From the NCBI GenBank assembly GCA_019634795.1, contig JAHCAR010000025.1:1-36053 (forward strand): 36,053 nt of DNA. The letters run 5' to 3'. The notes below the pieces were generated by a model. That model saw nothing but the letters and a program-made list of their open reading frames with translations. It was not told the DNA's origin and ran no database searches. This document shows, piece after piece, positions 1-36,053 of this stretch (the stretch's first letter is position 1; each line of letters starts with the position of its first letter). This stretch comes from Dokdonella sp. GTDB lineage: Bacteria > Pseudomonadota > Gammaproteobacteria > Xanthomonadales > Rhodanobacteraceae. The position numbers and the translations under genes are program-made.

Positions 1-444
1 AGGGTCACCGTGCTGAGCACGTCGCCCTCCAAGAAGGACGACGCACTCAAGCTCGGTGCCGACGATTTCGCCGCGACCTCGGACCCGACCACGTTCAAGA
101 CCCTGGCCGGCTCGTTCGACTACATCCTCGACACGGTCTCCGCGCCGCACGACTACAACGCCTACCTCGGCCTCTTGCGCCGCGACGGCACGATGATCCT
201 GGTCGGCATGCCCGACAAACCGGTGCCGCTCTCGGCCGGCCCGCTGATCATGGGCCGCCGGCACCTGGTCGGCTCGCTGATCGGCGGCATCCGCGAGACC
301 CAGGAAATGCTCGACTTCTGCGCCGAGCACGGGGTCGCCTCGGACATCGAGCTGATCCCGATCGAAAAGATCAACGAAGCCTACGAGCGCATGATCAAGG
401 GCGACGTCCGCTACCGCTTCGTCATCGATTGCGCGACGTTCTGA
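1..444 (+). CDS. Zinc-dependent alcohol dehydrogenase, C-terminal part (5' truncated)
   Basis: The reading frame is open from the first base, so the gene starts outside the window; about 147 codons remain. The visible part is the end of the Rossmann (NAD(P)-binding) domain and the C-terminal segment of a medium-chain dehydrogenase of the YahK/cinnamyl-alcohol-dehydrogenase type. The text [20 protein letters not shown] is the typical cofactor-domain strand/helix of that group. It is followed by [20 protein letters not shown] and by the [20 protein letters not shown] segment common to NADP-dependent aldehyde reductases. The zinc-binding N-terminal half is not present, so substrate range cannot be judged. 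There is no sign of a frameshift. It ends 184 bp before the aroQ start and is probably a separate transcription unit. Confidence 0.85.
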
Positions 445-628
445 CCCGCCCCGCGTCCGCCAGCCCGCCTGGAAAACCGGCGTGTTCGGACTGGGTCCGG
501 CCCCGACTGAAAAGGTTGTGGGGCCACGAATTTCGCCGATCTTCGCCGAACTGGACAGAACCGCCCCGTTCGATGACACTACGGCGCTGTTTGAACCGGC
601 CGATCGGCGGCCGTTGCCGGGGGCGTTC

Positions 629-1072
629 TTGGCCAAGATCCTTGTCCTGCATGGACCCAACCTCAACCTGCTCGGTACACGCGAGCCGGAAGTCTACGGG
701 TACGCCACGCTGGCCGACATCGACGCCGCCCTGGCCGGACTGGCCGAGGCAGCCGGGCATGAGCTGGCCAGCTTCCAGTCGAACGCCGAGCACGCCCTGA
801 TCGACCGCGTGCAGCAGGCGCGCGGCGAGGGCGTCGCCTGGATCGCGATCAATCCGGGCGGCTACACGCACACCAGCGTGGCCCTGCGCGATGCGCTGGC
901 GGCCGTCGCCATTCCGTTCGTCGAGGTGCACCTGTCGAACGTGCACGCGCGCGAGCCTTTCCGGCAGCACTCGTATTTTTCCGATATCGCACACGGCGTC
1001 GTCGCCGGCTTCGGTGCCGACAGCTATCGCATGGCGCTCGAATTCATCCTGCGCCGACTCGCCAGTAACTGA
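629..1072 (+). CDS. aroQ: Type II 3-dehydroquinate dehydratase
   Basis: Cytoplasmic shikimate-pathway enzyme converting 3-dehydroquinate to 3-dehydroshikimate. From the TTG at 629 the protein is 147 aa, the normal length of the family, and begins [20 protein letters not shown], the canonical AroQ N-terminus with the active-site loop (Arg and Tyr of TREPEVYG). [16 protein letters not shown] and [13 protein letters not shown] are the other signature blocks. The frame is open upstream to an ATG at 482, but that would add 49 residues with no family resemblance, so I prefer TTG, although its Shine-Dalgarno is poor (GGGGGC a few bases upstream). It lies directly ahead of accB, an order common in gammaproteobacteria. 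The function is secure; the exact start is less so. Confidence 0.93.
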
Positions 1073-1132
1073 CTACGGACTTCCACCGGACCGGTACCCG
1101 CATGGCCCCGGCCCACAGCACAGGTGACACCC

Positions 1133-1612
1133 ATGGATTTGCGCAAGATCAAGAAGCTCATCGATCTGCTCGAGGAATCGAACCTCGCCGAACTCGAGAT
1201 CAAGGAGGGCGAGGAAATCGTCCGCCTGTCGCGGTATCCGAAGAACATGGCGCCGACCTACACGGCACCACCATCGGCCGGACCGGCCGCCGTGCAGGTC
1301 TCCGCGCCGGCCGCGGCGAGCCCGGCGCCGAGCGAGCCGGAAACCACGGCCTCCTCGCCATCGAAGGACCTGCCACCCGGGACCACGGTGTGCTCGCCGA
1401 TGGTCGGCACGTTCTACGCCTCGGCGAATCCCGACGCGCCGCCGTTCGTCAGCGTCGGCCAGAAGGTCAAGGCCGGCGACACCCTCGGCATCATCGAAGC
1501 GATGAAGATGTTCAACCAGATCGAAGCCGAAGTTTCCGGCACCGTACTCGCCGTACTCGCCGAAAGCGGCCATCCGGTCGAGTTCGACCAGCCGCTATTT
1601 GTGATTGGTTGA
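1133..1612 (+). CDS. accB: Biotin carboxyl carrier protein of acetyl-CoA carboxylase
   Basis: Carries the biotin that AccC carboxylates and AccA/AccD use to make malonyl-CoA. The product is 159 aa. The N-terminus [20 protein letters not shown] is typical. A Pro/Ala-rich linker (about residues 45-80) leads to the biotinyl domain, with EAMKM placing the biotinylated lysine at residue 125. The ATG at 1133 is preceded by AGGTGA at 1122-1127. A GTG at 1124 lies inside that Shine-Dalgarno and would only add three residues, so 1133 is the better start. In related bacteria accC follows within a few bases; here a 435-bp heptad-flanked cassette has come between them, starting 6 bp after the accB stop. 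Confidence 0.96.
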
Positions 1613-1618
1613 AGGGCC

Positions 1619-2053
1619 GGGAATGGAGAATGGGGAATGGGGAATCGTTCAAGCGGGCGCACGAGCGATTGGAAGTCTGGCAGGAGGCGATGCAGCTGGT
1701 GGAAATGGTCTATGTCGCGACAGCAACGTTTCCCGCGGAGGAACGTTTTGGCTTGACCGCGCAGATCCGGCGGTCTGCAGTCAGCGTCCCGTCGAACATC
1801 GCGGAAGGCGCTGCGCGGCGTTCGACTCCCGAATATCTCCGGTTTCTTTCAATCGCACGCGGATCGTTGTCCGAAATGTCGACGCAACTGCAAATTGCGG
1901 CCCGGCTCGGCTACATGAAGCCGATACCTGACGTCGATGCCCTGGTTGACCGCGTTTTCGCCAGACTCACAGCTTTGATGAACGCCCTGAAAAAGCGTGG
2001 AGACTCATGATGCGAGCTTCAAAACCATTCCCCATTCTCCATTCCCCATTCCC
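1619..2053 (+). mobile_element. Heptad-flanked cassette carrying a four-helix-bundle gene
   Basis: Bounded on the left (1619-1646) by four 7-bp units, GGGAATG, GAGAATG, GGGAATG, GGGAATC, and on the right (2026-2053) by four units, CATTCCC, CATTCTC, CATTCCC, CATTCCC. The two ends are inverted repeats of about 28 bp and are continued inward by GTT (1647-1649) against AAC (2023-2025). The body is one four-helix-bundle gene. It starts 6 bp after the accB stop and ends on the base before the accC ATG. Two short relatives lie at 8412-8518 and 9798-9899. No transposase or target-site duplication is visible, so mobility is inferred from the repeated structure and from the interruption of a normally tight accB-accC pair. 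Confidence 0.75.
1630..2010 (+). CDS. Four-helix-bundle protein (23S rRNA intervening-sequence S23 family)
   Basis: A 126-aa protein. [46 protein letters not shown] and [20 protein letters not shown] are the conserved blocks of the small all-helical family first known from ORFs inside 23S rRNA intervening sequences; the diversity-generating-retroelement accessory protein Avd has the same fold. Its biochemical role is not established. The ATG lies inside the second left heptad, so the first residues (MGNGES) are read from the repeat itself, which acts as start region as well as boundary. No clear Shine-Dalgarno precedes it, other than the GGAG-like heptads. The stop overlaps a following small frame as TGATG. 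The family assignment is strong and the start is approximate. Confidence 0.85.
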
Positions 2054-2060
2054 ATGCTAG
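2007..2060 (+). CDS. Possible 17-aa coupling peptide ahead of accC
   Basis: A small frame starts at ATGATG (2007/2010), overlapping the four-helix-bundle stop, behind GGAG at 1999-2002. It runs through the right heptad array and stops with TAG at 2058-2060, four bases into accC. It reads [17 protein letters not shown]. It could deliver ribosomes to the accC ATG, which has no Shine-Dalgarno of its own. A frame in the 8412-8518 element is arranged the same way ahead of purD and reads the same FxILHSPFP pattern. Expression is inferred only. The heptads contain no stop codon in any frame, so an open frame here is not by itself strong evidence. Confidence 0.35.
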
Positions 2061-3421
2061 ACAAAGTCGTCATCGCCAATCGCGGCGAAATCGCGTTGCG
2101 TATCCTGCGTGCCTGCCACGTGCTCGGGATCAAGACCGTGGCCGTGCATTCGACGGTCGATCGCAACCTCAAGCATGTCGGCATGGCCGACGAGTCGGTC
2201 TGCATCGGTCCGGCGCCAGCTTCGGAGAGTTACCTCAACGTGCCGGCGATCATCGCCGCGGCCGAGGTCACCGATGCCCAGGCCATCCATCCCGGCTACG
2301 GCTTTCTCTCGGAAAACGCCGATTTCGCCGAGCGCGTCGAGCAGTCCGGCTTCATCTTCATTGGGCCGCGTGCCGAGACGATTCGCCTGATGGGCGACAA
2401 GGTCGAGGCGATCCGCGCGATGAAGGAAGCCGGCGTGCCCTGCGTGCCCGGTTCGGGCGGCCCGCTCGGCGAGGACATGGCCGAGAACACGCGCATCGCG
2501 CGGGACATCGGCTATCCGGTCATCATCAAGGCAGCCGGCGGCGGCGGTGGGCGCGGCATGCGCGTCGTCCACACCGAGGCCCACCTCGGCAATGCGATCT
2601 CGATGACCAAGACCGAGGCCAAGGCCGCGTTCGGCAACGACCAGGTCTACATGGAGAAATTCCTCGAGAATCCGCGCCACGTCGAGATCCAGGTCCTCGC
2701 CGACGGCCAGGGCAGCGCGATCCATCTCGGCGAGCGCGACTGTTCGATGCAGCGACGCCACCAGAAGGTCGTCGAGGAGGCGCCGGCCCCCGGCATCACC
2801 GAGGAGCAGCGCCAGGCCATCGGCAAGGTCTGCGTCGAGGCCTGCCTGCGCATCAATTATCGCGGTGCCGGCACCTTCGAATTCCTCTACGAGGATGGCC
2901 GCTTCTACTTCATCGAGATGAACACGCGCATCCAGGTCGAGCATCCGGTCACCGAGATGATCACCGGCGTCGACCTGATCCGCGAACAACTGCTGATCGC
3001 CGCCGGCGAGAAGCTGTCGATCCGCCAACAGGACATCCGCATCACTGGCCACGCCATCGAGTGCCGCATCAATGCCGAGGATCCGGACACCTTCATGCCG
3101 AGCCCGGGTACGGTCAAGCGCTTCCATGCCGCCGGCGGTCCCGGCGTGCGCACCGATACGCACATCTACGACGGCTACCGCATCCCGCCGAACTACGATT
3201 CGATGATCGGCAAGCTGATCGTGCACGGCCGCGACCGCGACACCGCGGTCGCGCGCATGCGCAACGCGCTGGCCGAAGTGGTCATTGAAGGGGTCAAGAC
3301 CAACCTGCCCCTGCAGATGCGGATCATGGGCGATCGCGGTTTCCAGGCCGGTGGCATGAACATCCACTATCTCGAAAAGCGCATGGCCGAGGCCAAGGAA
3401 AAGTCGATCGGCCTGACCTAG
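2054..3421 (+). CDS. accC: Acetyl-CoA carboxylase, biotin carboxylase subunit
   Basis: ATP-grasp enzyme that carboxylates the biotin of AccB with bicarbonate. The product is 455 aa, close to the usual 445-450. [20 protein letters not shown] is the biotin-carboxylase N-domain start. The glycine-rich ATP loop [11 protein letters not shown] is near residue 165, and [20 protein letters not shown] near 288 holds catalytic and metal-binding residues. The ATG follows the last CATTCCC heptad directly, and the 28 bp before it contain no purine-rich ribosome binding site. Translation must be coupled, or start at an in-frame GTG at 1997 that would add 19 residues partly encoded by heptads (ending IPHSPFPIP). 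It ends in an 8-bp tandem repeat, convergent with the oxygenase gene. Confidence 0.96.
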
Positions 3422-3448
3422 CGTCCTAGCGTCCTGGCGTCCTAGCGA
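3417..3448. repeat. Four tandem 8-bp units (CCTAGCGT) between convergent genes
   Basis: The units are CCTAGCGT, CCTAGCGT, CCTGGCGT and CCTAGCGA. The first supplies the TAG of accC (3419-3421) and the last supplies the TAG of the minus-strand oxygenase (3442-3444). The whole 20-bp space between the two stop codons is made of this repeat. Confidence 0.9.
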
Positions 3449-4368
3449 CGGAAGCGCACGTAGGCGCGTTTGGCCAGATACAGGAGCTGGCCGGCAATGC
3501 CGCGATCCTGGGCCACGCGCAACTCGGTGTTCTCCGCATAGAGCCGGCGGATATGCGCGTCGCGCGCCTCGATCAGCTGGCGCACTTCAAGGACATCCTC
3601 GGCGCCGAGGGTCATGCCTTCGACGAAGCGCTCGGGCAGCGCTCGGTTGACGTAGAAGGTGGTGTGCCGATCGCTCACTTCCTGTGCCGGGCGGTCCTTC
3701 GAGTAGAAGTACAGCGCGATCGAACGACGCGTCAGATGCCGCTGCGCTTCGGGAAGCCGGATCCGGTTGAAGGCGTGCCAGGACCGCTCCGAGGTTTCGA
3801 ACAGCACGCAGCGGTTGAATGCGGGAACGATGCTTCGCGCAGGCGTGGTGTCGAGCTGCGGGTTCGCGAACAATTCGAGCGATCCGCCCCAAGCCTCGTC
3901 CCATTCCGGATTCAGGTAGACGATCAGGTTGAGCCGCCGGTGCCAGCGCTCGCTCGGATGGAAATTGAAATCGACGTGCGGGTCGAGACTCATGCCGTCG
4001 CGATTCTCGTGGGTGCCACCGCCGAGGTACCACGGATCGTAGAGCAGGTCATCGATGCCGGTGATCCCGCCGATGAAATCGAGAAAGGCCTTGCTGCGGA
4101 TGGTCGCGTCGAGACGCTGGTAATCGGCGCCCAATGCGCTGACGCGATCCAGCGTCGATTTCCCGCCCGGCTTGCCGTCGTCGCCGATCGAATTGCCGCG
4201 CTCGAACGAGGGAAATGCGTCGAGCAGCTTCAGGGCGAACGCGGGATCGAAAAAATCGTCGATGACGACATGTGGAAAGGGTTCTGCGGCCTTGAAACGG
4301 CCGTGCAACTCCGCCGCCGCTTCGACGACGTCGGTGCCGAGGATGCCGAGTTCGTCGGATCGATGCAT
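3442..4368 (-). CDS. 2OG-Fe(II) oxygenase, prolyl-4-hydroxylase-like
   Basis: A 308-aa soluble protein with the double-stranded beta-helix of 2-oxoglutarate/iron(II) dioxygenases. PFPHVVIDDFF opens the domain. The iron triad is His131 and Asp133 (in DPHVDFNFHP) and His198 (in SERSWHAFNRI), and the arginine of RRSIALYFY is the likely 2-oxoglutarate anchor. WGGSLELF is the usual strand between them. The C-terminal 60 residues are charged and probably helical. The substrate is unknown; relatives act on proteins or on sugar and lipid precursors. The start chosen (MHRSDE) has AAAGG about 8 bp upstream. A -10-like TAGAAT lies on the minus strand at 4400-4405, which suggests its own promoter. It is antisense to the flanking accC and prmA. 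Confidence 0.8.
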   Translation of the reverse strand: MHRSDELGILGTDVVEAAAELHGRFKAAEPFPHVVIDDFFDPAFALKLLDAFPSFERGNSIGDDGKPGGKSTLDRVSALGADYQRLDATIRSKAFLDFIGGITGIDDLLYDPWYLGGGTHENRDGMSLDPHVDFNFHPSERWHRRLNLIVYLNPEWDEAWGGSLELFANPQLDTTPARSIVPAFNRCVLFETSERSWHAFNRIRLPEAQRHLTRRSIALYFYSKDRPAQEVSDRHTTFYVNRALPERFVEGMTLGAEDVLEVRQLIEARDAHIRRLYAENTELRVAQDRGIAGQLLYLAKRAYVRFRR

Positions 4369-4551
4369 GCGGCTGCCTTTCCACGCTGGCAAAGCGGCTA
4401 TTCTATCGAGTTGCGACCATGAGTTGCGCCGGCGCTTTCCCGGGCAAGGCGCGAGAATCGTCGACCTCGCCGCTCGCCGGTGCGTGGCGCTTCCCGACCG
4501 ATGGCAATATGCTGGCCTGCCCTCTGCTTCCTTGATGCGCGCCCCTACCCC

Positions 4552-5451
4552 ATGACCTGGCTTGAACTCTCCCTGACCCTGCGCTCCGACCAGCAGGAAA
4601 GCGTCGAAGCCGCCCTCGAGGACGTCGGCGCGCTGTCGGTGACCCTGCTCGATGCGGATGCCGACACCAGCGACGAGCAAGCCATCCTCGAACCTGCGGT
4701 CGGCGAGACGCCGCTGTGGTCGCAGGTCGTGCTGGCCGCGCTGTTCGAAGCGGACACCGATCGCAGCGGGCTGGTCCACGTGCTCGGCGAACTGCTGCCG
4801 GAACTCGAACCGGACCAGATCAGCTTCCGCGAAGTCGCCGACCAGGACTGGACCCGGGTCTGGATGGACCAGTTCCGGCCCATGCAGTTCGGCAGGCGCC
4901 TCTGGATTTATCCCTGGAACATCGAACCGCCGACCGACGCCGAGGCGATCGTGGTTCGCCTCGATCCGGGCCTGGCCTTCGGTACCGGCACCCACCCGAC
5001 CACCGCGCTGTGCCTGCAATGGCTCGACGTGGCCGACCTCGATGGCGCGCGCGTGATCGACTATGGCTGCGGTTCCGGCGTGCTGGCCATCGCCGCCGCA
5101 CTGCTCGGCGCAGGCGAAGTGATCGGCGTCGACAATGATCCGCAGGCGCTCGAAGCGAGCCGCGACAATGCCCGGCGCAACGGCGTCGATGATCGACTCG
5201 CCCTGTTCCTGCCCGATGCCGAGCCGGGAATCCCGGCCAACTACCTTGTCGCCAACATCCTGGCCGGTCCGCTGCATGAACTCGCTCCGCGCTTTGCCGA
5301 GCGGGTCAAGGCCGGCGGCCGCATGGCCCTGTCCGGCATCCTCGAAGGCCAGGACGGCGAGCTGGTCGAACGCTATGCCGAATGGTTCGAGGACCTTGAA
5401 GTCAGCGTCCGCGAGGGCTGGGTCCGCATCGAGGGCCGGCGCCGGCACTGA
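4552..5451 (+). CDS. prmA: Ribosomal protein L11 methyltransferase
   Basis: S-adenosylmethionine-dependent trimethylase of ribosomal protein L11. The product is 299 aa, the usual length. The N-terminal substrate-recognition domain starts MTWLELSLTL. The linker/catalytic junction LDPGLAFGTGTHPTT is near residue 137. The AdoMet-binding motif VIDYGCGSGVLAIAA is near residue 168, followed by VIGVDNDPQAL and VANILAGPL. The ATG at 4552 matches the family N-terminus; an upstream in-frame extension to 4480 has no resemblance. A weak -10-like TATGCT is at 4508-4513. The next gene encodes the DUF3426 zinc-ribbon protein, the normal neighbour in this group of bacteria. Confidence 0.95.
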   Translation: MTWLELSLTLRSDQQESVEAALEDVGALSVTLLDADADTSDEQAILEPAVGETPLWSQVVLAALFEADTDRSGLVHVLGELLPELEPDQISFREVADQDWTRVWMDQFRPMQFGRRLWIYPWNIEPPTDAEAIVVRLDPGLAFGTGTHPTTALCLQWLDVADLDGARVIDYGCGSGVLAIAAALLGAGEVIGVDNDPQALEASRDNARRNGVDDRLALFLPDAEPGIPANYLVANILAGPLHELAPRFAERVKAGGRMALSGILEGQDGELVERYAEWFEDLEVSVREGWVRIEGRRRH

Positions 5452-5506
5452 GCGACACAGGGGCCGGGACGAGACGCCGATCGCTACGGCAAGCGGCGGC
5501 AACCGC

Positions 5507-5512
5507 TAGAAT
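5507..5512 (+). promoter_or_regulatory. Possible -10 element (TAGAAT) of the DUF3426 gene
   Basis: TAGAAT ends 6 bp before the ATG at 5519, so transcription would begin at or next to the start codon (leaderless mRNA). No good -35 is seen and there is no Shine-Dalgarno before the ATG. Confidence 0.35.
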
Positions 5513-5518
5513 CAGCGC

Positions 5519-6313
5519 ATGTACACCCAATGCCCCGAGTGCCTGACGGTTTTCAAGCTTGGCAGCGCCGAACTGGCTGCCGCGCACGGCACCGTGCGCT
5601 GTTCGCACTGCAATGCCATCTTCGACGCCTTGCCGACGCTGAGCGAGCAGTTGCCGTCCGAGCCGATCGGCAAGCTTCCGCGGCATGCCGAGCAGGCCGC
5701 GCCGCCGCAACTCGGCCTGCCGGTGTTCCGGCCCAACCGCGGCCCGCAGGGTACGCTGAATTTCGATCCGCAGGACCGCCCGCGCGCCCACGAGCGCGCC
5801 TCGGGGCCTCCGCAGTTCGCCCGCCACCGTCGCCACTACCAGCCGCAGCGCAACGGCCGCTGGATCGCCGGAAGCCTGCTTCTGACCCTGTTGCTGGGCG
5901 GCGAAATCGCCTGGGCCGAACGCGACCTCTGGATTAACGACTCGAGCCTGCGCCCCTGGGTCGAGAGCGCCTGCGCGACCCTCGGCTGCCAGTTGCCGCT
6001 GCGTAGCGACGACGAACTGCTGCAGCTGGCCTCACGCGACATCCGGCCGCACCCGTCGGTGCCGGGTGCGCTGATCATATCGGCCACCCTGCAGAACGCC
6101 GCCGATTTCGCCCAGCCGTTTCCGGTCGTCGAGATCACCCTGTCCGATCTCGACGAACAACGCATCGCCATGCGCCGCTTCCGCCCGGGCGAATACGTCA
6201 GCGACCCGCGCGCGCTGGCCAGGGGCCTCGCCCCCGGGGCCAAGGCGCCGCTCGTTTTCGAAGTCGCCGACCCGGGCAAGAGTGCAGTCGCCTTCGAGTT
6301 CAAGTTCGAATAG
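5519..6313 (+). CDS. Zinc-ribbon, single-pass membrane protein with DUF3426 domain
   Basis: A 264-aa protein. The N-terminus MYTQCPECLTVFKLG with RCSHCNAIFDA is an MJ0042-type zinc ribbon (CPxC...CxxC). A polar linker rich in Pro and Arg follows (residues 50-115). One membrane helix (WIAGSLLLTLLLGGEIAWA, about residues 118-136) leads to a periplasmic DUF3426 domain of about 125 residues (PSVPGALIISATLQNAADFA, FEFKFE at the end). The function is unknown. Its fixed place between prmA and fis in this bacterial group is the main context. The start is set by the zinc ribbon. It may be read from a leaderless transcript. Confidence 0.9.
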   Translation: MYTQCPECLTVFKLGSAELAAAHGTVRCSHCNAIFDALPTLSEQLPSEPIGKLPRHAEQAAPPQLGLPVFRPNRGPQGTLNFDPQDRPRAHERASGPPQFARHRRHYQPQRNGRWIAGSLLLTLLLGGEIAWAERDLWINDSSLRPWVESACATLGCQLPLRSDDELLQLASRDIRPHPSVPGALIISATLQNAADFAQPFPVVEITLSDLDEQRIAMRRFRPGEYVSDPRALARGLAPGAKAPLVFEVADPGKSAVAFEFKFE

Positions 6314-6376
6314 AACTCTGCCTGCCGGGTTCGTGCGGTTATCGAATTTCCTCGAAACGAGAACCAGCACTTATCA

Positions 6377-6394
6377 AGCGCCTCTGGTGGCGCT
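6377..6394 (+). other. Small hairpin upstream of fis
   Basis: AGCGCC, loop TCTGGT, GGCGCT: a perfect 6-bp stem in the 162-bp space between the DUF3426 gene and fis. There is no T-tract after it, so it is not a convincing terminator. It could be an RNA leader structure or a protein site. Confidence 0.3.
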
Positions 6395-6475
6395 ACTATT
6401 CACGACCCGCCACGCGAAATCAGGAGTTCACGTGGCGTCGTCACGACAAGAACAAGCCTCGGGGGCCCGATTTCA

Positions 6476-6754
6476 GTGAATGCCGTTTCTCCGCTGCGCG
6501 TCGATGCCGCGCACGATTCAGCCTTGCAACCGGCCTTGCGCGATTGCGTTGCACGCGCCGTCCGCCGCTATCTGAGCGATGTCGAATCGCAGCCCACCGA
6601 GGGCTTGCACGCCCTCGTGCTCGGCGAAGTCGAGCAGCCCTTGCTGCGTGAAGTCATGGAATGGTACGGCGGCAACCAGAGCCGCGCGGCCGCCGCGCTC
6701 GGCATCAATCGCGCAACCTTGCGCAAGAAGCTCCAGCAGTACGGCCTGAGTTGA
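6476..6754 (+). CDS. fis: DNA-binding protein Fis
   Basis: Nucleoid-associated protein and transcription regulator that binds and bends DNA as a dimer. The product is 92 aa (E. coli Fis is 98). LVLGEVEQPLLREVMEWYGG is the Fis core. The C-terminal helix-turn-helix NQSRAAAALGINRATLRKKL is nearly canonical and ends QQYGLS. The start is a GTG; no nearby in-frame ATG fits better, and the Shine-Dalgarno is weak. In many gammaproteobacteria fis follows dusB; here it sits between the DUF3426 gene and purH, the arrangement known from xanthomonads. Confidence 0.93.
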   Translation: MNAVSPLRVDAAHDSALQPALRDCVARAVRRYLSDVESQPTEGLHALVLGEVEQPLLREVMEWYGGNQSRAAAALGINRATLRKKLQQYGLS

Positions 6755-6779
6755 GCGTCTTCCGCGCCCGCTGCGCCGC

Positions 6780-6785
6780 TATACT
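6780..6785 (+). promoter_or_regulatory. Possible -10 element (TATACT) of purH
   Basis: TATACT lies 31 bp before the purH ATG in the 62-bp fis-purH gap. No recognisable -35 sits at 16-18 bp. The same hexamer precedes hemJ (16712). Confidence 0.35.
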
Positions 6786-6816
6786 GCGGGCCTGCACGAC
6801 CGCCACCGGCTGACCC

Positions 6817-8394
6817 ATGTTCGATACCCCGCTTGCCCCTGCCCGCCGCGCGCTGCTCAGCGTGTCCGACAAGTCCGGCCTCAGCGACCTGGCGCGCGGC
6901 CTCGATGCGCTGGGTATCAGCCTCATTTCCACTGGCGGCACCGCGCAGGCGCTGCGCGATGCGCACCTGCCGGTGACCGAAGTCAGCGCCCTGACCGGTT
7001 TCCCTGAAATCATGGACGGCCGGGTCAAGACCCTGCATCCGCTCGTGCACGGCGGCCTGCTCGGCCGGCGCGGCACCGACGATGCGGTCATGGCCGAACA
7101 TGGCATCGCCGCGATCGACCTGCTCGTGGTCAACCTCTATCCCTTCGATACGGTCACGGCACGCCCCGACTGCAGCCTCGAGGAGGCCATCGAAAACATC
7201 GATATCGGCGGCCCGGCCATGCTGCGTGCGGCGGCCAAGAACCACGAGCACGTGATCGTGCTGTGCGATCCGACCGATTATGCCGAAGTACTCGATGCGC
7301 TGGCCCATGGCGGGACTCCGCTGGAACTGCGTCGGCGCCTGGCGGCCAAGGCCTACGCGCATACCGCCACCTACGACGGTCGCGTCGCCAGCTGGCTCGG
7401 CGCTCGCAGCAAGGGCGAAACCAGCGAGCCGTTCCCGCCGAGCCTGCACCTCGCCTACGAGCGCAAGCGCATTCTTCGTTATGGCGAGAATCCGCACCAG
7501 GCCGCGGCGCTTTACGTCGAGCGCAATGCATCGCGCGGCACGATCGCCACCGCCCAGGTGCTGGCCGGCAAGGAACTGTCCTACAACAACCTGGCCGACG
7601 CCGACGCCGCACTCGAATGCGTCAAGGCCTTCCAGCGCACCCCGGCCTGCGTCATCGTCAAGCACGCCAATCCGTGCGGGGTCGCCCTCGGCACCAGCGT
7701 GCGCGAGGCCTACGAGCACGCCTACGCCTGCGACCCGGTGTCGGCCTTCGGCGGCATCATCGCCTTCAACCACCGGCTCGATGAGGAAACGGCCGCGCAG
7801 ATCCTTGAACGCCAGTTCGTCGAGGTCGTGATCGCGCCGGCCGTCGACGACGCGGCCCTGGCGGCCTTCGCGAAGAAGCCGAACGTGCGCCTGCTGGCCA
7901 CCGGCGAGTGGCCGGAACAATCGGGCCAGTCGGTCGACTACAAGCGCATTGCCGGCGGCATGCTGGCCCAGGATGCCGATCGCGACACGCTCATGCTGAC
8001 CGACCTCAAGGTCGTCTCCAGGCGCGTACCGAACGCCGAGGAATTGCGCGACCTGCTGTTCGCCTGGCACGTGTCGATGTACGTGAAGTCCAATGCCATC
8101 GTCTACGCCCGCGAGAGCCGCACGATCGGCATCGGTGCCGGCCAGATGAGCCGCGTGATCAGCGCCAGGATCGCCAACATCAAGGCCGAGGAAGCAGGGC
8201 TCAGCGTCCCCGGCAGCGTGATGGCCTCCGACGCCTTCTTTCCGTTCCGCGACGGCATCGACATGGCCGCCCAGGCCGGCATCCGCGCGGTCATCCAGCC
8301 CGGCGGCTCGATGCGCGACAACGAGGTGATCGTCGCCGCCGACGAACACGACATGGCCATGGTGTTCACCGGCGTGAGGCATTTCAGGCACTAG
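6817..8394 (+). CDS. purH: Bifunctional AICAR transformylase / IMP cyclohydrolase
   Basis: Catalyses the last two steps of IMP synthesis. The product is 525 aa (E. coli 529), full length. The N-terminal MGS-like cyclohydrolase domain (about 1-200) contains [36 protein letters not shown] and [17 protein letters not shown]. The transformylase domain follows, with [27 protein letters not shown], the catalytic [12 protein letters not shown], and near the C-terminus [19 protein letters not shown] then [12 protein letters not shown]. The TAG stop lies inside a small palindrome (8391-8407). purD follows, separated only by a heptad element, so the pair was probably an operon before that insertion. 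Confidence 0.97.
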
Positions 8395-8407
8395 CGCGTT
8401 GCGCTAG
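8391..8407 (+). other. Palindrome enclosing the purH stop codon
   Basis: CTAGCGC, loop GTT, GCGCTAG: a perfect 7-bp inverted repeat that starts one base before the purH TAG. It is immediately followed by the heptad element at 8412. There is no T-tract. Confidence 0.7.
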
Positions 8408-8411
8408 CGCC

Positions 8412-8518
8412 GGGAATGGGGAATAGAGAATCGGGAATGGTCAGGAGCAGAGCATGAAACTCACAGATCTTGGCTGCGCGATGCTTTTTCCATTCTCCAT
8501 TCTCCATTCCCCATTCCC
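8412..8518 (+). mobile_element. Short heptad-flanked element between purH and purD
   Basis: The left array 8412-8439 is GGGAATG, GGGAATA, GAGAATC, GGGAATG. The right array 8491-8518 is CATTCTC, CATTCTC, CATTCCC, CATTCCC. The 51-bp interior (8440-8490) has no four-helix-bundle sequence. The arms can pair over 28 bp with two mismatches and one G-U. The outer flank CC before the left array is shared with the other two copies. I read it as a gene-less relative of the 1619-2053 cassette. It carries AGGAG and an ATG that open a small frame ending on the purD start. Confidence 0.75.
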
Positions 8519-8528
8519 GTTCCAATGA
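8454..8528 (+). CDS. Possible 24-aa leader peptide coupled to purD
   Basis: AGGAG at 8443-8447 stands 6 bp before the ATG at 8454, the best ribosome binding site in this gap. The frame reads MKLTDLGCAMLFPF and then FxILHSPFPFQ-type residues encoded by the right heptads. It stops with TGA at 8526-8528, overlapping the purD ATG (8525-8527) as ATGA. Since purD has no Shine-Dalgarno, ribosomes finishing this peptide could restart on purD. Expression is inferred; only the sequence arrangement is seen. Confidence 0.45.
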   Translation: MKLTDLGCAMLFPFSILHSPFPFQ

Positions 8529-9805
8529 AAATCCTCGTTGTCGGCGGCGGCGGCCGCGAACATGCACTGGCCTGGAAACTGGCCCAGTCCAGGCGCGTGA
8601 CCGAGGTGGTGGTGGCACCGGGAAATGCCGGCACGGCGCACGAGCCGCGCATGCGCAACGCCGATGTCGCGGTCGACGACATCGACGGCCTGCTCGAGCT
8701 GGCGCGGCGCGAGTCGATCGACCTGACCGTGGTTGGTCCGGAAATTCCGCTCGTGCTCGGCGTCGTCGACCGCTTCCGAGCCGCCGGCCTGGCCTGTTTC
8801 GGACCGCGTCGCATCGCCGCGCAGCTGGAAGGATCCAAGGCCTATGCCAAGGCCTTCCTCGCCCGCCACAACATCCCGACCGCGCGGCACGCCGTGTTCA
8901 GCGACCTCAACCAGGCCCTGGCCCATGTGCGCAAGCATGGCGCGCCGATCGTCATCAAGGCCGATGGCCTCGCTGCGGGCAAGGGCGTGGTCGTTGCGTT
9001 GACCCTCGGCGACGCCGAGCAGGCGCTGCACGACATGCTCGGCGCGCACTCGCTCGGCGATGCCTCGGCGCGCGTGGTCATCGAGGAATTCCTTGAAGGC
9101 GAAGAGGCCAGCTACATCGTCATTTCCGACGGCCAGAACGCGCTGCCGATGGCGACCAGCCAGGACCACAAGCGCGTCGGCGAGGCAGATACCGGACCCA
9201 ACACGGGTGGCATGGGCGCCTATTCGCCGGCACCCGTGGTGACCCCCGAAGTCGATCGCCGCATCATGGACGAAGTGATCCGACCGACTCTTGCCGGCAT
9301 GGCCGCCGAAGGCGCGCCGTTCATCGGCTTCCTCTATGCCGGCCTGATGATCGACCGCAACGGCGCACCGAAGGTCATCGAATTCAACGTGCGCTTCGGC
9401 GATCCGGAAACCCAGCCGATCATGCTGCGCCTGCAATCGGACCTGGTCGAACTGATCGAATCGGCACTGGCCGGTCGCCTCAAGGGCACGCAGGTGCAAT
9501 GGGATCCGCGACCCGCGATCGGCGTGGTCATGGCCGCGCACGGCTATCCAGGCAAGGTTCGCGGCGGCGATCCGATCGACGGCCTCGACAGCGACTTCGG
9601 CAAGGACACCAAGGTATTCCACGCCGGTACGCGCGAGCGCGATGGCAAGGTGGTGACCGCCGGTGGTCGCGTGCTCACGGTCTGCGCCCTCGGCAAGGAC
9701 ATCGGCGCCGCCCGCGAACGCGCCTATGCGGCACTGGCGAAGCTACGCTTCGACGGCGCCTTCCATCGGCGCGACATCGGCCATCGCGCGCTCAGCCGGG
9801 AATAG
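8525..9805 (+). CDS. purD: Phosphoribosylamine-glycine ligase
   Basis: ATP-grasp enzyme making GAR from phosphoribosylamine and glycine, the second step of purine synthesis. The product is 426 aa (E. coli 429). MKILVVGGGGREHALAWKLA is the N-domain. The ATP-grasp loop IKADGLAAGKGVVVA is near residue 145. TGPNTGGMGAYSPAPV and EFNVRFGDPETQPIM are diagnostic. The start is fixed by the family N-terminus. The bases before it come from a heptad element with no Shine-Dalgarno, and a leader frame ends there as ATGA. The stop TAG (9803-9805) is read from the first heptads of the next element, so both ends of purD touch element copies. Confidence 0.97.
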   Translation: MKILVVGGGGREHALAWKLAQSRRVTEVVVAPGNAGTAHEPRMRNADVAVDDIDGLLELARRESIDLTVVGPEIPLVLGVVDRFRAAGLACFGPRRIAAQLEGSKAYAKAFLARHNIPTARHAVFSDLNQALAHVRKHGAPIVIKADGLAAGKGVVVALTLGDAEQALHDMLGAHSLGDASARVVIEEFLEGEEASYIVISDGQNALPMATSQDHKRVGEADTGPNTGGMGAYSPAPVVTPEVDRRIMDEVIRPTLAGMAAEGAPFIGFLYAGLMIDRNGAPKVIEFNVRFGDPETQPIMLRLQSDLVELIESALAGRLKGTQVQWDPRPAIGVVMAAHGYPGKVRGGDPIDGLDSDFGKDTKVFHAGTRERDGKVVTAGGRVLTVCALGKDIGAARERAYAALAKLRFDGAFHRRDIGHRALSRE

Positions 9806-9899
9806 GGAATGGGGAATGGGGAATGGTTCAAGCGGAGCGCGCTTCGCCCCTGCCTTTGTCTCTGCTCTTGCCTTTAACCATTCCCCATTCCCCATTCCC
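9798..9899 (+). mobile_element. Short heptad-flanked element after purD
   Basis: The left array 9798-9825 is GGGAATA then three GGGAATG; the right array 9879-9899 is three CATTCCC. Bases 9805-9828 and 9876-9899 form a perfect 24-bp inverted repeat. After the left array comes GTTCAAGCGG, identical to the 10 bp at the same position in the gene-bearing cassette (1647-1656). This indicates an internally deleted copy. Its left array supplies the purD stop codon, and its right end lies 4 bp from the stop of the convergent RsbW-like gene. As RNA the stem could protect or end transcripts, although no T-tract follows. Confidence 0.78.
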
Positions 9900-9903
9900 G
9901 GCC

Positions 9904-10350
9904 CTATAGAGCCACGCGCACGCGCAGGTGGTTTTCGCCGCGTCTGAAGGCGTAGACGAATTCGCGCGTCATCGCGCGGACCATGGCGATGCCGACACCG
10001 CCGGGTGTGGCCGCGGCCAGTGACGCCGGCATCTGTGCCGCCGCGATCGCGGTCGGGTCGAAGGCCGCCGCACAATAACGAAGCCGCACGATCAGTTCGT
10101 CCTTGCGCCGGCGCAGATGCACGTGCACGGGACCGCGCGCGGACTGGGCGTGCATGATCACGTTGGCCAGCAGCTCATCGAGTACGGTGGCCAGGGTCTG
10201 GCGCACCGACTCGGCAATACCGGCCGCGATCAGGTCCTGTTCGAGGGCATCGGCAAAACGGCCGATCGCGCCTCGCTCGCGGCCCACGCGATAGCGCCAT
10301 CGGCTCGCCGCCGCCGGCCGCGGCGCTTGTTGTCGGTCCTTTTCCGCCAT
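9904..10350 (-). CDS. RsbW-like ATP-binding protein (anti-sigma kinase type)
   Basis: A 148-aa single-domain GHKL ATPase of the HATPase_c_2 family, the family of serine-kinase anti-sigma factors RsbW/SpoIIAB. The N-box is LDELLANVIMHA (Glu and Asn for magnesium-ATP). The G-box region is GGVGIAMVRAMTREFVY. An N-terminal helix (RERGAIGRFADALEQDL) resembles the dimer region. The ATG has GGAGGG 7 bp upstream, a strong ribosome binding site. No anti-anti-sigma (STAS) protein, RsbU phosphatase or sigma factor is encoded nearby, so its partner is unknown. It is convergent with purD. Confidence 0.75.
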   Translation of the reverse strand: MAEKDRQQAPRPAAASRWRYRVGRERGAIGRFADALEQDLIAAGIAESVRQTLATVLDELLANVIMHAQSARGPVHVHLRRRKDELIVRLRYCAAAFDPTAIAAAQMPASLAAATPGGVGIAMVRAMTREFVYAFRRGENHLRVRVAL

Positions 10351-10504
10351 GCTTGAACCCTCCCCGGTTCATCGTGGACGAAGCGCTCCGGACTGGCAAA
10401 CCGCGCCTGCCGCCTTGCGGCCAGCAAGGCGATCCTGCCGTGCACGCGAGCGACGATACACCCGTCGCGCGGGCCATTCCCGCACCGGATCCGCATTCCC
10501 GGCA

Positions 10505-10532
10505 TTGCCCGACCGCGCGCCTCTGCTAAATT
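10505..10532 (+). promoter_or_regulatory. Possible promoter of the LplT-PlsC gene
   Basis: TTGCCC (10505-10510), a 16-bp spacer and TAAATT (10527-10532), each matching the sigma-70 consensus at four of six positions, 33 bp before the ATG at 10566. Confidence 0.35.
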
Positions 10533-10565
10533 GCCCGCATCCTCCCCGCCCAGCCGAACGCGCCC

Positions 10566-12449
10566 ATGTCCGAACACAGCCAGTTCACCCTGCTCGGCAA
10601 GCGGCGCTTCGCGCCGTTCTTCACCACCCAGGCGCTTGGCGCCTTCAACGACAACGCCTTTCGCCAGGGCATGGTCGTTTTGATCGGCTTCCACCTCGGC
10701 CTGGCCATCGAGGCGGTCAGCTTCTACGCGATGATCGCGCCGGCCGTGTTCATCCTGCCCTTCTTCCTGTTCTCGGCCACCGCCGGACAGATCGCCGAGA
10801 AATTCGAGAAGACCCGCCTGATCCGCTACGTCAAGCTGTTCGAGATCGCAGCCATGCTGATGGCGGTCTATGCGTTCCACGCGCACCAGGTCTGGCTGCT
10901 GTTCGTCGTGCTGTTCCTGATGGGCCTGCACTCGACGGTGTTCGGTCCGATCAAGTACGCGATCCTGCCGCAGGCGCTGCACATCGACGAACTGGTCGGC
11001 GGCAACGGCCTGGTCGAGATGGGCACCTCGATGGCCGTACTGATCGGCATGATGGCCGGCGGTTCGCTGATGGCCATGGGCGATTTCGGCGCCACCGCGG
11101 CCTCGATCCTCGTTGTCGGCGTGGCCGTGATCGGCTACCTGGTCAGCCGCGCCATCCCGCCGGCACCAGCCACCGCCCCCGACCTCAAGTTCAACTGGAA
11201 TCCGGCCAGCGAAACGCTGCGCGTGCTGCGCTACGTGGTCAAGGACCGCACCATCTTCAACGCGATCCTCGGCATCTCGTGGTTCTGGTTTTTCGGCACC
11301 GTGTTCACGGCCCAGTTGCCGGCCTACACGCAGACCTTTCTCGGCGGCGGCGAAGGCGTGCTGAACCTGACCCTGGCCCTGTTCTCGGTCGGCGTCGGCA
11401 TCGGCTCGCTGCTCTGCGAACGCCTGTCCGGACACAAGGTCGAGATCGGCCTGGTGCCGTTCGGCTCAATCGGCATGACCGTGTTCGCGATCGACCTGTA
11501 CTTTGCCCGACCGCTCGCGGCCAGTGCGCACGGCCTCACCGTGATGGGCTTCCTCGGCGCCACGGGCAGCCCGCGCATCATCATCGACCTGCTCCTGATC
11601 GGCCTTTTCGCCGGCCTCTTCATCGTGCCGCTGTTCGCCCTCGTGCAGAGTCGCACCGACCGCAGCGAGCTGTCGCGCGTGATCGCCGGCAACAACATCC
11701 TCAACGCGCTTTTCATGGTCGTGTCGGCCGGCCTCGGCCTCGGCCTGACTGCGCTCGGCTTTTCGATCCCGCAGATCTTCCTGGCCGTGGCCGTGCTGAA
11801 TGCCGCCGTCGCCATCTACATCTACACGCTGGTCCCCGAATTCCTCATGCGTTTCCTGTCCTGGATCCTGATCAACACGCTGTACCGGATCCGTACCGAA
11901 GGGCTCGACCGCATTCCCGAGCACGGACCCGCCCTGCTCGTCTGCAACCACGTCAGCTACATGGATGCGCTGATCGTCGCCGGCAGCGTGCGCCGGCCCT
12001 CGCGCTTCGTCATGTACTACAAGATCTTCAACATCCCGGTCATGCGCTTCATCTTCCGTACCGCCAAGGCGATCCCGATCGCCTCGGCCAAGGAGGATCC
12101 GGCCCTGCTCGAAAAGGCCTTCGCGGAAATCGACCGCGCCCTCGCCGAGGGCGAGATCGTCTGCATCTTCCCGGAGGGTGGACTGACTGCGGACGGCGAG
12201 ATCGCGACCTTCCGGCCCGGCGTCGAGCGCATCCTCGCGCAGCGCGCCGTGCCGGTGATTCCGCTCGCGATCCGCGGACTCTGGGGCAGCATCTTCAGCC
12301 GTCGCGACAGCGCACCGGGGCGCATGCGCCTGCCGCGGCGGTTCTGGTCGCGCATCGTGCTCGCCGTCGGCGAGCCGGTCGCCCCGACCGAAGCCAGCGC
12401 CGCAACGCTCGAGCAGCGTGTGCGCGAGCTGCGCGGCGCCTGGGCCTGA
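10566..12449 (+). CDS. LplT-type MFS transporter fused to PlsC-type acyltransferase
   Basis: A 627-aa inner-membrane protein. Residues 1 to about 415 form an MFS transporter of the lysophospholipid-transporter (LplT) type, beginning FFTTQALGAFNDNAFRQGMV with about 12 membrane helices. Residues about 430-620 form a glycerolipid acyltransferase: CNHVSYMDALIV carries the His-x4-Asp active site (near 461), and FPEGGLTADGEI with FRPGVERIL is the EG substrate motif. Together these suggest flipping lysophospholipid inward and re-acylating it. The acyl-ACP synthetase domain found in Aas and in three-part fusions is absent, so the acyl donor must come from elsewhere. It stands alone, followed by a repeat array. 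Confidence 0.88.
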   Translation: MSEHSQFTLLGKRRFAPFFTTQALGAFNDNAFRQGMVVLIGFHLGLAIEAVSFYAMIAPAVFILPFFLFSATAGQIAEKFEKTRLIRYVKLFEIAAMLMAVYAFHAHQVWLLFVVLFLMGLHSTVFGPIKYAILPQALHIDELVGGNGLVEMGTSMAVLIGMMAGGSLMAMGDFGATAASILVVGVAVIGYLVSRAIPPAPATAPDLKFNWNPASETLRVLRYVVKDRTIFNAILGISWFWFFGTVFTAQLPAYTQTFLGGGEGVLNLTLALFSVGVGIGSLLCERLSGHKVEIGLVPFGSIGMTVFAIDLYFARPLAASAHGLTVMGFLGATGSPRIIIDLLLIGLFAGLFIVPLFALVQSRTDRSELSRVIAGNNILNALFMVVSAGLGLGLTALGFSIPQIFLAVAVLNAAVAIYIYTLVPEFLMRFLSWILINTLYRIRTEGLDRIPEHGPALLVCNHVSYMDALIVAGSVRRPSRFVMYYKIFNIPVMRFIFRTAKAIPIASAKEDPALLEKAFAEIDRALAEGEIVCIFPEGGLTADGEIATFRPGVERILAQRAVPVIPLAIRGLWGSIFSRRDSAPGRMRLPRRFWSRIVLAVGEPVAPTEASAATLEQRVRELRGAWA

Positions 12450-12463
12450 GGCAGTTCATTGCG

Positions 12464-12912
12464 GCGCGCCTTTCCTTCCCCCTCGGGAGAAGGATCTAAC
12501 CCGCGCTCTGCAACGCGCCTTTCCTTCTCCCCTTGGGAGAAGGTGCCGAAGGCGGATGAGGGTCCGTGCGAAGCGCGATATCGACGCCGCGGCGTACCCT
12601 CATCCGGCGCTGCGCGCCACCTTCTCCCGGCGGGAGAAGGGTCTAATCCGCGCTCCGCGCCGCGCCTTTCCTTCTCCCCTTGGGAGAAGGTGCCGAAGGC
12701 GGATGAGGGTCCGTGCGAAGCGCGATATCGACGCCACGGCGTACCCTCATCCGGCGCTGCGCGCCACCTTCTCCCGGCGGGAGAAGGATCTAACCCGCGC
12801 TCCGCGGCGCGCCCTTCCTTCTCCCCCTGGGAGAAGGTGCCGAAGGCGGATGAGGGTCCGTGCGAAGCGCGATATCGACGCCACGGCGTACGCTCATCCG
12901 GCGCTGCACGCT
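12464..12912. repeat. Tandem array with 147-bp period built from hairpins
   Basis: Units begin at 12514, 12661 and 12808 (exactly 147 bp apart), preceded by a degenerate partial unit at 12464. Each unit opens with the hairpin CCTTCTCCC, loop CTT, GGGAGAAGG and closes with CCTTCTCCC, loop GGC, GGGAGAAGG. Between them GGATGAGGGT and ACCCTCATCC form a further inverted pair around a 31-bp core holding GATATC. The last unit lacks its closing hairpin. The stretch 12450-12985 contains no gene; frames open through it are repeat artefacts. Relatives of the hairpin occur near 22484, 34295 and 34520. Confidence 0.9.
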
Positions 12913-12985
12913 GCAGTCTCTCCTCTCGTTTCTTATCCCCTGGGCAAGAATCGCATCGCGCTAATACGTTCCAGGGGCCCAATCA

Positions 12986-13867
12986 TCAGGTCGCCCAGCC
13001 GCCGAGCACGATGACCGCGATCACGGCCAGCCAGACGTAAAGCGCGCGGCGCAGGACGATCTGGGTATCGGCCAGTTCGGCGAGCGGGTCGCCGACACTC
13101 TCCTCGCCGCCGTCGCCCGCAGCGACATCGGCATCGACGCCGGCCCGCGCGATCACCGCCAGGAAGCCGAGATCGAGCGTGAAATAGCCCTGGCCATGGG
13201 CGCGATGGTAGTCGTGCCAGGCGCTGACGATCGCATCGAAATCGGAAACCAGGGCCAGCGACCAGGCCAGCAGATGGGCCGGCGCCCAGTCCATGATCAG
13301 GGCCGCGCGTTCGAAGTCGGCGCGCGAATCGCCGATCGCCTCGGCGAAGGCCGGCGAGCGCGCGAGTTGTTGCACGAGGCGGTAGGCGAGCGCGCCGACC
13401 GGACCCAGCACGGCGAACCAGAACAGCACGCCGAAGCGGCGCGAAAGTGCGGCGGCGAAACTGGCCTCGATCAGGCCCGCGGCGCTGTACGAAACCGCCT
13501 GCTCGCTGACCCCCTCGCCGAGCAGCTGGGCAGCCTGCCGGCGTCGCTCGCTGTCCGGCGCCTTGAGCACGGACTCGATGTCGGTGTCGAGGTCGCGCGG
13601 GCCCCAGCAGAAGAACAGCACGACGACCATGAAGGCCAGTTCGAGCACGCCGAACCAGTGCCGGTGCAGGGCGGCCTGGATCAGGCCGGTCAGGACGACG
13701 AGCAAACCGGCCACGAGCAGCGTGCGCAAGCGGACATTGCCTGCCGGACTGTCGCCGGGTCCACGCAGCCAGTCGCGCAGCCAGGAAAAGTTCCGGTAGC
13801 GGGCCAGATCCGGCAACGCATGCGTTGACAGCAGCACGATAAGAATCGCGATCAGGGTCGTGGCCAT
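12986..13867 (-). CDS. ampE: AmpE-like inner-membrane protein
   Basis: A 293-aa membrane protein of the AmpE/CobD-like family. AmpE is linked to beta-lactamase induction with AmpD, although its mechanism is unclear. The N-terminal helix TTLIAILIVLLSTHALPDL, further helices around TLLVAGLLVVLTGLIQAALH and FGVLELAFMVVVLFFCWGPRDL, the block FGVLFWFAVLGPVGALAYRLV (the clearest AmpE signature), and a C-terminal helix (VWLAVIAVIVLGGW) are visible. Length fits E. coli AmpE (284). No ampD lies next to it; the gene upstream on this strand is nudC, 58 bp away. Confidence 0.8.
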   Translation of the reverse strand: MATTLIAILIVLLSTHALPDLARYRNFSWLRDWLRGPGDSPAGNVRLRTLLVAGLLVVLTGLIQAALHRHWFGVLELAFMVVVLFFCWGPRDLDTDIESVLKAPDSERRRQAAQLLGEGVSEQAVSYSAAGLIEASFAAALSRRFGVLFWFAVLGPVGALAYRLVQQLARSPAFAEAIGDSRADFERAALIMDWAPAHLLAWSLALVSDFDAIVSAWHDYHRAHGQGYFTLDLGFLAVIARAGVDADVAAGDGGEESVGDPLAELADTQIVLRRALYVWLAVIAVIVLGGWAT

Positions 13868-13925
13868 GGGTTCCGGCGTTTGCGGTAGTGATCGGGATTG
13901 TAGCCCGCGCAGCTTCCGCGTCCAG

Positions 13926-14891
13926 TCAGGCCCAGGTGGCCGGCGACTTCAGCTCGCCCAGTTCAAGGCCGCCGGCCTGCCTGAGCCAATGCTCGATCAG
14001 GCGATAGGACACCGACAGCGGCGGCGGCAAGCCGAGACGTCCCGCTTCGAGATCGGCGACGAACTCGTCGACTTCAAACCAGTGCGCCTCGTCGATTTCG
14101 TCGCCGACCGCGATGCTCGGATCGTCCGCGCGTGCGGTGAAACCGAGCATCAGCGAGGACGGAAACGGCCACGGCTGCGAGGAATGGTAGTCGCAGTCGA
14201 CGACGCGCACGCCGGCCTCCTCGAAGACCTCGCGGCGCACGGCGTCCTCGAGGGTTTCGCCGGGCTCGACGAATCCGGCCAGGGTCGAATAGCGGCCGGC
14301 CGGCCAGCTGGCCTGGCGCCCGAGCAGGCAGGCATCGCGCCAGGTGACGATGACGATGATGGCCGGATCGGTGCGCGGAAAGTGTTCGATGGCGCAGGCC
14401 GGATTGGTGCAGCGGGCGCGATGTCCGGCCCATTCGAGGCTCAGTTCGCTGCCGCAGGCGCCGCACCAGCGCGTGCGCGACTGCCAATGGGCCAGTCCGC
14501 GCGCATAGGCGAACAAGCCAGCCTCGAAGGCCGGCAGGCCGAGCCCGGCGCGGCGCAGGTCCAGGTAGCGCGAGTCAAAGCTGGCAGCGAGCGCAATGGC
14601 GTCGCCGGCTTCGGCACTGAGCAGGAAGTAGGGTGTCTGCTCTGCGTCGACACCGAGCAGCGAGGGTCGCGCGGCGGCCAGCAGTCCTTCGCGTTCACGC
14701 CCGGCGAGGAAGCGCAGGGCACTAGCACCGGCATCGACCAGGGCCTTGCCATCGGGATCGAGCACGAGGAAGCGCGCGCCGGCGTGGACCAGCTGGGTCT
14801 CGAGCCAGGCCTGGTCGAGCCGGCGTTCACCGCAGCGATCGAGGGCAAGGCCGGCGAAGACGTTCTTGCGGCTGCGCTGGTCGGCGCTCAT
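13926..14891 (-). CDS. nudC: NAD+ diphosphatase (Nudix, zinc-ribbon)
   Basis: Hydrolyses NAD(H) to NMN and AMP, and in E. coli removes NAD caps from RNA. The product is 321 aa from ATG 14891. The zinc ribbon is CGACGSE and CTNPAC. The Nudix box, starting GFVEPGETLEDAVRREVFEE and completed by AGV, is perfect. SQPWPFPSSLM is the NudC-specific signature that separates it from ADP-ribose hydrolases. A longer form from GTG 14939 would add 16 residues without family support; TAGG a few bases before 14891 is a modest ribosome binding site. Transcribed toward ampE. Confidence 0.93.
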   Translation of the reverse strand: MSADQRSRKNVFAGLALDRCGERRLDQAWLETQLVHAGARFLVLDPDGKALVDAGASALRFLAGREREGLLAAARPSLLGVDAEQTPYFLLSAEAGDAIALAASFDSRYLDLRRAGLGLPAFEAGLFAYARGLAHWQSRTRWCGACGSELSLEWAGHRARCTNPACAIEHFPRTDPAIIVIVTWRDACLLGRQASWPAGRYSTLAGFVEPGETLEDAVRREVFEEAGVRVVDCDYHSSQPWPFPSSLMLGFTARADDPSIAVGDEIDEAHWFEVDEFVADLEAGRLGLPPPLSVSYRLIEHWLRQAGGLELGELKSPATWA

Positions 14892-14973
14892 GGCTTGCCT
14901 ACCGCGGACACGGGCCACCGGCGGCGATCGCGGCAGCACGACGCGCCGGAGCCAGCGCGCGCAGGTGCGGAAT

Positions 14974-15342
14974 TCAGACGGCGAACGAGGATCCGCATCC
15001 GCAGGTCGTCTTCGCGTTCGGGTTGCGGATGACGAACTGGGCGCCGGTCAGGGACTCGGAGTAGTCGATCTCGGCCCCGGCCAGGTATTGCAGGCTGAGC
15101 GGATCGACCAGCAGGACCACGCCATCGCGCTCGATGGCGAGATCGTCCTCGGCGCGCTCTTCGTCGAAGGTGAAGCCGTACTGGAAGCCCGAACAGCCGC
15201 CGCCACTGATGTAAACGCGCAGCTTGAGCTGCGGATTGCCTTCCTCGGCAATCAGCTCGGTGACCTTGCCGGCCGCGGCCGCGGTGAACACCATCGGCGC
15301 GTCGGCACTGTCGAGATAGGTCGGAACGGTATCGCTGTTCAT
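14974..15342 (-). CDS. erpA: Iron-sulfur cluster insertion protein ErpA
   Basis: A-type carrier that delivers Fe-S clusters to apoproteins. The product is 122 aa. [20 protein letters not shown], then [17 protein letters not shown] with the first ligand cysteine, and [12 protein letters not shown] with the paired C-terminal cysteines (C-x-C), are the full A-type pattern. The ErpA reading over IscA/SufA rests on the N-terminus and the neighbours (nudC, bactofilin) as in xanthomonads. The Shine-Dalgarno is weak. A double palindrome lies 21-38 bp upstream (15363-15380). Confidence 0.92.
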
Positions 15343-15362
15343 GCGGGAAGCCGGGCAGGAAA

Positions 15363-15380
15363 TGACGCAGTCATCTGACT
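15363..15380 (-). promoter_or_regulatory. Overlapping palindromes upstream of erpA
   Basis: TGAC-GCA-GTCA (15363-15373) overlaps AGTCA-TC-TGACT (15369-15380). This is an operator-like arrangement 21 bp before the erpA ATG. It does not match the IscR sites I know, so the regulator is unknown. Confidence 0.3.
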
Positions 15381-15460
15381 CTTGCAGATCGAGGCGTTTG
15401 CGCAGGATTCAAGCACCGCGAGAGCGCTGCGGCGCAGCAGCCAGCGAACTGTCGTCGGCA

Positions 15461-15925
15461 TCAGGCCGCCTGGGTCGACTTGACCCGCGATTCCTTGCCC
15501 GATGCCGGGGCATCGGCGTCTTCCGCTTCGGCGGCCTTGGGCCCGCTGAGCTGCCGCTGCGGCTCGGCCTGGTAGATCATCTTGCCGTTGAGCTGTGCGC
15601 CGGCGGCCATCTCGAGGACCTTGTAGTAGACGTTGCCGTCGATGCGCGCATTGGCCGCCAGTTCGAGGCGCTCGGAAACGACGATGTCGCCCTTGACCTG
15701 GCCATTGATGACCGCGTTCGGCGCGCGGATCTCGCCGTGCACCCGGCCCTTCTCGCTCAGGGTCAGCACGGCCTTGTCGCCCTGCGCGCTGATCGACCCT
15801 TCGACGGTGCCATCCATGTGCAGGCCACCGCTGAATTCGATGTCACCGCGAATCGTGGTTCCTTCGGCCACCAGGGTCGTGATCGCCGCCATTGAGTGGT
15901 TCCCTCGCTTGTCACTGCCGAACAT
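15461..15925 (-). CDS. Bactofilin
   Basis: Polymer-forming cytoskeletal protein of 154 aa. A short N-terminal tail (MFGSDKRGNHSM) leads to the bactofilin beta-helix core: TLVAEGTTIRGDIEFSGG, HMDGTVEGSIS, repeated turns such as GRVHGEI, GQVKGDIV, and ARIDGNVYYKVLEMAAGAQL. A disordered, Glu/Asp/Ala-rich tail follows. MFG starts are usual for bactofilins. Its start overlaps by 14 bp the end of the upstream DUF6776-like membrane gene, so the two are very likely co-translated. This pairing suggests a membrane-attached filament involved in cell shape or envelope synthesis. Confidence 0.9.
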   Translation of the reverse strand: MFGSDKRGNHSMAAITTLVAEGTTIRGDIEFSGGLHMDGTVEGSISAQGDKAVLTLSEKGRVHGEIRAPNAVINGQVKGDIVVSERLELAANARIDGNVYYKVLEMAAGAQLNGKMIYQAEPQRQLSGPKAAEAEDADAPASGKESRVKSTQAA

Positions 15926-16628
15926 CGTCTGTCTCCTCGGCTTTCGCCGCGTCGTCCCATGAGAATTCCTGCTCGCTTCGATTGCCGTCGCCGTCTGCGA
16001 TTGCGCGAACGCGATTGGGCTCGAAACCTTCCGGGAGCATGATGGTGCCGTTTACCTGCTGGAAATACTTGAACGCATACTCGATTCCGGGACTTCCGGA
16101 CTGCTGGCTCAGCGCTTTCCAGTCGAGCGTGACCAGTTTGCCATCGGCGATGCCGGAAACCGACAGGGTCAGGCGACCGTGCGTTTCGGGTCCGCGCTTG
16201 AAATTCTGGGTCAGGGTGGCGGAAAAATTCCACGCCCTCGAGTCGGGTACGGGCTTCAGGGTCAAGGCGTGCACGGCCAGCCCCTCGCGTTTGGCGCCGC
16301 CGACCAGGCGCCCGTAGAAGGCCAGGTCGGCGCGCACGCCGGCGATCTCCTCCTCGCGGTCGCGCAGGGTGCGCTGCAGGTCGCCGAGCGCCGCCTTGGC
16401 CACCTGCTCGGAGCGCTCGAGCACGGCGATGCGCATCTTCAGCGCATTGGTGTCGAGATCGTCGACCCGGACCGGCACGCTTTCGCTCTTGCCCTTCGGA
16501 ACCAGCACGAGGCCCGTGACGACCACCGCGAGCGTCAGCGAGCCGAGCCAGATCAGGGCCGCGAACAGCCAGACCCAGCGCGAGCGTGTCGGGTTGACCT
16601 GGCGAATGACGAAGCGTGGCGTAGCCAT
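15912..16628 (-). CDS. Single-pass membrane protein, DUF6776-like
   Basis: A 238-aa protein with one N-terminal membrane helix (WVWLFAALIWLGSLTLAVVV, about residues 17-40). A coiled coil of about 60 residues follows (LKMRIAVLERSEQVAKAALG and on through LRDREEEIAGVRADL), then a periplasmic beta-rich domain with VHALTLKPVPDSRAWNFSAT and FKYFQQVNGTIMLPEGFEP. I recognise it as the uncharacterised family found directly before bactofilin genes in xanthomonads. The function is unknown. Start ATG 16628 (MATPRF) is preferred over a GTG 27 bp upstream. Overlap with bactofilin suggests a joint role, perhaps anchoring the filament. Confidence 0.75.
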   Translation of the reverse strand: MATPRFVIRQVNPTRSRWVWLFAALIWLGSLTLAVVVTGLVLVPKGKSESVPVRVDDLDTNALKMRIAVLERSEQVAKAALGDLQRTLRDREEEIAGVRADLAFYGRLVGGAKREGLAVHALTLKPVPDSRAWNFSATLTQNFKRGPETHGRLTLSVSGIADGKLVTLDWKALSQQSGSPGIEYAFKYFQQVNGTIMLPEGFEPNRVRAIADGDGNRSEQEFSWDDAAKAEETDDVRQ

Positions 16629-16711
16629 CGGAATCGGGCGATCCTGGCGGAACACGGAGCGGAAAGGGATAGCGCTTATAGCCAGCCCCGTGGAGCGGCG
16701 TCAAGCACAGT

Positions 16712-16717
16712 TATACT
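16712..16717 (+). promoter_or_regulatory. Possible -10 element (TATACT) of hemJ
   Basis: TATACT lies 29 bp before the ATG at 16747 in the divergent 118-bp gap. No convincing -35 hexamer was found. Confidence 0.4.
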
Positions 16718-16746
16718 GCCGACATGTTAACGCGCAGACGACCCAC

Positions 16747-17178
16747 ATGCTCTGGCTGAAAGCATTTCACGTGATTTTCGTGGTGACCTGGTTCGCCGGC
16801 CTGTTCTATCTGCCGCGCCTGTTCGTCTATCACGTCGAAGCCGGCGAAGCGGTGGTCCGCGAGCGCCTCAAGGTCATGCAGCGGCGCCTGCTCATGATCA
16901 CCCACATCGGCGGCGCCCTGGCCCTGGTCTTCGGCATCGCCCTGATGGCCTGGTGGTTGCAGCATGCACCGGCGATGCTGAGCAGCGGCCTCTGGTTCCA
17001 CCTCAAGTTGCTGCTCGTTGCCTGCCTGGTCGGCTACCACGCCATGCTGGTCGTCATGGTGCGCCGATTCGCCGCCGACCGGAACACGCGCTCGAGCCGC
17101 TGGTTGCGCCTGTTCAACGAAATCCCGGCGCTGTTGCTGATCGCGATCGTCGTGCTGGTCGTGGTCAAGCCGTTCTGA
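16747..17178 (+). CDS. hemJ: HemJ-type protoporphyrinogen IX oxidase (UPF0093/CopD-like)
   Basis: A 143-aa protein with four predicted membrane helices. MLWLKAFHVIFVVTWFAGLF with His8, then YLPRLFVYH (Arg24, His29), is the HemJ start; the conserved His of helix 1 is thought to hold heme. THIGGALALVFGIALMAWW, FHLKLLLVACLVGYHAMLVV and a final helix ending VVKPF complete it. HemJ oxidises protoporphyrinogen in bacteria that lack HemG and HemY. Whether hemG or hemY exists elsewhere in this genome cannot be seen. Some annotations call such proteins CopD family. It is divergent from the bactofilin group and precedes the signalling pair. Confidence 0.82.
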   Translation: MLWLKAFHVIFVVTWFAGLFYLPRLFVYHVEAGEAVVRERLKVMQRRLLMITHIGGALALVFGIALMAWWLQHAPAMLSSGLWFHLKLLLVACLVGYHAMLVVMVRRFAADRNTRSSRWLRLFNEIPALLLIAIVVLVVVKPF

Positions 17179-17207
17179 TGCGAAGCGTTCTCCCGATCGT
17201 GCGCTGG

Positions 17208-17213
17208 TATAGT
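17208..17213 (+). promoter_or_regulatory. Possible -10 element (TATAGT) of the EAL-protein operon
   Basis: TATAGT lies 25 bp before the ATG at 17239. The -35 region is weak (GCGTTC at 17-bp spacing). Confidence 0.35.
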
Positions 17214-17238
17214 CGGGCCAGGTTCCACGGGGGGGCTC

Positions 17239-19950
17239 ATGCAGGTTAGGGAGTCCATTGCACGGCGGCCGCGCTCGCGGGTCGCGTACGCCACCCAGAT
17301 TCCGATGCGCATCGGCGATCTTTGCCAGCGCGGCAAGCATCTGTGCCAGGGCGACTGGGACATCAACACGGCCTTGCTGCTGGCCGAAGACGCCGAGGCC
17401 CTGGCCAGTACCTGCCACCTGCTCGGCAACGCAAAAGCGGCCAGCCGCCTCGAGGATTTCGCCGAGTGCCTGTGGGGACTGCTCGATCCACCGCGCCTTC
17501 CCGATGCCGAAGCCCTGGCCGACATCCAGCGCCACCTGGCCAAGCTCGGCGGCGCCGATTCGCCGGCCGCTGCCGGCCCCGCGCACACGACTGAAGACAC
17601 CAGCCTGTTCGGTTACGCGGCGGCCGAAGCGAACGGATTTCCGCTGCTGGTACGGCCGCCGGCCGAATACTGGCAGCGCTTCAGCACGCTGGCGCCCCCG
17701 CGTCGCAGCGCAGCGGACGCCGCTGCGCCGAGTCCTCCGGAAAGCCTGGCCGCGGCAGCGCCGCCGGCCACCGACCTGGCGCCGGCATCCAGCCCGGCCC
17801 CTGCCAAGGCGACGCCACCTCCGCCGCCACCGGCGCCAAGTCCGGCCCCCGCTGCAGCGGCGGTCGCAGCGGCCAGCCCCCCATCCACCGACATCGTGCC
17901 CGAGCGCGCGCATCGACGCGCCTGCCACATGAGCGATGGCGGCACGATGGCTGCGGAGATCGATCTTCAGCTGCGCGCGCAGGGCTACGAACTCGATCTG
18001 CCCGACAGCGTCGACGAGCTCAAGGACCTGTTGAGCCGTTCGACGCCCGCCCTGGTCGTCCTCGACGGCATTTACGAGGAAGCCATCGAAGAGGTCGGCG
18101 CCCTGGTCAAGGCCGCGCGCGCGCGCGCCGACCAGCGCGTATTGCTGATCGCCCTGAGCGAACAGAAGACCGACCTGGCCGCCCGTCTGCGCGCCATGCG
18201 TGCCGGCTGCGACGCCTTCATCGTGCAGCCGGCGAACGCCGATGAAGTGCTCGGTCGTCTGCGCGAACTGAGTGCAGCGGAGAATGCCGATCCGTTCCGC
18301 ATCATGATCGTCGAGGACGATCGTTCGCAGGCTCTGTTCGCCGAATCGATCCTGCGCAAGAACGGCATGCAGGCCCTGGCCGTGAACGAGGCCTCGGCCG
18401 TGCTCGACAAGCTCGACGAATTCAAGCCCGACCTGATCCTGATGGATCTCAACATGCCGGTCTGCGACGGCATGGAACTGACCGCGCTGATCCGCGAGCG
18501 CGAAGCCTACTTGTCGACGCCGATCGTGTTTCTTTCCGGCGAGGGCGACACCGACAAGCATTTCGAGGCACTCAGCGCCGGCGGCGACGATTTCCTGACC
18601 AAGCCGATCGCGCCGCGCCACCTGATCACCGCGGTCACGAGCCGCGTGCGGCGCGCGCGCTTGCTCGAGCGCAAGCGCAAGCCGGCGATCCGCGAGGCGG
18701 CCAAGGGTGTCCACGATTCCGCCCAGCTCGCCCGCCGCCTGACCGAGATGCTGGCCATGGAAGATGCGGCCACGCGCGACGGCGGCCTCATGTTCATCGA
18801 ACTCGTGCGTGCCGGCAGCCTGCGCGACAGCATCGGGCGTTCCGAATTCCGCCAGCTCATGGACCGCCTGACGGCGCTGATCAGCGAACGCATCGGCGCC
18901 AACGACCTGCTCGCCCGCAGCGGCGACAGCAGCTATCTGCTGCTCAATCCTGACCGCTCCGTCGAAGCCTTGCGTGAACAGGCCGAGCGGCTGCGCCAGG
19001 CCGTTGCCACCACCCCGTTCGGCACGGCGAGAGCGCCGCGCAGCTTGGGCGTGGTCATCGGCATCTGTCCTTTCGCGGTCGCCGCGGGCGATGCCAAGGC
19101 CATGATCGACGCGGCCGAACGCGCCCAGCTCGAAGCCGCGGCACCGGATGGGTCCGGCGTGGTCGTGGTCGAGGCGAGCGTCGACGAAGGCGCCCAGGGC
19201 GCCGTTGTCGAGGCGATCCGCGTGGCTCTCGACAAGTCGAGCTTCAGGGTCGTGTTCCAGCCCATCGTATCGCTGCACGGCGAAGAGGAAGAGCAGTTCC
19301 AGGCGCTGTTGCGCTTGCCGACCGATGGCGAGCGGGTCTACGCCGCGAGCGAACTGGTGCCCGCGGCCGAAGGCGCCGGGCTGATCGTCGAGGTCGACCG
19401 CTGGATGCTCGACAGCTGCCTCGGCACGATCGCCGCCCATCTGCGCGACGGCCGCAACCTGCGCCTGTTCGTCAGCCAGTCGGCGCGCAGCGTCCGCGAT
19501 CCGGGCCTGGTCGAGTGGATGCGTGCCGCGCTCGAGTCGCACCGCGTGCCGGCCTCGCACATGTCCCTCGAAATGCGCATGCTCGACGCGGCCGAAGCCT
19601 TGCCCGAATACGCGGCGTTTGCCATGGCCATGAAGGAGCTCGGCGTCGGCCTGACCCTGTCCGGCCTCGAGGCCGGCGCGCAGGGCACCGCGATGCTGCT
19701 GAACCTGCCGGTCGATTACGTCAAGCTGGCGCCACGCTACACCAGCGATGCCGACGAAAACCTGCGCAGCGAACTGCGCGAGCTGGTCAAGCTGTGCCAT
19801 GACAGCGGGCGTCGGGTCATCGCCCCGCGGGTCGAGGAGGCGCGCGTCGCCGCTTCGCTGTGGGCCAGCGGCATAGATCTGATCCAGGGCAATTTCGTCC
19901 AGCAGGCCACACGCGAAACCAACTACGATTTCCAGACATCCAGCGGCTGA
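17239..19950 (+). CDS. Two-receiver protein with degenerate GGDEF and EAL domains
   Basis: A 903-aa cytoplasmic protein. In order: an N-terminal helical region (1-105) of unknown type; a Pro/Ala linker (about 110-230); a pseudo-receiver (about 235-345, ALVVLDGIYEEAIEEV); an intact receiver (352-470, IMIVEDD, phospho-Asp403 in LILMDLNMP, Lys in LTKPI); a degenerate GGDEF (about 490-640, where the motif position reads SGDSS); and a degenerate EAL (about 655-895). In the EAL domain the EALxR motif is QALLR (688-692), the DDFG loop is SGLEAG, and the EGVE motif is APRVEE, so phosphodiesterase activity is unlikely. It is more likely a c-di-GMP-binding or purely protein-binding response regulator, as in the FimX type. 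A G-run serves as ribosome binding site. The kinase gene follows after 8 bp. Confidence 0.85.
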   Translation: MQVRESIARRPRSRVAYATQIPMRIGDLCQRGKHLCQGDWDINTALLLAEDAEALASTCHLLGNAKAASRLEDFAECLWGLLDPPRLPDAEALADIQRHLAKLGGADSPAAAGPAHTTEDTSLFGYAAAEANGFPLLVRPPAEYWQRFSTLAPPRRSAADAAAPSPPESLAAAAPPATDLAPASSPAPAKATPPPPPPAPSPAPAAAAVAAASPPSTDIVPERAHRRACHMSDGGTMAAEIDLQLRAQGYELDLPDSVDELKDLLSRSTPALVVLDGIYEEAIEEVGALVKAARARADQRVLLIALSEQKTDLAARLRAMRAGCDAFIVQPANADEVLGRLRELSAAENADPFRIMIVEDDRSQALFAESILRKNGMQALAVNEASAVLDKLDEFKPDLILMDLNMPVCDGMELTALIREREAYLSTPIVFLSGEGDTDKHFEALSAGGDDFLTKPIAPRHLITAVTSRVRRARLLERKRKPAIREAAKGVHDSAQLARRLTEMLAMEDAATRDGGLMFIELVRAGSLRDSIGRSEFRQLMDRLTALISERIGANDLLARSGDSSYLLLNPDRSVEALREQAERLRQAVATTPFGTARAPRSLGVVIGICPFAVAAGDAKAMIDAAERAQLEAAAPDGSGVVVVEASVDEGAQGAVVEAIRVALDKSSFRVVFQPIVSLHGEEEEQFQALLRLPTDGERVYAASELVPAAEGAGLIVEVDRWMLDSCLGTIAAHLRDGRNLRLFVSQSARSVRDPGLVEWMRAALESHRVPASHMSLEMRMLDAAEALPEYAAFAMAMKELGVGLTLSGLEAGAQGTAMLLNLPVDYVKLAPRYTSDADENLRSELRELVKLCHDSGRRVIAPRVEEARVAASLWASGIDLIQGNFVQQATRETNYDFQTSSG

Positions 19951-19958
19951 ACCGAGCG

Positions 19959-22409
19959 ATGCAGCGATCCGCCCCTGTCGACCCCGTTTCGGCACCGATG
20001 CCCGCGAGCCGCTGGCCGCTCTGGCTGATTGCGGCCGTGGCCCTGGCCGCGCTGGCGACCAGCCTCGCCCTGATCCTGCGGCCGGCGCTCCCGCTCACCC
20101 TTCTGCTCGGCGGCCTCGCCGCCGCCTCGGCCCTCATCGCCGGCGCGGCCATTGTCGCGCTGGTCCTGCCCCATCGCCGCGCCGAAGTGCTGCCGTTCGC
20201 GGCCGCCGCGGCGCGCAGCGAGCCCGAGGTGCCGGCCGCGATCCTGCGCGAGCTCGAATCCCTGCGCGCGATGCAGAGCGAGCTGGTCGCCGCCAAGCAG
20301 GAGGCCGAAGCCGCCACGATGGCCAAGGGCGAGTTCCTCGCCACCATGAGCCACGAGATCCGCACGCCGCTGAACGGCATCGTGCCGCTGCTCGAACTGA
20401 TGCGCTCGACGCCGTTGCGCCCCGACCAGCGCGACTACCTGGCGACCGCGCACCAGTCGGCGCTGGAGCTACTGCGCATCGTCGACGACATCCTCGACTA
20501 CTCCAAGCTCGAGGCGAGCAAGCTCGAACTCGAGTGCGTCGGAGTCAACCTGAAGGACCTCGTCGATTCGGTGGCGACCCTGATGGAAGGCAGCGCGACG
20601 GCCAAGGGGCTGCGCCTCGGCGTGGTCATCGATCCGGCCGTGCGCCTCGCCGTGCGTGGCGATCCGGTGCGCCTGCGCCAGGTCCTGACCAACCTGGTCA
20701 GCAACGCGATCAAGTTCACCGAACGCGGCAGTGTCACCATCCAGATCAGCAAGCGCGGCGAATCGCGCAGCCACCACGAAATAACCTTCGCCGTGCGCGA
20801 TACCGGCATCGGCTTGTCGCCCGAAGCCGCGGCCAAGCTGTTCCAGCCGTTCTCCCAGGCAGATGCCTCGACCACGCGTGTCTACGGCGGAACCGGCCTC
20901 GGCCTGGTCATCTGCAAGCGCCTGGTCGACCTGATGCAAGGCAAGATCGGCGTGCGCTCGGAGCTCGAGCGCGGCTCGGTGTTCTGGTTCAACGTGCCGC
21001 TGCAGAAGGCCATCGGCGACCTGCGCGGACGTACCGACCTGGCCGGCGTGCGCATGCTGCTGCTGAGCAGCGACGATGCCTTCCTGCGCCGCGCCGGCGC
21101 GATGGTCCAGCAGATCGGCATGAACCACATGCAGAGCAACCTCGCGGTCGACGCGCTGAGCAAGCTGCGCGGCGCGTCAGGCAAGGGCGAACGCTGGGAA
21201 TACGAAGCCCTGATCGTCGATGTCGCCTCGGTCGGTGCGGCCACGGTCGCCCTGATCCGCAACATCCGCCGCGATCCGTCGCTCGACAACCTGCGCATCC
21301 TGATCGCCGGCCATGATGAAAGCGTGCAGGACCTGCGCAGCGACGAGCGCCTGACCGCGCTCTCGGACACGTTCGACGAACGCGAATTGCGCGAAACCCT
21401 GAACCGGCTGCTCGGCGTCGGCCATGCCGAGGTCAAGCATGAAGTGCCGATGCTGGCCAGCGCGCCCGATCCGGCCTTCGACCAGGCCACCACCCTGCCG
21501 ACGCGCAAGCTGCACGGCCGCGCCCTGCTGGTCGAGGACAATCCGGTCAATGCCCGGGTCGCCCTGCGCCTGCTCTCGCTGCTCGGCATCGAGGCCGACA
21601 TGGTCGGCGATGGCAGGGCGGCGCTGGAGAAGATCGCGCGCACGACCTACGACCTGATTCTGATGGACTGCCAGATGCCGGTCATGGACGGCTATACGGC
21701 CACGCGCACACGGCGCGAGGACGAGCGCCAGAAGGGCCTGCCGCGGCTGCCGATCATCGCCATGACCGCCAACGCCATGGCCGGCGACCGCGAGAAGTGC
21801 CTCGACGCCGGCATGGACGACTACCTGACCAAGCCGCTCGATCGCGGCCTGCTCGAAGCGACCATCGCGCGCTGGCTACCCGATGCGGTTGGCGAGAAAT
21901 CGAAGCCGGCAGCGACGCCGGCATCTTCAGTGGGTACAGGCCAGCCGCCCCAGGCACCACCGATGGCGCCACCCCGGCCGGCCGCTGGCGCGCCGACCCC
22001 GCCCACGGCAGCAGCCACCCCGCCCGCGCCTGTCCCCACCGGCGCAGCCATGCAGGCACAGGCCACGCAGGCGCCGGCCATCGACCAGGCCGTCGTCCAG
22101 GAACTGTTGGAGGTCATGGGCGATGGATTCGCCGGACTCGTGCGCGTCTACTTCGAGGACACCCCGAAGCTGCTCGAACGCCTGCGCGAGGCCGTCGACA
22201 TGACCGACCACGACACCATTGCCGAGATCACCCACTCGCTGAAGTCTTCGAGCGCAAACCTCGGCGCCCTGCCCCTGGCCGAACTCGCCAAGCGCGCCGA
22301 GATCGATGCGCGCGCGAAACGCAGCGACGAACTCGGCTCCCTGCCCACGCGCGCCAACAACGAATACCAGCGCGTCGTGCAGGCCTACGCCAGCCTCGGC
22401 CTGACCTGA
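19959..22409 (+). CDS. Hybrid sensor histidine kinase with two receivers and HPt
   Basis: An 816-aa inner-membrane kinase. Two membrane helices (about 18-40 and 45-70) carry almost no periplasmic loop. HisKA has FLATMSHEIRTPLNG with phospho-His132. HATPase_c has NLVSNAIKFTERG, DTGIGLS and GGTGLGL. A pseudo-receiver (about 365-480) is followed by an intact receiver (Asp570 in LILMDCQMPVMDG, LTKPL), a Pro/Ala linker and an HPt domain with His759 in THSLKSSSANLGAL. This is a full phosphorelay in one chain, of the BarA/RpfC architecture. With no visible sensory domain, the signal is unknown. The upstream receiver/EAL protein is the obvious phosphate target. Start ATG 19959 lies 8 bp after that gene's stop. 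Confidence 0.9.
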   Translation: MQRSAPVDPVSAPMPASRWPLWLIAAVALAALATSLALILRPALPLTLLLGGLAAASALIAGAAIVALVLPHRRAEVLPFAAAAARSEPEVPAAILRELESLRAMQSELVAAKQEAEAATMAKGEFLATMSHEIRTPLNGIVPLLELMRSTPLRPDQRDYLATAHQSALELLRIVDDILDYSKLEASKLELECVGVNLKDLVDSVATLMEGSATAKGLRLGVVIDPAVRLAVRGDPVRLRQVLTNLVSNAIKFTERGSVTIQISKRGESRSHHEITFAVRDTGIGLSPEAAAKLFQPFSQADASTTRVYGGTGLGLVICKRLVDLMQGKIGVRSELERGSVFWFNVPLQKAIGDLRGRTDLAGVRMLLLSSDDAFLRRAGAMVQQIGMNHMQSNLAVDALSKLRGASGKGERWEYEALIVDVASVGAATVALIRNIRRDPSLDNLRILIAGHDESVQDLRSDERLTALSDTFDERELRETLNRLLGVGHAEVKHEVPMLASAPDPAFDQATTLPTRKLHGRALLVEDNPVNARVALRLLSLLGIEADMVGDGRAALEKIARTTYDLILMDCQMPVMDGYTATRTRREDERQKGLPRLPIIAMTANAMAGDREKCLDAGMDDYLTKPLDRGLLEATIARWLPDAVGEKSKPAATPASSVGTGQPPQAPPMAPPRPAAGAPTPPTAAATPPAPVPTGAAMQAQATQAPAIDQAVVQELLEVMGDGFAGLVRVYFEDTPKLLERLREAVDMTDHDTIAEITHSLKSSSANLGALPLAELAKRAEIDARAKRSDELGSLPTRANNEYQRVVQAYASLGLT

Positions 22410-22416
22410 GGCAATC

Positions 22417-22433
22417 CGCACGGATGCCGTGCG
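22417..22433 (+). other. Hairpin just after the histidine kinase gene
   Basis: CGCACGG, loop ATG, CCGTGCG: a perfect 7-bp stem 7 bp after the stop codon. An A-rich stretch follows rather than T, so it is not a standard intrinsic terminator. Confidence 0.4.
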
Positions 22434-22483
22434 CAAGAAAAAGGACGGGCGAATCGAGATCCGCAAGAACGCAGGTCGAAAGC

Positions 22484-22527
22484 CCCTCATCCGCCCTCCA
22501 GGCACCTTCTCCCGCCGGCGGGAGAAG
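22484..22527. repeat. Single copy of the GGGAGAAGG hairpin repeat
   Basis: CCCCTCATCCGCCCT and CCTTCTCCCGCC-GGCGGGAGAAGG-type arms: a shortened relative of the 12.5-kb array unit, in the opening part of the 914-bp gene-free stretch 22410-23323. Confidence 0.75.
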
Positions 22528-22578
22528 GAAAAGATGGTGATGGCGCAATCTGGGATGTCACTCCCGCTGGCGCGCAAA

Positions 22579-23285
22579 CCCCGTTCGTGCTGAGCGTAGC
22601 GCAGCGAAGTCGAAGTATGGACGGCAACCCGCGCGAACCACGCACCCCTTGGGGATTGGCCCACCGAAGCGTTCCCGATCATGGTTCGACAGGCTCAGCA
22701 CGAACGGGAATGGACCCGACGCACGCGAAAAACCCCGTTCGTGCTGAGCGTAGCGCAGCGAAGTCGAAGTATGAACGGCAACCCGCGCGAACCACGCACC
22801 ACTCGGACCTTGGTCCACCGAAGCATTCCCGATCATGGTTCGACCGGCTCACCACGAACGGGAATCGGCTTGTCGCACACGAAAAACTCCGTTCGTGCTG
22901 AGCGTAGCGCAGCGCAGCGAAGTCGAAGCATGAACGGCAACCCGCGCAAACCACGCACCCCCTGGGTCCTGGTCCACCGAAGCATTCCCGATCATGGTTC
23001 GACCGGCTCACCACGAACGCGAATGGACCCGGCGCACGCGAAAAACCCCCGTTCGTACTGAGCGTAGCGCAGCGAAGTCGAAGCATGAACGGCAACCCGC
23101 CACAAACCCCGTTCGTCCTGAGCGTAGCGCAGCGAAGTCGAAGGATGGACGGCAGCTCGCGGAAAATACGCCCGTGCCCTCATCACCGGCGGGGTAAGAC
23201 TCCGGGTCCGTCAATGGACGACCTCGTCGTCCCCTTCCACCGAAGCATTCCCGATCATGGTTCGACAGGCTCACCAGAACCGGGG
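22579..23285. repeat. Tandem array of 154-160-bp REP-like units
   Basis: Units start with CCCGTTCGTGCTGAGCG near 22579, 22733, 22887 and 23047, and a short one near 23106. Each has the core GAGCGTAGCGCAGCGAAG, a CGGCAACCCGCGCGAACC segment, a CCACCGAAGCATTCCCG segment and a closing GGTTCGACAGGCTCA (or GGTTCGACCGGCTCA) arm that is partly complementary to the opening arm. The third copy has an extra GCAGC. A partial 3' unit closes the array at 23240-23285. No gene is present; open frames here are read from the repeat. Confidence 0.9.
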
Positions 23286-23323
23286 TTGAACTACATGCAA
23301 TGCGCTCCAGCGGCGCCGGGCGC

Positions 23324-23794
23324 TCAGCTGCCGATCTTGGTCTGCAGGTAGTTGATTTCGCCGAGCTGCTCGATCAGGCCGAGCTGGGTTTCGAGCCAGT
23401 CGATGTGCTCCTCCTCGGATTCGAGGATGTCGACGAACAGCTTGCGACTGACGAAATCGCCACTGCTCTCGCAATAGGCGATCGCCGCCTTGAGGTCGGG
23501 CACCGCCATCTTCTCGAGCTTGAGGTCGCAGGCGATCGCTTCGCTCGGCTTCTCGCCGATCATCAGCTTGCCGAGCTTCTGCAGGTTGGGCAGGCCTTCG
23601 AGGAACAGGATGCGCTCGATCAGGCGATCGGCGTGCTTCATCTCGTCGATCGATTCCTTGTATTCGTGCTCGGCCAGTTCCGCATAGCCCCAGTTGCGGT
23701 ACATGCGCGAATGCAGGAAATACTGGTTGATCGCGGTCAGCTCGTTGAGCAGCGACTTGTTCAGGTGCTCGATGACCTTGGCATCGCCTTTCAT
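23324..23794 (-). CDS. bfr: Bacterioferritin
   Basis: Iron-storage 24-mer with heme between subunits. The product is 156 aa. The ferroxidase-centre residues are all present: Glu18, Glu51, His54, Glu94, Glu127 and His130. Met52 is the heme ligand position. [20 protein letters not shown] is the standard start. GGAG lies 9 bp upstream of the ATG. bfd lies 139 bp upstream on the same strand, so Bfr is placed with its iron-release ferredoxin. Confidence 0.96.
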
Positions 23795-23933
23795 TGGCGC
23801 ATTCTCCGTTCGAAGGGGCAGGCAGGGGCCGCGAAGCGGCGCAGGCAGCGACTATAGCGCGTGCCGGCAAGGCGGGCAGGAACGCGAATCGCACGCATTT
23901 TTGCGTGGCGTGCGAAAGCAGCCGGATGCAGCG

Positions 23934-24137
23934 TCAGGCGGCGACGGCCAGACGCAGGGGAAATTCGCGGACGCGGGGACGGGCTTCGGCGAGGATCTCG
24001 CGGGCGACATCGGCACAGCTGCCGCAGCCGCTGCCAAGGCCGGTGCGCATGGTCAGTTCTTCCAATGAGTCGACACCGCGCGCCGCCGCATCGCGGATCG
24101 CGTGATCGGTAACGCCATTGCAGACACACACGTACAT
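23934..24137 (-). CDS. bfd: Bacterioferritin-associated ferredoxin
   Basis: A 67-aa [2Fe-2S] protein that reduces the Bfr core and releases iron. MYVCVCNGVTDHAIRDAAAR with the C-x-C pair, and GSGCGSCADVAREIL with C-x2-C, give the four cluster ligands. The ATG at 24137 fits the family; the in-frame GTG/TTG region upstream adds 13 unrelated residues. The C-terminal tail after AREILAEA is about 15 residues longer than the shortest homologues. A Fur-box match lies about 40 bp upstream, as expected for a gene induced under iron limitation. Confidence 0.94.
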   Translation of the reverse strand: MYVCVCNGVTDHAIRDAAARGVDSLEELTMRTGLGSGCGSCADVAREILAEARPRVREFPLRLAVAA

Positions 24138-24175
24138 GACCAGAACCCTGTGGGGACTGGGCCTATTCAATTGCA

Positions 24176-24192
24176 AATACGAATGATTGTCA
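24176..24192 (-). promoter_or_regulatory. Fur box upstream of bfd
   Basis: On the + strand it reads AATACGAATGATTGTCA, against the consensus AATGAnAATnATTnTCA: 12 of 14 defined bases match. It stands 39-55 bp before the bfd ATG inside an AT-rich patch that contrasts with the GC-rich surroundings. Confidence 0.6.
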
Positions 24193-24217
24193 ACTACCGA
24201 AGCGGATCGCGTTCAGT

Positions 24218-24760
24218 TCAGCGCGAAAAAGCCGGCTCGGTGGCGGCCGGATCGTCGCGGTAGGTATTGCGCAGCGGGGTCTGGCAGAGCGCTTCGGCCA
24301 TCGGCAGCAGATGCTTGAGGGCCTGCTCGTAGACGCGGCGCTTGAACGAGACCACATGCTCGCTCGGATACCAGAAGTCGACCCAGCGCCAGAGGTCGAA
24401 CTCGGGTTTCTCGTTGGCGTCGAGGCGGAAGTGCGCCTCCTCGCCCATGAAGCGCAGCAGGAACCAGACCTGCTTCTGGCCGACACAGGTCGGCCGCACG
24501 TGATGGCGCACATAGCGGTTGGGCAGTCGGTAGCGCAGCCAGCCGGGCGTGGCGCCGAGCACTTCGACATGCTCGGGCTGCAGGCCGGTCTCCTCCTCGA
24601 GCTCGCGGTACATGGCCTCGAGCGGCGTTTCATCGGTGCGCATGCCGCCCTGCGGAAACTGCCAGCCGTCGCGATTGACCCGGCGGGCCCAGAACACGCG
24701 GCCGTCATCCCGGATCAGGACGATGCCGACATTGGGGCGATAGCCATCTGGATCGATCAC
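24218..24760 (-). CDS. rppH: RNA pyrophosphohydrolase
   Basis: Removes pyrophosphate from mRNA 5' ends and so starts RNase E decay. The product is 180 aa (E. coli 176). The GTG start at 24760 begins (V/M)[14 protein letters not shown], exactly the RppH N-terminus, with GGGAG 7 bp upstream. The Nudix box, starting [20 protein letters not shown] and completed by TGL, is complete. [10 protein letters not shown] and the [13 protein letters not shown] block are RppH-specific. The frame stays open 70 codons further upstream (to 24970), but that part resembles nothing I know. It precedes the bfd promoter on the same strand. Confidence 0.94.
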
Positions 24761-25141
24761 GCGAAAACTCCCGGAATCCTCAATGGGATACGTCCAGCCC
24801 GGATCGGGCGAGTCGCCACCTTGCGGCCCGAGTGCAGCCTGAACGCGCCATTTGTCGCGATTCTTCCACAGGGGCATCGACCGCAGCAAGGCAACACACC
24901 ATGCACCATCACTCGACAAACGGCCATGATCGGCGAAAAAGCCGGCCTGGACCGCGCTGCATTCCGGCAATCCGGGCAGCCTGGCCGGCCATGGCCCGCG
25001 GAACGGTCGGGCGGCCGGTCAGCCCGGGCGCCGCGCGGCCGGATAGGCGCAGCCGCACCGCGCCAATCCTTCTCCAACCCCTCGAACACGCCGAATTTAC
25101 CGTCAACGGCGCCTAAAATCACCCAACATGACGCCAACGCG
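24761..25141. other. Gene-free stretch between rppH and the ligase gene
   Basis: 381 bp containing the rppH ribosome binding site and probably its promoter, plus the 3' flank of the ligase gene. No REP arm, tRNA or clear terminator was found. The rppH frame stays open back to 24970 without recognisable protein features. Confidence 0.5.
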
Positions 25142-26557
25142 TCAGATTTGTCCGCTTCTGCGGCGGCCTGGCCCGGACCGCTCGCGGCGCTGGGCCGCTT
25201 CCGCCTTGGCACCCGCCGCGGCCACCGCGATTCCCGCCAACACCGCGAATACCGCCATCAGGGCCTGCGTACGCAGCGGATAGTCGACCATCGAATGCAG
25301 CACGATCACGCCGATGCCCATCATCGCCGCCAGGCCGCAGGTCCGCGTGCTCGATTTCAGGGGCAAACGCAGCAGGCGAACCAGCGTCCGGACCAGCACG
25401 CCGAGGGCGAGCAAGGTGACCGCAACGCCGAGGATTCCCGCCTCGAGCCACCATTGCGCATAGTCGTTGTGGGCGTTGTTGACGTAGACGTTCATCAGCC
25501 CGTCATTGCGCGCACCCTGCTGGTAGGCCGGGATGAAGCTGCCGACTCCTGCGCCCCAGGGGGCATGATCGATGCCCACCTTCAACGTTTCGCTGGACAT
25601 TCTCGCCCGAGAGTCGGCGGTCGAATCGGCATCCGCATCAATCCGCAGCCAGCCCACCGCAGCATGCAATCCGATGATCAGCACCACCACGGCAAGTACA
25701 ACCCCGGCCAGCCGAACCCGGCTTTCGCGCAGAACGCGGAATTTCGCCAGACCGGAACTCGCAAGCACGGCGAGCAACATCAGCATGACGATGATCACCC
25801 CTGCCCGCGAGCCGACAATCGGCAGCGCGATTGCGAAAATGAGGGCCAGACCTGCCAGCGCCCCAAGTTCGGCGCCGTAGTGTCCGCGCTCGCGCGCGCG
25901 CCGCCATGCGCGCCCGATAAGCACGAGAACCAGCATCAGAGCGAGCGCCAACATGTCCGCCTGATGATTGCTGTTGGCAAAGATGCCTCCCCACTGGGGC
26001 GCATAAGCCGGATACAGGTTCAGGGGGCTGTCGCGGCCTGCCGCGATCTGAACAACCGCAAACATCAAGTTGGCCAGGGCCAGGGTGACCAGCAACCACA
26101 GCATCGGACGCCATCCGCGATGTCCAATAACCTGCATGCAGAAAAACAGTGCGATTCCGGGCAGCAGGAACCAGATCTCACGCTCGGTAGTGGCCGGCAT
26201 CAGCGACCATCGAAGATCCAGACCCATGACACCGGCCGTCTCGAGGTCGTGCAACAGCGGCGGTCGCGCGGCGGGAAGACTCCACAGGAAAGCCGGCAGC
26301 GGCAACAACTGCAACGACGGGATCAGCAGGATGGCGACCGCAACCAACATGCCCCAGCGCACAACAGATGCTTGTGCGGATATTCCGCTTCGGAACACCG
26401 CCAGGACAAGCACCGGGACCGCAAGCAGGCTCGCAGCCGTGGTTCCCCAATTGCCCTGTGCCGAATTGCCGCCGAAGCAAAAACAGAGGGCCAGGAGCAG
26501 CGCGCCGGCTATCGCAAAAAGGCGCACTTCGTGCTGCGTTCGATTCTCAGCGGCCAT
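25142..26557 (-). CDS. O-antigen ligase family (Wzy_C) membrane protein
   Basis: A 471-aa inner-membrane protein with about 12 hydrophobic segments. The large periplasmic loop near residues 310-370 holds PWGAGVGSFIPAYQQG and NAHNDYAQWWLEAGILG, the HNDY pattern of the Wzy_C/WaaL family. Such proteins join or polymerise glycans, attaching O-antigen to lipid A core, polymerising an exopolysaccharide or glycosylating pilin; sequence alone does not decide. The neighbouring export genes favour exopolysaccharide or O-antigen. Start ATG 26557 (MAAENRTQ) has no good Shine-Dalgarno. A GTG at 26605 would add 16 residues, and a small frame overlapping the start may couple translation. Confidence 0.82.
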   Translation of the reverse strand: MAAENRTQHEVRLFAIAGALLLALCFCFGGNSAQGNWGTTAASLLAVPVLVLAVFRSGISAQASVVRWGMLVAVAILLIPSLQLLPLPAFLWSLPAARPPLLHDLETAGVMGLDLRWSLMPATTEREIWFLLPGIALFFCMQVIGHRGWRPMLWLLVTLALANLMFAVVQIAAGRDSPLNLYPAYAPQWGGIFANSNHQADMLALALMLVLVLIGRAWRRARERGHYGAELGALAGLALIFAIALPIVGSRAGVIIVMLMLLAVLASSGLAKFRVLRESRVRLAGVVLAVVVLIIGLHAAVGWLRIDADADSTADSRARMSSETLKVGIDHAPWGAGVGSFIPAYQQGARNDGLMNVYVNNAHNDYAQWWLEAGILGVAVTLLALGVLVRTLVRLLRLPLKSSTRTCGLAAMMGIGVIVLHSMVDYPLRTQALMAVFAVLAGIAVAAAGAKAEAAQRRERSGPGRRRSGQI

Positions 26558-26615
26558 GGTTCGAAGTTTGCCCTGCTCGCGCCCTTGCAGTCTTCTTCTT
26601 GGCACACCCGTCCAT
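26547..26615 (-). CDS. Possible 22-aa upstream peptide overlapping the ligase start
   Basis: GGAG stands 8 bp before an ATG (26615). The frame MDGCAKKKTARARAGQTSN... ends with TGA at 26547-26549, just inside the ligase gene, whose own ATG lacks a ribosome binding site. It is a possible translational coupler; expression is inferred. Confidence 0.25.
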   Translation of the reverse strand: MDGCAKKKTARARAGQTSNHGR

Positions 26616-26700
26616 TACAGGTTCTCCAGGCATCCGCCACCCGGACGCGCTTGCGTTCCTTCGAGCGCAGAACAAGGCGTCAATGCGCCCTGCCGCCCAT

Positions 26701-26730
26701 GAAAAAGGCTTGGCGGACACGCCAAGCCTT
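26701..26730 (-). terminator. Intrinsic terminator of the small secreted-protein gene
   Basis: On the minus strand AAGGCTTGGCG, loop TGTC, CGCCAAGCCTT: a perfect 11-bp stem followed directly by TTTTC. It lies 54 bp after the stop codon of the 26784-27266 gene. It is the best intrinsic terminator in the window. Confidence 0.88.
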
Positions 26731-26783
26731 GGGTTGATGCGAGAAACCGCTGCCGCGGTCAGTCGTCATGCTTTCCTGTCAGA

Positions 26784-27266
26784 TCATCGACTCGCTGGCG
26801 GCTGATCGTCGTCGTCGTCATTGAGCCTGTCGTAGATTTCGTAGCCGGCGTAGGCTGCAACCACCGCACCGGCAACGATCAAGGTCTTCGAGACGCCGCC
26901 CCCACCCGCAGCAGCCACGGCAGGTGCTGGCAAAGCGCAGGTTGATGAAATCGGATAGACGCCCGGCTTGTCGAATTTCTGCCTGCAGCCGTCGTCATAG
27001 ACGACCGTCGCGGCGCTTTCCTTCGAAACCATCAGGCGCGACTTGTCGCTGACCCGCTGACCCGGCACGGCGGTCTGGAACGGGCCGCCGTTGCTGATCA
27101 TGATGACCCCTCCGTCCGTGCGCACTTCGGCAATCGTGCCGGCTTCCGGTTCGGGGGCCGCCGTTGATGCAGAGGACTCCGGCGCCATCATCTGGGCATG
27201 CAGAGGCAAGGCCACGCCCATGACGGCGATGCCCAGTACCATCGAGCGGATCACCATGCGGGTCAT
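26784..27266 (-). CDS. Small secreted or membrane-anchored protein of unknown function
   Basis: A 160-aa protein. The signal peptide MVIRSMVLGIAVMGVALPLHA ends in a good AxA-type cleavage site. A domain of about 70 residues follows (GTIAEVRTDGGVIMISNGGP to YDDGCRQKFDKPGVYPIS), distantly like FecR or other envelope beta domains. Then come a Gly/Ala stretch and a hydrophobic segment (TLIVAGAVVAAYAGYEI), and an acidic tail DDDDDQ. I do not recognise the family. AGGAG lies 7 bp before the ATG, with a promoter-like TTGACA upstream and a strong terminator downstream, so it looks like a well-expressed single gene placed between the TPR gene and the ligase gene. Confidence 0.75.
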   Translation of the reverse strand: MTRMVIRSMVLGIAVMGVALPLHAQMMAPESSASTAAPEPEAGTIAEVRTDGGVIMISNGGPFQTAVPGQRVSDKSRLMVSKESAATVVYDDGCRQKFDKPGVYPISSTCALPAPAVAAAGGGGVSKTLIVAGAVVAAYAGYEIYDRLNDDDDDQPPASR

Positions 27267-27294
27267 TTGAATGCTCCTGCGCCAAATTTGGACT

Positions 27295-27323
27295 TGGGTA
27301 GTCTAGATCACGCCCCGTGTCAA
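27295..27323 (-). promoter_or_regulatory. Possible promoter of the small secreted-protein gene
   Basis: On the minus strand a perfect TTGACA (27318-27323), a 17-bp spacer and TACCCA (27295-27300). The -35 is excellent and the -10 poor. Confidence 0.4.
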
Positions 27324-27387
27324 GGCAAACGAAAGGCTTGGCCCCTAACGGCCCGCAAGACTGGCGTCGTCGGCATCTCGAACGAAC

Positions 27388-28602
27388 TCATGGGTCAATG
27401 GAAACATCATCGAACCAGACCGTGCCGGCAAGGATCTTTCCGGGGCCCTTCGATCCGGCATTGCGCAGCGACAGATCCTGAGCCTGGCAGTTTCGCTCCG
27501 GAATTTCGAAGTCGACGCCATGTTCCTGCCAGTCTGCACTGCCGACCACGACATCCGAAACCGCAATCTGCCGGGCCCCATCGAGGCAGCGAATCTCCCA
27601 TTGCAGTCCTCTATCGCTGCGCAGGTCCTGGGCGCGGGTTCGAAAGTGCAGTCGATAAGAGCCCGGCGCCAGCAGTAGCCATTGGTGCAGCGGTATATGC
27701 TCGGTCCTGCGACCGAGGAAGCGCAGGCGCAGCGCCACCGATCCGTCTGTCCCCGCCAGCCGGTCCCGATCAATGATGACATCGGCGGACTTGTCGATTC
27801 GCCAATCGAAGCCGATGCCGCTCGGATCTGTCTCGAATCCGCCGTTGTGGATGCTGCGCAAGGTTGTCATTTCGGACAATGGCAATTCGCCCGCCCAGCG
27901 CGCGTAGGCCTCACCCCATTTCCCCTCCTTCGCCAGCCGGTCGATCCACTGCCCCATTTCGGCCGCATCCAGCGCGTGACGCCGTTGCAGGGAGGTAAGC
28001 AGATGCTCGACGGCCGCCGAACTTGCCTTGCTCATCATCGAACCGACAAGGCTGGCGCGCCAGACTGGACTGGTCGCCAATCTTTCGGCCAACGCATCGG
28101 AAAACCCGGGATCATCGGCGAGCGCAATCAACACCGGATAGAGGTTTCCCTGCCTGCCCGGTGAGATGCGCGAGATGCGATCGAGAAGATCGAGTGCCTG
28201 CGCGTAGTGCCCTTGACGCAATTGCTCGACCATTAGCCAGGCCGGTGGACCAAGCGCATGAGGAGCGCGATGCAGCGCGATGTCGGAGAGCACTTCCGCG
28301 CTTTGAACGTCGCCTTCGGCAACGGCCACCTTGCTCAGGATGACGAATCCCTGTTGGGAGAGCGGCTCCGTTTGCAGGAGCCGCAACGCGGTCTGCCGCG
28401 CGGCGGACCATTCCTTGCGATCGAGTTGCTGCCGGGCCAGGGCAGCCAGCGCCTCGGGATTGGCCGGGTCCCAGGCGAGCGCCTGTTGCGGGTGTTCCTG
28501 CGCCATCTGGTCCGACAGGCCGGTGACAACGATGCGCCAGCAGACCAGGGCGGCAAGCAGCAGCGCAATCAGCCAGGCCGCGCCGGTGGCCACCCGTTTC
28601 AT
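27388..28602 (-). CDS. Membrane-anchored TPR protein with C-terminal jelly-roll domain
   Basis: A 404-aa protein. The N-terminal membrane helix is WLIALLLAALVCWRIVVTGL. TPR-like helical repeats follow (QQALAWDPANPEALAALARQ and QTALRLLQTEPLSQQGFVIL, about residues 35-230). A C-terminal domain of about 150 residues (NGGFETDPSGIGFDWRI to GTVWFDDVSI) has the hallmarks of carbohydrate-binding jelly rolls (CBM4/9-like). It probably sits in the periplasm and may hold glycan or assembly partners; this is inference. Its ATG overlaps the J-domain gene stop as ATGA, so it is coupled to the exopolysaccharide operon. Start MKRVATG is chosen because of that overlap and the membrane helix. Confidence 0.8.
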   Translation of the reverse strand: MKRVATGAAWLIALLLAALVCWRIVVTGLSDQMAQEHPQQALAWDPANPEALAALARQQLDRKEWSAARQTALRLLQTEPLSQQGFVILSKVAVAEGDVQSAEVLSDIALHRAPHALGPPAWLMVEQLRQGHYAQALDLLDRISRISPGRQGNLYPVLIALADDPGFSDALAERLATSPVWRASLVGSMMSKASSAAVEHLLTSLQRRHALDAAEMGQWIDRLAKEGKWGEAYARWAGELPLSEMTTLRSIHNGGFETDPSGIGFDWRIDKSADVIIDRDRLAGTDGSVALRLRFLGRRTEHIPLHQWLLLAPGSYRLHFRTRAQDLRSDRGLQWEIRCLDGARQIAVSDVVVGSADWQEHGVDFEIPERNCQAQDLSLRNAGSKGPGKILAGTVWFDDVSIDP

Positions 28603-30179
28603 TGGCTTGGCAGCATCTTTACCCGGGTGATCTTCCAGCCGCCATCGCGCCAGGCCATGTCGAGATAGAAGCGCCCCTTTTCGGCGGCCTTTCGGTTGGC
28701 ATCGACGTGATAGGTCGCTTCGAGCGCGACCGTGGCATCGGACATCCGCCAGGTCGGCGGATCGAGTGCGAAACGATCGATGTCCAGATGGCCGTTGCGG
28801 GCGTGCAGGGCATCGCGCTCTCGTGCAGCGGTCAGCTGACCCGGCACGTCGCTCCACTGCGGAAGCTCCGAAGTCCGGCTGCGGAGATAGCTGAGCATGC
28901 TGCGCAGCCGCTCCCGGGCGAGCTCGAATCGCTCCACCGGGTCACCGCTCGGCGCCGCCGCCATCGGGGATGCGGCGGTCGCCTCGGCCGTCGTGTCCGA
29001 TAGATCGCCCGCGCCATTGGAGTCCGGGTCCATCGCTTGCGATGGCGGCGATGTCCGGTCCGTCGATGGCCTGGTCGGCTCAGCGCTGATTTCCGCCGCA
29101 GGGGTCGCGGCGGATGCGGTGCTTATCAGCGCGGTCGTTCCCTCATGTTGCCGAACCTGGCGGCGGGTCGCGTTTGGATTGTCGGCTGCCTTTTCGGCCA
29201 GCTTGGGGCCAGCCGCCGCCTGCGACAGCCCTGGCGCCGGCTCCGCATTCGATCCCGCTTCACCGGCACTCTCGGCGGGCGGCCGCCGGACCGAAGCCAT
29301 GGCGCCGGTGCTGCTGCCCGGCTCGGGTCCCGTCACCTGCTTCGAATCTGCGCCTGGAGCCGGGTCGGTTGCAGCCGGGTCGGCAGGGTTCATCGAGTCG
29401 ACGGCGGCACCCTTCGGCGACGGCGAGTCGTCGCTTGCCGGCGGCACCGGGTCCGAATGCGCCATGAAGATCGGATCGCCCGTGTTCGCGGCGCGACTCC
29501 CTTCAGCCCCGGGCAGGAGGGCGCCCTCCGATGCATCCGGCGCGCCGGCCTGCAGCGTCGGCGCACTGGAATCCAGATAGTCATCGCGGGTCACTGCGAG
29601 ATAGAAAAGGCCGGCGCAAAAGAGCAACAAGCCGCCGATGGTGATGCCCCTGAGCCAATGCCGGGAGGCGCGATGAACGGGCGCGGCACTCCAGGCAGGC
29701 AGTGGGATGGCGCCGGATTCGAGAAATTCAGCGGCGCTCTCGAGCGGCTCCCGCGGGTGACTGCCATCGTAGGCTTCGCGCGCCTTCGGGTTGCGCAGCT
29801 GCTGCCAGGCCCAGTTGACCTTGGTTGCGAACACCGCTTCCCAGTCTTCGCCGCGCCGGTCCGGATGCAGCCAGCGCTGCAGGAAGATGTAGTGCTGACG
29901 GATCTGCTTGCTGTCCGCGTCGGCGGAAAGGCCGAGGACCCGGTAGGCATCCGTTCCGGGCTCGAACAGCACCTGGTGCAGGTAGAAGCGGACCGCTTCG
30001 AGCACGGTCTCCTCGGACTCCGAGAACAGGGCCGCGGCATTCTCCAGCTGCGGCTGGGTCGCCGAGGCGATCTGCAGGGCCAGGCCCATGTTTTCCGGCA
30101 ACGGCCGATCGCGCAGGGCGAAGCGCTGAATCGGCGCCTGGTGCAAGGCCATCGCCAGTTCCAGCGCATCGGTGCTCAT
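28599..30179 (-). CDS. Membrane J-domain protein in the exopolysaccharide operon
   Basis: A 526-aa protein. The N-terminal helical part (1-75) leads to a J domain (about 78-140, VLGLSADADSKQIRQHYIFL then WLHPDRRG with the HPD motif needed to stimulate Hsp70), one membrane helix (WLRGITIGGLLLFCAGLFYL, about 175-195), a disordered Pro/Ala/Ser/Asp linker of about 210 residues, and a C-terminal domain of about 110 residues (FELARERLRSMLSYLRS to WKITRVKMLPSQ) of NTF2-like or DUF4440-like appearance. The J domain is cytoplasmic and the tail periplasmic if the helix is N-in. Start MSTDALEL overlaps the tyrosine kinase stop as ATGA; the TPR gene overlaps its own stop the same way. Confidence 0.82.
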   Translation of the reverse strand: MSTDALELAMALHQAPIQRFALRDRPLPENMGLALQIASATQPQLENAAALFSESEETVLEAVRFYLHQVLFEPGTDAYRVLGLSADADSKQIRQHYIFLQRWLHPDRRGEDWEAVFATKVNWAWQQLRNPKAREAYDGSHPREPLESAAEFLESGAIPLPAWSAAPVHRASRHWLRGITIGGLLLFCAGLFYLAVTRDDYLDSSAPTLQAGAPDASEGALLPGAEGSRAANTGDPIFMAHSDPVPPASDDSPSPKGAAVDSMNPADPAATDPAPGADSKQVTGPEPGSSTGAMASVRRPPAESAGEAGSNAEPAPGLSQAAAGPKLAEKAADNPNATRRQVRQHEGTTALISTASAATPAAEISAEPTRPSTDRTSPPSQAMDPDSNGAGDLSDTTAEATAASPMAAAPSGDPVERFELARERLRSMLSYLRSRTSELPQWSDVPGQLTAARERDALHARNGHLDIDRFALDPPTWRMSDATVALEATYHVDANRKAAEKGRFYLDMAWRDGGWKITRVKMLPSQ

Positions 30180-32503
30180 CTGCGCGCCTTGCGTTCGAGC
30201 AGCTTGGTCGATCCGCCGTAGGCGTAATAGCCCTCGTATTCGTAGCCATAGCCGCTGGCCTTGGCGTCGTACTGGGTCAGCAGGCAACCGATCAGGCGCG
30301 CGTGGGTGACGCGCAGGCGCTTGATCGCCGCCTGCGCAGAGCTGATGCGCGACGAACCGGATTGCACGATCAGCAGCGTGCCGACCGCGGCATTCGCGAG
30401 GATCGGCGCATCGGCGATGCCGAGCACGGGCGGGCCGTCGATGATGATCTGGTCGTACTTCTGCGCCGCGATCAGCAACAACGAAACCAGGCGCGAGCCG
30501 GCCAGCAGCTCGGTCGGACTCGGCGGCAACGGACCGGACAGGATCACGTCGAGATTCTTGTTGTCGGTCTTCGTCACCGATTGGGCCAGCGACTTCGCCC
30601 CCGAAAGCAGGCTGCTCAAGCCGGTGCCGCGCGGCAGGCCCGTGGCCTTGGCCAGCGAGGGATTGCGCAGATCGCCTTCGATCAGCAGCACGCGCTTGCC
30701 GAGCTGGACGAAGTTGTTGGCCAGGGTCAGCGCCGAGGTCGACTTGCCCTCGGTGGCCGCCGGGCTGGTGATCAGCAGCACCTTCGGCACGCCGCGATCG
30801 GTCGAAAACTGCAGGGCCGTGCGCACCGAGCGGTAACTCTCCGAGAAGGCCGAACGCGGGTCGTTGAGCGCCTCGCGCGGGGTCTGCCGGGCCAGCTTCG
30901 GGATGATGCCGAGCACGACGAGCTTCAGATGCTGCTCGATGTCCTGCGGGGTCTTCAGGGTGTCGTCGATGTATTCGAGCAACAGCGCGAGCATGACACC
31001 GAGCAGCAGGCCCAGCGCCAGGCCGATCATCAGGTTGCGGGAAAGGCTCGGCTTGAAGCGCGACTTCGGCACCTCGGCCCGATCGATGATCGAGATATTG
31101 CTCGGCTTGGCGCCGCCGGCCATGCCCACTTCCTTGTAGCGCTGCAGCAGGGCGTTGTAGAGCTGGCGGTTGGTGTCGACGTCGCGCTTGAGGATGTTGT
31201 ACTGGATGCTGCGACGGTCGGTTTCGAGGGTCTCCGAACGCAGGCTGTCGAGCTGTTCGACAAGGAGTTTTTCCTGCGCCACCGCGGAGTCGTATTCGGC
31301 CTTGACCGAGGCGCGCATGTTCTTCAGCTCGGTGTCGATCTGCCGCGAGGCCTCGTCGATCTGGCTCTTCAGCGCCAGCATCTCGGGGTAATCCGGCTTG
31401 AACACCTGCAGCTTCTGCTGGTACTGACCCTGCAGGGTCGCGCGCTGCTGCTGCAGGATGCGCACCGGCGAATCGACGAACAGGTCGGCCGGCAAGGTAT
31501 TTCCGCTGGTACCGCTGGCCGCCTGCCAGCGCGCCTCGGCGCGAATGCGCTGCTGCTGGGCCTGGGCCAGCGAGGCATTGAGGTTGACCAGGTTCTGACC
31601 GACCAGCGAGGTGCCGTCGGCACCCGGAACGATGTCTTCCTTCTGTGCGAACGAGACCAGCGCGCGCTCGGAATTCTCGAGCTGCGACTTGAGCTGGGCC
31701 AGCTGGTCCTCGAGGTACTTCTTGGCATAGGAGGAAGCACCGAACTGGCGATCCATGCTCGATGCGATGAAGCCGTCGGCGATCGCGTTCGCCACGCGCG
31801 CGGCAAACGCCGGAGACAGGCTGTCGAAACTCACGCGCACGAGATGTGAATCGCGGATCGGAATGACGGTTACGCCGCTCTGGATCTGGGCCGTCGCTCT
31901 GCGCAGCTTGACCATCGGATCGACCGCGTCTGCGCCGGCGTCTTCGGCCGCAACGGCGTCCGGCGCCACGGCCGGTTCCTGCACGCGCGAACCCGGGTTC
32001 AGCAGATTCCGCAGGCGGTCGGTCCAGCTCGGCGGCTCGAGGCGTTCGAGTACGTTGGTGTCGGCCAGGTGCAGATCGCCGACCACGCGTTCGGCCAGCG
32101 AGCGGCTCTTCAGCAGTTCGTACTGGGTCTGGTTGAAATCGCGATCGAGGGCGCCCATCGGCGTGATGCCCTGGACCTGCATGATCTGCATGGTCTCGGC
32201 CTCGATCTGCATGACGACCGTGGCGCGATAGGTGGGCGGAGTCAGCAGGGTGCTGATCAGGGCAACCGCCACGACCGCGACGACGATGCCGGCAATCAGC
32301 CAGCGCCGCTTGACCAGCATGCGCCAGTAGGCGAGCAGGTCGATGCCATCGTCGTCACCGGCGTCCGCGCCATCGACCGGTGTCGCCACGATCGCGCGTG
32401 ATTCGGGCTGCGCGTGCCGCTGCACCTCGCGCCGCGACACTCTCGCTGTCGGGAGCGAGTCGCGGTTGCCGCCTGCCTTTGCCGGAAAATTGTCAGGCGC
32501 CAT
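30176..32503 (-). CDS. Wzc-type polysaccharide co-polymerase / tyrosine autokinase
   Basis: A 775-aa inner-membrane BY-kinase that controls chain length and export of capsule or exopolysaccharide. The Wzz domain starts at DLLAYWRMLVKRRWLIAGIV (first membrane helix). A long periplasmic coiled coil follows (about 200-440), then the second helix (LMIGLALGLLLGVMLALLLE). The C-terminal kinase has Walker A SPAATEGKST, Walker A' VLLIEGDLRNP and Walker B IIIDGPPVLGIAD. The C-terminal tyrosine cluster (YGYEYEGYYAYGG) is the autophosphorylation tail. CpsB and the Wza-like exporter are encoded just upstream, the usual trio. A 35-bp gap separates it from the exporter gene, with a weak Shine-Dalgarno. Confidence 0.93.
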   Translation of the reverse strand: MAPDNFPAKAGGNRDSLPTARVSRREVQRHAQPESRAIVATPVDGADAGDDDGIDLLAYWRMLVKRRWLIAGIVVAVVAVALISTLLTPPTYRATVVMQIEAETMQIMQVQGITPMGALDRDFNQTQYELLKSRSLAERVVGDLHLADTNVLERLEPPSWTDRLRNLLNPGSRVQEPAVAPDAVAAEDAGADAVDPMVKLRRATAQIQSGVTVIPIRDSHLVRVSFDSLSPAFAARVANAIADGFIASSMDRQFGASSYAKKYLEDQLAQLKSQLENSERALVSFAQKEDIVPGADGTSLVGQNLVNLNASLAQAQQQRIRAEARWQAASGTSGNTLPADLFVDSPVRILQQQRATLQGQYQQKLQVFKPDYPEMLALKSQIDEASRQIDTELKNMRASVKAEYDSAVAQEKLLVEQLDSLRSETLETDRRSIQYNILKRDVDTNRQLYNALLQRYKEVGMAGGAKPSNISIIDRAEVPKSRFKPSLSRNLMIGLALGLLLGVMLALLLEYIDDTLKTPQDIEQHLKLVVLGIIPKLARQTPREALNDPRSAFSESYRSVRTALQFSTDRGVPKVLLITSPAATEGKSTSALTLANNFVQLGKRVLLIEGDLRNPSLAKATGLPRGTGLSSLLSGAKSLAQSVTKTDNKNLDVILSGPLPPSPTELLAGSRLVSLLLIAAQKYDQIIIDGPPVLGIADAPILANAAVGTLLIVQSGSSRISSAQAAIKRLRVTHARLIGCLLTQYDAKASGYGYEYEGYYAYGGSTKLLERKARR

Positions 32504-32538
32504 GGAGAATCATCTTGCCTCGCAGTCAGGATTGCGAA

Positions 32539-33273
32539 CTAGAGCAGGAAGAACAGTCCGACCAGGGGCAGGGACTTGAGAATATTCTGGTAGGCCGATT
32601 TACCGGCCGCATCGCCGACCACGATGATGTCATCACCATAAACCAGCGGATCATCGGCCGTGCCGTTGCGGATGGCACGGATGTCGAAAGCAGCAGCCAT
32701 CTTCTTGCCCTTGACCTGCCGGAACACCACCACCCGACTGGGCTCGGCAAGCTGGTCGAATCCGCCGGCGATGGCCACGGCCTGGAGCAGGCTGGTCTTG
32801 CCGGTCAGCGGATAGATACCGGGCCGCTTGAACGAACCTTCCATCGTGATCCGCTGGCTGGCGTATTCCTTGACGAACACGCTGACTTGCGGATTCTGGA
32901 GATAATTCTTGGAGAGACTCGCGGCGATATCCTTTTCCAGCTCCGGTATGGTGCGGCCGCCGGCCTGCAGGGCGCCGACCAATGGGAGCGAAATCTGACC
33001 ATTCGAATTGACCCGGACCGTGCGGGTCAGGTCCGGAACGCCGAACACCGAGATTTCGAGCTGATCCTGCGCACCGACCCGATATTCGGTTCCGCCTTCA
33101 TAGGCGCCGCTGGCCGTTGTGGTATCAGAAGGGGGCAGCGCATTTTCATAGTTGCCGGCCCGCACGGTTGATCCCCCGCCACACCCGGGCAGGGCCATCG
33201 CCAGCAGACAGACCGCCAGGGCCCGCACCAAAAAACCACTCATCCACATGCACCCGCACCCATGGAACTTCAT
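32539..33273 (-). CDS. Outer-membrane polysaccharide export lipoprotein (Wza/GumB type)
   Basis: A 244-aa protein. The lipoprotein signal peptide ends in the lipobox LPGC. A Poly_export domain follows (YRVGAQDQLEISVFGVPDLT, INGxIxLPL-like NGQISLPLVGALQAGG), then one SLBB domain (ITMEGSFKRPGIYPLTGKTS, LLQAVAIAGGFDQLA), and a C-terminal hydrophobic segment (ILKSLPLVGLFFLL). Short relatives of this size lack the second SLBB of E. coli Wza. ATG 33273 overlaps the cpsB stop as ATGA, which supports it even though ATG 33243 would give a more typical signal peptide. It works with the following Wzc-type kinase. Confidence 0.9.
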   Translation of the reverse strand: MKFHGCGCMWMSGFLVRALAVCLLAMALPGCGGGSTVRAGNYENALPPSDTTTASGAYEGGTEYRVGAQDQLEISVFGVPDLTRTVRVNSNGQISLPLVGALQAGGRTIPELEKDIAASLSKNYLQNPQVSVFVKEYASQRITMEGSFKRPGIYPLTGKTSLLQAVAIAGGFDQLAEPSRVVVFRQVKGKKMAAAFDIRAIRNGTADDPLVYGDDIIVVGDAAGKSAYQNILKSLPLVGLFFLL

Positions 33274-34067
33274 TGTGCCCCAATCAGGCGCTTCCAGAAA
33301 CCACTTTTCGAGGCCCCCTTCGAGGCCGGCAACGGGGGCGGCGGAAGCTTCTCGGGCGGCAGGTTGTCGATGATGCCCTTGGGCCGCGTGACCACGAGGT
33401 GCCTGGCCTCTTCCTCACCGACACGCAAGGCAGCCGCATCGCGTCCCTCCGAAAGCACAGGCGGGCGCAGGTCGGGATGGTGGCCATCGCTGGCCAGGAT
33501 ATGCACGCAACCCTCGTCGAGCATGCGCTCCGACCAGTAGCGCGGCTGCTTGCCGAATCGGCCGGCCACGCTACCCGCGGTCAGCTGCATCCAGACCCCG
33601 TTCTCGGCCAGGCGCTTGAACATCTCGTAGTGCTGCTCGATCCAGGTCAGGCGTTCCGGATGGGTAATCACGGGCACATAGCCCGCGGCCCGCAGTTCGA
33701 ACACCGATTCCTCGAATCGCGGCGGCGCGACATGGTGCGGCGGCTCGAGCAACAGGTAGCGCGTCCCGGCCAGCGTCGGCACGCGTCCCCGCCGGATCGA
33801 CTCGCACAAATCCGGCTCCAAGTGTACATCGGCCCCCGCAAGCAGACGCAACTTGATGTCCCGCGCATCCAGCCGCCCCTGCAACTCGGCCACCGCGCGG
33901 CGAATGCCCATCGCATTGTTTTCGTACAAGCCTGGATAAATGTGCGGTGTACACACCACCGTACTGATCCCATCCGCCACCGCCATACGCGCCATCTCGA
34001 GCGCCATCTTGAGATCGACGGCCCCATCATCGATACCGGGCAGCATGTGGCAATGCAGGTCGAACAT
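33270..34067 (-). CDS. CpsB/CapC-type tyrosine-protein phosphatase (PHP)
   Basis: A 265-aa cytoplasmic manganese-dependent phosphatase that dephosphorylates the Wzc-type kinase. The PHP motifs are DLHCHMLPGIDDGA (His5, His7), CTPHIYPG, VITHPERL and ILASDGHHPD. A Pro-rich basic C-terminal tail (LPPEKLPPPPLPASKGASKS) of about 35 residues is beyond the catalytic core. It is the first gene of the 4-bp-overlap series CpsB-Wza and directly follows the repeat region. The ribosome binding site is GTGAG, 4 bp upstream. Confidence 0.9.
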   Translation of the reverse strand: MFDLHCHMLPGIDDGAVDLKMALEMARMAVADGISTVVCTPHIYPGLYENNAMGIRRAVAELQGRLDARDIKLRLLAGADVHLEPDLCESIRRGRVPTLAGTRYLLLEPPHHVAPPRFEESVFELRAAGYVPVITHPERLTWIEQHYEMFKRLAENGVWMQLTAGSVAGRFGKQPRYWSERMLDEGCVHILASDGHHPDLRPPVLSEGRDAAALRVGEEEARHLVVTRPKGIIDNLPPEKLPPPPLPASKGASKSGFWKRLIGAQ

Positions 34068-34747
34068 AAGCTCACAACATTCGGATCAGCCACACCAGCT
34101 TATTGATTCGCCCCACAAATAGAAACGAGCACGTACGCTCCAATCACGAAACACCCCAACCGTTCGCCCCGAACGCAGCGCAGCCGAAGCCCCCCCGCGA
34201 CCCCCACCGTTCGTCCCCGGATCGTAGTCCGGGGCAGGCTCTGAGCGTAGCGCAGCGAAGTCGAAGGACAATTTCCGAACAACCCAACCCCGAATGCCTC
34301 TCCCGCCGGCGGGAGAGGCTGCCGACAGGCTGGTGACGAGTCCATGGATGGACTCGGTAGAGCTACGCAGGAGCAGTCGCCGAGGGTGGACGCGCGGAGC
34401 GAAAATCCCAGGATCAAAAGCCCACCCTCATCCCCCTCCGGGACTTGAACTCGCACCATCCCTGGCGCTCGCCCTCGCGGGCAGCTCCGCTGCGCAAAAC
34501 GGCAATCCTGCCGTTTGGTCTCCCGCCAGCGGGAGAAGGAACAACAAGAGCTCCTCACTTCCATTCGTCCCCGGATCGCAGTCCGGGGCAGGCTCTGAGC
34601 GCGGCCCAACAAAATCAAAGGACGGCCTACGCCCCCCACCGTTCGTCCTGAGCGTAGCGCAGCGAAGTCGAAGGACCACTACCCCCACCATTCGCCCTGA
34701 GCACAACAAAGCGAAGTCGAAGGACCCGCACCCCCACCCCACCCAAA
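34068..34747. repeat. Composite REP region between cpsB-like and vanZ-like genes
   Basis: 680 bp without a gene. The core GAGCGTAGCGCAGCGAAG seen in the 22.6-23.2 kb array recurs near 34243 and 34650, with a decayed copy (GAGCACAACAAAGCGAAG) near 34700. A CCCCGGA...TCCGGGG hairpin insert sits inside two copies (near 34215 and 34572). The CTCTCCCGCC-GGCGGGAGAG hairpin is near 34300, and a CTCCCGCCAGCGGGAGAAGG relative near 34520. The + strand is markedly poor in G from about 34680 on. The cpsB-like promoter must lie in or before this region; I could not identify it. Confidence 0.85.
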
Positions 34748-35161
34748 TCAACCCCGCGCCTCCCCCAAAATCCGCCGCAAAACCACCGCAAAAGGCACAG
34801 CCAACAACAAGCCCAACGCCGCCCCCACCACATCATCCCGCGCATCCGACCAGCGCGGCGTGCGCCCAACCGTCATGTACTGCATCACTTCAGTAATCAG
34901 GGCCAACCCCACCAGCACCAAAAACAGAACCCACCAGCGCGTTCGCAACATCAGCAACCGCCAGAAGAACCCCAAACCGGCAAACAGCAGCACATGCTCC
35001 AGATCGGGACCACCTGGCCAGACCCGCTCGAGCCAGCTCATCGAGCGACTGAGCATCGGCAGGTCGCGGCGGATCTCGGCCATTTCCGCCGAGGTCAGCA
35101 TTACCACCACGACCAGGCCAACCACACTCAAGCCGAACGCGACCCACCGCAGACGCTTCAC
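34748..35161 (-). CDS. VanZ-like membrane protein
   Basis: A 137-aa protein with about four membrane helices. DLEHVLLFAGLGFFW and TEVMQYMTVGRTPRWSDARD then VVGAALGLLLA are the VanZ family pattern. VanZ itself gives low teicoplanin resistance by an unknown route; in polysaccharide loci the family is common and uncharacterised. Its ATG overlaps the glycosyltransferase stop as ATGA. The 3' end runs into G-poor repeat-rich sequence, and the last residues (RRILGEARG) are encoded beside that boundary. Confidence 0.85.
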   Translation of the reverse strand: MKRLRWVAFGLSVVGLVVVVMLTSAEMAEIRRDLPMLSRSMSWLERVWPGGPDLEHVLLFAGLGFFWRLLMLRTRWWVLFLVLVGLALITEVMQYMTVGRTPRWSDARDDVVGAALGLLLAVPFAVVLRRILGEARG

Positions 35162-36053
35162 GACGCCGAACCCAACAATTCCCGGTACACCGCAATCGTG
35201 CGCGCAACCACCAGACGCTCATCGAAGCATTCAAGCGCCTTGGCCCGCGCAGCCCGCCCGAGCCGCTCAGCAAGTTCCGGATCATCGAGCAGACGCGAAA
35301 TCGCCCGCGCCAGCGCCTCGGCATCGCGCACCGGCACCCGCAAGCCGTCGACACCATCGCTCACCACCTCGCGGCAGCCCGGCACATCCGTGGTCACCAG
35401 CGGCAGGGCGCAGGCGGCGGCTTCGATCAGGCCCTTCGGCAAGCCTTCGCGGTAGCTCGGCAGAACCACCATGTCGACGCCTGCGTAGAGCGCCGGCATA
35501 TCGTCGACATGCCCGAGCCACTCAATGACACCCTCCTCGACCCAGCCGCGAACCGTGGCCTCGGGCACGGCCGCCGGATTGCCCGGATCCGGATCGCCAG
35601 CGAGCAGAAAGTGGACCGCCCTGCCCTGCGCTCGCAAGGCCCGCGCCGCCGCGACGAACTCGGCGATGCCCTTGTCCCAGAGCAGGCGCGCAGCCAGCAG
35701 AATGCGCGCAGGCTGGTTGCCACCCAACAGCGCCTCGCGTGGAACAAAGCGATCACAATCCACCCCGGAACCGGGAATCAGCCGCACATTCGCCCCATCC
35801 ACCAGACCGGCCTGCTCGAACAAGGCGACATCATCCGGGTTCTGCAGGATCAGCCGCGCATGGGTCCCGCCCAGGGTCAGCCGCAACAGCGCGCGCACCA
35901 CTGGCCGCAACAGCCGCGCCTTCAGATCTTGGCTGCTGAACACATAGCCCATGCCGGCCACGGCATTGACCCGCGCCGGCACGCCGGCCAGGCGCGCCGC
36001 CAGCGCGCCGTAGACCGCACACTTGATCGTAAAGCCGTGCACAAGCGCCGGCC
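35158..36053 (-). CDS. Glycosyltransferase family 4, 5' end outside the window
   Basis: About 298 codons of a GT-B retaining glycosyltransferase. The visible part begins in the N-terminal domain (VHGFTIKCAVYGALAARLAG, the H of the donor/acceptor cleft). VNAVAGMGYVFSS and LIPGSGVDCDRF follow. The C-terminal nucleotide-sugar domain has ILLAARLLWDKGIAEFVAAA, LPSYREGLPKGLIEAAACAL with the E-x7-E pair, and TTDVPGCREVV. It resembles WbpX/WcaL-type transferases that extend lipid-linked glycans on the inner membrane. The frame runs off the window at 36053. It is coupled to the VanZ-like gene by a 4-bp overlap. Confidence 0.9.
   Translation of the reverse strand, partial: PALVHGFTIKCAVYGALAARLAGVPARVNAVAGMGYVFSSQDLKARLLRPVVRALLRLTLGGTHARLILQNPDDVALFEQAGLVDGANVRLIPGSGVDCDRFVPREALLGGNQPARILLAARLLWDKGIAEFVAAARALRAQGRAVHFLLAGDPDPGNPAAVPEATVRGWVEEGVIEWLGHVDDMPALYAGVDMVVLPSYREGLPKGLIEAAACALPLVTTDVPGCREVVSDGVDGLRVPVRDAEALARAISRLLDDPELAERLGRAARAKALECFDERLVVARTIAVYRELLGSAS

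Follow-up and report, generated by a model that had tools for sequence, protein, structure and literature searches.

The 36,053-nt window, that is, the whole stretch of DNA analysed here, comes from the genome of a Dokdonella sp. (G000) and carries a gene of the 23S-rRNA-IVP (S23) protein family (TIGR02436/PF05635; hereafter IVP) between accB and accC. The gene is enclosed by two arrays of a 7-bp unit in inverted orientation, and two further heptad hairpins that hold no gene lie downstream in the same window (Table 1).

Table 1. Genes and heptad elements in the window (feature, positions, strand, evidence or remarks)
accB, upstream neighbour	1133..1612	+	stop 1610-1612; TIGR00531 E 4e-51
left arm, ~4 units GGGAATG	1619..1649, tandem part 1619-1646	+	inverted-repeat search + TRF
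IVP (S23) four-helix-bundle gene, 126 aa	1630..2010	+	profiles TIGR02436, PF05635; structure match 2gsc
right arm, inverted copy of left arm, CATTCCC units, abuts accC start codon	2023..2053	-	
accC, downstream neighbour, directly after right arm	2054..3421	+	TIGR00514 E 1e-228
gene-less heptad hairpin between purH and purD	8412..8518	.	arms 8412-8439, 8491-8518; RNA fold z -6.4
gene-less heptad hairpin, 3' end of purD	9798..9899	.	arms 9798-9825, 9879-9899; RNA fold z -8.4

The original prediction had described heptad arrays around an S23/IVS-family gene, placed exactly between two normally adjacent genes and with its ATG inside the left array, and the sequence searches bear this description out. 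The arms are 31 nt long, 373 nt apart and 90% complementary, with a perfect sub-arm of 22 nt (1619-1640 with 2025-2046, 100% complementary), and TRF assigns both a period of 7 with copy numbers of 3.9 and 4.1. A three-unit array pattern with up to two mismatches matches 11 times in the window, whereas 100 dinucleotide shuffles average 0.01 matches. When the cassette is folded as RNA the arms pair (z -4.0), none of 100 shuffles being equally stable, and the two gene-less hairpins likewise fold better than their shuffles. The observation of an IVP cassette at this locus is confirmed. At its right end, no purine-rich ribosome-binding site is visible before the accC ATG (2023-2056), because the right arm places a pyrimidine-rich stretch there; such a site is present at several empty accB-accC junctions of relatives, for example in G004 and G099.

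Membership of the encoded protein in the family is clear from both TIGR02436 (E 7e-34; 116.3 bits for a cut-off of 24) and PF05635, 23S_rRNA_IVP (E 6.5e-35; 120 bits for a cut-off of 33.8). Its closest solved structure is 2gsc (XCC0516 of Xanthomonas campestris; E 2e-49), a pentamer of four-helix bundles according to the text of the structure paper. Residues 3-126 of the query (the translation of 1624-2007) align with residues 1-126 of the chain, and the alignment thus starts at the in-frame ATG at 1630-1632 within the left array. We take this ATG as the likely start codon; it is graded likely rather than proven because the reading frame is open upstream of 1630 through accB (ORF 1102-2010). 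In pairwise comparisons, dN/dS of IVP was 0.02-0.18 in 10 of 11 pairs and 0.68 in the remaining one, with dS saturated in some, and by this measure the protein is under purifying selection in the ten. The source genome, an assembly of 3.87 Mb in 51 contigs that is 85% complete, holds one TIGR02436 gene. IVP relatives occur on 40 of 72,556 plasmid records, many of them from cyanobacteria, in which heptameric repeats are well known, and on none of 50,697 phage records.

The heptads are not confined to the cassette. In the source genome, the three-unit pattern with up to one mismatch gives 224 matches, counted with overlaps (108 + 116), and the reversed-pattern control none. Inspection of every site listed by this search, counting arms of three units or more, resolved 43 in forward and 45 in reverse orientation; they form 39 one-to-one inverted pairs at the 49 sites sampled and leave 4 forward and 6 reverse arms unpaired. 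The original prediction's view of the cassette as one isolated mobile unit has to be corrected in the light of this count. The spacers of 37 pairs measure 24-173 nt, one is ~322-326 nt, and one, of 373-379 nt, is the IVP cassette itself; judged by spacer length, and for the ~326-nt spacer from its printed ends only, no pair encloses a gene other than IVP. The printed ends of the ~322-326-nt pair (L008:1132-1520) hold a second, nested inverted repeat. The inner ends of 38 of the inverted pairs share an AAGC/AGAGC-like sequence, AGAGC being present in 21 of 76 ends for 1.1 expected, and the outer flanks often end in GCC (19 and 16 of 38 on the two sides). Direct flank repeats of at least 3 nt occur at 4 of these 38 pairs, compared with 2.6 expected by shuffling; because target-site duplication is thus at chance level, the elements lack this mark of an insertion sequence or classical MITE.

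The sites of the two gene-less elements of the window were compared among congeners. The purH-purD site holds a heptad pair in all five congeners compared, and the elements of G000 and G059 there are built of different units and have cores that cannot be aligned. The site at the end of purD is filled in four congeners and empty in G110. Since the left arm of the element at 9798-9899 supplies the purD stop codon (9803-9805), the insertion has evidently rewritten the C-terminus of purD relative to G110.

The original prediction had proposed a search for empty accB-accC sites in close relatives, and these turned out to be frequent. The junction could be parsed in 109 of the 147 genomes of the window's family, G132 and 37 others falling outside the count; it is empty in 65, occupied by an IVP cassette in 24 and by a cassette remnant in one (G110), and holds gene-less inverted heptad pairs in nine, one-sided arrays in three and other inserts in seven. 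Empty junctions measure 23-53 bp, counted between the stop of accB as parsed and a conserved motif of accC. The 24 cassettes are not all intact, as those of G014 and G060 match TIGR02436 in two pieces. In ten genera some sites are empty and others filled by IVP. The gene-less pairs at this junction, among them those of G032, G044 and G088, are made of GGGCTGA, GGGAACG, GGGACTC or GTGAGCG units, and one is mixed. As a side observation, the junction of G051 carries a 312-bp insert with long terminal inverted repeats and no heptads, which is another element at the same site.

IVP genes were also found, by sequence motif, at carA-carB and upstream of lysS, metF and nrdR. On a tree of 51 IVP genes the arm unit changes 13 times, compared with 29.8 times when shuffled, and the site changes 8 times; the tree was built rapidly and leaves many of its forks open, and clustering by unit is favoured by near-copies. 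Because changes of site are so few, the cassette resembles a gene that keeps to a home site, accompanied by a dispersed population of hairpins, rather than a freely jumping cassette. Between congeners, the similarity of cassettes can lie far above or far below that of their flanks: G059 and G073 share 97.7% identity over the cassette and 83.5% and 90.3% over the flanks, while the values for G000 and G059 are 60.6%, 90.8% and 94.4%. In the first of these comparisons the left boundary falls at the arm and high identity continues on the right for ~170 bp into accC, and homologous recombination of a donor tract therefore explains the replacement as well as transposition does. Across the 24 cassettes, IVP and AccC identities are weakly correlated (Spearman 0.20).

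We then examined arms around IVP genes in other bacteria using two samples. The first consists of 80 IVP relatives from named genomes of many phyla, of which 79 were tested (L052 was dropped for its short flank); its seed pattern derives from the array-encoded N-terminus and so favours GGGAAT relatives among the nearest matches. The second sample is free of this bias: it was selected by profile among 299 genomes of the phylum; the gene is present in 50 of them, and 48 loci were tested (L326 was dropped). Arms with a complementarity score of at least 16 flank 55 of 79 IVP loci in the first sample, whereas none of the 790 control placements made within those loci reaches this score; arrays of period 7 or 8 are present on both sides of 58 of 79 loci and 2 of 790 controls. 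The best period is 7 at 58 of the 79 loci upstream and 64 downstream, and 8 at 10 and 9, respectively; loci with a best upstream period of 8 rather than 7 come from several phyla (L090, L093, L100, L101, L108, L110). In the second sample, 25 of 48 loci score at least 16 and 29 at least 14, with none of 480 controls at either threshold; arrays lie on at least one side of 42 loci (25 of 480 controls) and on both sides of 26 (8 of 480). The link between arrays and TIGR02436 genes, which the original prediction had suggested looking for in related genomes, thus extends well beyond the source genome. Because 11 of the 48 loci score below 12, a finding that counts against the gene as driver of the arrays, the pattern is common, not universal.

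The unit itself varies widely among IVP loci (e.g., GTGAGGA, GGGATAG, TTCTCAG, GGTCGTA, GAGGGTA), and left and right arms vary together: the mean score is 19.3 within loci and 8.9 (sd 0.33) when arms are permuted between loci in the first sample, and 17.9 against 9.1 (sd 0.49) in the second. The original prediction had stated what would refute it, in part heptads spread genome-wide without any tie to this gene family. The genome-wide spread is real, as the 39 pairs attest; the missing tie is not, given the arms at IVP loci. None of 171 IVP loci carried any of four short rRNA signatures in its surroundings, a weak negative, since drafts often lose rRNA operons and some flanks span no more than 400 nt.

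Array abundance also follows the presence of the gene. In the panel of 147 genomes from 26 genera of the window's family, 52 have a TIGR02436 gene, and 36 of these are array-rich (at least 10 GGGANT arrays per genome) compared with 20 of the 95 without it (odds ratio 8.4, Fisher p 1.5e-8); in 20,000 shuffles within genera, none reached 36. The 20 array-rich genomes without IVP, and the 16 of 52 with IVP that are not array-rich, speak against the gene as driver. Two candidate drivers of other kinds were rejected for this family, as neither follows array abundance in the 147 genomes: 40 of 98 genomes with Y1_Tnp and 16 of 49 without it are array-rich (OR 1.4, p 0.37), and for the reverse transcriptase domain RVT_1 the counts are 15 of 42 and 41 of 105 (OR 0.87, p 0.85).

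Beyond abundance, the unit of dispersed gene-less copies tends, as far as the motif counts indicate, to be that of the IVP gene in the same genome. Genomes whose IVP arms are GGGATT have a larger GGGATT share among their arrays than those with GGGAAT arms (8 vs 12 genomes, p 6e-4), with the same direction within genera g1, g18 and g26; this comparison omitted 10 of 30 genomes with mixed, broken or carA-carB-type cassettes (G031, G060, G063, G014, G025, G043, G146, G083, G141, G096). Among 31 genomes of other groups, which represent 31 of the 80 loci hand-picked for differing units, GTGAGG arrays occur elsewhere in the genome in all 9 that have GTGAGG in their IVP arms and in 5 of 22 others. 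GTGAGCG arrays were found in 8 of the 147 family genomes, with 75 matches in G088, 71 in G044, 61 in G032 and 34 in G111; the IVP arms examined are GTGAGCG in G032 and G044 and of a GGGAGT type in G088, and G111 has no IVP match. A dispersed unit that differs from the examined IVP arms is seen in G088, in G009 and in the five GTGAGG-test genomes just mentioned, for example L097 (34 matches). In G121 the unit is not dispersed, its single match being its own IVP arm, which again counts against the gene as driver. The reversed-pattern control, empty in the source genome, is not so in several others (G088 134, G111 34, G130 25 and G026 21 matches); we read these matches as a further heptad family, GGGCTGA, also present at the accB-accC junctions of G111 and G026.

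Several known systems share part of this organisation. The 23S rRNA intervening sequence (IVS) of Coxiella burnetii is described as 428 nt long; its inverted ends form a stem of 28 bp, and it contains heptameric direct repeats together with an S23p ORF (PMC4990558). The cassette resembles it in protein family, length (~430 nt), terminal stem (~28 bp) and heptads near the start codon, and the kinship with intervening sequences put forward in the original prediction is therefore well founded as regards anatomy. The long stem of terminal inverted repeats around an S23p ORF is present (31-nt arms, fold z -4.0). The Dokdonella insert differs from rRNA IVSs in lying between protein genes of an operon, here accB and accC and not in a 23S rRNA gene, and in having gene-less relatives elsewhere; the available sections of the Coxiella article note heptads and stem and mention no dispersed copies (PMC4990558). 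No Rfam family matches in the window. In anatomy and protein the element qualifies as an IVS; in location it does not.

The heptads themselves resemble those that Rehm et al. (2015) described in Xanthomonas (GGGAATC) and Nostoc (GGGGA(C/T)T), in unit class, intergenic position and number of units (~4). In the sections of that article available, these quadruplex-forming repeats are reported to be transcribed, to form G4 in vitro and to be intergenic, with 70 (Xcc) and 75 (Xac) inverted pairs and with 83% of the Xcc repeats found in an unchanged context in Xac; they are regarded as unassociated with mobile elements, and heptameric repeats are found over-represented in many bacterial genomes (PMC4692102). 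The main text, as available, contains no occurrence of S23, intervening, helix bundle, XCC0516, accB or accC (PMC4692102). The TAACTGA heptamers of Beggiatoaceae, cyanobacteria and Bacteroidetes are likewise dispersed, intergenic and patchy in distribution, and horizontal transfer has been suggested for them; they differ in being direct repeats, and hardly any inverted pairs exist in the one genome that was studied (PMC4679880). In the available main text of that article the terms S23, four helix and intervening do not occur (PMC4679880). Within a limited coverage of the open-access literature, we found no report of a link, outside rRNA, between S23/IVP genes and heptad arrays in inverted orientation.

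REPIN-RAYT systems offer the closest working model. In these, as far as the available sections of the source describe, a population of ~100-bp hairpins formed by inverted pairs coexists with a non-duplicating gene that has matching sequence alongside, and types co-diversify (PMC3116915). The source genome too has dispersed hairpins matching those beside its gene (39 pairs), with exceptions to unit matching as given above. The difference lies in the gene, since RAYTs are Y1/HUH enzymes and here a four-helix bundle stands beside arms made of tandem heptads, and Y1_Tnp does not track the arrays. On the reading favoured here, the element would work like a REPIN-RAYT without being one. Avd of diversity-generating retroelements is distantly related in sequence (NF033474 at E 3e-4, a match that falls short of the cut-off). 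The original prediction had noted the absence of a reverse transcriptase, and in agreement the 85%-complete source genome yields no RVT_1 candidate, the enzyme expected of a diversity-generating retroelement.

We propose, as the most likely account, that this locus represents the coding member of a family of heptad hairpins within the genome and a chromosomal counterpart of rRNA IVSs, with a single gene that may serve the whole hairpin population; we regard this proposal as standing about level with its negation. The sequences show anatomy, association, covariation and polymorphism; that the protein acts on the hairpins or spreads them is inferred. Cassette and gene-less hairpins occupy common sites, such as accB-accC, and the comparisons of relatives indicate both empty sites and replacement between congeners. 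In the transcript the arms would pair as one long stem and leave the gene in its loop, like the rRNA IVSs that are cut by RNase III. The IVP protein would recognise heptad hairpins of its own unit and could promote the appearance of copies at further sites or the overwriting of existing ones, a role analogous to that envisaged for the single-copy RAYT of REPINs. Nothing in the data implicates a Y1 transposase or a reverse transcriptase in the copying. A broader reading is tentative, and we would stop somewhat short of betting on it: the IVP family may drive a widespread class of elements in which the gene recognises, and co-diversifies with, the unit of its hairpins and no HUH enzyme or reverse transcriptase is encoded, 23S IVSs being members that landed in rRNA genes.

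The arrays could instead be spread by some other activity, or by slippage and recombination, the IVP gene using them as homology arms or as a protective stem while it moves between strains by homologous recombination. The replacement tract of G059 and G073, which reaches into accC, would fit such a passenger gene, as would the chance-level count of target-site duplications, the many arrays of the 20 IVP-negative genomes and the presence of IVP in G121 without a dispersed unit. We nonetheless consider this unlikely, although deserving of serious weight: by spacer length no gene but IVP lies within the 39 inverted pairs of the source genome, array abundance follows IVP and not Y1_Tnp or RVT_1, and IVP loci of many phyla bear very different units, which is hard to explain if gene and arrays are independent.

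It is also conceivable that the heptads are fixed host elements, acting as G-quadruplexes or RNA hairpins between co-directional genes in the way proposed for Xanthomonas and Nostoc, and that IVP is a host RNA-binding protein acting on their transcripts, with no mobility involved. The transcription, in vitro G4 formation, intergenic placement and conserved Xcc/Xac context reported in the available sections of Rehm et al. (PMC4692102) accord with such a function, and so do the purifying selection on IVP and the strong RNA hairpins formed by the elements. A fixed host role would favour conserved units, however, and for this reason the diversity of units at the orthologous accB-accC site (four gene-less types besides those of the IVP arms) and between congeners with alignable flanks and different units at a given site counts against it, as does the high number of empty junctions; we judge it improbable. 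That period-7 arrays simply arise by slippage anywhere and meet IVP genes by coincidence is barely credible, even given the over-representation of heptameric repeats in many bacterial genomes that the same source reports (PMC4692102). Arms covary, the control placements of both samples gave no complementary arms where IVP loci gave many, and these controls together with the shuffles of the window rule out chance pairing.

These comparisons of sequences suggest a genetic element of an unrecognised kind, made of a gene and its hairpins and related to the inserts of rRNA genes. If true, this would join three matters: what a very widespread hypothetical protein family does, how the heptameric repeats of many bacterial genomes arose, and where rRNA IVSs come from. 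The unit flanking an IVP gene would then predict both the scattered repeats of its genome and the RNA or DNA hairpin that the protein binds.

Other tandem repeats were noted in the window. An 8-bp repeat (CCTAGCGT, 3.9 copies) lies directly at the end of accC (3417-3447), and arrays of long units, apparently belonging to other repeat families, lie at 12484-12911 (147 bp), 22576-23100 (154 bp) and 34633-34738 (49 bp).
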